Below, piece by piece: positions 1 to 64,000 of a DNA stretch of 64,000 nucleotides. The notes beneath the pieces were generated by a model. The model ran no database searches. It was not told where the DNA came from and saw only the letters and a program-made list of their open reading frames with translations. A program made the position numbers and the translations under genes. The stretch is from contig SVEC01000013.1 of the NCBI GenBank assembly GCA_015057555.1, forward strand, positions 1 through 64,000, written 5' to 3'. How positions within the stretch are numbered: position 1 is the stretch's first letter; every line of letters begins with the position of its first letter. This DNA comes from Lachnospiraceae bacterium (lineage in GTDB: Bacteria; Bacillota; Clostridia; Lachnospirales; Lachnospiraceae).

Positions 1-8
1 GAACCACA

Positions 9-443
9 ATGAAGAGCTTTATGGCAAGCCCATCAAACATTGAAAGAAAGTGGTATGTAGTTGATGCTACAGGACATACATTAGGTCGTTTATCATCAGA
101 GATAGCTAGCATTTTAAGAGGAAAGAACAAGCCTACATTCACACCACACATTGACACAGGTGATTATGTAGTAGTAGTTAATGCTGATAAGATTAAGGTA
201 ACTGGTAAGAAGATGGCACAGAAGATTTACTACCATCACTCAGATTACGTTGGAGGCATGAAGGAGCAGACTCTCGCAGAGAAGCTCGCAAAGAAGCCAG
301 AAGATGTTATTTACCTTGCAGTTAAGGGAATGCTTCCAAAGGGACCACTTGGAAGACAGATGATCAAGAAGCTTCACGTATACGCTGGCCCAGAGCACAA
401 GCAGCAGGCACAGAAGCCAGAAGCTTTAGAGATTAAGTATTAA
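9..443 (+). CDS. rplM: 50S ribosomal protein L13
   Basis: Protein [33 protein letters not shown]...; canonical L13 followed by S9. Confidence 0.98.
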
Positions 444-460
444 TAAGGGAGGAAACATTC

Positions 461-856
461 GTGGCTAAGAGTACAAGATTTTACGGAACAGGTAGAAGAA
501 AAAGCAGTATAGCAAGAGTTTATCTCGTACCAGGAACTGGTAAGATAACTATCAATAAGAAGGACATGGACGAGTACTTCGGTTTAAATACACTTAAGGT
601 AATCGTTCAGCAGCCATTTGTAGCTACAGGCACAACTGGAAAGTATGACGCTCTTATTAAGGTACACGGCGGTGGATTCACTGGTCAGGCTGGTGCAATC
701 AGACACGGTATCTCAAGAGCTTTATTAGAGGCTGATAAGGAGTTCAGACCTGCACTTAAGAAGGCTGGTTACTTAACAAGAGATCCTCGTATGAAGGAGA
801 GAAAGAAGTACGGTCTCAAGGCAGCAAGAAGAGCACCACAGTTCAGCAAGAGATAG
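461..856 (+). CDS. rpsI: 30S ribosomal protein S9
   Basis: GTG start; [21 protein letters not shown]...RRAPQFSKR, canonical S9 C-terminus. Confidence 0.98.
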
Positions 857-880
857 GATTATCTGCGGAATGCGGATGCA

Positions 881-922
881 AAAAAGAGTCAGAACGAATT
901 TATTCGTATCTGGCTCTTTTTT
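881..922 (+). terminator. Rho-independent terminator after rpsI
   Basis: aaaaagagtcagaacgaa-ttta-ttcgtatctggctcttttttt stem-loop plus U-tract. Confidence 0.85.
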
Positions 923-1364
923 TGTGTCTGCGATTCCATAGGAATCTATAGATGACCGACTTGGAGCGAAGCGGAAAGGAGGCAGCTCGGGCATCGCAGA
1001 TATAACGGGGGAAGAATTAAAAAATTATAATTAATCAGTATATGAAGATGTCAAATCATAAATTCTAAGTGTTCGAATTTGAACACTTTAGACAGCTAGA
1101 AATATTATATAATTTTGTGTATATAGCAACACTTGGAGAAAAAATAATTACTCTGGTGGAAAAATGTCGTAAAATAGTCGGTTTTCAATATGGATTCTAG
1201 GCTATATTTGAGTAACTAGTTGAGATGGCATAAATGTAGTAGATATTAAGAATTAAAGAAAAAGTAAAAATATGTACTTTTTCGGGAATAATAGATTTTT
1301 CGACAGCATTTTCATCTAAAATGTGTACAAAGTATTATTACCATATAAGAGAGGAGGGATAACT

Positions 1365-1547
1365 ATGTTATACATAAGTAAAGAAGAATATGAGCTTATG
1401 GAGTATAAGTCTAAATTTATTCATAATATAAATGATAGTTTACAAAATTATTATAATTTATCATGTATAAATAAAAATAATGTTAAGCCATTTATATTTA
1501 AAACATTATTGGGTTTTATGCTTATAATAAGTTCTAGAACTTATTAG
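1365..1547 (+). CDS. small hypothetical protein, hydrophobic C-terminus
   Basis: Strong RBS (gaggaggg) before the internal ATG at 1365; MLYISKEEYELMEYKSK...; 60 aa. Confidence 0.35.
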   Translation: MLYISKEEYELMEYKSKFIHNINDSLQNYYNLSCINKNNVKPFIFKTLLGFMLIISSRTY

Positions 1548-1552
1548 ATAAA

Positions 1553-1588
1553 ACGGAGAGTAAATTGAAATATTTACTCTCCGTTTTT
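1553..1588 (+). terminator. Rho-independent terminator
   Basis: acggagagtaaa-ttgaaata-tttactctccgttttt. Confidence 0.8.
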
Positions 1589-1594
1589 GTAAAT

Positions 1595-1656
1595 ATTCAA
1601 AATGAAGTTGAATTATTCAAAACTAATTTGAATAATTTAATAATGACTGGTATAAT
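1595..1656 (+). promoter_or_regulatory. Promoter with twin palindromic operator upstream of the R-M regulator
   Basis: ATTCAA-N7-TTGAAT at 1595-1613 and again at 1615-1633; second TTGAAT is the -35 (1628-1633), 17-bp spacer, TATAAT at 1651-1656. Confidence 0.75.
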
Positions 1657-1693
1657 CATAATATACAATTTTTATATTAGTGAGGTTTAATAT

Positions 1694-1900
1694 ATGACAG
1701 TAAGCTATAATAAACTATGGAAAAAGTTGATTGACAACAACATGATGAAAAAGGATTTAAGAGAAGCAGCAGGTGTTACAACCAATGTTATGGCAAAAAT
1801 GGGAAAAAACGAACATGTTTCAACAGAAGTGTTATGTAAAATTTGTGAAGTGTTGAATTGTGAGATAGATGATATTATTGATATAAAAAAAGAGTACTGA
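1694..1900 (+). CDS. XRE/Cro-type HTH regulator (putative R-M control protein)
   Basis: 68 aa HTH fold (LREAAGVTTNVMAKMGKNEHVSTEVLCKICEVLNCEIDDI) directly upstream of the methyltransferase. Confidence 0.85.
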   Translation: MTVSYNKLWKKLIDNNMMKKDLREAAGVTTNVMAKMGKNEHVSTEVLCKICEVLNCEIDDIIDIKKEY

Positions 1901-1959
1901 TTATAGGTCGTATTAAAAGATATAATTATAATAAATATTTAAAGAAGATGAGGTAGGAT

Positions 1960-2967
1960 ATGTTTACAACAATAGAGTTATTTGCAGGAGCTGGTGGATT
2001 GGCGTTAGGAGTAGAAAAGGCAGGATTTAATACACTTGGGCTCGTAGAATTTGATAAGGATGCCTGTGATACATTAAGAAAAAATAGACCTGAATGGAAT
2101 GTAATATGTGATGATATAGCTAATATATCTGGGCAGGATTTGGAGAAGCTGTTTGGCGTTAAGAAAAGAGAACTAGATTTATTATCAGGTGGTGCCCCAT
2201 GTCAAGCTTTCTCTTATGCAGGAAAAAGATTAGGATTAGAAGATGCTAGAGGTACTTTGTTTTATCATTATGCAATGTTTCTAGAAAAATTACAGCCTAA
2301 AATGTTCTTGTTTGAAAATGTAAAAGGCCTATTAACACATGATAGAGGAAAAACATATGCGACAATACTGGGCATTTTCAAAAAAGCAGGTTATGAGATA
2401 CAAAAGGATGTATTAAATGCATGGGATTTTGGCGTTGCACAAAAAAGAGAAAGATTGATTACAATAGGTATTAGAAATGATTTAGTTGGAAAGATTAATT
2501 TTTCATTTCCAGAGGTTCATAAATATAAACCTGTGTTAAGGGATGTGTTGCAAAACGTTCCACAAAGCATAGGAGTTCCTTACGGTGAGACTAAAAGAAA
2601 AATATTTGAATTAGTTCCAGCAGGAGGATATTGGAGAGATATTGACCCTGAGATAGCAAAATCTTATATGAAGAGTTGTTGGAATATGGAAGGTGGAAGA
2701 ACTGGAATATTGCGTAGAATGAGCATGGACGAGCCATCGTTGACTGTATTAACATCACCATCTCAAAAACAGACAGAACGTTGCCATCCGTTAGAGGCAA
2801 GACCATTTACTGTTAGAGAAAATGCGAGATGCCAGAGCTTTCCTGATGAGTGGGAATTTTGTGGTAGTGTTATGTCACAGTACAAGCAGGTAGGTAATGC
2901 AGTACCAGTTAATTTGGCATATGAGGTGTCAAAGGAAATATATAAAGCATTGGAGGAAGAAAAATAA
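1960..2967 (+). CDS. DNA (cytosine-5-)-methyltransferase, type II R-M
   Basis: m5C motifs FAGAGGLALG (I), GGAPCQAFSYAGKR (IV), FENVKGL (VI), QVGNAVP (X). Confidence 0.95.
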   Translation: MFTTIELFAGAGGLALGVEKAGFNTLGLVEFDKDACDTLRKNRPEWNVICDDIANISGQDLEKLFGVKKRELDLLSGGAPCQAFSYAGKRLGLEDARGTLFYHYAMFLEKLQPKMFLFENVKGLLTHDRGKTYATILGIFKKAGYEIQKDVLNAWDFGVAQKRERLITIGIRNDLVGKINFSFPEVHKYKPVLRDVLQNVPQSIGVPYGETKRKIFELVPAGGYWRDIDPEIAKSYMKSCWNMEGGRTGILRRMSMDEPSLTVLTSPSQKQTERCHPLEARPFTVRENARCQSFPDEWEFCGSVMSQYKQVGNAVPVNLAYEVSKEIYKALEEEK

Positions 2968-3851
2968 TGGAGTGGAATTTGAAGTTTATATCTGAAGAAG
3001 ATTTTACAAAACATGTTAAGGCTACTATTGAAAAGTATGGTGAAAAACTTGAATCCTTTGATGTAAAGCGATTTAATAAAAACATAATTGACCCTATTAA
3101 GCTGATTTTTGATAAAACTGTATATCGTTCTACTTGGGATGAAATCGTGAGTAATGAAATATTCAGACAAAGAGATAAAGCTAATAACAATGACATTGGA
3201 TATTTTCATCAGAGAATATTTCAGTACATTACTAATTGCCGTGTTCCTGAAAATGGAAAAGAGGGAGGTTGGGATGTAATATACAATAATGATGATGGTG
3301 TGATTCTTCCAGGTGGAGATATGGTTTATAATATTTATGTAGAGATGAAAAATAAGCATAATACTATGAATTCAGCATCCGCTGGCAAGACATACATAAA
3401 AATGCAGAATCAATTATTGAAGGATGACGATTGCGCGTGTTTTCTTGTAGAAGCTATTGCTCAAAAGTCACAGAATATTAAATGGGAAACAACTGTTGAT
3501 AAGAATAAGGTATCTCATAGACGAATAAGAAGAGTGAGTTTGGATCAGTTTTATGCGCTGGTAACAGGTGAAGAAGATGCATTTTATCAAATGTGTATGG
3601 TGTTACCGGATATTATTGAAAAGGTTGTAAATAGTGGCGAAGGTATTAGTGTTCCAGAAGATACTGTATTAGATGAATTAAAAAATATAGCTACTCAGAT
3701 TGGCGAAGAATCAGAATCTCTGGCTATGGCAATGGCTGTTTATATGCTTGGATTTAATACTTACAATGGATTCAAGGATTATTTTAAAGGAGAAGATGTA
3801 CAAGATGATGCAATGCTAAAGAGATTGTATGCATATGCTAAACATTTGTAA
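2967..3851 (+). CDS. Type II restriction endonuclease, Eco47II-like
   Basis: Start overlaps the MTase stop; YVEMKNKHNTMNSASAGKTYIKMQ nuclease core typical of Eco47II-like enzymes. Confidence 0.75.
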   Translation: MEWNLKFISEEDFTKHVKATIEKYGEKLESFDVKRFNKNIIDPIKLIFDKTVYRSTWDEIVSNEIFRQRDKANNNDIGYFHQRIFQYITNCRVPENGKEGGWDVIYNNDDGVILPGGDMVYNIYVEMKNKHNTMNSASAGKTYIKMQNQLLKDDDCACFLVEAIAQKSQNIKWETTVDKNKVSHRRIRRVSLDQFYALVTGEEDAFYQMCMVLPDIIEKVVNSGEGISVPEDTVLDELKNIATQIGEESESLAMAMAVYMLGFNTYNGFKDYFKGEDVQDDAMLKRLYAYAKHL

Positions 3852-3920
3852 AGATCATGACATATATCAACTTAATGAAAGTAGATGATTGAATAATTTA
3901 GAATAAGGAGGGATTGTTAG

Positions 3921-4817
3921 ATGATAGACAAGAGCAAATTGATTTTACCAGTATATTTGAATGAGAACATAGTAATGGATATGTTAGCAATAATAGAAGA
4001 TGGTTTTTCTATGGTAAGTGAGATTAGTACTTCGTCCGTAGCTACTACAAATAAAAACGAAAAAGTAAATGCTACATTTGCAACAAGTGACTTATTGAGT
4101 AAACTGTTGAAGATTGAACTTGGGGCGGAATCAAATAAAAAATCGGAGGATGAAAATTCTACTAATAGTAAAACTGAAAAAATTCATACAAGTACATCAT
4201 TGTTGTCCAAATTTAGAAGTGAATTACTTGAACTGGGCTTAATGACAAGCACTTCTGATACAGGAGTAAACATTAATGAAATTGAAGCAGGCGATTTTAT
4301 TGAAGTGACAGGTGAGTTAATGAAAAATCCTATGGTAAATATCTTGGAAAAAGCAATAGATGTTTTTCGTATGGCTGATATTTTTTCTGACAAGCCTGAA
4401 TTGGGTTCAAAAAAGCAGACGTCAACAAAAAACACACAGGATGCAAAAATTGTTAAACAAATGAAAATGTTTTTAGATGAATTAAAAGTGACAGGAACAA
4501 TTGATTTTGTTATGAAAAATTGTAATAGTACAATTGTACTCTCAGCACAAGAACAGTATTTACAGAATGATAATATTTCTGAATTGCTTGGTGGAAAGTT
4601 TAAGGTGCTAGGTAAGGTTATCAAGGTTTGCAAACAGAGTGGGGATAGTATTAATTTATTGCGAAAAACAACATTAGATGTATTAAAAGATGAAGAATTA
4701 AAAACATTTACAGAAATTTTTGAAAATGCAGAATTAAAAAAGTTCAACTTGCCAGATGTAGAAGTAAAAATTGAAGCACCTGCAGCTATTGTAATTCCGA
4801 TTGCGATATATGTTTAA
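3921..4817 (+). CDS. DUF6414-like protein
   Basis: N-terminus LILPVYLNENIVMDMLAIIEDGFSMVSEIST recalls the DUF6414 family; sits between R-M and kinase genes. Confidence 0.55.
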   Translation: MIDKSKLILPVYLNENIVMDMLAIIEDGFSMVSEISTSSVATTNKNEKVNATFATSDLLSKLLKIELGAESNKKSEDENSTNSKTEKIHTSTSLLSKFRSELLELGLMTSTSDTGVNINEIEAGDFIEVTGELMKNPMVNILEKAIDVFRMADIFSDKPELGSKKQTSTKNTQDAKIVKQMKMFLDELKVTGTIDFVMKNCNSTIVLSAQEQYLQNDNISELLGGKFKVLGKVIKVCKQSGDSINLLRKTTLDVLKDEELKTFTEIFENAELKKFNLPDVEVKIEAPAAIVIPIAIYV

Positions 4818-4845
4818 ACTCTTTTTGAAATGTGTTTGAAAGTGG

Positions 4846-6363
4846 GTGATAGAGTTGATTAGTGAAGATTCCTTGAAAAAGATTTCGCATATTTTTTGTG
4901 GAGATGAAGGAGATTTATATACATATAAAGGCGGACCAAAATTGGTTGAGTTTTTTAATAAATATTATGGTTCTAATGACAAATATGGACAAGGTTTTCC
5001 GTCGCGTTGGGTATATGTGTATGATAAGCTTGTACTATTGATCAACAGTAACCATTTTGATGGCTTTTTGGATATCATATTGAGTAAACAGTATTTGGTG
5101 GCAGAACAATCAATTACACAAGTTGAGGCTGCCGAAAAGATTGAAGTTATTTGGAGAGCGTTAAACAAAATTGTTGAGAGGGATCAATATAAAATTACTA
5201 CTAACAATGGTAAATATTATTTGGTAAGAGAAAGTGATGATTTAGTGCTTGTTGGGAGTGGCGGTTTTGCTAATGTATATCGCCAGAAATCAACTGGCGT
5301 TATTATAAAAAAACTTAAAGATGATTTTTTGACAGATAAAGGTATAAGGAGTAGGTTCAAAAGGGAGTACAATATCACAAAGTCGCTCCAAGGAACATTT
5401 GGAATCATTGATGTTTATGCATTTGATGAAGACGTGTGCTCGTATACAATGGAGCCGGCAGAAACAACATTAGAAAAATATATTAAAAACAATGATGTTT
5501 CTGAACAAATCAAAATCACATGTATTCGACAGATTTTACGTGTAATGACAGAAGTACATAATAGAGATATAATTCATAGAGATTTAAGTCCGAATAATAT
5601 TTTTATTATAGCAGGAGTGATAAAGATAGCTGATTTTGGATTGGGAAAAGATCTTAATGTGTTTACTTCTCATCAAACTATCCATACAAAGGCTATGGGA
5701 CAATACTATTATTGTGCACCTGAACAATTTATGATGTTACGTGAAGGCGACAAACGAAGTGATGTATATTCATTGGGTAGAGTAATCAATTATGTTATGA
5801 CTAAAGATCCTAGAAATTCACATCATGCATTTAGAAGTGTTTCTGAAAAGGCAACTAATGGAGATGCGGCTTATCGTTATGCTGATGCAGGTCAGCTGTC
5901 AATTTTTTTTGAGAAAGCTGTGACATATAGAAATCAAGCAGAGAATCAAGAAAGAATTGATTCGAAAATTAAAAGTAGAAAATTTGATGATGAGATAGAG
6001 AGTTATATATATAATCTAACAAATGAGGAAATTGCAAAAAGGATGCGATCGTATACAAATGGATTTTCGGATATGCTATTCCAATTTATGAAGCTGGATG
6101 ATTCGCATGCAGAGTTTGTAATTCAAAGTATAGATAAAGCGTACCAAATTGTAGGTGGACGAAGTTTTGAAGCATATGATGTGTATGCAATATTTGCAAA
6201 AAGAGTTTTAGAGGGTAAGTTTACATTTGTTGTAAAAGAGATTGCTGCAAATATTCTTAGATATGTTGCGTGGGATGTTAATAGATTTAGCGCCCAACAT
6301 ATGGTAGAAGAAATTATTGATGAGGGGATAGATCCTATGCTGGTGGACATTATTAGTAGTTAA
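4846..6363 (+). CDS. Ser/Thr protein kinase with an N-terminal domain resembling AbiJ-NTD3
   Basis: GTG start; kinase motifs VIIKKL, IIHRDLSPNNIFI, IADFGLG; N-terminal LVEFFNKYYGSNDKYGQGFPSRWVYVYDKL. Confidence 0.85.
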   Translation: MIELISEDSLKKISHIFCGDEGDLYTYKGGPKLVEFFNKYYGSNDKYGQGFPSRWVYVYDKLVLLINSNHFDGFLDIILSKQYLVAEQSITQVEAAEKIEVIWRALNKIVERDQYKITTNNGKYYLVRESDDLVLVGSGGFANVYRQKSTGVIIKKLKDDFLTDKGIRSRFKREYNITKSLQGTFGIIDVYAFDEDVCSYTMEPAETTLEKYIKNNDVSEQIKITCIRQILRVMTEVHNRDIIHRDLSPNNIFIIAGVIKIADFGLGKDLNVFTSHQTIHTKAMGQYYYCAPEQFMMLREGDKRSDVYSLGRVINYVMTKDPRNSHHAFRSVSEKATNGDAAYRYADAGQLSIFFEKAVTYRNQAENQERIDSKIKSRKFDDEIESYIYNLTNEEIAKRMRSYTNGFSDMLFQFMKLDDSHAEFVIQSIDKAYQIVGGRSFEAYDVYAIFAKRVLEGKFTFVVKEIAANILRYVAWDVNRFSAQHMVEEIIDEGIDPMLVDIISS

Positions 6364-6515
6364 TTTTGGAGACAAGTGAACCACTAATTAATCATTATAC
6401 AAGAAGTACTACCCCCTCAACCCCCAGTTGAATCCTCACCCCAAACTCCCTCATCCGGTTATTGCCCCACATCCATTTACTAAGCTATTATAAAGAAAAA
6501 AGGTTGGTGATTAAT

Positions 6516-7766
6516 ATGCTTAACAGTATAAAAATTGGAAACTTTATAATGGCAAAGCGAAAGTCTTTAGGGATGACACAGCAACAGCTGGCGGACAAGC
6601 TAAATGTTTCATTTCAGGCAATCTCCAAGTGGGAGTGTGGAACAACATATCCAAATATTGAGATATTAAGGGACTTAGCTACTATTCTAGAAGTGTCAGT
6701 GGACGAAATTTTATCAGGAAGTGAAAAGGAAGTGGAAGGCCTATCATATAGCAAAGCGGGAATTGATATTACCTATACAGATACTATCAAAAAAGAGATG
6801 TCCAAGCACCTAGAAACCAAGGATAATCGTGTCCTAAATGGTTTAGGTCCATTTGCATCCTTGTATGATATTAAGTTCCCTAATATTGAGAATCCTGTGT
6901 TGGTATTAAAATCGGAAGAGCCAGGCTCCAAGCAAAAGCTTGCTATGGAGTATGGATACACCGAATCCATTTGTCACGATATGATTAACCATCTGGTGAA
7001 TGACATAGTGGTTATGGGGGCGAAGCCTCTGGCAGTATTAGATACCATAGTCTGTGGAAATGCAGAGAAAGACACCATCAGTGCATTGGTAAAAGGTGTA
7101 TCAGATGCCTGCAAGGAAAATGAATGTTCTTTGGTAGGTGGAGAGACATCCATCCAACCACTTGTTGTAGAATCAGGAGTATATGTTCTTACATCTAGCA
7201 TCGCAGGTATTGTTGAAAAGTCCAAGGTTATAGACGGCTCTGCAATTAAGGAAGGAGATGCTGTTTTAGCTATTGCCTCAAATGGACTACATACAAATGG
7301 ATACTCCCTAGTGCGATTACTTATGGATAAGATGCCACAGATTAAGCTGGATAAGATAGATGGATTAACATTTATAGAGCAGATTATGAAGCCACACACA
7401 CCATATTACAAATCAATCAAGGGCTTGCTTGGTGGAGAACTTATTCATGGTATGGCTCATATTACAGGTGGTGGAATAGAAGGAAATCTCTGTAGAATTA
7501 TTCCGGATGGTCTCAGTGCTAAGATTGATTTGTCCAAGATAAAAACATTAAATATATTTAAGTATATCAAACATAATGGCAATATAAGTGATGAAGAGAT
7601 GCTGCGAACCTTTAACTGTGGAGTAGGCTTCAATGTTGTGGTAGCCCAGAAAGTTAAAGCGCAGGTCATAGAGCATATAAGTAAGTTTTATGATTGCTAT
7701 GAGATTGGAACCATAGAAAAGGGAGATAGGAAGGTAGAATTTGAGAACAAGATATATTGGTTGTAG
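6516..7766 (+). CDS. XRE HTH domain fused to AIR synthase (PurM)-like protein
   Basis: N-terminal MAKRKSLGMTQQQLADKLNVSFQAISKWECG HTH, then PurM-like region (VMGAKPLAVLDTIVCG, LVGGETSIQP, ASNGLHTNGYSLVR, MAHITGGGIEGN). Confidence 0.88.
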   Translation: MLNSIKIGNFIMAKRKSLGMTQQQLADKLNVSFQAISKWECGTTYPNIEILRDLATILEVSVDEILSGSEKEVEGLSYSKAGIDITYTDTIKKEMSKHLETKDNRVLNGLGPFASLYDIKFPNIENPVLVLKSEEPGSKQKLAMEYGYTESICHDMINHLVNDIVVMGAKPLAVLDTIVCGNAEKDTISALVKGVSDACKENECSLVGGETSIQPLVVESGVYVLTSSIAGIVEKSKVIDGSAIKEGDAVLAIASNGLHTNGYSLVRLLMDKMPQIKLDKIDGLTFIEQIMKPHTPYYKSIKGLLGGELIHGMAHITGGGIEGNLCRIIPDGLSAKIDLSKIKTLNIFKYIKHNGNISDEEMLRTFNCGVGFNVVVAQKVKAQVIEHISKFYDCYEIGTIEKGDRKVEFENKIYWL

Positions 7767-7801
7767 TTCTGTAAAATTCAAAAATAATATTTTCGAATGC
7801 A

Positions 7802-7833
7802 TTGACAAATATTGATTGTTCATATACTATAAT
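7802..7833 (+). promoter_or_regulatory. Putative promoter for the type III antitoxin RNA
   Basis: ttgaca at 7802-7807 with TATACT/TACTAT/TATAAT candidates between 7823 and 7833. Confidence 0.6.
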
Positions 7834-7852
7834 TATAGAAACATTAGTTTCT

Positions 7853-7956
7853 ATTGAGGCGTTTGTCAGAATAGCCTGGCTAAATAAAAACTGAAGAAAT
7901 TGTGAGGGGTTCGTCAGATGTACCTGTCTAAAAAAAGCTGAAGATATTGTTTGATG
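7853..7956 (+). ncRNA. Type III TA antitoxin RNA repeats (CptI/ToxI-like)
   Basis: Two degenerate 47-48-nt repeats plus a partial third: ttgaggcgtttGTCAGAatagCCTGgCTAAataaaaaCTGAAGAaATTGT / gaggggttcGTCAGAtgtaCCTGtCTAAaaaaagCTGAAGAtATTGT / ttgatgaggg; followed by a terminator and the toxin gene. Confidence 0.8.
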
Positions 7957-7982
7957 AGGGAACCTTATGGTTCCCTTTTTTA
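7957..7982 (+). terminator. Terminator between antitoxin repeats and toxin gene
   Basis: agggaacc-ttat-ggttcccttttttt. Confidence 0.85.
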
Positions 7983-7994
7983 CTAGGAGGAGAA

Positions 7995-8465
7995 ATGGAA
8001 CCAAAGTTATGTTTTATTAGAGAATCGTATTTTAAGGATAATCAACATCTTGTTAAAATATTGGATTCAGGAAATGCAAGTAAGCAATCTAAAAGGACTC
8101 ATTTATGTGTCTTGATAGAAATGAACTCGAATAAATCTTATATTCCTTTGAGAAATAATTTGGGGGATGATGTGAGGAAATTTGGTAGGATAGGGCATTC
8201 TGTACCTTCGGACAAACGAAAAAATGCAGGTTTAGATTTTAGATATGCTCTTATTATAAACGATGAGTCTTATATAGAAATACAAAAGGACAAAAGAATA
8301 CCAGAATCACAGTATAGAAAAATAAAAAATGACTATGACGCGATAAGCAATGAGTTTTCAGTATATGTCAAAGGCTTTATAAAAGTGGCAAAGAAAAAAC
8401 GTATTGATAAAGAACCGTTATATAGAGTGTCTAGTCTTGTGAATTATACAAGTGAATTGCTATAA
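7995..8465 (+). CDS. Type III toxin-antitoxin endoribonuclease, ToxN/AbiQ (CptN-like) family
   Basis: MEPKLCFIRESYFKDNQHL...HLCVLIEMNSNKSYIPLRNNLG; ORF-track start at 7947 lies inside the RNA/terminator, internal ATG 7995 has RBS aggagga. Confidence 0.85.
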   Translation: MEPKLCFIRESYFKDNQHLVKILDSGNASKQSKRTHLCVLIEMNSNKSYIPLRNNLGDDVRKFGRIGHSVPSDKRKNAGLDFRYALIINDESYIEIQKDKRIPESQYRKIKNDYDAISNEFSVYVKGFIKVAKKKRIDKEPLYRVSSLVNYTSELL

Positions 8466-8480
8466 AAAAGGAGAAAAACA

Positions 8481-8519
8481 ATGGTACTTAATCGAATTAA
8501 CCTCTCGGTGCAGTTATAA
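8481..8519 (+). CDS. Possible 12-aa leader peptide MVLNRINLSVQL
   Basis: RBS aaaggag 7-8 nt before the ATG; its 3' half overlaps the left arm of an RNA hairpin. Confidence 0.35.
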   Translation: MVLNRINLSVQL

Positions 8520-8569
8520 ATCTGGCAACAGATGCATCGAGTAACAAAGTTGTTGTCAGTAGCTGCACC
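8504..8569 (+). promoter_or_regulatory. Candidate leader RNA with competing stems
   Basis: ctcggtgca (8504-8512) can pair with tgcatcgag (8533-8541), or ggtgcag with ctgcacc (8563-8569). Confidence 0.4.
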
Positions 8570-8611
8570 TAAAATGGATACTAAAAATTCAAACAAAAAG
8601 GAGCAGTTAAT

Positions 8612-9373
8612 ATGAACAAAGAAGAATTAAAGAAAATATGGCAAACAGAAGAAAATATTGCCCACATAAAGGGTTGGGATTTTTCTCACATAGAGGGAAG
8701 ATATAAATCCTATGAGGATGAGCTTTCTTGGGATTATGAGACAATAGTAAAATCCTATCTTAAACCATACTCAAAAATCCTAGACATAGACACTGGTGGA
8801 GGAGAGGTATTATTATCCTTCAATCACCCATATCGCTTAACCACAGCAACTGAGGGCTATCCGCCAAATGTAAAACTGTGTCAGGAAGCCTTAGGTGCTA
8901 AGGGCATAAGGGTAATAGGTCTTACAGATTATGATAATACCCCATTTGAGGACGATGAATTTGACCTAATAATAAACCGTCACGGAGCTTATAATGCAAA
9001 GGAGCTTTATCGTATTCTAAAGCCAGGTGGAATATTTATAACACAGCAGGTGGGAGAGGATAATGACAGGGAGTTGGTAGAATTTCTGTTACCACAGTGT
9101 GAGAAAACATTTCCAGGGATGAATCTTGCGAATCAGCTAGACATTTTCCAACAAGCAGGCTTCAAAATCCTAGATAGTGGTGAGGAGTACAAGCCTATAG
9201 AATTCTACGATGTAGGAGCATTGGTGTGGTTTGCTAGAATCATACAGTGGGAGTTCAAGGACTTTTCTGTGGACAGATGCTTTGATAGATTGCTGGAAGC
9301 AGAAAGACAAATCCAGCAAGAAGGCTCTATTAAAGGGAATGTACATAGATATTTAATTGTAGCAAGTAAATAA
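8612..9373 (+). CDS. SAM-dependent methyltransferase (class I)
   Basis: ILDIDTGGGEVLLS motif I; YDNTPFEDDEFDLIINRHGAYNAKELYRILKPGGIFITQQ. Confidence 0.88.
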   Translation: MNKEELKKIWQTEENIAHIKGWDFSHIEGRYKSYEDELSWDYETIVKSYLKPYSKILDIDTGGGEVLLSFNHPYRLTTATEGYPPNVKLCQEALGAKGIRVIGLTDYDNTPFEDDEFDLIINRHGAYNAKELYRILKPGGIFITQQVGEDNDRELVEFLLPQCEKTFPGMNLANQLDIFQQAGFKILDSGEEYKPIEFYDVGALVWFARIIQWEFKDFSVDRCFDRLLEAERQIQQEGSIKGNVHRYLIVASK

Positions 9374-9385
9374 ATTCACACAACA

Positions 9386-9413
9386 AATGCGCAGGGAATA
9401 ATCCCTGCGCATT
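9386..9413. terminator. Bidirectional terminator between convergent genes
   Basis: aatgcgcagggaataatccctgcgcatt. Confidence 0.75.
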
Positions 9414-9433
9414 ATTCATATAACCTAAATCGA

Positions 9434-10234
9434 CTATGGTCTCATTCCAAGTCCACCCTCAAGAGTAAGAGTCTCACCTGTCATATACTTAAAGTCTGGA
9501 GATGCGAGCTGTACACATACACGACCGATTTCAAGCTCAGAATCACCGAAGTGACCAACTGGTGGAGTGTGAACATTCTTGTCAAATGCCTCTGGGTAAG
9601 CATTCTTAAACTGCTCAAGCTGAGCTGTCCAAGCAAGAGGACAAACAACATTTACATTGATGTTATCTCTAGCCCACTCAGTAGCAGCAACTCTTGAAAG
9701 ACCACGGATACCCTCCTTAGCTGCAGCGTATGCACACTGACCGAAGTTACCGAATAAACCTGCGCCTGAAGCGAAATTGATAACGCTACCCTGTGACTCC
9801 TTTAAGTATGGGTAGCAAGCCTTCATATAGTAGAAAGCTGCGTAAAGACCTGAGTACATAGCAAGATTGAACTGCTCTGTAGTGTGGTCAGCAAGTGTAA
9901 CACCTGAAGCTGAAGCCTGTGCATTGTTAATAAGTACGTCGATTCTGCCAAATGTATCCATAGTCTGCTTAACAACCTCACCTACAACTGCCTCATTATC
10001 TGAATTCTCGTTAACGTCAGCCTGAACGATTAAGACCTTGATACCGTATAATCTCTCAAGCTCCTCCTTAGCATCCTCAAGCTTCTTAACGTTACGTCCT
10101 GTAATAACGATGTTTGCACCTTCCTTAGCGTATGCAGTAGCGATACCATAACCGATAGAACCACATCTTCCGTCGCTAAGCACTGCACGTCCTGCACCAG
10201 TGATAATAACTGTCTTACCTGTTAAAAAACCCAT
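9434..10234 (-). CDS. SDR family oxidoreductase
   Basis: VIITGAGRAVLSDGRCGSIGYGIATAYAKEG...YAAAKEGIRGLSR; RBS cctcct upstream of the internal ATG at 10234. Confidence 0.92.
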   Translation of the reverse strand: MGFLTGKTVIITGAGRAVLSDGRCGSIGYGIATAYAKEGANIVITGRNVKKLEDAKEELERLYGIKVLIVQADVNENSDNEAVVGEVVKQTMDTFGRIDVLINNAQASASGVTLADHTTEQFNLAMYSGLYAAFYYMKACYPYLKESQGSVINFASGAGLFGNFGQCAYAAAKEGIRGLSRVAATEWARDNINVNVVCPLAWTAQLEQFKNAYPEAFDKNVHTPPVGHFGDSELEIGRVCVQLASPDFKYMTGETLTLEGGLGMRP

Positions 10235-10445
10235 AATTGTCCTCCTGTAAAATGTAATTGTAACTCGTCTTTTATTATAACACATTGAAAAAATTTTTAA
10301 ACCATAATATATTTGAAATGGTAGCAAAAATGGATGTAAAAAAGGAAAAAATGATGAAAAACATATCAAGAGATGATATAATATTTACACTAGTTTAGAA
10401 CCATACAAAATTTATACACTTTAGGATGAAGGGTGGTGCTGCACC

Positions 10446-11786
10446 GTGAAGAGAATTTGGGAATTTTTTGATAATTTAGATGAATTAGTATACGCTTCAG
10501 ATATGGATACCTATGAGATAGTATATATGAACAAAAAGCTACTGAGTGAATTCGGCTTCAAATCTGTGGACCAGGTTGTTGGTAGGAAATGCTATGAACT
10601 GATTCAGAATTGTCAGGCACCGTGTTCTATGTGTAATAATAAAATGCTAAAACCTGGTGAGTTTAAGGAGTGGAAATATTTCAATCCAGGTCTTAACAGA
10701 CACTATATGCTTAAGGATACTATGGTAGAGGAGGATGGACGCAGATTTCGTATAGAGATTGCCATAGATGTGTCGGACCAGGAAAAGCAAAAGGATATGA
10801 TTACTAATTATCATGATATGAGTGCCATAGTTAATGAGGGTATTAAGCTGGCATTGCATAATCCTAATCCTGACAAGACTATAGATATTATTTTGGAGTA
10901 TTTAGGAAAGGCTCTTCGTGCAGAGAGAACATATATATTTGAGAAAAGGTCTAATGGACATGATGATAATACCTATGAGTGGGTTGCCACTGGTGTTACC
11001 CCGGAGAAGGATAATTTGCAGAATGTTCCACCTGAGGCTTGCTCTAATTGGTATCAGGCCTTTAAAAAACAGGAAAATGTTATAATAGAGGACATAGATG
11101 ATATTCGAGAAGAAAATTACATGCAGTATGAGATTCTCAAGGCTCAGAATATAAAGTCTATCGTGGTGGCGCCACTATATGATGATAAGAAGATAATAGG
11201 CTTCTATGGTGTGGATAACCCTCCAGCTATGTACCTTGAGTATAGCTCAAATCTTCTCGAGATTGTAGGTCACTTTATGGAGTCATCCATCAGAAGACGT
11301 AACCTGTTAAAGCAGCTTAAGGAGGCGAGCTATAGCGATTATCTTACTAAGTTTGGTAACAGGCATGCCATGAATGATTACATAGAGCATTATCTTCCAT
11401 AGAATAAGTCCTTAGGTATTATATACTGTGATATTACAGGACTTAAGAGAGTAAATGACACTGAGGGACATGAGGCAGGTGATAAGCTTATACTTAATGC
11501 TTGCGGCAGTATGAAGAGAGTGTTAGGAAGATATAATCTGTATAGAGTTGGAGGAGACGAATTCATTTGCCTGTGTGTAGGTATTACTAATGACAAGCTA
11601 CAGCAAAGAATAGAGGCTCTAAGGGCAGATATGGAGGAGCGCTCAGTTGTTATGGCGGTAGGCTCAGCATGGTTCCCTGATGGATATGTGGATTTGGACA
11701 AAGCTATTAATCAGGCAGAGAAATGTATGTATGAGGATAAGCTTGCATATTATGAAGCTAACGGCATAGAAAAAAGATTAATATAG
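10446..11786 (+). pseudogene. PAS-GAF-GGDEF diguanylate cyclase interrupted by an in-frame TAG at 11400-11402
   Basis: ORFs 10446-11402 and 11511-11786 are in the same frame; bridge reads ...IEHYLP*NKSLGIIYCDITGLKRVNDTEGHEAGDKLILNACGSMKRVLGRYNLYRVGGDEF. Confidence 0.85.
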
Positions 11787-11801
11787 ATATTTTATTACAA
11801 G

Positions 11802-11860
11802 AAAAATGTTAAAATTCTTACTATATTTTTAAATATAGGTCATGATTTTAACATTTTTTC
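11802..11860 (+). terminator. Putative stem-loop terminator
   Basis: aaaaatgttaaaat ... attttaacatttttt. Confidence 0.5.
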
Positions 11861-11960
11861 TCTTTGTATAATATATTTTGCCTATTCCATTTTATATAAT
11901 CGAACCATAAGCTAGATAACTAGCGAAATTTGGATGATATATTTATAAGGAGGAAAGGTA

Positions 11961-14408
11961 ATGAAGAAAAGTACAAAGATAATTCTTGCAGTTATGTTAG
12001 TTGTTTTGTTAGCAGTTGTTGCCTTGGTTGTAGTATTTCTTAACAACAAACCAGCTAAGACCACAGAAGCTACAGATACAGCTACAGAAGCAAACAGTGA
12101 AGACACCACTGAAGCGACTACAGAGGAAGTAACGGAGGAAGTAGTAATGGGAAATGATTTATCTTACGAGGGATATAATCTTGTATGGGAGGACAATTTC
12201 GATGCACCAGAGCTTAATAGAGATGACTGGAATGTTGAGCTTCATGAGCCAGGCTGGGTTAACGAGGAGTGGCAGGAGTATGTTGATTCCGAGGAGAACA
12301 TATTTATTGAGAACGGAAAGCTTGTACTTAGACCAGTAAAGACAACTGATGCAGAGGGTAATGATTATTATACCTCAGGTAGAGTAAATACTCAGAACAA
12401 GAAGGATTTTACATACGGAATATTTGAGGCAAAGCTTAAGGTGCCAGAGGGAGTAGGTTATCTTCCGGCATTCTGGCTCATGTCTACAGATGAGAATGTT
12501 TACGGACAGTGGCCAAGATGTGGTGAGGTTGATATCATGGAGGTTCATGGTAGTGAGACAACTACTAACTATGGAACTATCCACTATGGTAACCCACACA
12601 ACCAAAGCCAGGGCACATATACACTTGAGGGAGATACATTTTCAGATAGCTACCATGTATTTACAGTAGAGTGGGAGCCAGGAAAGATTAGCTGGTACTT
12701 AGATGGTAACTTATATCATACTGAGTCAGATTGGTATTCTATTACGGAGGGACAGGGTGAGCTTACTTATCCAGCACCATTTGACCAGCCATTCTACATT
12801 ATCTTAAATCTTGCAGTAGGTGGAAGCTGGGTTGGTTATCCAGATGAGACTACAGATTTTGAAAATGCTAGATATGAGATAGATTACGTAAAGGTTTATC
12901 AGAAGGATTCATACGATGAAAATGTAACAAAGCCAGAGAAGGAGGTTACATTTAGAGAGCCAGCTGAAGATGGTGAGTTACTTTTTAATCGTGATTTCTC
13001 AGAGGCTGAGGATTTAACAGATGAAGAGGTTTGGAAGTTCCTTCTTGCAGAGGGTGGAGCAGCAGAGGCTTCAATTGCTGATAACGAGATGACAATCACT
13101 GTTGATAAGTCAGGTTCATTAGAGTACAGTGTACAGCTTGTACAGCCTAACCTTCCTATTAGAAAGGGTGGAACCTACGAGATTACCTTCGATGCTTATG
13201 CAGTGGAAGAGGATAGAACTATGATAGTTGCAGTTACTGCACCTGAGGTTTCATGGATTAGATACTTCCCAGATACTACCCTTGACTTAACTACTGAGAA
13301 GCAAAGCTATAAATATCAGTTTGAGATGACCGAGGAAAGTGATCCACATGGTCGTCTTGAGTTCAACATGGGAGCAGTAACATCAACATCAGATATTAAG
13401 ATTAGTAATGTATCCCTTAAGGAGATTAGCTATGTAGAGCCAGTTGTAGATAACTCAAAGGTAGTTCTTGCAGACGGTAACTTTATCTACAATGGTAAGT
13501 TCCAGGAGGGCGAGAAGCGTCTCGGCTTCTGGGAGATTGATAATCAGGCAAATGCAGCACTTTCAAGCACAGATTGGTATGATGGAAGAAAGCTTAAGAT
13601 TGAGGGCTCAGGAATTTCAGCTGATACTCCACTTGTATTTGCACAGAGCGACCTTGCACTTATCACAGGAAACTTTGTATTCACAGCATACATTGAGGGT
13701 GAGGCTGGTAAGACTGTAAATGTAACTGTTGGCGGAGAATCCTTTGACATAGTATTAGAGGAAGGTAAGACAGTATATACTAGCAAGGTTGCCTTAGCTT
13801 CAGCTACAGACAAGAACTTCTCTATAAAGTTTGCAGAGCCAGGAGATTACCTCATTGACAATGTTAGCTTAGTAGAGGATAGCTTAATTAAGAACGGAAG
13901 CTTTAATGCAGGCTTATCAGGCTTTGAGCCTTATGCATATACTCCAGACAATGTTACTTGGGTAGTGGATAGTCTCACAGAGGATAACGCTGTTGACTTT
14001 ACTATTAACAAGACTGGTGGTATGGCTTGGCACATTCAGCTTAAGCAGAATGGTGTAGAGCTTGAGCAGGGACAGTGGTACAGACTTACTATGGATGCTA
14101 AGTGTTCTATGGACAGACAGATTATGTTTGCACTTCAGAAGGACGGAAGCAGAAATGATGATGACTGGACACCATATTCAGGTGAGAAGATTATCGACCT
14201 TACATCTGAGTATCAAACATACACTATCGAGTTCTTAATGGAGGATGAGACAGACCTTAATGCAGTTTTAAGCGTATCAATGGGAGCTGTTAACGGACCT
14301 ATTAAGGAACAGCATAGAGTATGCATTGACAATATCTTACTTGAGAAGATTGATGAGCCAGAAAATGCAGAGGAATTATTAGCAGAGCAGAATAAGGCAG
14401 AGGAGTAA
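11961..14408 (+). CDS. Membrane-anchored GH16 endo-beta-glucanase with C-terminal carbohydrate-binding modules
   Basis: N-terminal TM anchor and Thr/Glu-rich linker; GH16 signature CGEVDIMEVHG; two CBM4_9-like repeats (LFNRDFSEAEDLTDEEVWKF..., IKNGSFNAGLSGFEPYAY...). Confidence 0.9.
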   Translation: MKKSTKIILAVMLVVLLAVVALVVVFLNNKPAKTTEATDTATEANSEDTTEATTEEVTEEVVMGNDLSYEGYNLVWEDNFDAPELNRDDWNVELHEPGWVNEEWQEYVDSEENIFIENGKLVLRPVKTTDAEGNDYYTSGRVNTQNKKDFTYGIFEAKLKVPEGVGYLPAFWLMSTDENVYGQWPRCGEVDIMEVHGSETTTNYGTIHYGNPHNQSQGTYTLEGDTFSDSYHVFTVEWEPGKISWYLDGNLYHTESDWYSITEGQGELTYPAPFDQPFYIILNLAVGGSWVGYPDETTDFENARYEIDYVKVYQKDSYDENVTKPEKEVTFREPAEDGELLFNRDFSEAEDLTDEEVWKFLLAEGGAAEASIADNEMTITVDKSGSLEYSVQLVQPNLPIRKGGTYEITFDAYAVEEDRTMIVAVTAPEVSWIRYFPDTTLDLTTEKQSYKYQFEMTEESDPHGRLEFNMGAVTSTSDIKISNVSLKEISYVEPVVDNSKVVLADGNFIYNGKFQEGEKRLGFWEIDNQANAALSSTDWYDGRKLKIEGSGISADTPLVFAQSDLALITGNFVFTAYIEGEAGKTVNVTVGGESFDIVLEEGKTVYTSKVALASATDKNFSIKFAEPGDYLIDNVSLVEDSLIKNGSFNAGLSGFEPYAYTPDNVTWVVDSLTEDNAVDFTINKTGGMAWHIQLKQNGVELEQGQWYRLTMDAKCSMDRQIMFALQKDGSRNDDDWTPYSGEKIIDLTSEYQTYTIEFLMEDETDLNAVLSVSMGAVNGPIKEQHRVCIDNILLEKIDEPENAEELLAEQNKAEE

Positions 14409-14410
14409 AA

Positions 14411-17110
14411 ATGGGTAAGGTCAAGTTTTTAGGCAATGATGGAACATTTTCCATAGACAAGCCAGAGAATTATAACTATTTGTATTTTCCTATAGCAGGC
14501 AAAAAGGGTATAAAGAACTGTGTAACTCCTAACTTGGGTGGAGATAGCAAGCTTGAACAAGAGTCATTTTTACTTGAGCCTGTAAGTGTGGAAAATCTTC
14601 ACAATAATCGCTCTACCAGAAACTTCTGGTGTAAGGTAGAGGGTAAGGGCTGTTGGTCAGTAGTAGGTGCTTCAGCTGAGGAAGAGGCTAAAAGATTTAC
14701 TGAAGAACAGGATGAAAGTAGCGTTACTGCAGGCCTTATGTGGCACATGCTAGAGAGAGAGTCTAAGAAATATAGTCTTAAGGCAGAGGTTACATCATTT
14801 GTTCCTGTTAATGACAATGTGGAAATAATGAGAGTAAAGGTTTCGAATGTGGGAAACGATGTAAGAGTCATCACTCCTGTTGTGGCAATTCCTATATACG
14901 GTAGAAGCGCTGATAACATTAGGGACCACAGAAATGTAACCTCTATGCTTCATAGAATTCATACAGAGGATGAAGGAATAGTGGTTAAGCCTACCATGTC
15001 CTTTGATGAGAAGGGACATAGAAGAAATCAACTGTCCTACTTTGTGGCTGCTGTAACAGGCTTTGGTGATAAGCCGGTAAGCTTTTACCCTACAGTGGAT
15101 TCCTTTGTAGGAGAGGGAGGAACCTTTATACATCCGAGAGCTATTTACAGTGATATGCCTAGTGTAGGAGCAGGCCATAAGGCAGAGGGTAAGGAAGCTG
15201 TAGGCGGAATAGAGTTTGAAAAGATTACATTGTTCCCAGGACAGAATACAGAGTATATTGTTGTTATGGGAATAACAGAGGAGGATAAACCTCTTAGTCA
15301 GATATTAGCTGATTACAATAACTCCTATAAGGTAGACTTTTGTCTTGATAGAGTAAAAAGTTATTGGCAGAAAACAGTAAATGTAAAATATCACACTGGT
15401 GATAGGGATTTTGATACCTATATGAGATGGGTTAGCTTTCAGCCATTTTTGAGAAGATTGTATGGCTGCTCCTTCCTTCCACATCATGACTACGGTAGAG
15501 GTGGAAGAGGCTGGAGAGATTTGTGGCAGGATTGTCTGTCTCTCCTTCTTATGGATCCTGGTGATGTTAGAAATATGATAGTTGCCAATTATGGTGGTGT
15601 TAGAGTTGATGGAAGTAATGCCACAATCATTGGACACAAGCCAGGAGAATTTGTAGCTGATAGAAATGGTATCAGTCGTGTTTGGATGGACCATGGAGTT
15701 TGGCCATATATTACGACAAAGCTTTATATGGACCAAACCGGTGATGTGGAGATTTTGGGAGAGAAGGCAACCTACTTTAAGGATCCACAGGCAAAGCGTG
15801 GTACAGATATTGACACAAGATGGATAGCTGATTATGGTATGCAGCAAAAGACATTGATTGATACTGTATACGAAGGAACTATACTAGAGCATCTTTTGGT
15901 GGAGAATCTTACTGCGTTTTATGAGGTGGGAGACCACAATATTATGCGACTTAGAGGTGCTGACTGGAATGATGCCCTAGATATGGCTGATGAAAATGGA
16001 GAAAGCGTTGCATTTACCTGTGCTTATGCAGGAAACCTTAGACAGCTTGCGGAAAGCTTGCTTGTGTACAAGGACAAGACTGGTAAGGCTACAGTAGAGG
16101 TTTTAGAGGAGCTAAAGGTTCTTCTTAAGGATGATACTGAGCTGTATGGTAGTGTAGAGAATAAAAAGGCAGCCCTTGAGGAGTATATGAATGCATGTAT
16201 CCATCATATTAGTGGAAACAAGATTAGCATTTCCATAGAGGAGCTTGCTGCAAACCTTACTAACAAAGCTGACTGGATTATGAATCACATTCGTAGCCAG
16301 GAGTGGATAGAGGGAAAGGACAATGAGGGCTGGTTTAACAGCTACTATGATAATAGCAAAAATGCTGTAGAGGGATACTTCCCTCAAGGAGTTCGTATGA
16401 TGCTTACCGGCCAGGTGTTTGCAACTATGAGTGGTACTGCTACAGATGAGCAGGTGACTAGAATATGCCATAGTGCAGATAAGTATCTCTATGAGGCAGC
16501 AGTTGGTGGTTATAGACTTAACACTAACTTCAATGAGCTAAAATTTGATATGGGAAGACAGTTTGGTTTTGCCTACGGTGAGAAGGAAAATGGAGCTGTA
16601 TTCTCTCATATGACAGTTATGTATGCAAATGCACTTTACAAGAGAGGCTTTGTAAAGGAGGGACACAAGGCTCTTCAAACCTTAGCGGATAAGGCTCTTG
16701 ATTTTGAAACCAGTAAGATTTACCCAGGCATACCTGAGTACTTTAATAATGAGGGACGAGGCCTATATCACTATCTTACAGGTGCAGCTAGCTGGTATAT
16801 GATGACTGTTATAACTGAGGTGTTCGGTGTTCATGGAGAAAATGGAGACCTTGTTATTACTCCAAAGCTACTAAGGAAGCAGTTTGACGAGGAAGGCAAG
16901 GCAAGTATAAGTCTATTATTTGCAGGTAAGGAGCTTGAGGTAACTATTAAGAATACATCTGCAAAGGAGTACCATGAGTACAAGATTGGGAGTGCAGACT
17001 GTGATGGAGTAAAGCTTAATATTGTAGATGGTATTAAGGTGGTTATGACCAAGGAGGAAGTAGATGCATTGATACCAGGAGTTCATAGGCTTACTGTAGA
17101 GTTAGTATAG
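14411..17110 (+). CDS. GH94-like beta-glucoside phosphorylase (cellobiose/laminaribiose-type)
   Basis: 899 aa; GGRGWRDLWQDCLSLLL, RGADWNDALDMA, FPQGVRMMLTGQ motifs of the phosphorylase clan. Confidence 0.82.
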   Translation: MGKVKFLGNDGTFSIDKPENYNYLYFPIAGKKGIKNCVTPNLGGDSKLEQESFLLEPVSVENLHNNRSTRNFWCKVEGKGCWSVVGASAEEEAKRFTEEQDESSVTAGLMWHMLERESKKYSLKAEVTSFVPVNDNVEIMRVKVSNVGNDVRVITPVVAIPIYGRSADNIRDHRNVTSMLHRIHTEDEGIVVKPTMSFDEKGHRRNQLSYFVAAVTGFGDKPVSFYPTVDSFVGEGGTFIHPRAIYSDMPSVGAGHKAEGKEAVGGIEFEKITLFPGQNTEYIVVMGITEEDKPLSQILADYNNSYKVDFCLDRVKSYWQKTVNVKYHTGDRDFDTYMRWVSFQPFLRRLYGCSFLPHHDYGRGGRGWRDLWQDCLSLLLMDPGDVRNMIVANYGGVRVDGSNATIIGHKPGEFVADRNGISRVWMDHGVWPYITTKLYMDQTGDVEILGEKATYFKDPQAKRGTDIDTRWIADYGMQQKTLIDTVYEGTILEHLLVENLTAFYEVGDHNIMRLRGADWNDALDMADENGESVAFTCAYAGNLRQLAESLLVYKDKTGKATVEVLEELKVLLKDDTELYGSVENKKAALEEYMNACIHHISGNKISISIEELAANLTNKADWIMNHIRSQEWIEGKDNEGWFNSYYDNSKNAVEGYFPQGVRMMLTGQVFATMSGTATDEQVTRICHSADKYLYEAAVGGYRLNTNFNELKFDMGRQFGFAYGEKENGAVFSHMTVMYANALYKRGFVKEGHKALQTLADKALDFETSKIYPGIPEYFNNEGRGLYHYLTGAASWYMMTVITEVFGVHGENGDLVITPKLLRKQFDEEGKASISLLFAGKELEVTIKNTSAKEYHEYKIGSADCDGVKLNIVDGIKVVMTKEEVDALIPGVHRLTVELV

Positions 17111-17130
17111 GTTGTAAAGGAGATAAATAT

Positions 17131-19542
17131 ATGCGATTTGGATATTTTGATGACGCAAATAGAGAGTACGTAATTACAAGACCAGATACTCCGGCGCCAT
17201 GGGCAAACTACCTTGGTTCTCCAGAGTATGGTGCAATAATTTCTAATAACGCTGGTGGCTACAGCTTTGCAAAGTCTGGCGCTAATGGAAGATTGCTTAG
17301 ATATATTTTTAATAATTTTGACCAGCCGGGACGTTACATTTATCTTAGAGATAATGACAGCAAGGATTACTGGTCAACAGCTTGGCAGCCGGTGGGCAAG
17401 GATTTAGAGCTTTACAAAAATGAGTGTAGACACGGTACTGCTTACACAAGAATGATAGCTGATTACAGTGGTATTCATTCAGAGGTGCTTTACTATGTAC
17501 CATTGGACGAGACTTATGAGGTGTGGAGCCTTAAGGTAACAAATAATTCGGATAAGCCTAGAAATCTTACGGTTACAGGATATTGTGAATTTACAAATAA
17601 TAGTAACTACGAGCAGGATCAGGTTAATCTTCAGTATTCTCAGTTCATAACTAGAACTGCATTTAATGATAATAGAATTGTTCAGTCAGTTCATGGAAAT
17701 CTTGATGCATTAGCTGAGGGTGAAGAGGTGGATGAGAAGAAGGTTACTCAGAGGTTTTTTGGATTGGCAGGAGCTAAAGTTTCTTCATACTGTGGCGAAA
17801 AGGAAAGCTTCCTTGGTCGTTACCATGGCTATGGAAATCCTGTAGGAGTGGAAAAGGGTGACCTTGGCAATGAGCTTAACTACAATGAGAATAGCTGTGG
17901 TGCACTTTCTACAGTTGTAACTTTAGAGCCAGGAGAGTCAAAGTATATGGCTTTCATAGTTGGTATGAAGTATGATGACGAGGCTGCAGCAATCATTGGA
18001 AAATATACTGATGTAGAGACTGATACAGATAGAGAGTTGGCTAAGCTTAAGGAGTACTGGCACGGAAAGCTGGAGCATTTCCAGGTTAATACACCAAGCC
18101 CAGAGTTTAATAGCATGATTAATACATGGAATGCATACAACTGCTTTATGACCTTTATTTGGTCAAGAGCTGCATCCTTTACTTATTGTGGTCTTCGTAA
18201 CGGATATGGCTACAGAGATACAGTTCAGGATATTCAGGGTGTTATTCACCTTGAACCAGAGATGGCAGCAGATAAGATTCGCTTTATGCTTTCAGCACAG
18301 GTGGATAACGGTGGTGGACTACCACTTGTTAAGTTTACTCACAATGCTGGACATGAGGATACTCCGGATGATGCTTCCTATGTTAAGGAGACTGGACATC
18401 CACACTATAGAGCAGATGATGCACTTTGGTTATTCCCTACAGTTTACAAGTATATTGCAGAGTCAGGAAATCTTGACTTTATAGATGAGGTAATTCCTTA
18501 TGCAAATAAGGATGAGGGAACTGTATATGACCACCTTAAGAGAGCTATTGATTTCTCAATGAATAGACTTGGAAGACACGAGATTCCTGCAGGTCTTTAT
18601 GCAGATTGGAATGATTGCTTGAGACTTGGTAAGGAGGGAGAGTCTACCTTTGTAGCATTACAGTTCTACTATGCTATGACAGTATTAAGAAAGTTTGCTC
18701 AGTATAAAAATGACGATGAGTACATTAAGTACTTGGATGAGCAGCAGGCAAAGCTTGGAGATATCATCAATAAAGAGTGCTGGAACCAGGATAGATTTAT
18801 TCGTGGCTTTACAGAGAGAGGCGAAGTTATAGGTAAGCGTACTGACCCTGAGGCCAATATCTGGCTTAATCCACAGAGCTGGTCAGTAATTAGTGGCCTT
18901 GCAACTGATGAGCAGGCTGATAAGGCTTTAGATGTTGTATACGAGAGACTTAACACAGAGTTTGGTGCAGTGCTTATGGACCCACCATATCATGCACATG
19001 CCTTTGAGGGAGCCCTTGCAGTAATTTACAACCAGGGTGTTAAGGAGAATTCAGGTATATTCTCACAGTCACAGGGATGGATTATCTTAGCAGAAGCATT
19101 GAGAGGTCACGGAGAAAGAGCCTTCCAGTACTTTATGGAAAATGCTCCATCAGCTCAAAATGATAAGGCTGAGATTAGAAAGCTTGAGCCATATTGCTAC
19201 GGACAGTTTACAGAGGGTAAGGACAGCCCACGCTTCGGACGTTCACATGTGCATTGGCTTACAGGTACAGCATCTACAGTAATGGTAGGCTGTGTTGAAG
19301 GAATTCTTGGTATGAGACCTGATTTCTACGGTATTAAGATAGCTCCTTCAATTCCAAAGGATTGGGAAAGCTTTGAGATATGTAAGGATTTCAGAGGAAA
19401 GTATATGCATATAGTTGTTAACAATCCTAACAAGAAGGAAAGTGGCTGTAAGTGTCTTAAGGTGAATGGTAAGGAGATGGAAGGAAATTATATCCCAGCA
19501 GATATATTAGAAGAATATAACGAGATAGAGCTTGTTATGTAA
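17131..19542 (+). CDS. GH94 cellobiose phosphorylase
   Basis: 803 aa; MRFGYFDDANREYVITRPDTPAPWANYLG, GYGYRDTVQDIQG, YADWNDCLRLG, GRSHVHWLTGTAS. Confidence 0.92.
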   Translation: MRFGYFDDANREYVITRPDTPAPWANYLGSPEYGAIISNNAGGYSFAKSGANGRLLRYIFNNFDQPGRYIYLRDNDSKDYWSTAWQPVGKDLELYKNECRHGTAYTRMIADYSGIHSEVLYYVPLDETYEVWSLKVTNNSDKPRNLTVTGYCEFTNNSNYEQDQVNLQYSQFITRTAFNDNRIVQSVHGNLDALAEGEEVDEKKVTQRFFGLAGAKVSSYCGEKESFLGRYHGYGNPVGVEKGDLGNELNYNENSCGALSTVVTLEPGESKYMAFIVGMKYDDEAAAIIGKYTDVETDTDRELAKLKEYWHGKLEHFQVNTPSPEFNSMINTWNAYNCFMTFIWSRAASFTYCGLRNGYGYRDTVQDIQGVIHLEPEMAADKIRFMLSAQVDNGGGLPLVKFTHNAGHEDTPDDASYVKETGHPHYRADDALWLFPTVYKYIAESGNLDFIDEVIPYANKDEGTVYDHLKRAIDFSMNRLGRHEIPAGLYADWNDCLRLGKEGESTFVALQFYYAMTVLRKFAQYKNDDEYIKYLDEQQAKLGDIINKECWNQDRFIRGFTERGEVIGKRTDPEANIWLNPQSWSVISGLATDEQADKALDVVYERLNTEFGAVLMDPPYHAHAFEGALAVIYNQGVKENSGIFSQSQGWIILAEALRGHGERAFQYFMENAPSAQNDKAEIRKLEPYCYGQFTEGKDSPRFGRSHVHWLTGTASTVMVGCVEGILGMRPDFYGIKIAPSIPKDWESFEICKDFRGKYMHIVVNNPNKKESGCKCLKVNGKEMEGNYIPADILEEYNEIELVM

Positions 19543-19547
19543 GTAAC

Positions 19548-19585
19548 GACGGGACATCGGAATAAATTCCGATGTCCCGTCTATT
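19548..19585. terminator. Bidirectional terminator
   Basis: acgggacatcggaataaattccgatgtcccgtctattttt. Confidence 0.85.
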
Positions 19586-19586
19586 T

Positions 19587-20348
19587 TTATATATGTGGAT
19601 TATCCTTTACTGTCCAGGTAGAACAGTAATTTAAATCTCTGAATTTCTTAGGTGTCATACCTACCATCTTCTTAAAGGCTTGAATGAAATGGCTTTGTGA
19701 AGAAAAGGATAGATAGTTAGCTATGTCTATTAAACTGTAATCGCAGTATTTGAGAAGATTCTGCGCCTTTTCAATCTTTTTATCTCTGATGTAATCGCTT
19801 ATAGACACTCCCAGCTCTTTTTTAAATAATCTGGATAGATAGCTGGTGGTAAGACCGGTGTAATTTGCCAAATCCTCTATAGTTATACGCTCCTTAATGT
19901 GCGCGTATATGTAATCAATACAGGCGGTGACTGGTTTAGAGGTTCCGTCCTTTTGGAGAAGTCGCATCTTACCGGTAAAGTCCAAAACCATGGCGTGGTG
20001 CAATTCTGAGATAGCATCCACGGTATATAGATTGTCCAGCTTTAGAATGTAGAAATCACTGAGACGATATGCCTGCTCCATCTCTAGACCGTTTTCCATA
20101 CATATTCTAGTAATTAGTGCAGCGGTAACTACAAAGTGATATTTCATATTTGTGAGAGGATCTCTTGACAAAATACCGGCACCGTTAGAATCGGTAAAAC
20201 GCTGCTCCTCGCAGTTTTTTCTAACGGTTTCAATATCTCCTGAGCTTACTGCATTAAAAAAAGCATATTCTTCATTGGTAGGTCGGTGATATTTATTATC
20301 TTCAGCGTCATCAGTTTCTTGCTTGTACCATTCCTTTTGAAAGCTCAT
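19587..20348 (-). CDS. AraC family transcriptional regulator
   Basis: ITIEDLANYTGLTTSYLSRLFKKELGVSISDYIRDKKIEKAQNLLKYCDYSLIDIANYLSFSSQSHFIQAFKKMVGMTPKKFR. Confidence 0.93.
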   Translation of the reverse strand: MSFQKEWYKQETDDAEDNKYHRPTNEEYAFFNAVSSGDIETVRKNCEEQRFTDSNGAGILSRDPLTNMKYHFVVTAALITRICMENGLEMEQAYRLSDFYILKLDNLYTVDAISELHHAMVLDFTGKMRLLQKDGTSKPVTACIDYIYAHIKERITIEDLANYTGLTTSYLSRLFKKELGVSISDYIRDKKIEKAQNLLKYCDYSLIDIANYLSFSSQSHFIQAFKKMVGMTPKKFRDLNYCSTWTVKDNPHI

Positions 20349-20553
20349 AAAAACCCTCCCTTCGAAATATCAACAATGTGATATTATATTATCACGAAAA
20401 TGATATTATTTCAATTGATATTGATATAAAACAAATAAAAATGGTAAAATAAAAGGGGTAAAGCAGATAATAAAAATGTCATCAAATTGATATATTGTGT
20501 GTATTATAAGTGCTATATTTTGATTAAAGTTTAAAACGCAGGAGGAAAAACCT

Positions 20554-21573
20554 ATGAAGTTGTATAGAGGAATAAATTTTGGAGGATATCTTTCACAGTG
20601 TGAGCATTCTTTGGAGCATTACAGAACATTTATATCCAAGGAGGATGTAAAGAAGGTTGCTGACCTCGGATTTGACCATATACGACTTCCTATAGATTAC
20701 GAGGTGCTAGAAACAAAGGAAGGAGACGAATATCTAGAAGGTGTAGCATATATAAATCAGTTTCTTCTTTGGTGTGAGGAATACAATATGGACGTTGTAT
20801 TAGATCTTCACAAAGCTTATGGTTACGACTTTAATGATGCAGGTGACCCATTTAAAAATAATCTTTTCTCTAATGAAGCACTTCAGAAACGTTTTGTGGA
20901 GCTTTGGGCTAGAATGGCTCAGAGATATGGGAATTTAAATTATGTTGCTTTTGAGTTACTTAATGAAGTGGTTGAGGAGCATGTGGCTGATGAGTGGAAC
21001 AAGCTTATTGATAAGGCTGTAGATGTGATAAGAAAATATGCACCAAATACTCCAATTATATACGGTGGAATTCAGTGGAACAGTGCCCGAACATTAAAGC
21101 TATTAACTAAGCCAGAATATGATAATATAATTTTTACATTCCATATGTATGAGCCCCTTATCTTCACGCACCAGAAAGCACCATGGATACCTAATATGCC
21201 TATGGATAAGACTATTGATTATCCAGCAACCATGGACTACTACAAAGAAGTGTCTAAGCGTATAGGCTACAAGGGCAAGGATGTAATCGTTTCTAAGTGT
21301 AAGGAAATGGGTAAGCCATTCCTTGTAGAGATGATAAAGGAAGCGGTAGATAAGGCTAAGGAAGCTGGTGTAAGACTTTACTGTGGCGAGTTTGGAGTTA
21401 TCGATAGAGCACCTGTGGAGGATACCTTAAGATGGTACAAGGATATCTTTGAAGTGTTTAAACAGTTTGATATTCACGCTGCTGTGTGGTCCTACAAGGA
21501 GATGGATTTCGGTGTGACAGATGAACATTACGCACCTATAGCTGATGAGCTGTTTGAGATAATGACGAAGTAA
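20554..21573 (+). CDS. GH5 family glycosidase (cytoplasmic, no signal peptide)
   Basis: RGINFGGYLSQ..., GFDHIRLPIDYE, ELLNEVVE catalytic acid, YCGEFGV nucleophile. Confidence 0.9.
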   Translation: MKLYRGINFGGYLSQCEHSLEHYRTFISKEDVKKVADLGFDHIRLPIDYEVLETKEGDEYLEGVAYINQFLLWCEEYNMDVVLDLHKAYGYDFNDAGDPFKNNLFSNEALQKRFVELWARMAQRYGNLNYVAFELLNEVVEEHVADEWNKLIDKAVDVIRKYAPNTPIIYGGIQWNSARTLKLLTKPEYDNIIFTFHMYEPLIFTHQKAPWIPNMPMDKTIDYPATMDYYKEVSKRIGYKGKDVIVSKCKEMGKPFLVEMIKEAVDKAKEAGVRLYCGEFGVIDRAPVEDTLRWYKDIFEVFKQFDIHAAVWSYKEMDFGVTDEHYAPIADELFEIMTK

Positions 21574-21660
21574 ATATTGTGATTTGTTTAACTCTCAGAA
21601 GATTCCTGATGGAAAAATCTGGGAGTTTTTTATTTGGAATAAAAAAATACAAAATACCTA

Positions 21661-21710
21661 TTGACAAACTCGTTGACTAGATATATTATGATGATATCAA
21701 ATTGATATCA
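21661..21710 (+). promoter_or_regulatory. Promoter with 19-bp palindromic operator
   Basis: TTGACA 21661-21666, 17-bp spacer, TATTAT 21684-21689, then TGATATCAAATTGATATCA 21692-21710. Confidence 0.7.
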
Positions 21711-21736
21711 CAATGAATCAAGGGAGGAAAAATATT

Positions 21737-22771
21737 ATGAGTGAAGAAAGTAAAACCAAAACAAGTAACATCGAGGAAAGAGAAATCACTAAGGCTAATG
21801 GTGGTGCAGCTTTATTTGGAATAATCTTAGGATTGTTTGTATCAGTAGGACTTATTATTGCGGGAGCCACCTTGGTTGAAAGAAAGGGCGCTATAGGTGG
21901 AATTACCATTGTATTCGCATTAGTTCTTATGACAGTGCTTTGTATTATGTTCGCTGGTCTTAAGGTTATTCATCCTAACGAGGCAGCAGTTTACACATTT
22001 TTTGGTAAGTATTATGGAACAATTAAGAATGCAGGCTTTTATTACATTAATCCATTTGCAGTATGCTACAATCCATCAGCATCATCAGCATTTAATGAGC
22101 TTGCAACAGCATTTACCAAGCCTGCACTGACTGATAAGACAGAGTCAGGAGTTGGAACTAGTCCAAGTGCTAGTATATCTAAGAAGATTTCAACTAAGAC
22201 AAATACATTAAATAACAGAAAGCAGAAGGTTAACGATGCTCTTGGTAATCCTGTAATTATCGGTGCAGCTGTTATCTGGAAGATTGTAAATCCTACAAAG
22301 GCAGTATTCAATGTGGAGAATTACAACAAGTTTCTTTCAACACAGTGTGATGCTATTATAAGAAATAATGCAAGACTTTATCCATATGACGTTATGGATG
22401 AGAATTCAGATGAGAAAACACTTCGTGGCAGTGCCGTAGAGATTGCAGAGAGTATGAAGGCAGAGCTTCAGGAAAAGGTTGTTGAAGCAGGTATTGAGAT
22501 TAAGGATGTGAAGATTACTGACCTAGCTTACTCAGATGAGATTGCAGCGGCTATGCTTCAGAAGCAGCAGGCTAGAGCGATCGTTGCGGCTAGACAGGAT
22601 ATCGTAGAGGGTGCTGTAGGTATGGTTAAGATGGCTATCGACCAGCTTAATGAGGAAGAGGTTGTTGTTCTTGACGAGGAGAGAAAGGCAGCTATGGTTA
22701 GCAACCTTCTTGTAGTTCTCTGCGGTAGCAAGGAAGCACAGCCAGTTATTAACAGTAGCTCAATTTATTAA
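21737..22771 (+). CDS. SPFH/Band 7 domain membrane protein
   Basis: N-terminal TM pair; [64 protein letters not shown]. Confidence 0.92.
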
Positions 22772-22832
22772 GATAATGGAGAACCATGAATCAGGGGGAT
22801 GAGCCTGGGGAGGCTTGGACCATATTTAGGGG

Positions 22833-22898
22833 ATGAAAAAAGTGTTGAAACTTGGAATATTACTATGTACAATCTGTATATTGATTGTAGGGAGGTGA
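22833..22898 (+). CDS. Possible 21-aa hydrophobic microprotein MKKVLKLGILLCTICILIVGR
   Basis: ATGA overlap with a preceding mini-ORF (22786-22836, MNQGDEPGEAWTIFRG); lies between SPFH and Arc-like genes. Confidence 0.3.
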   Translation: MKKVLKLGILLCTICILIVGR

Positions 22899-22902
22899 AG
22901 GC

Positions 22903-23160
22903 GTGAGCAAGGAACTTGATATGGATGCGAGGGAGAAGGAGCTTAAAGACCGCCTTCAGCGATTAAATCAGCTGGAAGAAGATATAAAGAATAAGGAAAA
23001 GCAGATGAAGGAGAAGGAAAAGGCCAAGAAACAGGTGCTTCTTCGTCTGGCACCAAGTCTGTGGGAGGACTTGGCAAAGTGGGCAGATGATGACTATCGT
23101 TCTATCAATGCCCAGATAGAATATCTCTTGGCGGAGTGCGTGAGAAAGCGTAAGGGATAA
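22903..23160 (+). CDS. Arc-like ribbon-helix-helix DNA-binding protein
   Basis: GTG start; coiled-coil N-terminus then KKQVLLRLAPSLWEDLAKWADDDYRSINAQIEYLLAECVRKR. Confidence 0.85.
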   Translation: MSKELDMDAREKELKDRLQRLNQLEEDIKNKEKQMKEKEKAKKQVLLRLAPSLWEDLAKWADDDYRSINAQIEYLLAECVRKRKG

Positions 23161-23167
23161 TGGTTGC

Positions 23168-23195
23168 CACCAGGCATAATACCTGGTGGCGTTTT
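23168..23195 (+). terminator. Terminator
   Basis: gccaccaggcataatacctggtggcgtttt. Confidence 0.75.
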
Positions 23196-23254
23196 GTTGA
23201 CGAAATATGGTTTAAATGTTATATTAATTGCATTAAAGACAAAGGAGAATACAT

Positions 23255-23746
23255 ATGAAGTGTAGAGAGATTACAAAGGAAGAGACTAAGAATTTATTGA
23301 TTAAGGATGGGTTAGCGTATATTATTTTGGGACTTATTCTTATGAGCGTTGGTATAGTTTTGATGGTGAATTACGTGACTTATTCTTTAGATGCGGATAT
23401 TAGTAGGCGTGCAAATCGTAGCAATATAAAATTAATTCTTATTTTATTTTTCGCGGGATTAATTATGGTGGGAATTTTTTCTGAAAAGTATAAAGATATA
23501 AAAAAAGCTCAGGTTGCTATCTTGTCCATAGGGGCAATTGAAAATAGAGATAACAAGCTTATCGCAAATGTGAATATAGAGATAGATGGTCAGCCGCGAG
23601 TGATACAAGCTCCTGTTCTTAAATCAGCAGTTAAAGAATTAAAGGAGACTAGAGTGGCAAGGGTGTATATTGCAAATGACATAGCCTTTTTGGTGGATAA
23701 ATGCGACGAAGACGAGCTTAGACGTTTTAAATCAATGAATATATAA
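23255..23746 (+). CDS. Hypothetical membrane protein
   Basis: Two predicted TM segments; RBS aaggag. Confidence 0.7.
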   Translation: MKCREITKEETKNLLIKDGLAYIILGLILMSVGIVLMVNYVTYSLDADISRRANRSNIKLILILFFAGLIMVGIFSEKYKDIKKAQVAILSIGAIENRDNKLIANVNIEIDGQPRVIQAPVLKSAVKELKETRVARVYIANDIAFLVDKCDEDELRRFKSMNI

Positions 23747-23857
23747 TTTTAATTAGTGTTTTAAGAGTATTTTGGGGAGATTATTGGCGCATAATAAAGT
23801 AGATGCTACAGAAAAAGTAGCATCTATTTTTTGTTATAAATGTGAAGGAGAATTATC

Positions 23858-24832
23858 ATGTGCACAGCAGCTACCTATAAAACCAAGGACCACTATTTTG
23901 GGAGAAACCTAGACCTAGAGTACTCATACAAGGAAACCGTAACCATAACGCCTAGAAACTTTAGATTTTCATTCCGAGGATTAAAGCCCTTAGAATGTCA
24001 CTATGCCATAATCGGAATGGCTTATGTGGTTGATAACTACCCGCTATATTATGATGGAACCAACGAGGAAGGGCTCAGTATGGCGGGATTAAACTTTCCT
24101 GATAATGCATTCTATCCACATTTTCAAGATGGCAAGGATAATGTGGCTCCCTTTGAGTTTATCCCTTGGATATTAGGTCAGTGTAAGAATGTGGATGAGG
24201 CTAGAGCTAAGCTTGAAAATATTAACCTGTACAATGAACCCTTTAGCGATGACCTACCTCTCACTCCGTTACACTGGATTATTGCAGATAGGGATGAAGC
24301 AATAGTTGTGGAGTCTGTAAAGGATGGGCTTAAAATATATGATAATCCGGTTGGAATTCTCACCAATAATCCACCATTTCCTTATCATATGATTAATATG
24401 ACAAACTATATGCGCCTTTCAAATGAAGAGCCTACCAACACATTTTCAGACAAGCTACCCATAAAGCCTTACAGCCGAGGCATGGGAACTATGTTTTTGC
24501 CAGGAGATTTGTCTTCAGCATCAAGGTTCGTTAAGGCTGCATTTACCAAGCTGAACTCTGTATCAGCAGATAGTGAAAAAGAGAGCGTAAGTCAGTTTTT
24601 TCACATTTTAAAATCTGTGGAAATGCAACGAGGACTAGTACACACAGGTCAAGGTAAGTATGAACTGACAATATATACCTCTTGTTGCAACACTGATAAA
24701 GGAATATACTACTATACTACCTATGACAATAGTCAGGTGGTGGGAGTGGATATGAACAGAGAGGAAATAAATGGAGATAAGCTTATAACTTACCCTTTGT
24801 TTGTGGAAAAAGATATGAAAATATTAAATTAA
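23858..24832 (+). CDS. Choloylglycine hydrolase / linear amide C-N hydrolase (bile salt hydrolase-like)
   Basis: Cys2 nucleophile (MCTAATYKT), GRNLDLE, NEEGLSMAGLNFP, TNNPPF, SSASRFVKAAF. Confidence 0.9.
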   Translation: MCTAATYKTKDHYFGRNLDLEYSYKETVTITPRNFRFSFRGLKPLECHYAIIGMAYVVDNYPLYYDGTNEEGLSMAGLNFPDNAFYPHFQDGKDNVAPFEFIPWILGQCKNVDEARAKLENINLYNEPFSDDLPLTPLHWIIADRDEAIVVESVKDGLKIYDNPVGILTNNPPFPYHMINMTNYMRLSNEEPTNTFSDKLPIKPYSRGMGTMFLPGDLSSASRFVKAAFTKLNSVSADSEKESVSQFFHILKSVEMQRGLVHTGQGKYELTIYTSCCNTDKGIYYYTTYDNSQVVGVDMNREEINGDKLITYPLFVEKDMKILN

Positions 24833-24886
24833 TGTCTTTATGTTGGCATAAAGTGACAAATATAAATTTTTCTACAAAAAAACATT

Positions 24887-26197
24887 ATGTTTTGCAAGTT
24901 CGCTTCCGATAAATCAAAGGATGTACAAAATTTTGTGATGTACTCATGGGGAAATATTAAGACACCAAGGAAAAGATTTATGTTAAGAGCTATAGAATTA
25001 TTTGTATTCTGGTATCCAGCCATTATGTCAGTGGCTTGGATGGTTGGAGGAGTAATGTTTTACTTCTGCAATGAGAGAAGAAAACCATTGCCTCTATATG
25101 AGACACCAATGGTCTCTATTTTGGTGCCATGCTTTAATGAGGCGGAAACGGTAGAGAATACAGTGATGCAGCTTTCTAAGCTACAATATCCAAATTATGA
25201 GATAATAGCCATCAATGATGGTAGTAATGATAATACCTCTGAGGTAATCAAGGGATTGTTGGACAAATATGATAGGCTAAGATTTATAGATTTGAAAGAA
25301 AATAACGGTAAGGCAAATGCATTGTATCTGGGACTTCTTGCATCCAAGGGTGAGATACTTATGGGTGTGGACTCAGATGCCTACATAATGCCGGATGCTT
25401 TGAATTATATTGTGCCACATTTTACAAATCCCTATAATGGAGAGCGTGTAGGTGCGGTAACTGGTAATCCACGAGTTAGAAATAGAAGCTCTCTTCTAGC
25501 TAAGCTACAGCTTTGCGAGTATGCAAGTATAGTAAGCCTTATCAAGCGTACTCAGAGAATCTGGGGAAAGGTTATGACGGTTTCGGGTGTAGTTGTAGCC
25601 TTTAGAAAGCGTGCTCTAATGGACTGTCAGCTTTGGGACAGGGATATGATAACTGAGGATATTGGCGTAACCTGGAAGCTGGAAAAGAAATTCTGGGATG
25701 TTAGATATGAGCCAAATGCTCTTTGTATGATGCTGGTGCCAGAAACCATTAAGGGTCTTTATAAGCAGAGAAAACGCTGGACCAAGGGTGGTATGGAAAT
25801 TCTTAGAAGACATTACAATATCTTTGGTAGCTGGAAAACCCGTAGAATGATTATGGTTTACGTGGAGCAGATAGTTACCATAGTGTGGGCACTTTGTTGG
25901 TTACTGATGCTTATAATACTTCTCATTGGATGGTTTACCTTTGGGGAGTGGATGGCACTTCCGTATATTTGGAAGAGCTTGTTCCTATCCACAGTTTGTA
26001 TGATTCAGTTTGTGGTGGCTATGATACTGGATAGTCGTTACGACAAAGGTCTGCTCAAAAATGGAATAATTGCTATATGGTATCCATTTTTCTATTGGTA
26101 TATAAACGCATTGATAGTAATAACTACTCTCCCAGATCTATTCAGGAAAAAGAAAAAGCTGGCTACCTGGGATAGTCCGGATAGGGGGTTGAGCTAA
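24887..26197 (+). CDS. Family 2 glycosyltransferase, processive type (PgaC/cellulose synthase-like)
   Basis: VSILVPCFNEAETVENTV, AINDGSND, GVDSDAY, EDIGVTWKLEK, QRKRWTKGGM (QxxRW). Confidence 0.9.
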   Translation: MFCKFASDKSKDVQNFVMYSWGNIKTPRKRFMLRAIELFVFWYPAIMSVAWMVGGVMFYFCNERRKPLPLYETPMVSILVPCFNEAETVENTVMQLSKLQYPNYEIIAINDGSNDNTSEVIKGLLDKYDRLRFIDLKENNGKANALYLGLLASKGEILMGVDSDAYIMPDALNYIVPHFTNPYNGERVGAVTGNPRVRNRSSLLAKLQLCEYASIVSLIKRTQRIWGKVMTVSGVVVAFRKRALMDCQLWDRDMITEDIGVTWKLEKKFWDVRYEPNALCMMLVPETIKGLYKQRKRWTKGGMEILRRHYNIFGSWKTRRMIMVYVEQIVTIVWALCWLLMLIILLIGWFTFGEWMALPYIWKSLFLSTVCMIQFVVAMILDSRYDKGLLKNGIIAIWYPFFYWYINALIVITTLPDLFRKKKKLATWDSPDRGLS

Positions 26198-26754
26198 TGA
26201 AGGAAATGAATGAAAATTTTACTAATCCCCTACCGCAGAAGGTGGAATATGACCTGGAGGAGCATCTGATATATGGTAAGCAAAAGGGCTGGAAAAAGGT
26301 GCTGGAGTGGATATTAACTATCTGCGCCTGGACTTTGCTTTTATCCTATATCATATATTTGGTGTATGGAGTATTTGCAGTAGATAATGGTTGGTATCTG
26401 CCAGAGTTTACTATCTATAACAGAGAGATGATAATGGAGATAAGAAAGTATTTCTTCATTCTCTTTATAGTGTTGCTCATATTTATAGTGCTTTTAATAC
26501 TCTGGAAAAACTATAATCTAAGACGATTTGGTAAGCTACACAGAAGAAGATTTAGACCACCGGTAGAGAACAAAGAGTTGGCAGATATGTTTGAGCTTGA
26601 CGAGAAAATGGTGGAAAAGATGCAAAACGAAAGGTATATTCTCCTGGAAACCAATATTGTCCCAGAGGATTTGGGAATTGCAGGTAAAAATCCTAAGGAA
26701 GATAAATATGAGGATGAGATGGAAGAATATCACAAGCAGAAATATAATTTGTAG
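26197..26754 (+). CDS. Hypothetical membrane protein, PgaD-like partner of the glycosyltransferase
   Basis: ATG overlaps the end of the GT2 gene; two TM segments and a basic cytoplasmic tail. Confidence 0.6.
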   Translation: MKEMNENFTNPLPQKVEYDLEEHLIYGKQKGWKKVLEWILTICAWTLLLSYIIYLVYGVFAVDNGWYLPEFTIYNREMIMEIRKYFFILFIVLLIFIVLLILWKNYNLRRFGKLHRRRFRPPVENKELADMFELDEKMVEKMQNERYILLETNIVPEDLGIAGKNPKEDKYEDEMEEYHKQKYNL

Positions 26755-26874
26755 AATGAAAGTGCCAGGGATTATTCCCTGGCATTGTGTTTATAAATGG
26801 GAGAAGAATTGCACATAATTAGATAATAGTGTAGAATACTTTAACAGGAATAGAAATCAATTGATAGGAGATAA

Positions 26875-27543
26875 ATGGGTATGAAAAAAGGAATAATATT
26901 TGATATGGATGGAACCCTTTGGGATTCTGCACAGGGAGTGGCGAAATCCTGGACCGAAAAGCTTCAGGAACTGTATCCTGATATGGGCGAGATAACTGAA
27001 AAAGACATAAAATCTGTAATGGGATTATCTATGGATAAGATAGCAGACATATTCTTTGGTATGCTTCCTGAAAAAGAAAAGAATGAATTGTTGGATACTT
27101 GTGGAGACTATGAGAATGATTATTTGAGAGAACATGGTGGAATTCTCTACCCTGATCTAGAGCAGGTTCTTGCAGAACTAAAAAAGGATTATCATCTATA
27201 TATCGTAAGCAACTGTCAGAGTGGATATATTGAGGCATTCCTTGATCACTATGATTTCTGGAAGTACTTTGAGGATATAGAGTGCTATGGTAACAATGAG
27301 CTTCCTAAGGGTGATAATATTGCAGGTATCATAAGGCGAAATGATGTAACAAACGCAGTTTATGTGGGGGACATACAGGGTGACTATGACGCTACTATGT
27401 CTGCAAAGGAGCAATTAAAGGACGAAGGTGTTAAGCTTGACTTTATCCTGGCAGATTACGGCTTTGGTGATGTGGATGCCAAGGTTAGGGAGATTGCAAA
27501 TCTTAAGGAGCTACCACAGGTTGTTTCGGATATATTGGACTAA
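26875..27543 (+). CDS. HAD family hydrolase (phosphoglycolate phosphatase-like)
   Basis: GIIFDMDGTLWDS; LYIVSNCQSGY; YVGDIQGDYDA. Confidence 0.92.
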   Translation: MGMKKGIIFDMDGTLWDSAQGVAKSWTEKLQELYPDMGEITEKDIKSVMGLSMDKIADIFFGMLPEKEKNELLDTCGDYENDYLREHGGILYPDLEQVLAELKKDYHLYIVSNCQSGYIEAFLDHYDFWKYFEDIECYGNNELPKGDNIAGIIRRNDVTNAVYVGDIQGDYDATMSAKEQLKDEGVKLDFILADYGFGDVDAKVREIANLKELPQVVSDILD

Positions 27544-27622
27544 AGTATAATAATTTCACTATAACATGCCGATACAATTATAAGAAAAGGATTTCTATAC
27601 GCATTTCAAGGAGGAGATGGCT

Positions 27623-28276
27623 ATGAATGTATCTAAGGTTAACAATTTTGCAGGCTTTATGAATACCTACGAGGCATACAAGATTCCTAAGGAGCATGAA
27701 TTGGTTAAGAATATTGCTGAACCTATGGAAACTGAGGATGGCTGTGTGTTGGTATTAACTGAGGAAGCCAGCAAGAGATTACAGCAGGATAAGGAAAAGG
27801 TAAGCGAGATGCTTATGGCGGATGTACAATTAGCATCTGCAAAGACTCAGGCAGAGGGCGCAAAAAAGTATGGCGAGGATATGGGAAAGCTGCTTACCGT
27901 ATTTAGACTTATGTGTCAGGGACACAATGTTCCACACAGTGATGAGAAAAAGCTGATGGAGTTTGATGACAAGATGTATCAGGCTGCGAAAAATGCCCAG
28001 ATGATGGCTCAGCTACGTGAGAAGCAAAAGCAGAAGAACGAAAAATCTCAGTGGGATGAGGAAGAGGAAGCTGAGTTTAGAGAGAAGATGGATGCACTTA
28101 ACCAGGACGTTGAGGATGCTACTCAGAATATGAGTGCTGGTTCTGCTGCATTTTCAGAAGCTCAGAAGGCTAATATAGTTCCTATAGAGACAAGCAGTGC
28201 CGATATAGCAGCTATTGACAGTGTCAGTAGCTTAGGCGGTGGCGTAGTAGGCGCTAGGGTAGATTTTACCATATAA
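27623..28276 (+). CDS. Hypothetical protein
   Basis: Good RBS (aaggagg); MNVSKVNNFAGFMNTYEAYKIP...; no recognised domain. Confidence 0.65.
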   Translation: MNVSKVNNFAGFMNTYEAYKIPKEHELVKNIAEPMETEDGCVLVLTEEASKRLQQDKEKVSEMLMADVQLASAKTQAEGAKKYGEDMGKLLTVFRLMCQGHNVPHSDEKKLMEFDDKMYQAAKNAQMMAQLREKQKQKNEKSQWDEEEEAEFREKMDALNQDVEDATQNMSAGSAAFSEAQKANIVPIETSSADIAAIDSVSSLGGGVVGARVDFTI

Positions 28277-28353
28277 ATGGTTACTTAAAATTTAGTTGTA
28301 ATATTTTTTGGTAATGCTACAATGTAGTAAATAAATAATTAAGGAGGAACAAA

Positions 28354-28536
28354 ATGAAAAAGGAAGAAAGATTTGTAGAAACATATTCACAGGGTGGGGT
28401 TAGCGCTATTAAAATCTTTGTGGATAAAGAAACTGGAGTAAATTACTTATTTCATCACCAGGGTTACGCAGGAGGAATGACAGTTCTGTTAGATAAAGAT
28501 GGAAAACCTGTGATAACAGATGTAGAGAATATATAG
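28354..28536 (+). CDS. DUF6440-like small protein
   Basis: RFVETYSQGGVSAIKIFVDKETGVNYLFHHQGYAGGMTVLLDKDGKPVI. Confidence 0.75.
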   Translation: MKKEERFVETYSQGGVSAIKIFVDKETGVNYLFHHQGYAGGMTVLLDKDGKPVITDVENI

Positions 28537-28601
28537 AATGCTTTTAAAATAATAAAGGCGAAGGATTACTCTTGACTCGATTGCAATAGAGATTATGTTT
28601 T

Positions 28602-28638
28602 TTGGCTGTGCTAAGTTAACTTGCACAGCCTTTTTTGT
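28602..28638 (+). terminator. Terminator
   Basis: ggctgtgctaagttaacttgcacagccttttttg. Confidence 0.8.
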
Positions 28639-28722
28639 TTTTTTACAAAAATTTACAAAAGGATACACAAAGGATACATCCACCCATTATATTAATCACA
28701 GTACAAGGGAAGGAGTGAGAAA

Positions 28723-29469
28723 GTGGATCAACTAAAAGACCAAGAAAAAAAGGTATTAGTAGAAGTGGAAGACCTTTACAAAATCTACAAGGTTGGGGAT
28801 GAAACAGTAAGAGCCCTAGATGGTGTAAGCTTCCAAATCTTCGAAGGGGAATTCATAGCCATAGTTGGTACATCAGGTTCCGGAAAATCCACATTGCTTA
28901 ATATGCTAGCTGGCTTGGAGCCACCTACAAAGGGCATGATAAAGCTTGGCAGTAAGCGAATGGACAGGATGAAGGAAAAACAGCTGGTAAGAATGAGAAG
29001 AAAGCATATGGGCTTTATCTTCCAGTCCTACAATCTTATAGGAACTATGGATGCCAAGGACAATGTGGCAATGCCTCTAATGTTTAGAGGAGTAGGCGCA
29101 AAGGAAAGGGACAAGCGAGCCAAGGAAACTCTAAAGCTGATGGGACTTGGAAAGCACATGAAGCATTTGCCAAGTCAGATGTCAGGAGGACAGCAGCAAA
29201 GAGTAGGTATTGCAAGAGCTCTTGTAACAAATCCTAAGATAATATTTGCAGATGAGCCTACAGGAAACCTTGATTCAGGAACTACTAAGGAGATACTGAC
29301 AATCCTTAGGGACACAGTTAATAAGAAGAATAACACCTTAGTGATGGTAACCCATGACAGAAACCTTGCTCAGGTGGCTGACAGAGTTATACATATAAAG
29401 GATGGAAAGATTAGAAAGATAGAAATAAACGATAACAAGAAGGAGATAATTGAGGATGAAGACTATTAA
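28723..29469 (+). CDS. ABC transporter ATP-binding protein (MacB/LolD type)
   Basis: GTSGSGKSTLLN, QMSGGQQQRVGIARAL, IIFADEPTGNLD. Confidence 0.95.
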   Translation: MDQLKDQEKKVLVEVEDLYKIYKVGDETVRALDGVSFQIFEGEFIAIVGTSGSGKSTLLNMLAGLEPPTKGMIKLGSKRMDRMKEKQLVRMRRKHMGFIFQSYNLIGTMDAKDNVAMPLMFRGVGAKERDKRAKETLKLMGLGKHMKHLPSQMSGGQQQRVGIARALVTNPKIIFADEPTGNLDSGTTKEILTILRDTVNKKNNTLVMVTHDRNLAQVADRVIHIKDGKIRKIEINDNKKEIIEDEDY

Positions 29470-30385
29470 GAGAACGAAGAAAATTTTTGCAATAATGATG
29501 TGTATGGTAATGCTGCTTGGCTTTACAGTTATAGCATCGGCAGAGACTACACCAAGACTTATAATCTCAGGATATACTACAGATAAGGATGAGATAAAAA
29601 GTGGAGATACATTTGAGATGACAATCTCTATACAGAATGTATCTAAGAAATCAGATATATCAAATATCAAGGTTACGCTTTCAACAGCAAATAATGAGAT
29701 AGTGCCAGCATCAGGCTCTAACACAATGTACATAGAAAAGATTGCTAAGGAAGAAATATATGAGCTTAAGGTTACTATGGAGGCCGGTGCTGACCTTGCT
29801 TCAAAGCCTTATGTAATGGATGTGAAGTTTTCCTATGAGGATAGATATGGCACACCAATAGAGGATGCAACAACTCTTGTGGTTCCAGTTATTCAGAATC
29901 AGAGAGTAAGTGTCGGCAGTCTTGATGTTCAGTCTCAGGCTATTATGGTTGGTGACGAGACAGATGTTTCATTTACAGTAAATAACCAGGGCAGAGGCGA
30001 AATCTTCAATGTTAACGCAAAGATTGTAGGTGAAGGAATTGAGGCAACAGAAGCTTTTGTAGGAAATGTGGCATCAGGTGGTATGGGCTATGTGGATATC
30101 ACTGTAACAGCTACTGATTATGAAACTGCTACAGGAACAGTACAGGCAATAATTACCTTTGAGGATAGCGTGGGAAATGAGAGCCAGATTACTCAGGATA
30201 TTGCCCTTGAGGTATTTGAGTATGTTGAGCCAGTGGAGGATTTTTCTGATGTAACTGTGACACCAGAGGCTCCAAGCCCTATATCCCCTGTAGTGATTAT
30301 AGCAGTAGTTGTATTAGTAATAGTATTAGTAGTTGTAATTAAGAAGAGAAAGCAGAAGAAGGAAGAGGAGCAGGATGAAATTTAG
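29456..30385 (+). CDS. Secreted/anchored protein with Ig-like (CARDB-type) repeats
   Basis: Signal peptide, repeated TVNNQGRGEIFNVNAKIVGEG-type modules, C-terminal TM plus basic tail. Confidence 0.8.
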   Translation: MKTIKRTKKIFAIMMCMVMLLGFTVIASAETTPRLIISGYTTDKDEIKSGDTFEMTISIQNVSKKSDISNIKVTLSTANNEIVPASGSNTMYIEKIAKEEIYELKVTMEAGADLASKPYVMDVKFSYEDRYGTPIEDATTLVVPVIQNQRVSVGSLDVQSQAIMVGDETDVSFTVNNQGRGEIFNVNAKIVGEGIEATEAFVGNVASGGMGYVDITVTATDYETATGTVQAIITFEDSVGNESQITQDIALEVFEYVEPVEDFSDVTVTPEAPSPISPVVIIAVVVLVIVLVVVIKKRKQKKEEEQDEI

Positions 30386-31694
30386 TGATATTTTAAAGCT
30401 AAGTATAGATAATCTTCGTCGAAGAAAATGGCGAACTGTCCTTACGGTTTTAGGTGTTACCATAGGAACCATATCCGTAGTGTTAATGCTTTCCCTTGGC
30501 TTTGGGCTTAAGGAAACCTTAAATGCTGAGCTTAATATGGGTGGTACCATCAATGATATTGTCATAGAGTATCAGGGTGAGGACGTGGATATGTATCTTA
30601 CAGATAGTAAGATAGAGGAGTTTAAAGAGTTAAGTCAGGTTGCCAAGGCTAGTCCGCAGCTGCAAGTAGCTCTTAGGGTAAATACAGGTAAATACGAAGG
30701 CACTATGTGGGTATCAGGTGTTAGCCAGGAGGATTTGGAAAAAATTCCTTTGGGACAGGGCGTATGTCCTAAGGAGGGAGAGGAATTCCAGATTATAGTT
30801 GGCAATATGCTTGTACTAGATTTCTGGGACGCGAAGACTGGTGAATGTCCTTATTGGGACAATAATGTAATTCCTGAAATAGATATGATGAATGACAGGA
30901 TGTATGCTAGTGTAATTAACTATGACGCTTATGATGGAGTTAATATAGATTCCGCAATGTCCAAGAGAAAACAGCTTAAAATAGCCGGTGTAGTTGAGGG
31001 CGACCCTGAAACCTATAATGCATATAGCTATAGTACATTTGTGGAAATAGAAACCCTAAAGGATTATTTAGAGAAGGAGTTTAGAGGGAAAAGGCTCCCA
31101 GAGCAGCCTGTTGATAAGAATGGAAATCCATATAAGGAGTGGATATATCCATCTGTTAAGTTGACTATATCAGATACAGGACTAGTAGAGGATACAGCAA
31201 CCTACTTTAGAGATATGGGATATAGAGTAACCAGCCAGAAGGAGTGGATTGAGGAAAACAATAAGGTTTTTGATATAGTCCAGCTTGTGCTTGGTGGTAT
31301 AGGAGCAGTGGCACTTCTTGTGGCAGCCATCGGTATAACTAATACCATCACCATGTCAACCTACGAGCGTCGCAAGGAAATTGGCGTGATGAAGGTTCTT
31401 GGCTGTGATATAGAGAATATCGGTGCTATGTTTGTATCAGAGGCAGGATTTATCGGCTTCCTAGGTGGAGCAGTTGGAGTTTTAATTAGCTACTTACTGT
31501 CTAAGGTTGTAAATATTGTAGGAGCCTCATTTATGACAGAAGCCATAGGGGTGGCAGGAAATCTTTCCTCCATACCACTTTGGCTACCATTTGTGGCAGT
31601 AGGCTTTACTATTCTAGTAGGTGTTGTGGCAGGATATTTCCCAGCCAGAAAGGCAACTAGAATCAGTGCACTTGCAGCAATTAGAAATGAATAG
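30375..31694 (+). CDS. ABC transporter permease (MacB/FtsX type)
   Basis: RRRKWRTVLTVLGVTIGTISVV..., TNTITMSTYERRKEIGVMKVLGC, C-terminal ALAAIRNE. Confidence 0.94.
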   Translation: MKFSDILKLSIDNLRRRKWRTVLTVLGVTIGTISVVLMLSLGFGLKETLNAELNMGGTINDIVIEYQGEDVDMYLTDSKIEEFKELSQVAKASPQLQVALRVNTGKYEGTMWVSGVSQEDLEKIPLGQGVCPKEGEEFQIIVGNMLVLDFWDAKTGECPYWDNNVIPEIDMMNDRMYASVINYDAYDGVNIDSAMSKRKQLKIAGVVEGDPETYNAYSYSTFVEIETLKDYLEKEFRGKRLPEQPVDKNGNPYKEWIYPSVKLTISDTGLVEDTATYFRDMGYRVTSQKEWIEENNKVFDIVQLVLGGIGAVALLVAAIGITNTITMSTYERRKEIGVMKVLGCDIENIGAMFVSEAGFIGFLGGAVGVLISYLLSKVVNIVGASFMTEAIGVAGNLSSIPLWLPFVAVGFTILVGVVAGYFPARKATRISALAAIRNE

Positions 31695-31706
31695 CCACTT
31701 ATTGAT

Positions 31707-31873
31707 ATACGGACGTAAGCTCCTATAGAGTCACGGCATCTCAAACACGCTTGCGCTCTGATGGCTCACGTAGCGGTACTAAGCTCGCCTGCGCTTTCGC
31801 TTGGCTTGCTAAGGACCGACGTGACCATATGGTTTTCGATACCATGCTCTATAGGAGCTTACTGTGTATTCGT
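31707..31873. repeat. Intergenic structured element (multi-branched inverted repeat)
   Basis: Outer arms aagctcctatagag / ctctataggagctt, inner gtcacg / cgtgac, and an internal imperfect palindrome; much more GC-rich than its surroundings. Confidence 0.6.
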
Positions 31874-31987
31874 ATGGGAAGAATGTGCTTGAAGAATTAT
31901 CTCTCTTGATTTAGACTATATGTGACAGGTTTTGATGACAGTAAAGTTACTTGGTTCTAGCATATATGATAACAGGAGAGATAAAGT

Positions 31988-32665
31988 ATGGCATATAATA
32001 TACTTCTTGTGGAGGACGACAAATCCATAAGAGAGATAATTACAGATTTTTTTGCAGGAAAAAGCGAGGGAGAAATAAGTATTGAGACAGCCTGCGACGG
32101 TAATGAAGGACTAGATTATATCTATGAAAATGAGTACGACCTTATTATGCTAGATATAATGATGCCGGGAGCAGATGGTTTTGAGCTTTGCAGACGTGCT
32201 CGTAAGAAGAGCATAGTGCCTATAATATTTATTACAGCCAGAGGTAGAGAAGAGGATATTCTCTACGGATACGACCTAGGCTGTGATGATTACATAGTTA
32301 AGCCATTTTCCTTGGCGGAGCTTTATGCTAAGGTTAATGCACTTTTAAAGCGCTCTAAGGGACTGGTTGCAGGAAGTGATATAGTGTGTGGGGACATAAC
32401 TATTAATCCTGCAAGATTTACAGTTACCTCAGCAGGGGAAAGCATTGAGCTTCCACCTAAGCAGTATGCATTGCTTAAATTCCTTATAGACCATAAGGAT
32501 ATGGTGGTGGAGAGAGAAACTCTACTTACCAGAATCTGGGGATACGATTATGAGGGTAATGACAGAGTGGTGGACAACCATATAAAGAAATTAAGAAGTG
32601 CTCTTGGTGAGCCGGGAAAACAGATAAAGACGGTTATAACTAAGGGATACAAAATAGTGGGGTGA
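31988..32665 (+). CDS. OmpR-family response regulator
   Basis: ILLVEDDKSIREII..., LDIMMPGADGFELCR, wHTH C-terminus ETLLTRIWGYDYEGNDRVVDNHIKKLRSAL. Confidence 0.94.
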   Translation: MAYNILLVEDDKSIREIITDFFAGKSEGEISIETACDGNEGLDYIYENEYDLIMLDIMMPGADGFELCRRARKKSIVPIIFITARGREEDILYGYDLGCDDYIVKPFSLAELYAKVNALLKRSKGLVAGSDIVCGDITINPARFTVTSAGESIELPPKQYALLKFLIDHKDMVVERETLLTRIWGYDYEGNDRVVDNHIKKLRSALGEPGKQIKTVITKGYKIVG

Positions 32666-34326
32666 GAATTATTAAGGCTAAGAGACAAAAAAGAAAGACC
32701 TTTAAGCAAATACTTATAAAGAAGCTTATAGCCACAGCGATTATTACTACTTTAGTTCTTCTTGTGTTAAGTTTGTTTTCATATCAGGCATTTATCTACA
32801 TAGCCACATCTGAATTTTATATTGAGGAATCCTATTCTGTGGAGGCTGTTACCCAGGTTTATGAGAAGTTAGAGGAAAAGGGTGTGGATATGAATTCTGA
32901 AGAAGGACGAGATATATTTCTAAAGAATTTAAAATTCCGTTTCTATTCAAATGATTATATGGCCACAGCAATTTTAGATGGAGAAACCTACCAGCCAATA
33001 TGGTCTGGTGAGCAGACAGCCATAGCTATAGTGTTAGTGGAGAACGAAGATGTAAATACCACGGGAAGCGTATATTACGAGATAGAGGGAGATATACCTC
33101 AGGAATATATAGATATGTATAATTATGTACAGGATGCATATACGTATGTGGAGGTTGGAAGAGAACCGGAAGAAGAGCTAGATGGTTTATATATAAATGA
33201 TGGACGTTTTAAATTTAGCAAATACACCCTTCGTGAATATGATAAGAAGGGTAAGGCTAAAATTACAGAATATGAATTGACTCCTACGGACCTAGAAGGA
33301 TATACCTTTGTGCCACAATCTGAGGCGAAGATTATGGTGGTAGGTCTTTTTGGCACTCCTAAGGATACTACCCTTTATAATCAGCTGGATTATTATATTA
33401 AGTATATAACTGAAAATAATCATAATGAGGGTTATTATTACGATAATATGCAGACCATAGGTTTCCTTGATATGGGTATGGCAAATAGCTCAAAGGTAAC
33501 TTTGCCAAATGGTGAAACCATAATAATATGCAAACAGTTATATGTGGATATATGGAAGGAATGGGGAAAGTACATAGTATTGGTATATGTTTTGGCATAT
33601 GTGCTTGCCCTAGCCATAGCAGCTGTAGTTGCCCGTATAAAATACCTTAAGCTTAAGTCAGCTTACGATATGGAGGACTACCGTATTACTATGACCAATA
33701 CTATGGCTCATGATTTAAAGAGTCCACTTATGTCCATATCGGGTTATGCGGAGAATCTAAAGGAAAACATCAATACTGACAAGAAGGAATATTACGCAGA
33801 TTCTATATTGGAAAATGTCACCTATATGAATGCTATAATAGGAAATGTGCTAGAACTTTCTAAGGTGGAAACTGCTACAGAAAAACTAAACAGAACTGAT
33901 GTAGTGGTTGAAGAGCTTATTGAAAGGCTGGCAAATTTCTACAAGGATGCTATGGAAGAAAAAACCTTAAAGCTAGAGGTAGAGGGAAGTCTTACCATTA
34001 AGGCTGACGAAAAGCTAATGCAGCAGGTGTTTGATAATCTTATTACCAATGCTATTAAGTATAGCAATGAAGGAACTACCATAAAGGTAGAGCTTTCCAA
34101 GAAGAGAAGGAAATCTAGGATCACATTTACTAACGTCAGCACAGAGGACATCGGCAAGGAAGCTGAAAACCTGTGGAAACCATTTGTGAAAGGTGATAAC
34201 AGTAGAAGTAATAAGCAGGGTACAGGTGTGGGCCTTGCTATAGTGAAGGATATAGTTGAGCTTCATGGCTACAGGCTGAAGCTTAGTTGCGAAGAAGGAA
34301 TATTTAAAGCTGAAATAAAATTATAG
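32662..34326 (+). CDS. Sensor histidine kinase
   Basis: GTG start overlapping the RR stop; MAHDLKSPLMSISGYAENL H-box, NLITNAIKYSNEG, GTGVGLAIVKDI. Confidence 0.94.
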   Translation: MRIIKAKRQKRKTFKQILIKKLIATAIITTLVLLVLSLFSYQAFIYIATSEFYIEESYSVEAVTQVYEKLEEKGVDMNSEEGRDIFLKNLKFRFYSNDYMATAILDGETYQPIWSGEQTAIAIVLVENEDVNTTGSVYYEIEGDIPQEYIDMYNYVQDAYTYVEVGREPEEELDGLYINDGRFKFSKYTLREYDKKGKAKITEYELTPTDLEGYTFVPQSEAKIMVVGLFGTPKDTTLYNQLDYYIKYITENNHNEGYYYDNMQTIGFLDMGMANSSKVTLPNGETIIICKQLYVDIWKEWGKYIVLVYVLAYVLALAIAAVVARIKYLKLKSAYDMEDYRITMTNTMAHDLKSPLMSISGYAENLKENINTDKKEYYADSILENVTYMNAIIGNVLELSKVETATEKLNRTDVVVEELIERLANFYKDAMEEKTLKLEVEGSLTIKADEKLMQQVFDNLITNAIKYSNEGTTIKVELSKKRRKSRITFTNVSTEDIGKEAENLWKPFVKGDNSRSNKQGTGVGLAIVKDIVELHGYRLKLSCEEGIFKAEIKL

Positions 34327-34337
34327 GTATGAAGGTG

Positions 34338-34372
34338 CGAACTATATTAAATTCGCACCTTTTTGTATGTTT
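34338..34372 (+). terminator. Terminator
   Basis: aggtgcgaactatattaaattcgcacctttttg. Confidence 0.8.
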
Positions 34373-34446
34373 CGTACCACAAATTTGTATTTTTCATTCG
34401 TATTTGTTATTATAGACTTATATGAACTCATAGGGAGGGTATACAA

Positions 34447-35964
34447 ATGAGATTAAAGGATTTAGAGGGCTTCAACCCTATAACTATACAGTGTCACAAT
34501 AATCCTGATGCAGATGCATTAGGCTCCGGTTACGGATTATATTGCTATTTTAAAAAGTTGGATAAAGATGTAAGACTGGTTTATAGTGGTCCCAGCCAAA
34601 TCACAAAATCAAATCTAAAGCTTATGGTTGAAAAGCTTGATATACCAATAGAATATATTGATCCATCAAAGGAAGAAAATTTAAAGGTTGATGGTCTTCT
34701 CATAACAACAGATTGTCAGTATGGGGCTGGAAATGTTACTAAGCTAGAAGCAGATGTAACCTCCACCATCGACCATCATCAGATAGAGATAGAGGGTGAT
34801 GATCTTACATACATTTATCCTGGCCTCGGAAGCTGTTCTACCTTAGTGTGGAAGCTGCTGAACGATGAGGGATATAAGGTTACGGATGAGGAAGGTTTAG
34901 GAACAGCCTTGTACTATGGTCTTTATACAGACACTAACCAATTCTCTGAGCTTTATAATCCACTGGATAAGGATTTAAGGGATGGTATTGAATATAATAA
35001 TAGTCTTATCACCTTATTCAAGAATTCAAATATAACATTAAGTGAGCTAGAAATAGCAGGTATAGCTATGCTACGATGTGGCTTTAATGATGAGCATGAA
35101 TTTGCTGTTATAAAATCACAGCCATGCGACCCAAATATTTTAGGTCTAATCAGTGACTTTCTTCTGCAGGTAGATCAGATTAAGTGTTGTGTAGTATATT
35201 ATGAAAATGCGGATGGCTACAAGCTATCAGTGAGAAGCTGTATAAGAGAGATAAATGCAGGAGAGCTAGCTGCATATCTTACTGAGGATATAGGTTCAGG
35301 TGGTGGTCACTACGAGAAGGCTGGTGGATTTATAAGCAAAAATTTATTTAAAAGAAAATTTGATTGCATACATGGAGAAGCATATTTTAATAACCGAATG
35401 AATGAGTATTTTCATTCCTATGACATAATTTATGCCAAGGACTATGAGGCGGATATTGCTAACATGAAGATGTACAAGAAAAAGAAGCTTCCATTAGGGT
35501 ATGTTAACACTTGGGAGATTCTTCCTATAGGGACACCTATTATGGTAAGAACCTTAGAGGGAGATATAGATCTGGTAGTAGAGGAAGACCTTGTAATAAT
35601 GATAGGAATTATGGGCGAGGTATATCCTAACAGATTAGATAAATTTAAGAGGTCATACACGCAAATTGATGCAGAGTATTCCTATAATACTATGACTGAA
35701 ACTGAGTATATTCCAACCATAAAGGTTAAAAGTACAGGTGTAACATTAAGACTTATTGACTACGCCAAGGTATGTATGCCAAGTGGAAGTGTGAAGATAT
35801 TTGCAAAGCCTATAGATAAGGGTGTAAAGGTATTTACAGCTTGGGATAAGGAAAAATATATGCTAGGTAAACCAGGAGATTATCTGGCAGTAAGAACTGA
35901 CGATTACCATGATGTGTATATTGTGGAGCAGGAGATATTTGGTAAGACCTACGAAGAAGTATAA
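34447..35964 (+). CDS. DHH-family phosphoesterase (NrnA-like)
   Basis: HNNPDADALGSGYGLY, TTDCQYG, STIDHHQ, SGGGHYEKAGGF. Confidence 0.9.
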   Translation: MRLKDLEGFNPITIQCHNNPDADALGSGYGLYCYFKKLDKDVRLVYSGPSQITKSNLKLMVEKLDIPIEYIDPSKEENLKVDGLLITTDCQYGAGNVTKLEADVTSTIDHHQIEIEGDDLTYIYPGLGSCSTLVWKLLNDEGYKVTDEEGLGTALYYGLYTDTNQFSELYNPLDKDLRDGIEYNNSLITLFKNSNITLSELEIAGIAMLRCGFNDEHEFAVIKSQPCDPNILGLISDFLLQVDQIKCCVVYYENADGYKLSVRSCIREINAGELAAYLTEDIGSGGGHYEKAGGFISKNLFKRKFDCIHGEAYFNNRMNEYFHSYDIIYAKDYEADIANMKMYKKKKLPLGYVNTWEILPIGTPIMVRTLEGDIDLVVEEDLVIMIGIMGEVYPNRLDKFKRSYTQIDAEYSYNTMTETEYIPTIKVKSTGVTLRLIDYAKVCMPSGSVKIFAKPIDKGVKVFTAWDKEKYMLGKPGDYLAVRTDDYHDVYIVEQEIFGKTYEEV

Positions 35965-36000
35965 AGCATTACCAAGTATATGAAGCCGAAAGGGGAAAAA

Positions 36001-38496
36001 ATGGCAAACGGTTTTAAATATGACGCATTTATAAGCTACAGACATGCGGATTTGGATAAATTTGTAGCAGAGAATTTACATAGAAAGCTGGAATCATATA
36101 AGGTTTCAAAAAAAGTAATTAGTAATGGTAGAGCTAGACGTAGCAAGATTGAAAGAGTCTTTAGAGATAAGGATGAGCTACCTATAACTAATAATTTGGA
36201 GGACCCTATAATTCAGGCACTTCAGCAGTCTGAGTATCTACTGGTAATATGTACTCCTAGATTAAAGGAGTCAGTGTGGTGCAAAAAGGAGATAGAGACC
36301 TTTATCAGTATGCATGGTAGAGATAAGATATTTGCAGTGCTAGCAGAGGGAGAGCCACAGGAATCTTTTCCAGAGGAAATACTCTACAGAGAGGGACAGG
36401 TACAGTATCCAGACGGAACTATAGGTTTGGGATTGATTCCAGCTGAGCCCCTAGCTGCTGACGTTAGAGGTAAAAGTAAAAAAGAAATCCTTAAAGCTAT
36501 GGATGTGGAGATGCTTAGGATTCTGGCACCTATGCTTGGAGTTGAATTTGATGACCTAAAGCAGAGACATAGAGAACGAAAGTTTAAAAAGATTATTACT
36601 GCCGCTGTGGCAGCAGCAGCTGTGTGTCTAGGAGTTGGTATAGCTAGTACCATAACGGCGCTACATATTAATAAGCAGAAGGAAAAGATAGAAGAGCAGT
36701 CCATAGAGATACAGGCTCAGGCTGATGAGATAGCTTCACAGTCAGATGCTATTCATACCCAGAATGAAAAGCTCATTGAGAATCAGGCAAAGAATTTGGC
36801 ACAGGAGTCCTTAGGATATCTTGAAAAGGGTGATAGACATAGAGCTATTGAAACTGCGATTGCGGCACTTACTGAATACGAAGGTATGCCTATGGTGTAT
36901 ACTCCAGAGGCTAGGTATGCATTGTTTAATAGCTTGTATCACTATGATATTGGTAACAAGATGAAACCTATATGCTGGTTGGAAATGCCAAGTCTGATAG
37001 ATGATTATGCCATATCTCCCAATAAAAACTTAGTAGCCTGTGTTGATATGACAGGAGAAATATGTATTTGGGATTTGTCGAAGCAAAAGAATATTATGGC
37101 GATTCCTGAGGTAGATGGTGTAAATATTATCTATGATGAAAATATAGCCTTTTATGATGATGAACATTTAATTTGCTTGCGAGGTGAGGATCAGCTGTGT
37201 AAGGTAAATGTTAATACAGGTGAAACAGTGTCCAGCATCACAGTGGAGGGCATGGATAAATTTTACAGTGATGATGGTAAATATGTTGCTGTGGAGGTGT
37301 TAGCTGGCTTTAATATTTATGATGTAAGTGGGGAACAGATTACATTTTCAGGTAATATTCCTTTAACTGAGGGTTATATGATAGATGAGGAACCATTGTA
37401 TTTCCAGGATGGTAAGCTGATATTTGTTGAAAGCCTAGTAGGTGATTTAGAGACTGATGTCAATGATGAGGAGGATATTCCTAGTAAGGTGATAATCAAT
37501 TTGTATGATTGCAATGTAATGGCGAAGCAGGCTAAGATACATGAAGATTATGATTCGGTTTCAGCTATCGCTTTTGATGGGGATAGCATATATTACAGTT
37601 CATATAATTTAGATGAAAAACTTGAATGTGTATTAAAAAGTTACCATGTAGAATCAGGGGAAGCTATGTGGGAACTTGATGAGTTTTTCTATGTTAGCAA
37701 TATACATTTACCAAAGGAAGATGATGGTAGGCTTCTTGTAGAAGAGAGCAATTGCATAAAATATGTGGATAAGGAATTAGGAAGTATTGTTATTAGGATG
37801 GAAATATCTGACTCTTTAGTATATGTGGAGGGGGTAGAAGGTACCAATGATTATATTGTGCTTTCTTCAGCAGGCAGATTAAGTAGATTATTTACTAATT
37901 CGGAAACAATTGTATTATATGATGATTCATTACAAAGACATATGGGAGATATAGAAATTTTCTGTGAAACTGGAAATGGCTATTTGCTTAAGCTTTTTGA
38001 TGACAACAAGGTAATATTTTACCAAGATACAGTAGGTAGGGATGTTCTGCCATATGAAGGTGAATACACAGAAAATTTAGGTATATTGGAGGAAGACATA
38101 GCCAAGGTTATCAGTGAATATGATTTTGATAAATCAGGAATATTAAATTGTATAATGTATACTGATGACAAGAAATACATGTTTGTATCCTATAATGACA
38201 ATACTGTGGAAATATATGATACCAACACAAAGGAACGACTTAATACATTGGACGATATTTCTTCTGCAATATGTGTGTATTATGGAACTGACAAGGAAGG
38301 AAATATGTATATAGGAAATTATACTTGGGGATACATTTTAGATAGTGAATGTAACCTGATTGGTGAGGTAGAGTATATGTCAGGTATAGATTCAGAGGGA
38401 GAGAAAATATTCGTTGACATTGATGATCAAAGATATATGTTCCCTATGTATTCTGTAGATGAGATGATACGAATGGGAATGGAGATTATAGATTAA
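36001..38496 (+). CDS. TIR domain protein with TM segment and WD40-like beta-propeller
   Basis: KYDAFISYRHADLDKFVAENLHRKLE...VFRDKDELP...LLVICTPRLKESVWCKKEIETF; TM at AAAVCLGVGIASTITAL; coiled coil; C-terminal propeller-like repeats. Confidence 0.88.
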   Translation: MANGFKYDAFISYRHADLDKFVAENLHRKLESYKVSKKVISNGRARRSKIERVFRDKDELPITNNLEDPIIQALQQSEYLLVICTPRLKESVWCKKEIETFISMHGRDKIFAVLAEGEPQESFPEEILYREGQVQYPDGTIGLGLIPAEPLAADVRGKSKKEILKAMDVEMLRILAPMLGVEFDDLKQRHRERKFKKIITAAVAAAAVCLGVGIASTITALHINKQKEKIEEQSIEIQAQADEIASQSDAIHTQNEKLIENQAKNLAQESLGYLEKGDRHRAIETAIAALTEYEGMPMVYTPEARYALFNSLYHYDIGNKMKPICWLEMPSLIDDYAISPNKNLVACVDMTGEICIWDLSKQKNIMAIPEVDGVNIIYDENIAFYDDEHLICLRGEDQLCKVNVNTGETVSSITVEGMDKFYSDDGKYVAVEVLAGFNIYDVSGEQITFSGNIPLTEGYMIDEEPLYFQDGKLIFVESLVGDLETDVNDEEDIPSKVIINLYDCNVMAKQAKIHEDYDSVSAIAFDGDSIYYSSYNLDEKLECVLKSYHVESGEAMWELDEFFYVSNIHLPKEDDGRLLVEESNCIKYVDKELGSIVIRMEISDSLVYVEGVEGTNDYIVLSSAGRLSRLFTNSETIVLYDDSLQRHMGDIEIFCETGNGYLLKLFDDNKVIFYQDTVGRDVLPYEGEYTENLGILEEDIAKVISEYDFDKSGILNCIMYTDDKKYMFVSYNDNTVEIYDTNTKERLNTLDDISSAICVYYGTDKEGNMYIGNYTWGYILDSECNLIGEVEYMSGIDSEGEKIFVDIDDQRYMFPMYSVDEMIRMGMEIID

Positions 38497-38635
38497 CGAG
38501 CCATGCATCTAACTCATGCTGCGCATGAGTTAGCACGCTTTGTCGCGATGCGCATAAAACTTTACGGACCAACGAGCCCTGCATCCAACCCATGCTTCGC
38601 ATGGATTGGCACGCTTTGTCGCGATATACATAAAA
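38495..38635 (+). repeat. Tandem 65-bp direct repeats, each with a hairpin (period 76 bp)
   Basis: aacgagccatgcatctaactcatgctgcgcatgagttagcacgctttgtcgcgatgcgcataaaa (38495-38559) and aacgagccctgcatccaacccatgcttcgcatggattggcacgctttgtcgcgatatacataaaa (38571-38635). Confidence 0.85.
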
Positions 38636-38692
38636 TAAAGGAAGCACGTACTTGCAAGTGAACTTGCGTACGTGCTTCTTTTATTTTATGTG
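38628..38692. terminator. Long bidirectional hairpin between convergent genes
   Basis: ataaaataaaggaagcacgtac...gtacgtgcttcttttattttat. Confidence 0.75.
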
Positions 38693-38701
38693 CATGGCTC
38701 G

Positions 38702-39892
38702 TTAGTCCGTAAAGTTGTCAAAATATCCCTGAATAAGAATAATTGGTGTACCCTTATCTCCGGAACCGCTTGTAAGGTCACAGAGTGAACCGATAAGGTC
38801 TGTAAGCTGTCTAGGAGTAGTTCCCTGAGAAGCCATATTTCCAACTAAGTTAGAATCCTTCTCCTTAATACTCTTAGAGATAGCTTCCTTAAGCTCTGCT
38901 CCGCTAAGGTTTGCGAAATCATTGTCAGCTAAGTACTTGAGCTTAAGCTCGTTAGGAGTTCCGATAAGACCACTTGTAAATGCTGGAGATACAACTGGAT
39001 CTGCAAGCTCCCAAATCTTACCCTGTGGATCCTTGAATGCGCCATCTCCGTAAACCATAACCTCTACGTGCTTGCCTGTCTTATCAAGGATATCAGCCTG
39101 AATTCCTTCAACTAAATCCTGACACTCTCTAGGGAAGAGCTTAATCTGATCCTCTGTTGACTTGTTAGAACCAAGTAAGCCATACTTAGTGTTGTAGCCA
39201 CTTCCATCAACAGAAGCAGTTAAGATGTCATCAAGACCACATACAACCTTAGCTCCGCCTTCTCTAAGAAGTCTCTTAGTTCTTACTCTTGTATGAATAT
39301 CACAGTTGATAATGCAATCTGCATAATCAAGGATAGCCTTAGCATTGTTGGCAAAGATAACCTCTACCTCAGCACCAGCCTCTGTAATAATATCTGAATA
39401 GTACTGAACATAATCAACACCAGTAAACTCATGCTTATTCTCGCCGAATAATTCACGATATCTCTCAAGTGTTAAAACATCTGTGTAAGGATTAATTCCT
39501 GCCTCGTCTAACTGGTCGAAAGTAAGGAGTGCATTTCCTACCTCATCACTTGGGTAGCTTAACATAAGAACAACCTTCTTAGCGCCCATTGCAATACCCT
39601 TTAAGCAGATTGCAAAACGGTTACGGGATAAGATTGGGAAGATAACACCGATAGTCTCTCCACCTAACTTAGCCTTAACATCAGCAGCAATGTCATTAAC
39701 TGAAGCATAGTTGCCCTGAGCTCTAGCAACGATAGACTCAGTAACTGCGATTACGTCTCTGTCTCTAAGTGAGAAACCTTCGCTCTCAGCAGCCTCTAAT
39801 ACACTTGTTACAGTGATATCTCTTAAGTCATCGCCCTGTCTAATAATAGGACCACGTATACCTCTTGATACAGTACCAACTTTTCTTTCCAT
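38702..39892 (-). CDS. Coenzyme F420-0:L-glutamate ligase (CofE)-like protein
   Basis: GPIIRQGDDLRDITVTSVLEAAESEGFSLRDRDVIAVTESIVARAQGNYA...; CofE-like N-terminal fold. Confidence 0.78.
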   Translation of the reverse strand: MERKVGTVSRGIRGPIIRQGDDLRDITVTSVLEAAESEGFSLRDRDVIAVTESIVARAQGNYASVNDIAADVKAKLGGETIGVIFPILSRNRFAICLKGIAMGAKKVVLMLSYPSDEVGNALLTFDQLDEAGINPYTDVLTLERYRELFGENKHEFTGVDYVQYYSDIITEAGAEVEVIFANNAKAILDYADCIINCDIHTRVRTKRLLREGGAKVVCGLDDILTASVDGSGYNTKYGLLGSNKSTEDQIKLFPRECQDLVEGIQADILDKTGKHVEVMVYGDGAFKDPQGKIWELADPVVSPAFTSGLIGTPNELKLKYLADNDFANLSGAELKEAISKSIKEKDSNLVGNMASQGTTPRQLTDLIGSLCDLTSGSGDKGTPIILIQGYFDNFTD

Positions 39893-40233
39893 GGTATATA
39901 CACCTTCACCTTCTATTTAGAATACGTGTAGGTAGCACCTTTTTCAGTGCTATCGTAAAAAACACATTGATATTATACATTGTTGATGGGTACCTTGCAA
40001 GAAAAAAATGTGTCGATTTGGGTAAAAGTTAATTTACTACAGTAAAGTGATAGTGCAATAGCAAAACAAAGAGGATGAAATTACTAACAAGAGAGAGATT
40101 ACTATGTTGATTTTGCTGATTTGAGAAAGAATATAAGAAAAATATGATGGTTCGTAAGATAATACAAATATGAGAGAAGAAATCTGCTAGTATATGTGTA
40201 GTATTATAATAGAAGATGGAGGTGTAATAGGGG

Positions 40234-40524
40234 GTGATTTTAAAAGTTGATTATGAGGGTATTTCGAACGTTAAAACATCAATAGATTTACAGAGAGCGA
40301 ATTTTGATGAATTTTATGAGGCATTAAAAAATACAATATATAGTCTTCCTGATTATTGGGAGGGAAATGCTGCTGACGGATACATACAACAATTCAGTGA
40401 TTTGTCATCAAGTTTTGAGGCCATAGCGACGTTATTATATGATTTATCAACACAGCTTAGTAATATATCAACAAATTTTGCTTCAAATGATTCTGGAATG
40501 GCCAGTCAACTTGGTGCAAGCTAA
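40234..40524 (+). CDS. WXG100-family type VII secretion protein
   Basis: GTG start; about 96 aa helical hairpin with central YWEGNAADGY (WxG). Confidence 0.85.
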   Translation: MILKVDYEGISNVKTSIDLQRANFDEFYEALKNTIYSLPDYWEGNAADGYIQQFSDLSSSFEAIATLLYDLSTQLSNISTNFASNDSGMASQLGAS

Positions 40525-40638
40525 TTTCTAGATGAGGGAGAGACAGCTTTGAATCGGAAGGTTTGGAGCTGCTTTTTTATAGTAATATTTTAAAATCCTA
40601 CATTGGTGATGATAACAATTACATAAGAGGTGAGGTGT

Positions 40639-41376
40639 ATGATACATACGAAGAGAGTATTGATTTTAGAAAATGATGCAACTGAAAGGAAGACATTGAC
40701 AGAGTTTGTTGAAAAACATAAGGATGTTCAGGTATATGCAACTGATAATATAGGTGAAGCAATGGAAATATCCTTGAGAAATAATATAGATTTATTTTTC
40801 GTTGATATTGTTCTGGATAATAATAGTTCTTATGAGATTCTAGGGATGGAATTTGCAAAAATGATTAGAAAGATATCCCAATATGCATTTACTCCAATTG
40901 TGTTCATAACCTGTTTAGATGATCCCAGTATGTCAGCATATAGAGATATTCATTGTTATAGTTACTTAGGAAAACCCATAGATTACGCTGAGGTTGAGAA
41001 AGTAGTCGATGATGCATTAAAGTATTCCAATTATAATTCGTATCATGATGAAAAGTTGTTTCTTAAAAAAGATGGAATTATTCATTCAATAAGAATGAAG
41101 GATATTGTATATGTGGAAAGTCATGGTGGCATGATGGTGATTCATTGCAAAAAGTGTGAGTTGACTTTGTTCTATACCAGTATTGATATGATTCTTGAAA
41201 AACTGAAATATGATGTTTTTTTGAAATGTAATAGAAGCATAGTGTTTAATACTGACTACTTAAAGTGTATTGATACAAAGCAAAATAAAGTAATACTTGT
41301 AGATGGATTGGGTGAGTTTAAGATAAGCAGAAAAATGAAGGAGTATATGTTAAGACACATAAAACAGGGTTCATAA
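40639..41376 (+). CDS. LytTR-family response regulator (AgrA-like, no adjacent kinase)
   Basis: REC core IDLFFVDIVLDNN...FTPIVFITCLDDPSMSAYRDIHCYSYLGKP; LytTR domain YDVFLKCNRSIVFNTDYLKCID. Confidence 0.9.
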   Translation: MIHTKRVLILENDATERKTLTEFVEKHKDVQVYATDNIGEAMEISLRNNIDLFFVDIVLDNNSSYEILGMEFAKMIRKISQYAFTPIVFITCLDDPSMSAYRDIHCYSYLGKPIDYAEVEKVVDDALKYSNYNSYHDEKLFLKKDGIIHSIRMKDIVYVESHGGMMVIHCKKCELTLFYTSIDMILEKLKYDVFLKCNRSIVFNTDYLKCIDTKQNKVILVDGLGEFKISRKMKEYMLRHIKQGS

Positions 41377-41455
41377 GCTTTTGATTCTGGTGGTTCTTTG
41401 TGTGATATGACTTTCTGGTAAGAGAGAAGTTAAAAATAGAGGTGGAGGACGAAGA

Positions 41456-41887
41456 ATGTTCGGTTTTGATGAAAAAAATAAAGAAGCTGAAGCTTATTAT
41501 ATAAATAACTATGCTAAGGACATAAGTGTATATAGTGGAAAAATAAGGGTATATACGGATTATATAGAACGTCTAAACACTGTATATGAAAAACTATCTG
41601 ATTTGTTGGAACGCTGGCATTGGGCACGAGAAGATGTAATAAGCATACATAATGAGGTGGAAGGAAAGTGGTATGGAGAGATTAAAGATAAGTATATGGA
41701 ATATTCAACGGACCAATTGTTTATGATAAATATGCTTGATTATAAAACAATGATGGAGACGGTTCAGATGGATATATATAACAAGATGGAGGAACTGAAA
41801 TGTAAAGTATCAGATTGTGAACAATACATACAGTCTCTCAAGTCGCAATACATGAAATACGTATGGGAGGAAATATACGGCTTTTAA
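41456..41887 (+). CDS. Small helical T7SS-associated protein (LXG partner-like)
   Basis: 143 aa, all-helical, W-rich centre (WHWAREDV...KWYGEIKDKYMEY); between WXG100 and toxin genes. Confidence 0.6.
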   Translation: MFGFDEKNKEAEAYYINNYAKDISVYSGKIRVYTDYIERLNTVYEKLSDLLERWHWAREDVISIHNEVEGKWYGEIKDKYMEYSTDQLFMINMLDYKTMMETVQMDIYNKMEELKCKVSDCEQYIQSLKSQYMKYVWEEIYGF

Positions 41888-41972
41888 CATTGGAATATTC
41901 ATAAATGTGCAGATGTTATAAATACAGTAATTTGTGAACGTATCTTAAGCCAGAAAAGGAGGGTGATTATTA

Positions 41973-42296
41973 ATGAAGGATATATTAGTAATGGATACGG
42001 AAGCTTTTAAAGCCATGATTCAATATATAGATACTCAATTAATTATGCTTGATAATTTCAATGATAATAAGGAAACCATGAAAAATATGTTTGATGACAT
42101 AGAAGATTCTAAGGTGTTGTATGAATACAATCTAATGGTATCCAAGTTAATTAATATGGTTGATGACTATTACAAAATGGTGAAAAAGGCCGTAAATGCA
42201 TTATATACAATAGGAACAAATCTGAGTGACTATGATAGAACAGTATATGTTCATACGACTCTTACCAAAGATTACGATATGATAGAAAACGATTAA
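41973..42296 (+). CDS. Small helical T7SS-associated protein (second LXG partner-like)
   Basis: 107 aa helical protein directly upstream of the toxin gene. Confidence 0.58.
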   Translation: MKDILVMDTEAFKAMIQYIDTQLIMLDNFNDNKETMKNMFDDIEDSKVLYEYNLMVSKLINMVDDYYKMVKKAVNALYTIGTNLSDYDRTVYVHTTLTKDYDMIEND

Positions 42297-42305
42297 GGAT
42301 AAATT

Positions 42306-43490
42306 ATGGGATATAAAATTGATTATAAAAAGTTAATAAAGCTAAGAAATAAGTTGGATGAACTTTTGAATGAGCTGGAAACAGATGCTAAAAATCTTAC
42401 AATCTTATCTGAATACATGTATGATTCCTGCTCTATAAATTGCAAAGCTGCAATGTCCGTAAAGGCATACGTCAAAGATGTCCATATCTCGGCGGTATCA
42501 CCCTATATCCTAAATGCCATAGATGTTGTGAGAACCATCACAACAGAGTATTTTTATGAAATGTATGAGATTGATAATGGGGAAGATAGTGTTATTCAGG
42601 AAGAACATCTGGAGAATCTGGAAGGGAAATTATACGGTTTAAAAAATAAAGCTTGTGAGATATTGTTTGAATTAGAAAAATATGCTGAAGCTATAAGTGA
42701 CATTATGGATGTTACAACGAAAAATGCAGAGGAGCTAGAACCATATTTTGATGAGCAAAAACTGATAGTAACAAAGCTAAAAAATGAATTCGCATTGTAC
42801 GAGTCGGAGAAATTGGAAGAGGCAAAGACTGCTCAAGAGGTAATTAATGGATTCTATACCAAAGTGTCCAACTATGGTAATGATAATTTGGACATAACTA
42901 AATACGATGGAGAATATTACATAGAACCTTTACCAACAGAAGGTCTTCCGGAAGTAGAGCAATTATATGACGAACTTGGCTATAACGATGAAGAAAATGC
43001 TATTGACACCCTTGGGGAAGTGGGTGGTATAATGAATAATACAATAGACGGAGCTAAGTATCATAATGGTAAATATACAGGTGGAAGAACGAAAGACGAA
43101 TTGGATGATTTAGCAAAGGATCCTTCTCATGCATATCGAATAGAATTGCAAGGACTAAAAGAACGTGAGATAGGCCTAGACTTGGAAGAACGAGGAGAAT
43201 TAGGTTATATAATTCGCGATGATGAACAAAATGGTGGGGCCGAATTTATAGATGTTACAACAGGTATAAAATGGGATATTAAAAGTTTTGAATCATATCC
43301 AAATGGTCACACTGATCCAAAAAAAGGAGCTTTTACAGTTTCAAATGCTATGAAAAAGATAAATAAAGAATTTGATAAGAACCATAATGTGATTATTGAT
43401 GTCAGAGAATTGACACCTGAACATATTGAAGAATTAAAAGATGCAATCGAAAGAGAGGGAGTATCTGATAGGATAATATGGTATCCGTAG
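42306..43490 (+). CDS. LXG-like polymorphic toxin with C-terminal CdiA-type nuclease domain
   Basis: Helical N-terminus (NCKAAMSVKAYVKDVHISAVSPYIL); C-terminus AEFIDVTTGIKWDIKSFES...NVIIDVRELTPEHIEELKDAIEREGVSDRIIWYP. Confidence 0.82.
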   Translation: MGYKIDYKKLIKLRNKLDELLNELETDAKNLTILSEYMYDSCSINCKAAMSVKAYVKDVHISAVSPYILNAIDVVRTITTEYFYEMYEIDNGEDSVIQEEHLENLEGKLYGLKNKACEILFELEKYAEAISDIMDVTTKNAEELEPYFDEQKLIVTKLKNEFALYESEKLEEAKTAQEVINGFYTKVSNYGNDNLDITKYDGEYYIEPLPTEGLPEVEQLYDELGYNDEENAIDTLGEVGGIMNNTIDGAKYHNGKYTGGRTKDELDDLAKDPSHAYRIELQGLKEREIGLDLEERGELGYIIRDDEQNGGAEFIDVTTGIKWDIKSFESYPNGHTDPKKGAFTVSNAMKKINKEFDKNHNVIIDVRELTPEHIEELKDAIEREGVSDRIIWYP

Positions 43491-43498
43491 GAGGTATT

Positions 43499-44107
43499 AT
43501 GATTAAATTAAAAGAAACGGATTTTGGAAATGTAATTACAGAGCATAAAAAATGGATAGATTCTCTAGGAAGACAAGGAACCAGATTAAGTATTGACGAG
43601 ATTGATTTTAGTGAAACTAATATATCTGAAAAGCTTTTTGAACAAGCATACATTACAGGGTGTTCTTTTGATAATATAAATGCTAAGGACATCTCGTTTT
43701 ATTTAGCAAAATTATGTGCTTCGTCATTTAGAAATAGTAATCTAGAGAACGTAGACTTTACAAAAGCTGATTTATCGTATGTAGAGTTTAGTAACTCGAA
43801 ATTATATGATATAAATTTTAACAAATGTGAATGCATAGAGACCAATTTTGCAAAAGCAGAATTAACAAATGTTAAAATGACAGATGTTTTGCTTGATACA
43901 GTTGATTTGAGAGATACTAAAATAAGTAATATTGATGTAAGTAATTCCTCATTGGAGGCTGTTTTGGTTAAAGGAATGTCTCTGAAAAATGTTATAGGTT
44001 TAGATAAATTAATTAGAGTGAGTATCAATATAGGGGATGTAGATAAAACAATAATGTTATATGGTGAAGATGCCATACAATGGCTGGAAAGTAATTCCGA
44101 ACAATAG
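43499..44107 (+). CDS. Pentapeptide-repeat protein, putative cognate immunity protein
   Basis: Start near the toxin stop (ATG at 43499 in frame with track ORF 43478); repeats NLENVDFTKADLSYVEFSNSKLYDINFNKCECIETNFAKAELTNVKMTDV. Confidence 0.75.
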   Translation: MIKLKETDFGNVITEHKKWIDSLGRQGTRLSIDEIDFSETNISEKLFEQAYITGCSFDNINAKDISFYLAKLCASSFRNSNLENVDFTKADLSYVEFSNSKLYDINFNKCECIETNFAKAELTNVKMTDVLLDTVDLRDTKISNIDVSNSSLEAVLVKGMSLKNVIGLDKLIRVSINIGDVDKTIMLYGEDAIQWLESNSEQ

Positions 44108-44176
44108 ATGTTGCATAATAAATTATATAGTAGGGAAATTGAAAATATCCCAGGATAGTGGAAGAAAGAATATTGT

Positions 44177-44584
44177 ATGAGCAATAAAGTTTACTATTTT
44201 ATTTTTGAAAATGAATATATGAATAACATAATAAATAGGCTGTGTGTGCTATTTGATGTATCTCAAACAGAAAATTCTAAAATTTACAAGGGGGAAACTG
44301 ATCAGGTATACGTATTGAATGCATTAGATGAAGGAATGGTATGTGTTTATGCAAATGACATGAGTTATATATATGAAATATATATCATTTGTACCCCGAT
44401 TCATCAATCTGAAATAGAAGAACTGTTGCGCTCCCTGTGTGATGAAATTGAGGAAGATTATGGAGAAGACAGGAGTAGATTTATAAATTGTATATCTCTA
44501 AAATCTGAGATTATGATGAAATGTTTTGAAATTGCAGAAAAATATGGGTATCGAGATATTGTTGAACGCCTTATAAATTGTTAA
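44177..44584 (+). CDS. Small acidic hypothetical protein (second putative immunity)
   Basis: 135 aa downstream of toxin/immunity genes; YYFIFENEYMNNIINRLCVLFDVSQ...; no recognised family. Confidence 0.55.
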   Translation: MSNKVYYFIFENEYMNNIINRLCVLFDVSQTENSKIYKGETDQVYVLNALDEGMVCVYANDMSYIYEIYIICTPIHQSEIEELLRSLCDEIEEDYGEDRSRFINCISLKSEIMMKCFEIAEKYGYRDIVERLINC

Positions 44585-44622
44585 TATTTTATAGTAATAC
44601 TATTATAATCCTTATAAGATGT

Positions 44623-44757
44623 TGTTTTGGTTAAAGGAATGTCTCTGAAAAATGTTATAGGTTTAGATAAATTAATTAGAGTGAGTATCAATATAGGGGA
44701 TGTAGATAAAACAATAACAGATTATGATAACTTAATTACAGAGTATTAAAAATGGAA
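44623..44757 (+). pseudogene. Immunity-gene remnant: 95-bp exact copy of the 3' region fused to a diverged 5'-end copy
   Basis: 44623-44717 identical to 43960-44054; following about 40 bp matches the start of the 43499 gene at 32/40 positions. Confidence 0.88.
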
Positions 44758-44785
44758 TAACTTGAATGGTTATTCCATTTTTTGT
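44752..44785 (+). terminator. Terminator
   Basis: ggaataacttgaatggttattccattttttgtt. Confidence 0.75.
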
Positions 44786-44899
44786 TAATAAATAATACCA
44801 CTAAGTGCATTCAAAATGTACCCAAAGTACACTGTAGGTTAATTTAACTTTCTAAATATTACAGTATAATGTATGGTATATAGACTATCAGGTGGTATT

Positions 44900-45292
44900 A
44901 TGTCAGATAAGAAGAGCTCACAAGAGAATATTGAAGCTGGATGTAGATTGAAGAAGGTCAGGGAGGAAATGCACCTAACACAGGAGGCGTTTGCTAGTAA
45001 ACTTGATATATCTGTATCAGCCTATAAGAAAATCGAAGGTGGAGAAAATGGAGTTTCTACAAAGGTTTTAAGACAGCTAAGAAGGATGAATATTTCTTCA
45101 GATTATATTTTGTTCGGTGAAATCACCCCAGTCGATAAGATATGGTATGAGGTGGATAATAGTACTGCCAAGGATAAGATGGAAATCTTTTTAAGACTAC
45201 TGTTAGAATATACAAAGGATGAGGTTAGCGGAGTGAAGTTGTCGAAGTCCCAAGTAGTACAGTTGATTTCATCAGTATTTGACAAAGGATAA
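44900..45292 (+). CDS. XRE-family HTH regulator
   Basis: RLKKVREEMHLTQEAFASKLDISVSAYKKIEGGENGVSTKVLRQL. Confidence 0.9.
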   Translation: MSDKKSSQENIEAGCRLKKVREEMHLTQEAFASKLDISVSAYKKIEGGENGVSTKVLRQLRRMNISSDYILFGEITPVDKIWYEVDNSTAKDKMEIFLRLLLEYTKDEVSGVKLSKSQVVQLISSVFDKG

Positions 45293-45295
45293 AGC

Positions 45296-46024
45296 ATGAT
45301 GAGGAATATATTGATAGTTGAAGATAATGAAGTTCACATGAAGGCATTAGTCAAAATACTTTCAAGTATAGAGGATATACAGATTTTTAAAGCATATAAT
45401 AAGGCGGAAGCCAATTATATGCTTTCTTTGAATACATATAATGTGTTCTTGGTTGATATTATTCTAGATACGAAGAAACCTGGAGATGTTTCAGGAATTG
45501 ATTTTGTAAATAAGCTTAGAGGGTATAAGGAATACCAATTCACTCCAGTGATTTTTATTACATCTTTAGAAGATCCGAAGCTGTGTGCATATAGAGATTT
45601 GCATTGTTATCAATATATTGAGAAGCCTTTTGTTTCAGTTCAAGTAGAAAAAACTGTAAGGGAAGCTTTGAAATTTCCTATAAATAAGGTGAATAAAGAG
45701 AATGCTTATTTTAGAAAGGATGGAATACTATTTTCAGTAAAGATAGATACAATTACACATATTGTTGTAGGAAGAAACGGTGTAAAAATTTATACTGATA
45801 ATGATTGTTTGCAACTAGGCTATCAACCAGTGACTGAAATATTAAAGGAATTAGAGTCGGATGAATTTGTTCAGTGTAGCAGAGGAACAATAATTAATAA
45901 GAAGCATATAGAATATATTGATTATTCTAACAGATATGTAAAACTAAGAGGTGTTAAAGATACATTAGAGATAGGTCCGATTATGAAAAAGCACTTAAGA
46001 GATGGGTTGAAGGATAATGGATGA
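45296..46024 (+). CDS. LytTR-family response regulator (AgrA-like)
   Basis: ILIVEDNEVHMKALVKIL..., FLVDIILDTKK, LytTR domain DEFVQCSRGTIINKKHIEYID. Confidence 0.92.
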   Translation: MMRNILIVEDNEVHMKALVKILSSIEDIQIFKAYNKAEANYMLSLNTYNVFLVDIILDTKKPGDVSGIDFVNKLRGYKEYQFTPVIFITSLEDPKLCAYRDLHCYQYIEKPFVSVQVEKTVREALKFPINKVNKENAYFRKDGILFSVKIDTITHIVVGRNGVKIYTDNDCLQLGYQPVTEILKELESDEFVQCSRGTIINKKHIEYIDYSNRYVKLRGVKDTLEIGPIMKKHLRDGLKDNG

Positions 46025-47291
46025 GTTTGGGAAGCTATTTACTACTTTGCTTGAATGTATATCAATATTATTATGGTTGCATATTAGCTTTAGGAAGAGA
46101 ATCAAACAAAGCAGAGGAAAATTGTATTTTGTTATTATATATGTAGCCTATTATTATATTTTAAACCAGTTCAAAATAGGCATTATATTTGACATTATTC
46201 CTATTGTACTGGTGTTTGTTTGGGTTAAACTACAATTTCATGAGAGCTATATTACTTCAATTGTAAAATATATTATGTGCTTACTGGGAGTTGGATTAAT
46301 ACAAGCAATAACCTTTGCTGTGATAGGTTATTTAGATGAGGAGATTATTAAATTTGAAATTGGGCAGATATATATCACGGCAAGTATAATAAGTGTAATT
46401 ATATCCATGGTTATATATTTTTTACTTAAGAATAAGGGGTTTCAAATATTAAAACTAGATGAGTATTCGGTAGCAGTGCTGGTTTTTATAGCAGGGATAG
46501 TTTTGTTTATAAAATATGACTATGAAAAACAAGGCGGAATTTATAGTTATGTTTATATGATTTTATTTTTCTTATTAATGTTGTTTGTTATAATGATGTT
46601 CAAGGGATTGAAGGTTAAGCACAATTTAGAGCAAAAACAACAGGAGTTAGAAGCGAGAGAAAATTATGAAAATGCATATGAGAAGCTTTTAATGGAGCTA
46701 AGACGAAAGCAACATGATTATGACAATCAAATTGCGGCATTATATAGTTTGCAAATATTAGAAGATAATCAAGATAATTTAGGTAGCATACAAAAGGAAT
46801 ATGCTGAAGAACTTTTAACAAGAGAAAAATATGATGAGCTGATAATGAAATGTGATAATCCGATTTTAACAGGATATGTCTACACTTGTTGTATTGAGGC
46901 TGCTGGGTTAGGTATAAGGATAGAGCCTAATATTATATGTCAAAAAAATAATTCTAAGATAGCATTGCATCAGATAATTGAAATATTGGGTATCCTTATT
47001 AATAATGCCATAGAGTACTTGAAAGACAGTAATATATCTAACAAGGAAATTAATGTACAAGTATTTGGGGAGTCGAGCCAATTGCGTATTGTGGTGTCGA
47101 ATGTGGCTGAATACATAACTTATAATGAATTAGAAAAAATGTTTCAGATGGGGTATAGTACAAAAGGAGATGACAGAGGGATTGGGTTATATTCCTTAAA
47201 GCATATAGTTCAAAAGAATAAAGGCAAATTGATAGTTGATAATATATCAAAATCCAATAAGAATTGGTTAGAAATAGAAGTAGTATTTTAA
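46017..47291 (+). CDS. GHKL-domain sensor histidine kinase (AgrC-like)
   Basis: Multi-TM N-terminus, ELRRKQHDYDNQIAALYSLQ (HxxxN), GILINNAIEYLKDS, STKGDDRGIGLYSLKHIVQKNKG. Confidence 0.9.
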   Translation: MDEFGKLFTTLLECISILLWLHISFRKRIKQSRGKLYFVIIYVAYYYILNQFKIGIIFDIIPIVLVFVWVKLQFHESYITSIVKYIMCLLGVGLIQAITFAVIGYLDEEIIKFEIGQIYITASIISVIISMVIYFLLKNKGFQILKLDEYSVAVLVFIAGIVLFIKYDYEKQGGIYSYVYMILFFLLMLFVIMMFKGLKVKHNLEQKQQELEARENYENAYEKLLMELRRKQHDYDNQIAALYSLQILEDNQDNLGSIQKEYAEELLTREKYDELIMKCDNPILTGYVYTCCIEAAGLGIRIEPNIICQKNNSKIALHQIIEILGILINNAIEYLKDSNISNKEINVQVFGESSQLRIVVSNVAEYITYNELEKMFQMGYSTKGDDRGIGLYSLKHIVQKNKGKLIVDNISKSNKNWLEIEVVF

Positions 47292-47327
47292 AAGGGAAGG
47301 AGATTTTTTAAGTCTCCTTCCCTTAGT
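47291..47327. terminator. Bidirectional terminator between agrC-like and agrD
   Basis: aagggaaggagattttttaagtctccttccctt. Confidence 0.8.
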
Positions 47328-47328
47328 T

Positions 47329-47433
47329 TTATTCGTCAAAAGACGGATATTCAGGTTCTCCTAAGAACCAAAAGCTACTCCAATCATCCCATTTTGGTAT
47401 GAAGCTGTTGAAGATTGTTGTCCAGAAATTCAT
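47329..47433 (-). CDS. agrD: AgrD-like cyclic autoinducer peptide precursor (missing from ORF track)
   Basis: MNFWTTIFNSFIPKWDDWSSFWFLGEPEYPSFDE (34 aa); RBS aaaggaggtg; starts 4 nt after the agrB stop; amphipathic N-terminus and EPEYP-type tail. Confidence 0.85.
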   Translation of the reverse strand: MNFWTTIFNSFIPKWDDWSSFWFLGEPEYPSFDE

Positions 47434-47437
47434 GCGT

Positions 47438-47956
47438 TCACCTCCTTTTGTATGCAACATAAAGTTGTAGTGTGTGTATTATAAGTAACCAGAAGCCTAT
47501 GTTTATAGGCTGATTGGTTTCTGTTGTTAAAAGAACCAATATAAAGATTCCGATTACCATAGCTTCCTTAATTCTTGCTCTAATAATGAAGTCCCTCGAT
47601 GCTTTAGGTCTTGTTGCTGCTTGAACAGGACTTAGATTACAAGTGATAAATCCACAAACCATACTAATAAGAATTGAATATGCTTTGGGTAAATATATTA
47701 AGGAACCAAGAATAATTCCAGACGATAGTAGCAACAAGCTTAAAAGAAAGCAAAATAGATAGGTTTTGCAATGTATACCACCACTATTTACTCTAAAAGC
47801 TACAAAGAAAAAAAGACCATAGAAGAATTCCTTGTGAAAACCAAGAGAATAAAAGATAAAAAAGAAAATAAGAGCTTTGCTTAGGTCAGATAAAGTCCCC
47901 TTCAGGTAGAAGAGGAGAATTGCTTTTTCGCGTTTGCTTAATTTAGCTGTTGACAT
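47438..47956 (-). CDS. agrB: AgrB-like peptide-processing membrane protease
   Basis: RVNSGGIHCKTYLFC catalytic His/Cys region; multi-TM; start likely internal ATG at 47956. Confidence 0.9.
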   Translation of the reverse strand: MSTAKLSKREKAILLFYLKGTLSDLSKALIFFFIFYSLGFHKEFFYGLFFFVAFRVNSGGIHCKTYLFCFLLSLLLLSSGIILGSLIYLPKAYSILISMVCGFITCNLSPVQAATRPKASRDFIIRARIKEAMVIGIFILVLLTTETNQPINIGFWLLIIHTLQLYVAYKRR

Positions 47957-48195
47957 GATTACCACCTGCTTTGTATTTGATGGTGTTATTGTATTAGGGA
48001 AAATGTCGAAAATATGATTTTATGAATGAATTAGAGTTTTGACGTACTAAACTTAATATTTGACTAGATAATAGTAGTTTATGGTGTGTTTGATATAAAA
48101 AAATATAAATTGGTTATAAAAAATGTTAGATTGTTTGATTTATTATATATAATAAAAGTTTATCTGATATTTAAGAATTTAGAAAAATATAGAAA

Positions 48196-48243
48196 CAAAG
48201 GGTTAAGTGTAATTCCTATAGGAACTTATACTTAACCCTTTGT
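48196..48243. terminator. Terminator hairpin overlapping the histidine kinase 3' end
   Basis: aaacaaagggttaagtgtaattcctataggaacttatacttaaccctttgttt. Confidence 0.75.
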
Positions 48244-49395
48244 TTCTAGATGATAAAAACTCACTGTAAAGCAACTCCATTTACCCACCTGGCTACTTAC
48301 AGTTATATCTCCACCCTGACCTTCCACAATTCCCTTAGATAGAGAAAGTCCTATACCGATGCTGTTTTCATTAACCTCTGACTTGGCTCGGAAAAAACGC
48401 TTGAATATTTTAGACTGAGCTTCCGGCTGTATGCCCATACCGTAGTCCTTGATATGTATCATAGTCATAACGCTGGTTGACTCTACTGTTACATCTATGG
48501 AGCTGCCCTTAGGAGCATATTCTGTGGCGTTCTTAAGGATATTAGTAAGAGCTTCTGCTAACCAGTCTCTGTCGTGGTTCAGGAGGAGTGCTTCGTCGCA
48601 GCTTACATTTACAGTTTGATTTTTTGCCTCGCTTAGCATAGAAATGTTTTGCACCGCTAGCTGAATGGTTGGTAGTAGCTGCTCTTTTTTCATAATGAAC
48701 TCTATGGCTCCGGACTCAAGTCTTGCCAGCTTAAGGAGAGATAATATTAACCACTCCATACGGGAGAGCTGACCGCCCATAACATTTAACATTTCCTGCT
48801 TTTTCTCGTCGCTGACATTTGGATTGCACAGCAAATCTTGATATATGGTAAGGGTTGCCAGAGGAGTTTTAAGCTGATGGGAAATGTCTGCTATAAGGTC
48901 CTGTAGGAACTCTTTTTCCTTTAACTCCTTGTCTCTGCTCTGTTTTATAGCAGTAACCATCTTAGTGTATGTAAAGTAAAATTGGCTAATATCTCCCTCT
49001 GTAAAGCTACTAAAGTCAGGAGTATTATAGTCCCCCTCTAAAGCATCTTCTGAGTTTCTACGGATGGTCGCTATGGCATCCATTGGTACCTTATATAGCT
49101 TAAGACCAAAGAGATAGATTGTCACACCAAGTACTGTAAATATTCCGTAAGCAATAACAAAAAGCGTACGCTTATGCTCATTGATTTGGGAGCTATATTC
49201 TGCAGGTGAGTAGCTGATTTTACCGGTTTCTAACAAGGTGTCATAATCCTGTCCGGAGTTAATGATTTCCTGGTGATAAATCTCGTCTATGTGGTTTACA
49301 TAACTCTCGATGATAAAAAACAATGCTACACCACAAAGTATAAGCACCAATACATATTTAATTGTGTAGTCCCGCACCTCTTTGTTTCTAAACAT
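48232..49395 (-). CDS. Sensor histidine kinase
   Basis: DISHQLKTPLATLTIYQDLL, LTNILKNATEYAPKG, SIGIGLSLSKGIVEGQGG. Confidence 0.94.
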   Translation of the reverse strand: MFRNKEVRDYTIKYVLVLILCGVALFFIIESYVNHIDEIYHQEIINSGQDYDTLLETGKISYSPAEYSSQINEHKRTLFVIAYGIFTVLGVTIYLFGLKLYKVPMDAIATIRRNSEDALEGDYNTPDFSSFTEGDISQFYFTYTKMVTAIKQSRDKELKEKEFLQDLIADISHQLKTPLATLTIYQDLLCNPNVSDEKKQEMLNVMGGQLSRMEWLILSLLKLARLESGAIEFIMKKEQLLPTIQLAVQNISMLSEAKNQTVNVSCDEALLLNHDRDWLAEALTNILKNATEYAPKGSSIDVTVESTSVMTMIHIKDYGMGIQPEAQSKIFKRFFRAKSEVNENSIGIGLSLSKGIVEGQGGDITVSSQVGKWSCFTVSFYHLETKG

Positions 49396-49403
49396 ATGCT
49401 TCC

Positions 49404-50081
49404 TTACTTATCTGATATCATATATCCCACACCTCTTACGGTGAAAATGTAATCCTTGTCATTACCAAGCTTTTCTCTAAGTCTCTTTATGTATACAGAC
49501 AAGGTATTGTCATCTACGAAATCTCCGTCAATATCCCACAGCTGCTCTAGCAAAGCACTTCTGGTTAGTGTTTGGTTTTTGTTCTTAATCAGTGTGGTGA
49601 AAAGTCTGAATTCGCTAGGAGTAAGATTTATAATCGCCCCATCCTTTGTAACCTTGTGACCAGCCAAATCTATGCGAAAGGCTCCGAAGGTCATAACCTC
49701 ACCGTTGGTATTATTAACCTGATTTCTTCTGATATTTGCCTTGATTCTTGATATTAGCTCTCTGACTCGAAATGGCTTGGTGACATAGTCATCTCCTCCC
49801 ACCTCTAGCCCCTGTATAACATTTACCTCCTGGTCGAGGGCAGTAAGAAATATGATAGGAAATGTATATCCCTCAGCTCTTACATTCTTGCAAAATGTAT
49901 ATCCGTCCCCGTCAGGGAGGTTAACGTCTAAAAGTACCAAGGAAAACTCTCCTTTGTTAAGCTGTTCCTTGGCATCCTTAAGGGTTGCTACATGGGTAAC
50001 CTGAAAGCCTTCTGTTTCTATGGCGAAGCTGGTTGCCATAGCAAGGGGCATATCGTCTTCTATAAGTAATAATTTGTCCAT
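49404..50081 (-). CDS. OmpR-family response regulator
   Basis: LLLIEDDMPLAMATS, LDVNLPDGDGYTFC, wHTH; ATG at 50081 after RBS. Confidence 0.94.
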   Translation of the reverse strand: MDKLLLIEDDMPLAMATSFAIETEGFQVTHVATLKDAKEQLNKGEFSLVLLDVNLPDGDGYTFCKNVRAEGYTFPIIFLTALDQEVNVIQGLEVGGDDYVTKPFRVRELISRIKANIRRNQVNNTNGEVMTFGAFRIDLAGHKVTKDGAIINLTPSEFRLFTTLIKNKNQTLTRSALLEQLWDIDGDFVDDNTLSVYIKRLREKLGNDKDYIFTVRGVGYMISDK

Positions 50082-50342
50082 AGTAAGCTCCTGTAATAAT
50101 TTCAAAATATAAACCATTGATTTTCTTTTTTATATTTTAACAGTTTTAGTAAGTTATTGAAATATTTATATGAGAAAATCTTTCTTACAAAATTGTAAGA
50201 CAAATATTCACGGGATTGTAAGATTGACATTTTATTATAAGGCTATAAGGTCAAACAGTGGGATTTATAAGTACTGATTTAATGACAAGCGGATGAGCAT
50301 ATCTTAATAAACAAGATTTATAAGAAAGGTTAGGGAAATGAT

Positions 50343-51023
50343 ATGGAAATAATAAAGACAAGCAAGCTTTGTAAATACTACGGTGAGGGAGAAAAGCAGG
50401 TAAAGGCAACTGATGAGATTGACCTTACTATAGAAAAGGGTGAATTTGTGGCCATAGTCGGTGCATCCGGCTCAGGTAAGTCTACCTTGCTTCATCTTTT
50501 GGGATGCTTAGACAAGCCTACCAGTGGAGATATATTTATCGATGGGGAAAACATTGCCAAGTTTAATGACGAGGCGCTAGCTATGACTCGTAGAAGAAAG
50601 ATAGGCTTTGTGTTCCAGTCCTACAACCTAATTCCAGTGCTTACAGTTAGAGAGAATATTGAGATGCCGGTTCTGCTTGATGGCAAGAAGCCGGACAAGG
50701 AGTACATAGATGACTTAATTGAGATGTTAGGTCTTACTAAGAGACAGAAGCATCTTCCTAACCAGCTTTCCGGTGGTCAGCAGCAGAGAGTTTCTATCGC
50801 AAGAGCATTGGCTAATAAGCCAGCTATTATATTTGCAGATGAGCCAACTGGAAACTTAGATAGAAAGAATGGCCTTGAGGTTGTGGAGACACTTAAGGCT
50901 TCCGCTAAAAAGTACCAGCAGACCTTGGTGCTTATTACTCATGAGATGAGCGTTGCCGGTGCAGCGGACAGAGTAATAGAAATATCAGACGGTAAGATAG
51001 TAAGTGACTCAAAGGAAGCGTAG
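50343..51023 (+). CDS. ABC transporter ATP-binding protein
   Basis: GASGSGKSTLLHLLG, QLSGGQQQRVSIARALA, DEPTGNLD. Confidence 0.95.
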   Translation: MEIIKTSKLCKYYGEGEKQVKATDEIDLTIEKGEFVAIVGASGSGKSTLLHLLGCLDKPTSGDIFIDGENIAKFNDEALAMTRRRKIGFVFQSYNLIPVLTVRENIEMPVLLDGKKPDKEYIDDLIEMLGLTKRQKHLPNQLSGGQQQRVSIARALANKPAIIFADEPTGNLDRKNGLEVVETLKASAKKYQQTLVLITHEMSVAGAADRVIEISDGKIVSDSKEA

Positions 51024-51032
51024 GAGGATACT

Positions 51033-53537
51033 ATGAGGAATTATAAGGAATTAGGAAATAAATACATAAAGCACAGAAAAAAGCGTGCAGTGCTGGTTGT
51101 TCTTAGTATGGTGCTTGCTACAATGCTACTTTACACCGTATCTACGCTTTTGCTTAATTATTGGAATGATACTAAGGAAGTTGAGGAGACATACAATAAC
51201 TATCATGCAGAGGTTATGAACCTAGATAAGGAGCAAAGAGATAAGGTTAGTAACTATGTTACTGTACGTAATGCTGATTTTGCCTATGTGGATGTAGAAA
51301 GTGCCTTTGAAGATTATTATGGACGTTCTATGACTATGATATATTATTTCGATGATATGGACCAGATTACATTTAACTTTAAGGTGGTTGAGGGAGGACT
51401 TCCAAAGTCATCTGATGAGATACTTGTGAGAAAGGATAACCTTCATCTCTTTAAGAATGATATCAAGGTGGGCTCAGTTCTTAAGACAGTGGTATATGAT
51501 GAGGAGGGAAATAGCTCACCAGGCAAAAGCTTTACTGTGGTTGGTATCATTGACTATGACTGTGTAAATGACCTTGAGGTGTATAACAGTATATTTTACT
51601 CTCTTGGAACTGAGGATATGACCATGTCAGCCTTTGTAAGATATGACAAGAGGGAAGACTGGAATAAGCTTACTTATAATCTGGCCAAGGATGTAGGTGT
51701 GGATGTAAGTAAGAACAACATATATTACATCAATGAGTTTATAGGAACATTTTATATGAACCCTAACTCACAGGGTACATCCTATGCAGCTATGTTCCTT
51801 ATGATTCTGCTTTTTGTAGGATATATAGCAATGGTTATGGTAAGAGGCCTTTTTACAGCAAATCTCTTCGACAATGTAAGAGAATTCAGCATACTGAAGG
51901 CTATGGGTGCCACTGACAAGAAGATTAAGGATATATTTAAGAGAGAGATTTACACTGAGGGACTTATTGCATTTGCAATAGGTGTAGTTCTAAGTCAGAT
52001 AGTATTTTTTATACTTGAGAATGTGGTTCATGTGTACGGCTTTAACTTTAGCTTTAGCTTGCCTGGTTTTGTAGTGGGATTCCTGTTCCTATATCTTACT
52101 ACAGCGCTTGCTATTATAGAGCCACTTAGTGTGCTTAAGAAGGTCCCAATAGTTGAGGGTATTAAGAGCAATTATGCAATTAATAATTCAAAGGATAAGA
52201 AAAGAGGTGGAAGACTCTTTAGAATCCTTGGCGTAGAGGGTGAGTATGCATATAAAAATATTAGACGAAACAGCAAGGGCTTTTGGAATGGTGTGGCAAC
52301 CTTTGCGGTTAGTGTGCTTCTTATAACAGCACTTATCACTGGTGGGGCAAATCTTGCGGAGATGATTGCCTTTGAAACTGGTGGCACTGACAGAGAGCTT
52401 ACTTATGATTACTGGACTAGAAGTGTACCGGTGGATGGGCAGCAGACCATAGATGAATGGCAGGAAACACTTTTAGGCAAGGATTTTATAGAGGATGTAG
52501 ACCCTGATTATAGTTATCTTACTTTTGGTAAGGATGGAGAAGCAGTAATTCAGTTTACTGAAGAGGCAAAAAATGGTATGAAGATATCCGGCTGGGGTCC
52601 ATCAGCGGATATTATGAGCGTAATTCTTTATACTGATGAGCAGTTAGAAAAGCTGGATAAGTATATGCTGGATGGGATTTCTGCTATGGAGTTGAAGCAG
52701 GGTGGAGCTATTATATGTAGTGGTTTTTCTTATTATGATGAGAAAACAGAAGATAATATAACTGTGCCACTTTATGAAGCAAAGGTTGGAGACAAGGTGG
52801 ATATAATTAATCCTAAATTTGTGGAAGATAAGAGTAGTCAGCTTGAATTAAAAGATGAGGCTACAGCCGAGCATTATATGCAGGTGGAAATTAAGGGAAT
52901 GTGCAGTCACCCCCTTGGTTATGGTGGTATAGGAACCTTAATTATGTCCTATGATTATGTGGTAAATGAGTTTGGTATAGATGTAAGTAAGTTTTTCGAT
53001 GGATTTTCGATTAAAGCTGACAAATCCTTCGAGATAACAGATATGCCGGCACTTGAGAATGCTATATATGTGGAGACAAAGCAGACTGATTATGAGGTTG
53101 CGAACGTGGCTATGTGGTTTGATGCTCAGATGGGTTCTATGAAGGTTATAGTGGCATGTATAGCAGGCTTCCTTCTTCTTATGGGTGTTATAAGCGTCCT
53201 TAACAATATGATTAACGAGCAGCAGGTGAGACGCCGTGAGGTTTCAATCCTAAGAGCTGTTGGAATGAGCAAGAAGAAGCTGAATAAGATGCTTATTCTA
53301 GAAAAGGTTATGATGGGCTTCTTCGCATGGATTATAGGCACTGTGCTTGGAGTGTTATTTGTGAGAGTATTGCTTATAGGAATTCTTTATATGAGTGAAG
53401 CACCTATGGTGTATAGTATAGGTGGATATCTTGTGACTGGTGCTGTGGTAATAGCAATTATGATGCTTATGTCCATGATAATAGTGGTTTCTATGGGCAA
53501 GATGGATATTACTGAGGGAATCAGAAATGCGGAATAA
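51033..53537 (+). CDS. ABC transporter permease, FtsX-like (antimicrobial peptide efflux type)
   Basis: 834 aa with two FtsX-type TM blocks and a large extracytoplasmic region. Confidence 0.9.
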   Translation: MRNYKELGNKYIKHRKKRAVLVVLSMVLATMLLYTVSTLLLNYWNDTKEVEETYNNYHAEVMNLDKEQRDKVSNYVTVRNADFAYVDVESAFEDYYGRSMTMIYYFDDMDQITFNFKVVEGGLPKSSDEILVRKDNLHLFKNDIKVGSVLKTVVYDEEGNSSPGKSFTVVGIIDYDCVNDLEVYNSIFYSLGTEDMTMSAFVRYDKREDWNKLTYNLAKDVGVDVSKNNIYYINEFIGTFYMNPNSQGTSYAAMFLMILLFVGYIAMVMVRGLFTANLFDNVREFSILKAMGATDKKIKDIFKREIYTEGLIAFAIGVVLSQIVFFILENVVHVYGFNFSFSLPGFVVGFLFLYLTTALAIIEPLSVLKKVPIVEGIKSNYAINNSKDKKRGGRLFRILGVEGEYAYKNIRRNSKGFWNGVATFAVSVLLITALITGGANLAEMIAFETGGTDRELTYDYWTRSVPVDGQQTIDEWQETLLGKDFIEDVDPDYSYLTFGKDGEAVIQFTEEAKNGMKISGWGPSADIMSVILYTDEQLEKLDKYMLDGISAMELKQGGAIICSGFSYYDEKTEDNITVPLYEAKVGDKVDIINPKFVEDKSSQLELKDEATAEHYMQVEIKGMCSHPLGYGGIGTLIMSYDYVVNEFGIDVSKFFDGFSIKADKSFEITDMPALENAIYVETKQTDYEVANVAMWFDAQMGSMKVIVACIAGFLLLMGVISVLNNMINEQQVRRREVSILRAVGMSKKKLNKMLILEKVMMGFFAWIIGTVLGVLFVRVLLIGILYMSEAPMVYSIGGYLVTGAVVIAIMMLMSMIIVVSMGKMDITEGIRNAE

Positions 53538-53647
53538 GGGTTAAAAATAAATCTAAAATAATATGCAAAAATTTCCATTAGCTATAAACATTTTCCTTCA
53601 AAATGTCGAAATAAATATATGAAAATACACTTTGTAGGAGGACTACT

Positions 53648-53887
53648 ATGCAGTTAATATTTAGTTTACTCTTCGGCGGTATCGCTGGATGGCTTGCAGG
53701 CAAGATCATGGGTTCAAACTTTGGTGTTATCGTTAACATCATCCTTGGAATCGTTGGTGGAGCTGTTTGTGGAGCAATCTTTGGTCTTATCGGTATCTCA
53801 TTTAATGGAGTTATCGGTGGTCTTATCAGCGGTGTTGTTGGTGCTTGTGCACTTATCGCAGTTGGAAGAGCTATTAAGAAGGGCTAA
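53648..53887 (+). CDS. GlsB/YeaQ/YmgE family (transglycosylase-associated) membrane protein
   Basis: LLFGGIAGWLAGKIMGSNFGVIVNIILGIVGGAVCG. Confidence 0.9.
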   Translation: MQLIFSLLFGGIAGWLAGKIMGSNFGVIVNIILGIVGGAVCGAIFGLIGISFNGVIGGLISGVVGACALIAVGRAIKKG

Positions 53888-53899
53888 CACCTAAGAGAA

Positions 53900-53936
53900 T
53901 AAAAGCGGGACAGATGATGTCTCGCTTTTATTTTTT
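53900..53936 (+). terminator. Terminator
   Basis: aaaagcgggacagatgatgtctcgctttta. Confidence 0.7.
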
Positions 53937-53998
53937 GTCTTGAAGTTTAAGTGATTTTGTGGAATTATATAATATATAAATTTATGAGGGGATAACGA

Positions 53999-54718
53999 AT
54001 GAGTAAGATTCTTATAGTAGAAGACGACAATGATATAAATGGTATGATAAACGTGGCTCTGACCAGAGAAGGCTATGATTGTGTAAGTGCATATTCAGGA
54101 ACAGAAGGTATCTTAAGACTTGAGCATGATGACTACGACTTGGTGATACTTGACCTTATGCTTCCGGGAGTGGAGGGCAATGAAGTTCTAAAGAGAACTA
54201 GAGAAAAGAAGAACATTCCATTTATCGTGCTTTCCGCAAAGGATGAGCTTGATATAAAGGTTGAACTGCTTACCCTTGGTGCAAACGATTATATGACCAA
54301 GCCCTTTGAGATAAAGGAGCTACTTGCCAGAGTGCAGGTTCAGCTTAGAATGAGCAGCATTATGGCAGCAAATGGCACTGGGGGAACATTTGGTGCTGGC
54401 AGTTCTGCCACAGGAAGCATAGTAAAGCAAACTCTAGATTACAAGGAGCTTAGTCTAGACCTAAACAGTAAGTCCCTTGATGTAAATGGTAACACAGTAT
54501 CCCTTACTGCCCAGGAATATAAGATTATGGAGCTGTTCTTAAAGAATCCAGGGAAGGTGTTCTCTAAGAATGAGATATACGAGTACGCATGGGATGATTT
54601 CTACGTGGGGGAGGATAAGACCATTTATGTACATATCAGTAACATAAGACAGAAGATGAAGAAGTTTACGGAGAATGAATATATAGAGACTGTTTGGGGT
54701 CTTGGGTTTAAGCTTTAA
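53999..54718 (+). CDS. OmpR-family response regulator
   Basis: ILIVEDDNDINGMINVALTREGY; LDLMLPGVEGNEVLKRTR; wHTH. Confidence 0.94.
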   Translation: MSKILIVEDDNDINGMINVALTREGYDCVSAYSGTEGILRLEHDDYDLVILDLMLPGVEGNEVLKRTREKKNIPFIVLSAKDELDIKVELLTLGANDYMTKPFEIKELLARVQVQLRMSSIMAANGTGGTFGAGSSATGSIVKQTLDYKELSLDLNSKSLDVNGNTVSLTAQEYKIMELFLKNPGKVFSKNEIYEYAWDDFYVGEDKTIYVHISNIRQKMKKFTENEYIETVWGLGFKL

Positions 54719-54779
54719 AATTATCTTTAAACTTTCTTTAACATTTATTGGTTTTATATTAAAATTTGTGTTGTATTAT

Positions 54780-54816
54780 GATATCAGCGAAGGGAAAACC
54801 GACGCTGATATTTTTT
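54780..54816 (+). terminator. Terminator/attenuator between response regulator and ABC genes
   Basis: gatatcagcgaagggaaaaccgacgctgatattttttgg. Confidence 0.75.
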
Positions 54817-54842
54817 GGATTTTTCAAGAAGGAGAAATGACT

Positions 54843-55757
54843 ATGGAATATGTAGTTAGTACAAAGGGACTTACCAAGGTATACGGTAAGCACACCGCAG
54901 TAGACAACGTTAGCCTCCACATCAAGCGTGGAGAGATATACGGCTTCATCGGAAGAAATGGAGCAGGTAAGACAACATTTATGAAGATGCTTACAGGACT
55001 CGCAGCACCAACAGCAGGAGAGATTAGTCTCTTTGGTAGCACTGGTGAGGCTATGAAGAAGCAGACTGAGAGAGTTGGTAATCTTATCGAGGACCCAGGG
55101 TTATATCCTCAGTTTTCAGGATACCAGAATCTTAAGTGCAAGTGTCTTGCTCTTGGAGTTCACAAGGAGGGCTATATAGAGGAGCTTCTTGATATGGTAG
55201 GTCTTTCTAGTGCAGGTAAGAAGAAGGTTAAAAAATACTCTCTTGGTATGAAGCAGAGACTTGGAATAGCTATGGCGCTGGTTGGAGGACCAGACCTGCT
55301 TATACTTGATGAGCCTATCAATGGTCTTGACCCACAGGGTATTGCAGAGGTTAGAGATATTCTTCTTAAGCTTCGTGATGAGCAGAATATGACTATTATG
55401 ATATCAAGCCACATTCTTGAGGAGCTTTACAAGATAGCTGATACATTTGGAATAATCAACAAGGGTAAGCTTATTCAGGAGCTATCTAAGGAGGAGCTTA
55501 GTGCAAAATGTAGCGACTTTATAGAGCTTAAGCTTGATAGTGCATCAAAGGCTTGTCCTGTGCTTGAGGGTATGGGAATTACAAATTACAAGGTAATTGG
55601 CAATGATACCATTTACATCTATGACCAGGTTGATAATCTTGGAGCTATAAATAAGGCTTTGGCAAATGCAGGTGTTATGGTTAGCTTATTAAATGTGGTT
55701 CAGGAGAGACTAGAGGATTATTACTTAGAGCTAGTAGGAGGTGAGAAGAATGCTTAA
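54843..55757 (+). CDS. ABC transporter ATP-binding protein (BcrA-like)
   Basis: GRNGAGKTTFMKMLTG, YSLGMKQRLGIAMAL, ILDEPINGLDPQG. Confidence 0.94.
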   Translation: MEYVVSTKGLTKVYGKHTAVDNVSLHIKRGEIYGFIGRNGAGKTTFMKMLTGLAAPTAGEISLFGSTGEAMKKQTERVGNLIEDPGLYPQFSGYQNLKCKCLALGVHKEGYIEELLDMVGLSSAGKKKVKKYSLGMKQRLGIAMALVGGPDLLILDEPINGLDPQGIAEVRDILLKLRDEQNMTIMISSHILEELYKIADTFGIINKGKLIQELSKEELSAKCSDFIELKLDSASKACPVLEGMGITNYKVIGNDTIYIYDQVDNLGAINKALANAGVMVSLLNVVQERLEDYYLELVGGEKNA

Positions 55758-56742
55758 TCTTATAAGAATGAATAATTACAGAGTTAGACATATGACTTGT
55801 ATGTATGTGCTTGCTATAATAATTTGTCTTTTTTCAGTATTCTCAGTAACAACTATTGGCATGAGTGCAGATGAGATGGCAGAAGGAACATACGAGGATT
55901 ACGAGGGAATGGCTGAGGCTATGGAGGCTGGCTGGAATGAGGCTGAGATGGAAGCTGAAATGGAGGCTATGACAGAGGAAAATTCAGAGCATCAGATAGG
56001 AATTACTATCGATGGAGAAGATGTGGCAGGTGAGAATAGTGAAGCCTATGATGCAGGCTACCAAGCTGGACAGGAAATAGCTATGAACTTTGGTATATAT
56101 TCGAATCAGCCAATCCGTGCAGACGGTACAATAACCTCATATCTTGCATATCTCTATGAGGATGTGTCTAGTGGTATATTGCTTATATTTATGACTATTG
56201 CAGCAGTGCTTTTCTTTAATAGAGAGCAAAATAGTGGCTTTATAAAGAATATTGCTTCTAAGTCTACATCTAGATTAAGCATTTACTTTTCAAAGTTTAT
56301 ATCTATGATTTTATATTTGTTGTTTACATTCCTAGTGATGGCCATTGCAGAGTATGTTACACTTTTGGCGTACTATGACGGAGACCTTGTCTTTGGCAGG
56401 GATGTTATGGGAGATTTCCTTCCAAGGTTAGGTATACTTTTAATTCTTCACATAGCATTTATCAGTGGTGTTGTAATGGTTACAACTATTACTAAGAGTA
56501 GTACCATGGGTATTACAGTAGGTATGCTTGCCAATACAGGCTTCTCGGCATTTATAGTGTTAGCATTAAGAGCTTGGCTTGATTTTGATTTAAGCGATTA
56601 TCTTATTAATTACAATCTTACCAGAGTGAATCTTGATTCTGGTAGTGATGTGCTAAATCACGCACTTTTGGTTGGAATTATTACCATAATAGTTTATAAT
56701 GTGATTGGTTGCACTTGGTTTGCTAAGAGGGATATAGCATAA
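55741..56742 (+). CDS. ABC-2 type permease
   Basis: Multi-TM protein with an acidic, methionine-rich extracytoplasmic loop; translationally coupled. Confidence 0.85.
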   Translation: MRRMLNLIRMNNYRVRHMTCMYVLAIIICLFSVFSVTTIGMSADEMAEGTYEDYEGMAEAMEAGWNEAEMEAEMEAMTEENSEHQIGITIDGEDVAGENSEAYDAGYQAGQEIAMNFGIYSNQPIRADGTITSYLAYLYEDVSSGILLIFMTIAAVLFFNREQNSGFIKNIASKSTSRLSIYFSKFISMILYLLFTFLVMAIAEYVTLLAYYDGDLVFGRDVMGDFLPRLGILLILHIAFISGVVMVTTITKSSTMGITVGMLANTGFSAFIVLALRAWLDFDLSDYLINYNLTRVNLDSGSDVLNHALLVGIITIIVYNVIGCTWFAKRDIA

Positions 56743-56797
56743 AGAATGTAGACCAGATGCAGTAGACTAAGCGGTTTGGACTAAGGAATTCGATGAT

Positions 56798-57769
56798 ATG
56801 AAGCTTGGAATTATACTTGTGCTTCTTATAGCACTTACTATCATCACAATAAAATACATATTATACAGGCGACAGGTTAAGGAAATCTGTCGCCAGATTC
56901 AGTTTGTCAGTGGGGAGGTTACTAACCATAAAATTAGAACTGACCTTAAGGACAAGGAGGTTGTGGAGCTGGCTAAGCGTATCAACGATATGTGTGAGGA
57001 CCAAAGCAAAAAGGAAAATGCACTTATAGGTAAGGACAGACGTCTTAAGGAAACCTTAACCTCCGTGTCCCACGATATAAGAACACCTCTTACCTCGTTG
57101 AAGGGCTACTTTGAGCTTCTTATGTCAGAAGAGGATACGGATAAAAAGCTTCAGTACGCTGGGGTTATGAGTGAACGTATGGATAATTTGTCTGATCTTT
57201 TGGATGAGCTATTTACCTACACTAAGCTTCAAAATCAGGATTACAAGCTGGAGATGGAAGAATGGGATATGACCAAGCTGGTGTTGGATACTATATTTTC
57301 ATTTTATGAGATATTCAAGGAGAAGGGTTATGAACCAGAGCTTGACATAGATGAGAAATCCTACAAGGTAATGTGTAATGATCTTGCAGTAAAACGAGTT
57401 ATATCAAATATTGTGAAGAATGCCCTTGTTCATGGTATGGGAGATATAAGACTTACCTATGGCGTAGAGGATATGATTAATGAGAAAAGCATTGATAAGA
57501 AAAGGACACATGAGGTTTCAATGCAAGAGACTGATACGCGCAGTAGGTGGGTAATCTTCACCTGCGAAAATTCTATCCCACACCCAGAGAACATGGATAT
57601 CACTCAGGTCTTCGAACGTTTCTATAAAGCGGACAAAGCCAGAAATGAAAAATCCACAGGACTAGGTCTTGCCATAGCCAAGGAGATGGTGGAGAAGATG
57701 GATGGAAATATAGAGGCCAAGCTGGTTGGAAAGAAATTTATAATTGAAATAAGGTTTCATGTGATTTAG
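56798..57769 (+). CDS. Sensor histidine kinase
   Basis: TLTSVSHDIRTPLTSLKGYFELL, NIVKNALVHG, STGLGLAIAKEMVEKMDG. Confidence 0.94.
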   Translation: MKLGIILVLLIALTIITIKYILYRRQVKEICRQIQFVSGEVTNHKIRTDLKDKEVVELAKRINDMCEDQSKKENALIGKDRRLKETLTSVSHDIRTPLTSLKGYFELLMSEEDTDKKLQYAGVMSERMDNLSDLLDELFTYTKLQNQDYKLEMEEWDMTKLVLDTIFSFYEIFKEKGYEPELDIDEKSYKVMCNDLAVKRVISNIVKNALVHGMGDIRLTYGVEDMINEKSIDKKRTHEVSMQETDTRSRWVIFTCENSIPHPENMDITQVFERFYKADKARNEKSTGLGLAIAKEMVEKMDGNIEAKLVGKKFIIEIRFHVI

Positions 57770-57955
57770 AGTAGAAAATTTTATTTTTTCTACTCTTTTT
57801 TACATTATTTTTAAAATTAAAGGAATATTATCATATTTACCAGCATACAATGTATAAATTGGAGAAGAATACCTGGTTATTGTACAAGCCAGAGGAGGTC
57901 CTAGGTTGGTCGTAGTAATAGTAGCGTGATAATAAAGAATGTAAAGGAGGACATT

Positions 57956-59314
57956 ATGGTTATTTCAAACGGAATTAATACAAATGTTAACGCTACAGCT
58001 AATGCACAAAGGATGGTAACACAGAGTAAAAATGCACAGGCTTCAAATGCACAGGTGACAACATCACAAACAGCCAAAAGTAACACAGCGGGTAGTGAGG
58101 CCTTAGGAGTGGTGTTAAACCTAAGCAGCACTCTTTCCACCAGCATGAACAGGGCTGCAACTACATATTCATCATCTACAACTCTTAAGATGGGAAGCCA
58201 GGGGTCTGCGGTTAGAGTGCTTCAGACAAAGCTAACTGAGCTTGGCTATAATACCAAGGGAACTGATGGAATATTTGGCAATAACACTAGAAATGCAGTT
58301 ATTGAATTTCAGAGAGCTTATGGACTTGATGCAGATGGTATCGTAGGAAATGCAACAAGGAATCAGATTAATACTTGCTATACAAATCACTTAAACAATG
58401 TGCTTTCTGTGGGAAGTAGAGGAAGTAATGTAAAGAAGCTTCAGGAAAATTTGACAAAGCTTGGGTATAACACTCAGGGTACAGATGGAATATTCGGTAA
58501 TAACACAAAGTCTGCAGTTATGGCATTTCAAAGAGCGAATAATCTGTCGGTGGATGGAATTGTAGGAGCTAACACCCATAAGGCTATTAATGCAGCTCTT
58601 GAAAGATTAAAGAATAAGCCTGTTGATAACCCAGTAGATATAGACACAAGTGACTTAACAGCTAAACAGGCTAAAATGATAAAAAATCTTAAGAACGATA
58701 CATCTCTTGGTTTGACTTCAACAAAGAAGACTGCAATGCTGACAGCAGCTGAACGACTCTTAAGCGAGGGTTACGAGGTGGAATTTGTGGCAGGGGTATT
58801 AGGTAATATTCAGGCTGAGGGAACTCCTGGCGTGTTTGAAAGTTCAAATTACTCTTCTAATCCTGGTGCTAAGCCAAGTTATTTAAAATACATGGATAAC
58901 AATTTTAACTACCGCAGTGAGTTCTCCGGTAAGACTATCAGCCAGGTGGGTATAGATAAGGCTGTGGCTCTTCAGGAAAAGGCTGAAAATAGTGGCTTTG
59001 CAGGAAAGTTTGGATTGGGAATGATTCAGTGGACAGGTACTAGAACAACCGGATTACTTGAGGCTTACGAAAAATATTGTAGCTCAAATTATCCAACTGT
59101 TGAGGAATGTGCTAAAGCAGAAGCTAACTACATAGTGGACGAGCTTCAGGGCTCTTATAGCTATGTGTATAATAGCTGGAAGAAGGGAAATATGACTGCT
59201 CAAAGTGCCGGTGACATAGTTTGCAGAAAGTATGAGGTGCCTGCAAATATTAACTACCAGGCAAGTGTGCGCGGACAAAATGCAAATGCAATTTATAATG
59301 TAATGATGAAGTAA
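57956..59314 (+). CDS. Peptidoglycan-binding (two PG_binding_1) plus phage-tail-lysozyme-like protein
   Basis: Two repeats of GS(Q/R)GS-V--LQ--L--LGYNT-GTDGIFGNNT; C-terminal VEFVAGVLGNIQAEGTPGVFESS...FGLGMIQWTGTRT. Confidence 0.88.
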   Translation: MVISNGINTNVNATANAQRMVTQSKNAQASNAQVTTSQTAKSNTAGSEALGVVLNLSSTLSTSMNRAATTYSSSTTLKMGSQGSAVRVLQTKLTELGYNTKGTDGIFGNNTRNAVIEFQRAYGLDADGIVGNATRNQINTCYTNHLNNVLSVGSRGSNVKKLQENLTKLGYNTQGTDGIFGNNTKSAVMAFQRANNLSVDGIVGANTHKAINAALERLKNKPVDNPVDIDTSDLTAKQAKMIKNLKNDTSLGLTSTKKTAMLTAAERLLSEGYEVEFVAGVLGNIQAEGTPGVFESSNYSSNPGAKPSYLKYMDNNFNYRSEFSGKTISQVGIDKAVALQEKAENSGFAGKFGLGMIQWTGTRTTGLLEAYEKYCSSNYPTVEECAKAEANYIVDELQGSYSYVYNSWKKGNMTAQSAGDIVCRKYEVPANINYQASVRGQNANAIYNVMMK

Positions 59315-59328
59315 ATACACAAATAAAA

Positions 59329-59366
59329 ATGCGTAAACTCTTTTTAAGGAGCTTACGCATTTTTAA
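59329..59366 (+). terminator. Terminator
   Basis: aatgcgtaaactctttttaaggagcttacgcattttt. Confidence 0.8.
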
Positions 59367-59546
59367 ATGGACTGTGTGCCTTGCTTTTTATAATTTCCTT
59401 TTTGAATCTATAAAATCATATTAGTTCTCCTAAAAATAAAATTACGAATTGAAAAAAATATTGAAGATAGTGTTGACAAGTGGTGTAATTAGGTGTATAT
59501 ATACACTATACACACTCGAGAGTTTAAAATTAAGAAAGGTATACCT

Positions 59547-59927
59547 ATGAACATTATAATTAGCAACACAAGTAGTGTTCCTATCTATGAACAGATTGAG
59601 CAGCAGATAAAGGATATGATTGTTTCCGGCAAATTGGAGGAGGGAGAGATGCTTCCTTCCATGCGTTTTCTGGCCAAGGAGCTTCGCATTAGCCTTATAA
59701 CTACAAAGCGTGCCTACGAGGAGTTAGAGCGAGATGGATTTATAGAAACTCGCGTTGGCATCGGTTGTTTTGTTAAGGCTAAGAATCAGGGACTTATCCG
59801 TGAGAAGGTTATGCAAGAGCTTGAGGACCATTTTGAAAATGCAGTGACCAGAGCAAAAGTTTGCGATATTCCTTTACAAGAGCTGATTGAAATTCTGACC
59901 ATCATATATGAGGATCACTCTAAGTAG
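59547..59927 (+). CDS. GntR-family (YtrA-like) regulator
   Basis: SVPIYEQIEQQIKDMIVSGKLEEGEMLPSMRFLAKELRISLITTKRAYEELERDGFIETRVGIGCFV. Confidence 0.94.
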   Translation: MNIIISNTSSVPIYEQIEQQIKDMIVSGKLEEGEMLPSMRFLAKELRISLITTKRAYEELERDGFIETRVGIGCFVKAKNQGLIREKVMQELEDHFENAVTRAKVCDIPLQELIEILTIIYEDHSK

Positions 59928-59941
59928 CGGAGGGATTAACT

Positions 59942-60829
59942 ATGGCGTTAGATTATAGCGTAGAGAATGCAATAGAGATTAAAAATCTTAATAAAAATTA
60001 CAAGGGCTTTAGCTTAAAGGATGTAAGCTTTAATGTTCCTAGCGGACAGGTTACAGGCTTTATCGGACAAAATGGTGCAGGAAAATCAACTACCATAAAG
60101 TCTATTCTGAATATGCTTAAGACTGATGGCGGGGACATAAAGGTTTTTGGAGCAGATAATTTAAAAAATGAATTTGATATTAAGGAGAATGTGGGAGTTG
60201 TCTTTGACGATATAGGTTTTCATCCAAATCTTAAGGCAAAGCATATTGATAAGATATTAAAGGGAATGTATAAGAACTGGGATTCAAAGGTGTTCTTTGA
60301 ATACTTAGAGAAGCTTGGTCTTCCCACTAAAAAGAAGGTGGGAGACTATTCCCGTGGTATGCAGATGAAGCTTCAGATTGCCACAGCGCTTTCACACCAC
60401 GCTAAGCTTCTTATTATGGACGAGCCAACAGGTGGTCTTGACCCTATAGTTCGTAATGAGATTCTTGATATATTTATGGAGTTTATTCAGGACAGTGAGC
60501 ATACAGTGTTTCTGTCATCACATATTATAACTGACCTTGAGAGAATTGCAGATAATATCGTATTTATACATAGGGGTAAGATTCTTCTCTCAGAGGATAA
60601 GGATACTATAGCTGAGCGTCACGGTATACTTAAATGTTCTAAGGAGCAGTTTGCTACAGTGGATGATGAGGATGTTATCGGCTATAGAAAGTCCTCCTTT
60701 GGTATAGAAGCTTTGGTAGGTGACCAGGAGAAATGTAAGGCTAAGTATAAGGGTATGCTTTGCGAGAAGACAAGTCTTGAAGAAATAATGTTGTTCTATG
60801 TAAATAATACTAACAACAGCGAAAACTAG
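59942..60829 (+). CDS. ABC transporter ATP-binding protein
   Basis: GQNGAGKSTTIKSILN, YSRGMQMKLQIATAL, IMDEPTGGLDP. Confidence 0.94.
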   Translation: MALDYSVENAIEIKNLNKNYKGFSLKDVSFNVPSGQVTGFIGQNGAGKSTTIKSILNMLKTDGGDIKVFGADNLKNEFDIKENVGVVFDDIGFHPNLKAKHIDKILKGMYKNWDSKVFFEYLEKLGLPTKKKVGDYSRGMQMKLQIATALSHHAKLLIMDEPTGGLDPIVRNEILDIFMEFIQDSEHTVFLSSHIITDLERIADNIVFIHRGKILLSEDKDTIAERHGILKCSKEQFATVDDEDVIGYRKSSFGIEALVGDQEKCKAKYKGMLCEKTSLEEIMLFYVNNTNNSEN

Positions 60830-60841
60830 GAGGTGTAGCTT

Positions 60842-61552
60842 ATGTTAGGATTAATTTATAAGGACCTGTTTCTTGTCAGGAGAAATATAATTATGGGCTT
60901 TTTGACCATAGCAGGTGTGGCACTATTTGCTTTGATATTTATACTTGGTATGAATGTAGGTAATTTTCAGGAGCTTAAAGAAGAGGAGTTTATATATAAT
61001 CTGTTTTATAAGGGATGTATCCTCTATGTATGCGGCGCTGGAATCACTGTGTCACTAACTAGCTCCTCTGCTATAGATCAGGACCATAAGGCAGAGTGGT
61101 ATAAGGTGCTATATTCTTCACCTATAAATATATGGAAGGAGATATTCTCTAGATATATTGTGGCATTTTTAGTCAACACTATAATGAGTATCTTCTCATC
61201 CATAATATTACCTATAATTTATATGGCAGGTAACGAACCTTACGGATTTAAGGAGTTTAAAACAGTTCTATATTGCTGGATGGCAGGACTTCTTATAATA
61301 CTTATCAGACTTCCTATAGATATTATTTTTTCAGCAAAGGTAAGTGTAGTTATATGCTGTTCAATGCTTGGAGTATTTCTTGTTGCTATTATGGCATGGC
61401 TTATGCATGAGGAAAATATTGAGGTGATATTTGAAACTGTAAAGGGCTGGTTTGATTGGATTTATAACCACGGAGCTCTTGTTGTTATAGGTGTGGTTAT
61501 AGCATCATTTTCTGCTTCGTATTTTGGTAAGAGAAATAGGAGGTGGGCGTAA
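60842..61552 (+). CDS. ABC-2 transporter permease
   Basis: Multi-TM; MLGLIYKDLFLVRRNIIMGF start typical of the family. Confidence 0.85.
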   Translation: MLGLIYKDLFLVRRNIIMGFLTIAGVALFALIFILGMNVGNFQELKEEEFIYNLFYKGCILYVCGAGITVSLTSSSAIDQDHKAEWYKVLYSSPINIWKEIFSRYIVAFLVNTIMSIFSSIILPIIYMAGNEPYGFKEFKTVLYCWMAGLLIILIRLPIDIIFSAKVSVVICCSMLGVFLVAIMAWLMHEENIEVIFETVKGWFDWIYNHGALVVIGVVIASFSASYFGKRNRRWA

Positions 61553-62311
61553 ATGAAGGGATTACTTTATAAGGATTTAATAAATGGCAAGGCATATATT
61601 GGAGTTGTTGCTTTCTATCTGTTTTATGCCTTTATGACGGTGGATGTTGTAGGCTGGGACTTTAATGCAGCTGAAGATCTTGAGGCCAAGCTTGAGGTTT
61701 TGTCAGAATACTATCTTATGCTTGGTGGATGTGTATTTGTGGCATGTCTTTTGCCTATGGCTATGTCTACAGTTTTATGTACTCTGGATAATAAAACCAA
61801 GTGGACTAACTATGCTATAGCTCTTCCAGGTGGATATAAGAATGTGGTGGCAGAGAAATACATAATAGTAGTAATAGGTCATGTGATAGGTGTATTAGCA
61901 AGTCTTATCACCATATTTGCAATCAAGCATACCTTTGAGGTTGAGGTAGATGGAGTAATGATAGAGGATGTTGGTGCAAATGTATTCGTTATACTTATGC
62001 TGCTTATGTTAGGGATTTCTCTTATAGGTAATTCAATTCTTATTCCTTTTGCTACCAGGAACAAGCCGGGAGTGGTTAATGTAGTATTAACAGTATGTGC
62101 TGTAATTGCAATGTATGGATTGTTTGCTTATATAGCATTGGGAGATATTTCATTCTTCAAGCAGGAAAACCTTGTGCAAAGAATCGTTATGTGGATAGCA
62201 ACTCATAAAAAGCAGGTGTGGGGCACATGCTACGGACTTGTAGGAGCAGGAGTTGTAGCACAGATTGTGTCATATGTGGTAAGTGTTAAGAATTATCTTA
62301 AGTATGTGTAA
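61553..62311 (+). CDS. ABC-2 transporter permease
   Basis: Multi-TM; MKGLLYKDLINGKAYIG; directly adjoins the previous gene. Confidence 0.85.
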   Translation: MKGLLYKDLINGKAYIGVVAFYLFYAFMTVDVVGWDFNAAEDLEAKLEVLSEYYLMLGGCVFVACLLPMAMSTVLCTLDNKTKWTNYAIALPGGYKNVVAEKYIIVVIGHVIGVLASLITIFAIKHTFEVEVDGVMIEDVGANVFVILMLLMLGISLIGNSILIPFATRNKPGVVNVVLTVCAVIAMYGLFAYIALGDISFFKQENLVQRIVMWIATHKKQVWGTCYGLVGAGVVAQIVSYVVSVKNYLKYV

Positions 62312-62342
62312 TATTTTAATATAGAATAATAAGTTTTATTAA

Positions 62343-62387
62343 ACGGCTAAAAGTGGCGTAAATGCTTAACTTTTAGCCGTTTTTGTG
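62343..62387 (+). terminator. Terminator
   Basis: acggctaaaagtggcgtaaatgcttaacttttagccgttttt. Confidence 0.8.
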
Positions 62388-62610
62388 CCTATAAACCAAG
62401 TGACTTTTTTGACAAAAATAAAAATTTTTAAAAATTTTTTCAAAAAATAGGATATTTTTAAAATCACGTTCGTGTATATAGTGAAGGCGAGTAAATAGGG
62501 GATAAATAAGCCGGCAAGAATTCACTAGATTACTTAAGGAGTCATGATGATATAGTCGCAAGCATGACTCAAAGCAAAGAAAAAAAGCAAAATAGAAGGA
62601 GAATAAGATT

Positions 62611-63246
62611 ATGAAGAAGAGATTTTTTACAGGTTTAGTTTTAGGAGCAATGATGATGGGGGCACTTACCGGATGTGGAGAGACAAAGGATGTGGAGCAG
62701 ACTGATAAGAAGTCAGCTAATACAGAGGTAGTTGAGGAAGTAGATGTAGAGGCTGAGGATACTGAGGAAGTGTCAGTGGAAGTAACCACAGAGGCAAGCG
62801 AAAATGTACAGGCACCAGATGGTGATGACACTCAGGCAGTAGACCAAGCCACAGAAACAGATGATGTAGCAGATGATACAGCGGCAGACGAAGGAATCTA
62901 CGATTTGGAAGATGGTATAGTATATAGTATATGTCAGTCACCAGTGTTTACACAGGACCAGATGATGTATGGCGCTGAATATGTAATAGCTGCATTTGGT
63001 ACATATTTTCCAGAGTGTGAGCTTCTTAGTGTTACATACGATGACAGATTTTCAAGCTCACAGGATGAGATTAACAAGCAACAGTATGGTGATGCAGACT
63101 ATGTTGTATTCACAACAGATTTCACTGTTCCTGCAGACTATACAGATGGACCTCTTAACGCAGGTGAGACCTATGAGGAATATCAGTGGATTCTTACTAT
63201 GAATGATGCAGGACAGTGGGAGTTAGTTTCTTCTGGATGGCAGTAA
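62611..63246 (+). CDS. Putative lipoprotein, acidic linker
   Basis: MKKRFFTGLVLGAMMMGALTGCGETKD lipobox; Glu/Thr/Asp-rich low-complexity region. Confidence 0.8.
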   Translation: MKKRFFTGLVLGAMMMGALTGCGETKDVEQTDKKSANTEVVEEVDVEAEDTEEVSVEVTTEASENVQAPDGDDTQAVDQATETDDVADDTAADEGIYDLEDGIVYSICQSPVFTQDQMMYGAEYVIAAFGTYFPECELLSVTYDDRFSSSQDEINKQQYGDADYVVFTTDFTVPADYTDGPLNAGETYEEYQWILTMNDAGQWELVSSGWQ

Positions 63247-63430
63247 AATATAATAATCAAATACAATTGGAAGGTGCATGGAACTTTGGTTCTGTGCACT
63301 TTTTTTGTGCAAGTTTGTTTTCTGTTAAGAACTCGGTTTTGGTCAAAATATCTATACATTTTTTAACAAAGATGATATTATTTTCAAAGAAAAATCCATA
63401 AATTAGATAATTAAAAGGAGAAATGGAAAT

Positions 63431-64000
63431 ATGGAGAAGGAAAAAATTGGATGGTACGATAAGGTACAAAAGCCCATAAGAATAATCGCTATAATATTGA
63501 CAGCGTATTTTATATATATTCTTATAAATGAAAAGTCTGACATCCTATTATTTGAAGAAAACGTTAATTTGATTGATGATGCACTTCACGGATATGAACT
63601 TGGCAATATATTATGGCATGTGATGAGATATGCTAGAATTACATCCATAGTTTTGTTAGGACTGGCGTTTGTGGTTTTGGTAGAGGCAGAGTTTTACCAA
63701 TCCATAAAACATGATATATGGTACAAGTGTCAGACTATGGGTATAGGGCTATGTGCTTTTACCGGTTTGTTGTATCCCTTATCAATATTGATATTGGGAA
63801 ATTCAAAATTTGCTTTGGAAATGTACAGCTTCAATATTGTACCAATATATTTCTGCCTGGTTGCCTTTGCAGGAGTTATCTTTATCTGCAATATATTATA
63901 TTACAGGGGCAAGAAAGAGCTACATATTGAAACTGGTAAAACTACTAAAAATATAACCTATTATATCGTTGCATTAACATTTTTAGGAGCAAATATTTAT
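63431..64000 (+). CDS. Membrane protein, truncated by window end
   Basis: MEKEKIGWYDKVQKPIRIIAIILTAYFIYILINEKSD... open to window edge; multi-TM; RBS upstream. Confidence 0.65.
   Translation, partial: MEKEKIGWYDKVQKPIRIIAIILTAYFIYILINEKSDILLFEENVNLIDDALHGYELGNILWHVMRYARITSIVLLGLAFVVLVEAEFYQSIKHDIWYKCQTMGIGLCAFTGLLYPLSILILGNSKFALEMYSFNIVPIYFCLVAFAGVIFICNILYYRGKKELHIETGKTTKNITYYIVALTFLGANIY

Follow-up and report, generated by a model that had tools for sequence, protein, structure and literature searches.

A probable type VII secretion effector cassette inserted beside a resident agr-type quorum-sensing module in a Lachnospiraceae genome

The window analyzed here comprises 64,000 nucleotides of contig SVEC01000013.1 from a Lachnospiraceae bacterium (GCA_015057555.1), whose genome is a 27-contig draft with a completeness of 87%. 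All genes named in a sequence-only reading of this DNA, from WXG100 to agrD/agrB, were found in place (Table 1). They comprise a toxin cassette, made up of genes for a WXG100 protein, RR1 (a LytTR response regulator), a pair of Lap-type helical proteins, a divergent toxin of the LXG type and an immunity protein with pentapeptide repeats, as well as an agr module (44,873-47,965) composed of XRE-RR2-HK-agrB/agrD with a serine-type AgrD.

Table 1. Features of the toxin cassette and the agr module (positions within the window)
Feature	Position	Strand	Remarks
Inserted toxin cassette	40065..44800	.	approximate boundaries, from flank homology to relatives
WXG100 (Esx-like)	40234..40524	+	96 aa, GTG start; Pfam WXG100 42 bits, NCBIfam TIGR03930 49 bits, both above cut-off
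Intrinsic terminator 3' of WXG100 gene	40544..40571	+	12-bp stem and T-run; fold z-score -4.7
RR1, orphan LytTR response regulator	40639..41376	+	Response_reg 41.8 bits, LytTR 44.4 bits; alternative GTG start 40630
Lap1-type helical targeting protein, YwqH-like	41456..41887	+	PF16888 29.2 bits, under cut-off 33.7
Lap2-type helical targeting protein	41973..42296	+	immediately 5' of the LXG gene; same arrangement in G167 C72
LXG-type toxin	42306..43490	+	394 aa; predicted export domain aa 1-230, predicted toxin domain aa ~258-394
Pentapeptide-repeat immunity protein	43499..44107	+	Pentapeptide_4 64.6 bits
Small ORF after the immunity gene, possibly a further immunity protein	44177..44584	+	position only
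Scar	44623..44756	+	95 bp from the 3' part of the immunity gene, followed by 24 bp resembling the 5' part
Terminator-like hairpin, cassette/agr module boundary	44748..44782	+	15-bp stem, T-run, -16.2 kcal/mol, z -4.2
Dyad TGTAC-N5-GTACA before XRE	44816..44835 (approximate)	.	palindrome recurs 5' of XRE in L067, L069, L070
XRE regulator	44873..45292	+	HTH_3 35 bits; syntenic with RR2-HK in relatives
RR2, AgrA-role LytTR response regulator	45296..46024	+	Response_reg 47.1 bits, LytTR 39.4 bits
AgrC-like GHKL histidine kinase	46017..47291	+	HATPase_c_5 40 bits
Terminator hairpin between convergent HK and agrD	47292..47324	.	15-bp stem, -22.7 kcal/mol, z -5.5
agrD, serine-type autoinducer precursor MNFWTTIFNSFIPKWDDWSSFWFLGEPEYPSFDE	47329..47433	-	S-[FL]-x-F-[FL]-GEP-[DEK]-[YF]-P conserved in six relatives
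agrB peptidase	47438..47965	-	PF04647 74.8 bits

The WXG100 protein was the sole Pfam WXG100 match in the genome at E<=0.001. Two Lap-type genes directly precede the toxin gene, a layout which is the same beside related LXG genes of G167 and G404; the position of the Lap1-type gene matches that of Lap genes in the LXG loci of these two genomes, and the Lap2-type protein gave no family match. The toxin itself had no Pfam LXG match. Over some 200 aa, its N-terminal domain shows homology (E 1e-5 to 1e-7) to G056 and G404 proteins, and the members of this set that were tested scored 57-70 bits against Pfam LXG. Moreover, the domain is 34-36% identical to a G167 protein encoded directly after essC-yukD. 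The locus supports the proposed LXG/type VII secretion system (T7SS) toxin cassette.

A variable C-terminal toxin domain followed by an immunity gene was also found. The C-terminal domain of the toxin is 58% identical to the C-terminus of a Paenibacillus spike protein, and the immunity protein is 40-41% identical to pentapeptide proteins of two Paenibacillus, whose genes likewise follow this toxin domain directly, on a P. polymyxa plasmid and in P. glacialis. One Paenibacillus copy of the toxin domain forms part of a baseplate-type spike protein and thus has a different carrier. As the toxin C-terminus and its pentapeptide neighbour recur there, once spike-fused, the two proteins very likely form a genuine polymorphic toxin-immunity pair. 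The small ORF that follows the immunity gene (44177..44584) had no family match. The toxin domain matched no Pfam or NCBIfam family, nothing was found in a PDB profile search, and relatives were absent from phage and viral collections. A comparison with the PD-(D/E)XK nuclease pattern, E...D...(D/E)xK in an alpha-beta core, showed GAEFID...KWD[IV]K to be conserved, so that such a nuclease is a possible identity of the domain. An AlphaFold2 model of the domain built from a three-row input was poor (pLDDT 42) and was set aside.

LXG effector clusters with Lap1/Lap2 proteins have been described as telC/telD in Streptococcus intermedius (PMC9600955, PMC10765036). The present cassette resembles them in the two small helical targeting proteins right before the LXG toxin and in the immunity gene after it. 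However, a WXG100 gene and an orphan LytTR regulator are part of the present cassette, its Lap proteins are YwqH-like or without family match instead of DUF3130/DUF3958, and its toxin domain had no match in Pfam or NCBIfam.

The predicted agr module was present with AgrB, AgrD, a GHKL kinase and the LytTR regulator RR2, which is 47-57% identical to the syntenic regulators of relatives. The kinase scored 58 bits against the AgrC model, under the cut-off of 500, and carries the motifs HDYDN (H-box), NNAIE (N-box) and GIGL. In AgrB the catalytic residues His65 and Cys72 are invariant among 14 AgrB proteins. AgrD has a ring residue and an acidic tail conserved as S-x3-[FL]-GEP-x-[YF]-P in seven loci. 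The module resembles AgrBDCA systems in an AgrB with His/Cys, an AgrD with a conserved tail, a GHKL kinase and a LytTR regulator. It differs from the usual arrangement in that the RR-HK operon begins with an XRE gene, agrBD is convergent on the opposite strand and serine takes the ring position of AgrD where cysteine is usual. The dyad upstream of XRE is likely an operator for XRE autoregulation, judging by its sequence and recurrence. AgrB would produce a serine-ring peptide which the GHKL kinase would read.

Direct repeats with a spacing of 21 bp are typical of LytTR sites. Such repeats were detected in ten agrBD promoters with a score of 93, compared with a mean of 74 and a maximum of 88 in 300 shuffles. 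RR2 may bind these repeats and thereby activate its own agrBD promoter. The same scan revealed no LytTR-type 21-bp repeat above chance in the WXG100 promoter (P 0.87) and no LytTR-like site in the cassette intergenic regions, although the scan is crude and a diverged RR1 site could escape it.

Comparison with relatives indicated how the two modules came to adjoin. In G161 and G167, the cofE-like upstream region aligns with the left flank of the cassette until ~40,063, and homology to the XRE upstream regions of relatives restarts at ~44,800 on the right. No toxin cassette lies between the matching flanks in G157, G161 and G167, where cofE-like and HK/OmpR genes likewise flank the order [XRE-]RR2-HK-agrB. 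A synteny search, which the sequence-only reading had suggested, thus returned a conserved agr module but no toxin cassette at this place, and the two are not inherited jointly in these genomes. Among the cassette proteins, one-by-one searches in relatives covered the toxin and RR1. By blastn, the scar at the cassette end contains a 95-bp stretch with 100% and a 24-bp stretch with 92% identity to the immunity gene. The proposal of a single quorum-sensing island found no support, since sister species have a toxin-free agr module at this locus, the modules are set apart by a terminator and no LytTR repeat was detected in the WXG100 promoter. We consider it probable that there are two functional modules, a transferable T7SS effector cassette and a resident quorum-sensing module; the cassette would have entered a variable slot beside XRE-RR2-HK-agrDB.

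The regulator RR1 is termed an orphan as the cassette has no kinase gene. Its receiver contains the phospho-acceptor Asp and the Lys in the alignment. RR1 and RR2 had been called clearly paralogous; they are indeed homologous (32% identity, E 3.5e-40), but the motif quoted for them marks the whole agr-type subfamily and not this pair. On sequence grounds RR1 is a member of this subfamily of LytTR regulators. No RR1 ortholog was found in 36 other genomes of the genus, and its closest matches are 32-37% identical. In the tree RR2 clusters with the syntenic regulators of relatives (support 97/92) and RR1 lies outside this clade, which does not support a recent local duplication of RR2 as its origin, although fast divergence may have occurred. 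Several further LytTR regulators are encoded elsewhere in the genome. Travelling in the cassette, RR1 would most likely tune either the cassette or a distant T7SS locus.

Such a locus exists. The absence of T7SS core genes had been noted correctly for the window, but not for the genome, as a search for EssC/YukD identified both on contig C11. The argument that the genome might lack a T7SS ATPase fails because the ATPase sits on another contig. The C11 locus encodes a complete EssC with two FtsK domains (TIGR03928, 1154 bits), YukD, FHA proteins and a Pfam-LXG substrate, and no LytTR gene was present in the locus examined. T7SS variants T7SSc-T7SSj have been distinguished, of which T7SSf was described for Clostridia (PMC11217815). 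C11 resembles T7SSf in EssC, YukD-like, WXG100-like and FHA proteins and a MinD/TadZ-like ATPase, a likeness in gene content that makes T7SSf the candidate type. We infer that the Lap partners carry the toxin to the C11-encoded system, which would deliver it to neighbouring bacteria; the producer itself would be shielded by the pentapeptide protein. The promoter of the C11 locus harbours a perfect 12/12 direct repeat with 21-bp spacing (C11:152864), which precedes the first gene by about 110-145 bp. This repeat was unmatched in 300 shuffles, and no second site of this kind was found genome-wide when up to 3 mismatches were allowed.

Several regulatory schemes have to be weighed. In the scheme proposed originally, the autoinducing peptide (AIP) acts through the AgrC-like kinase on RR2 and/or RR1 by phosphorylation and switches the LXG cassette on at high density. 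The toxin and agr genes are adjacent, and RR1 is of the agr type with intact receiver residues in a cassette without a kinase gene. Moreover, G086 and G292, which represent two further genera of this family, carry an RR-HK-agrD-agrB set directly upstream of the T7SSb gene esaA. However, the toxin-free agr module in relatives, the terminator between the modules and the repeat-free WXG100 promoter count against this scheme, as does the scarcity of agrB near essC, with G086 the single case within 20 kb among 74 essC genomes. No observation linked the AgrC-like kinase to RR1. We regard this scheme as unlikely. Since agrBD promoters contain 21-bp repeats, the WXG100 promoter contains none and the distant T7SS promoter contains a perfect one, it is gene position that argues for quorum control of the toxin. 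Control by cell density is plausible but unproven, and induction of the toxin by AIP is possible but unsupported. The closeness of the modules and the agr-type subfamily membership of RR1 could still reflect shared control, which counts against two separate modules.

A LytTR activator borne by the cassette might instead act on the C11 locus through the tandem repeat at C11:152864. The perfection and uniqueness of this repeat and the lack of a LytTR gene in the T7SS locus are consistent with such a role for RR1, and essC is immediately followed by a LytTR gene in four other genomes. On the other hand, other LytTR regulators in the genome leave the site a candidate RR1 target, a search allowing two mismatches did not find its motif close to the cassette promoters or the agr promoters, and RR1 falls outside the essC-linked LytTR subfamily in the tree, so that we advance this assignment with considerable reserve. 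RR1 could also be passive cargo or decaying, with the cassette expressed constitutively or under global regulators. Its missing orthologs in the genus, the cassette intergenic regions devoid of LytTR-like sites and the scar downstream as a sign of recent rearrangement would fit. We nevertheless find this doubtful, as the RR1 ORF is intact with conserved receiver and LytTR residues and precedes the Lap genes in the same orientation. Overall, we favour two adjoining modules, a transferable effector cassette and a resident agr module.

In Staphylococcus aureus, Agr is among the regulators of ess/T7SS and acts via a wider circuit of SigB, ArlRS, SpoVG and SarA (PMC10765036). Here, agr adjoins a toxin cassette, and a regulatory effect on it would be hypothetical. 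Proximity of agrB to essC proved rare in the 74 genomes tested (one within 20 kb), and a general link was rejected. WXG100 occurred in 1/41 agrB loci, the one formed by the T7SSb core genes of G292. A coupling of agr and T7SS beyond the present genome is credible because agr lies directly upstream of T7SSb core genes in two other genera. It is tentatively conceivable that the family repeatedly wired agr-type signalling to T7SS, directly as RR-HK-agrD-agrB-esaA in two genera and here via a mobile LXG cassette whose agr-type LytTR activator would act on a distant T7SS locus through the tandem 21-bp repeat.

The toxin domain described here, with its pentapeptide immunity, appears on both LXG and baseplate-type carriers and has no match among Pfam and NCBIfam families. 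The triggers of type VII secretion in gut-type Clostridia have been little studied. Due to the cassette-embedded LytTR regulator, the unique LytTR-like site before the T7SS and the agr sets upstream of T7SSb in two genera, peptide-controlled contact killing becomes a concrete and testable idea for these bacteria.

All genes named in the sequence-only reading are present in the window and in the order given there (see table). That reading took them as a possible single quorum-sensing-controlled island, which was not borne out, since three genus relatives carry an [XRE-]RR2-HK-agrB set (RR2, the AgrA-role LytTR regulator; HK, the GHKL kinase) with the same flanking genes and without toxin genes, alignment places the edges of an insert at about 40,065-44,800, and a terminator hairpin with a 15-bp stem separates the toxin cassette from XRE. 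On this comparison of sequences, cassette and agr set are two modules, not one. A second terminator follows WXG100, and the G+C content is about 31% in both modules versus 38-40% in the flanks.

Genes of the toxin cassette and the agr module in the window
Feature	Position	Strand
WXG100	40234	
RR1, LytTR response regulator	40639	
Two small helical proteins	41456 and 41973	
Toxin, 394 aa	42306	
Pentapeptide-repeat protein	43499	
ORF of 135 aa, without assigned function	44177	
XRE	44873	
RR2	45296	
GHKL kinase	46017	
agrD	47329-47433	minus
agrB	47438-47965	minus

Just before the cassette/XRE boundary, positions 44623-44756 hold 95 bp identical to the 3' part of the immunity gene, followed by 24 bp resembling its 5' part. 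This stretch reads as a recombination scar and a sign of recent rearrangement. The slot itself is, by comparison, a variable site, since the relative G161 holds additional HK and RR genes where the window has the cassette: between a cofE-like gene and XRE lie two additional kinases and one additional agr-type RR (L067). Elsewhere in the window (1960-6363), a Stk2-type defence kinase gene (PADLOC 713 bits) comes after genes for a type II methyltransferase and a restriction enzyme, and an 838-aa protein with a weak N-terminal TIR-like match (35980-38496) has a similar counterpart at the corresponding position of G161 and G167.

The toxin N-domain itself gave no match to Pfam LXG. At 34-36% identity it resembles proteins from the genus relative G167; the gene for one comes immediately after essC and yukD, that for the other after genes of the Lap type (small helical targeting proteins). 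More distant relatives are encoded in G056 and G404, and those of them that were tested do match Pfam LXG. A 1032-aa baseplate-V-type protein, encoded on a Paenibacillus polymyxa plasmid, ends in a region that shares 58% identity with the C-domain (about aa 258-394), and P. glacialis has a broken copy; in each case the next gene encodes a pentapeptide protein with 40-41% identity to the window's. As this pairing recurs on different carriers, there is strong evidence that C-domain and pentapeptide protein form a toxin-immunity module. A PD-(D/E)XK nuclease is a guess from the conserved GAEFID...KWD[IV]K; searches of Pfam and PDB returned no family match and the structure model was poor. At the plasmid locus (L097, NZ_CP133769.1), genes for baseplate-V-type proteins, one of which has the window's toxin domain at its end, precede pentapeptide, GH-E nuclease and ankyrin genes; the locus looks like a contractile-injection-type toxin array.

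The genome search for EssC located a T7SS ATPase on contig C11 (TIGR03928, 1154 bits), beside YukD-like, FHA, MinD/TadZ-like, WXG100-like and Pfam-LXG proteins; the refuting condition named in the sequence-only reading, a genome lacking any T7SS ATPase, therefore does not apply. By gene content the locus resembles T7SSf of PMC11217815. Before its first gene lies a perfect 12-bp ATATCACTTATG repeat at 21-bp spacing (L004:865-897, G000:C11:152864-152896), the sole such tandem site in the genome. Simple repeat counts against shuffles revealed 21-bp-spaced direct repeats in ten agrBD promoters (score 93; shuffle mean 74, maximum 88), also when the window's own was omitted (83 versus a maximum of 74), a pattern to be expected of LytTR dimers. 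The WXG100 promoter showed no 21-bp-spaced repeat (P 0.87). A TGTAC-N5-GTACA dyad, likely an XRE operator, is common to the XRE promoters.

The cassette's orphan regulator RR1 is 32% identical to RR2 and lies outside the cluster of RR2 with its relatives' counterparts (support 97/92); no RR1 ortholog was found in 36 other genomes of the genus. It belongs to the agr-type subfamily and not to that of the LytTR-domain genes which, in four other genomes, come immediately 3' of essC. These T7SSe-like loci (L115, L116, L118, L125) also encode a kinase and a large surface protein; the consulted text of PMC11217815 names no LytTR gene among T7SSe components. The window's genome has a second agr set (LytTR RR, HK, agrB; L139, G000:C16); downstream of it, and oriented the same way, lie a 180-aa RHS-repeat ORF and the gene for a surface protein with fn3 and PKD domains, at least 3044 aa long.

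In the window itself the agr-toxin link is positional. Among 74 genomes with EssC from the family, probably Lachnospiraceae, all compared genomes being drafts, only G086 has agrB no more than 20 kb from essC. The titles and abstracts of the open-access literature yielded no account of a link between agr and T7SS genes in Clostridia. G086 and G292 belong to different genera but have the identical order RR-HK-agrD-agrB-esaA (2 of the 21 genomes with an EsaA match; L088/L189 on G086:C1, L153 on G292:C26), with agrB and esaA overlapping or almost touching; T7SSb esxA follows 3' of esaA in both, and essB/yukC also in G292. Two such exact adjacencies, in genes that have diverged, would hardly arise by chance, so agr-T7SS coupling probably occurs in this family.
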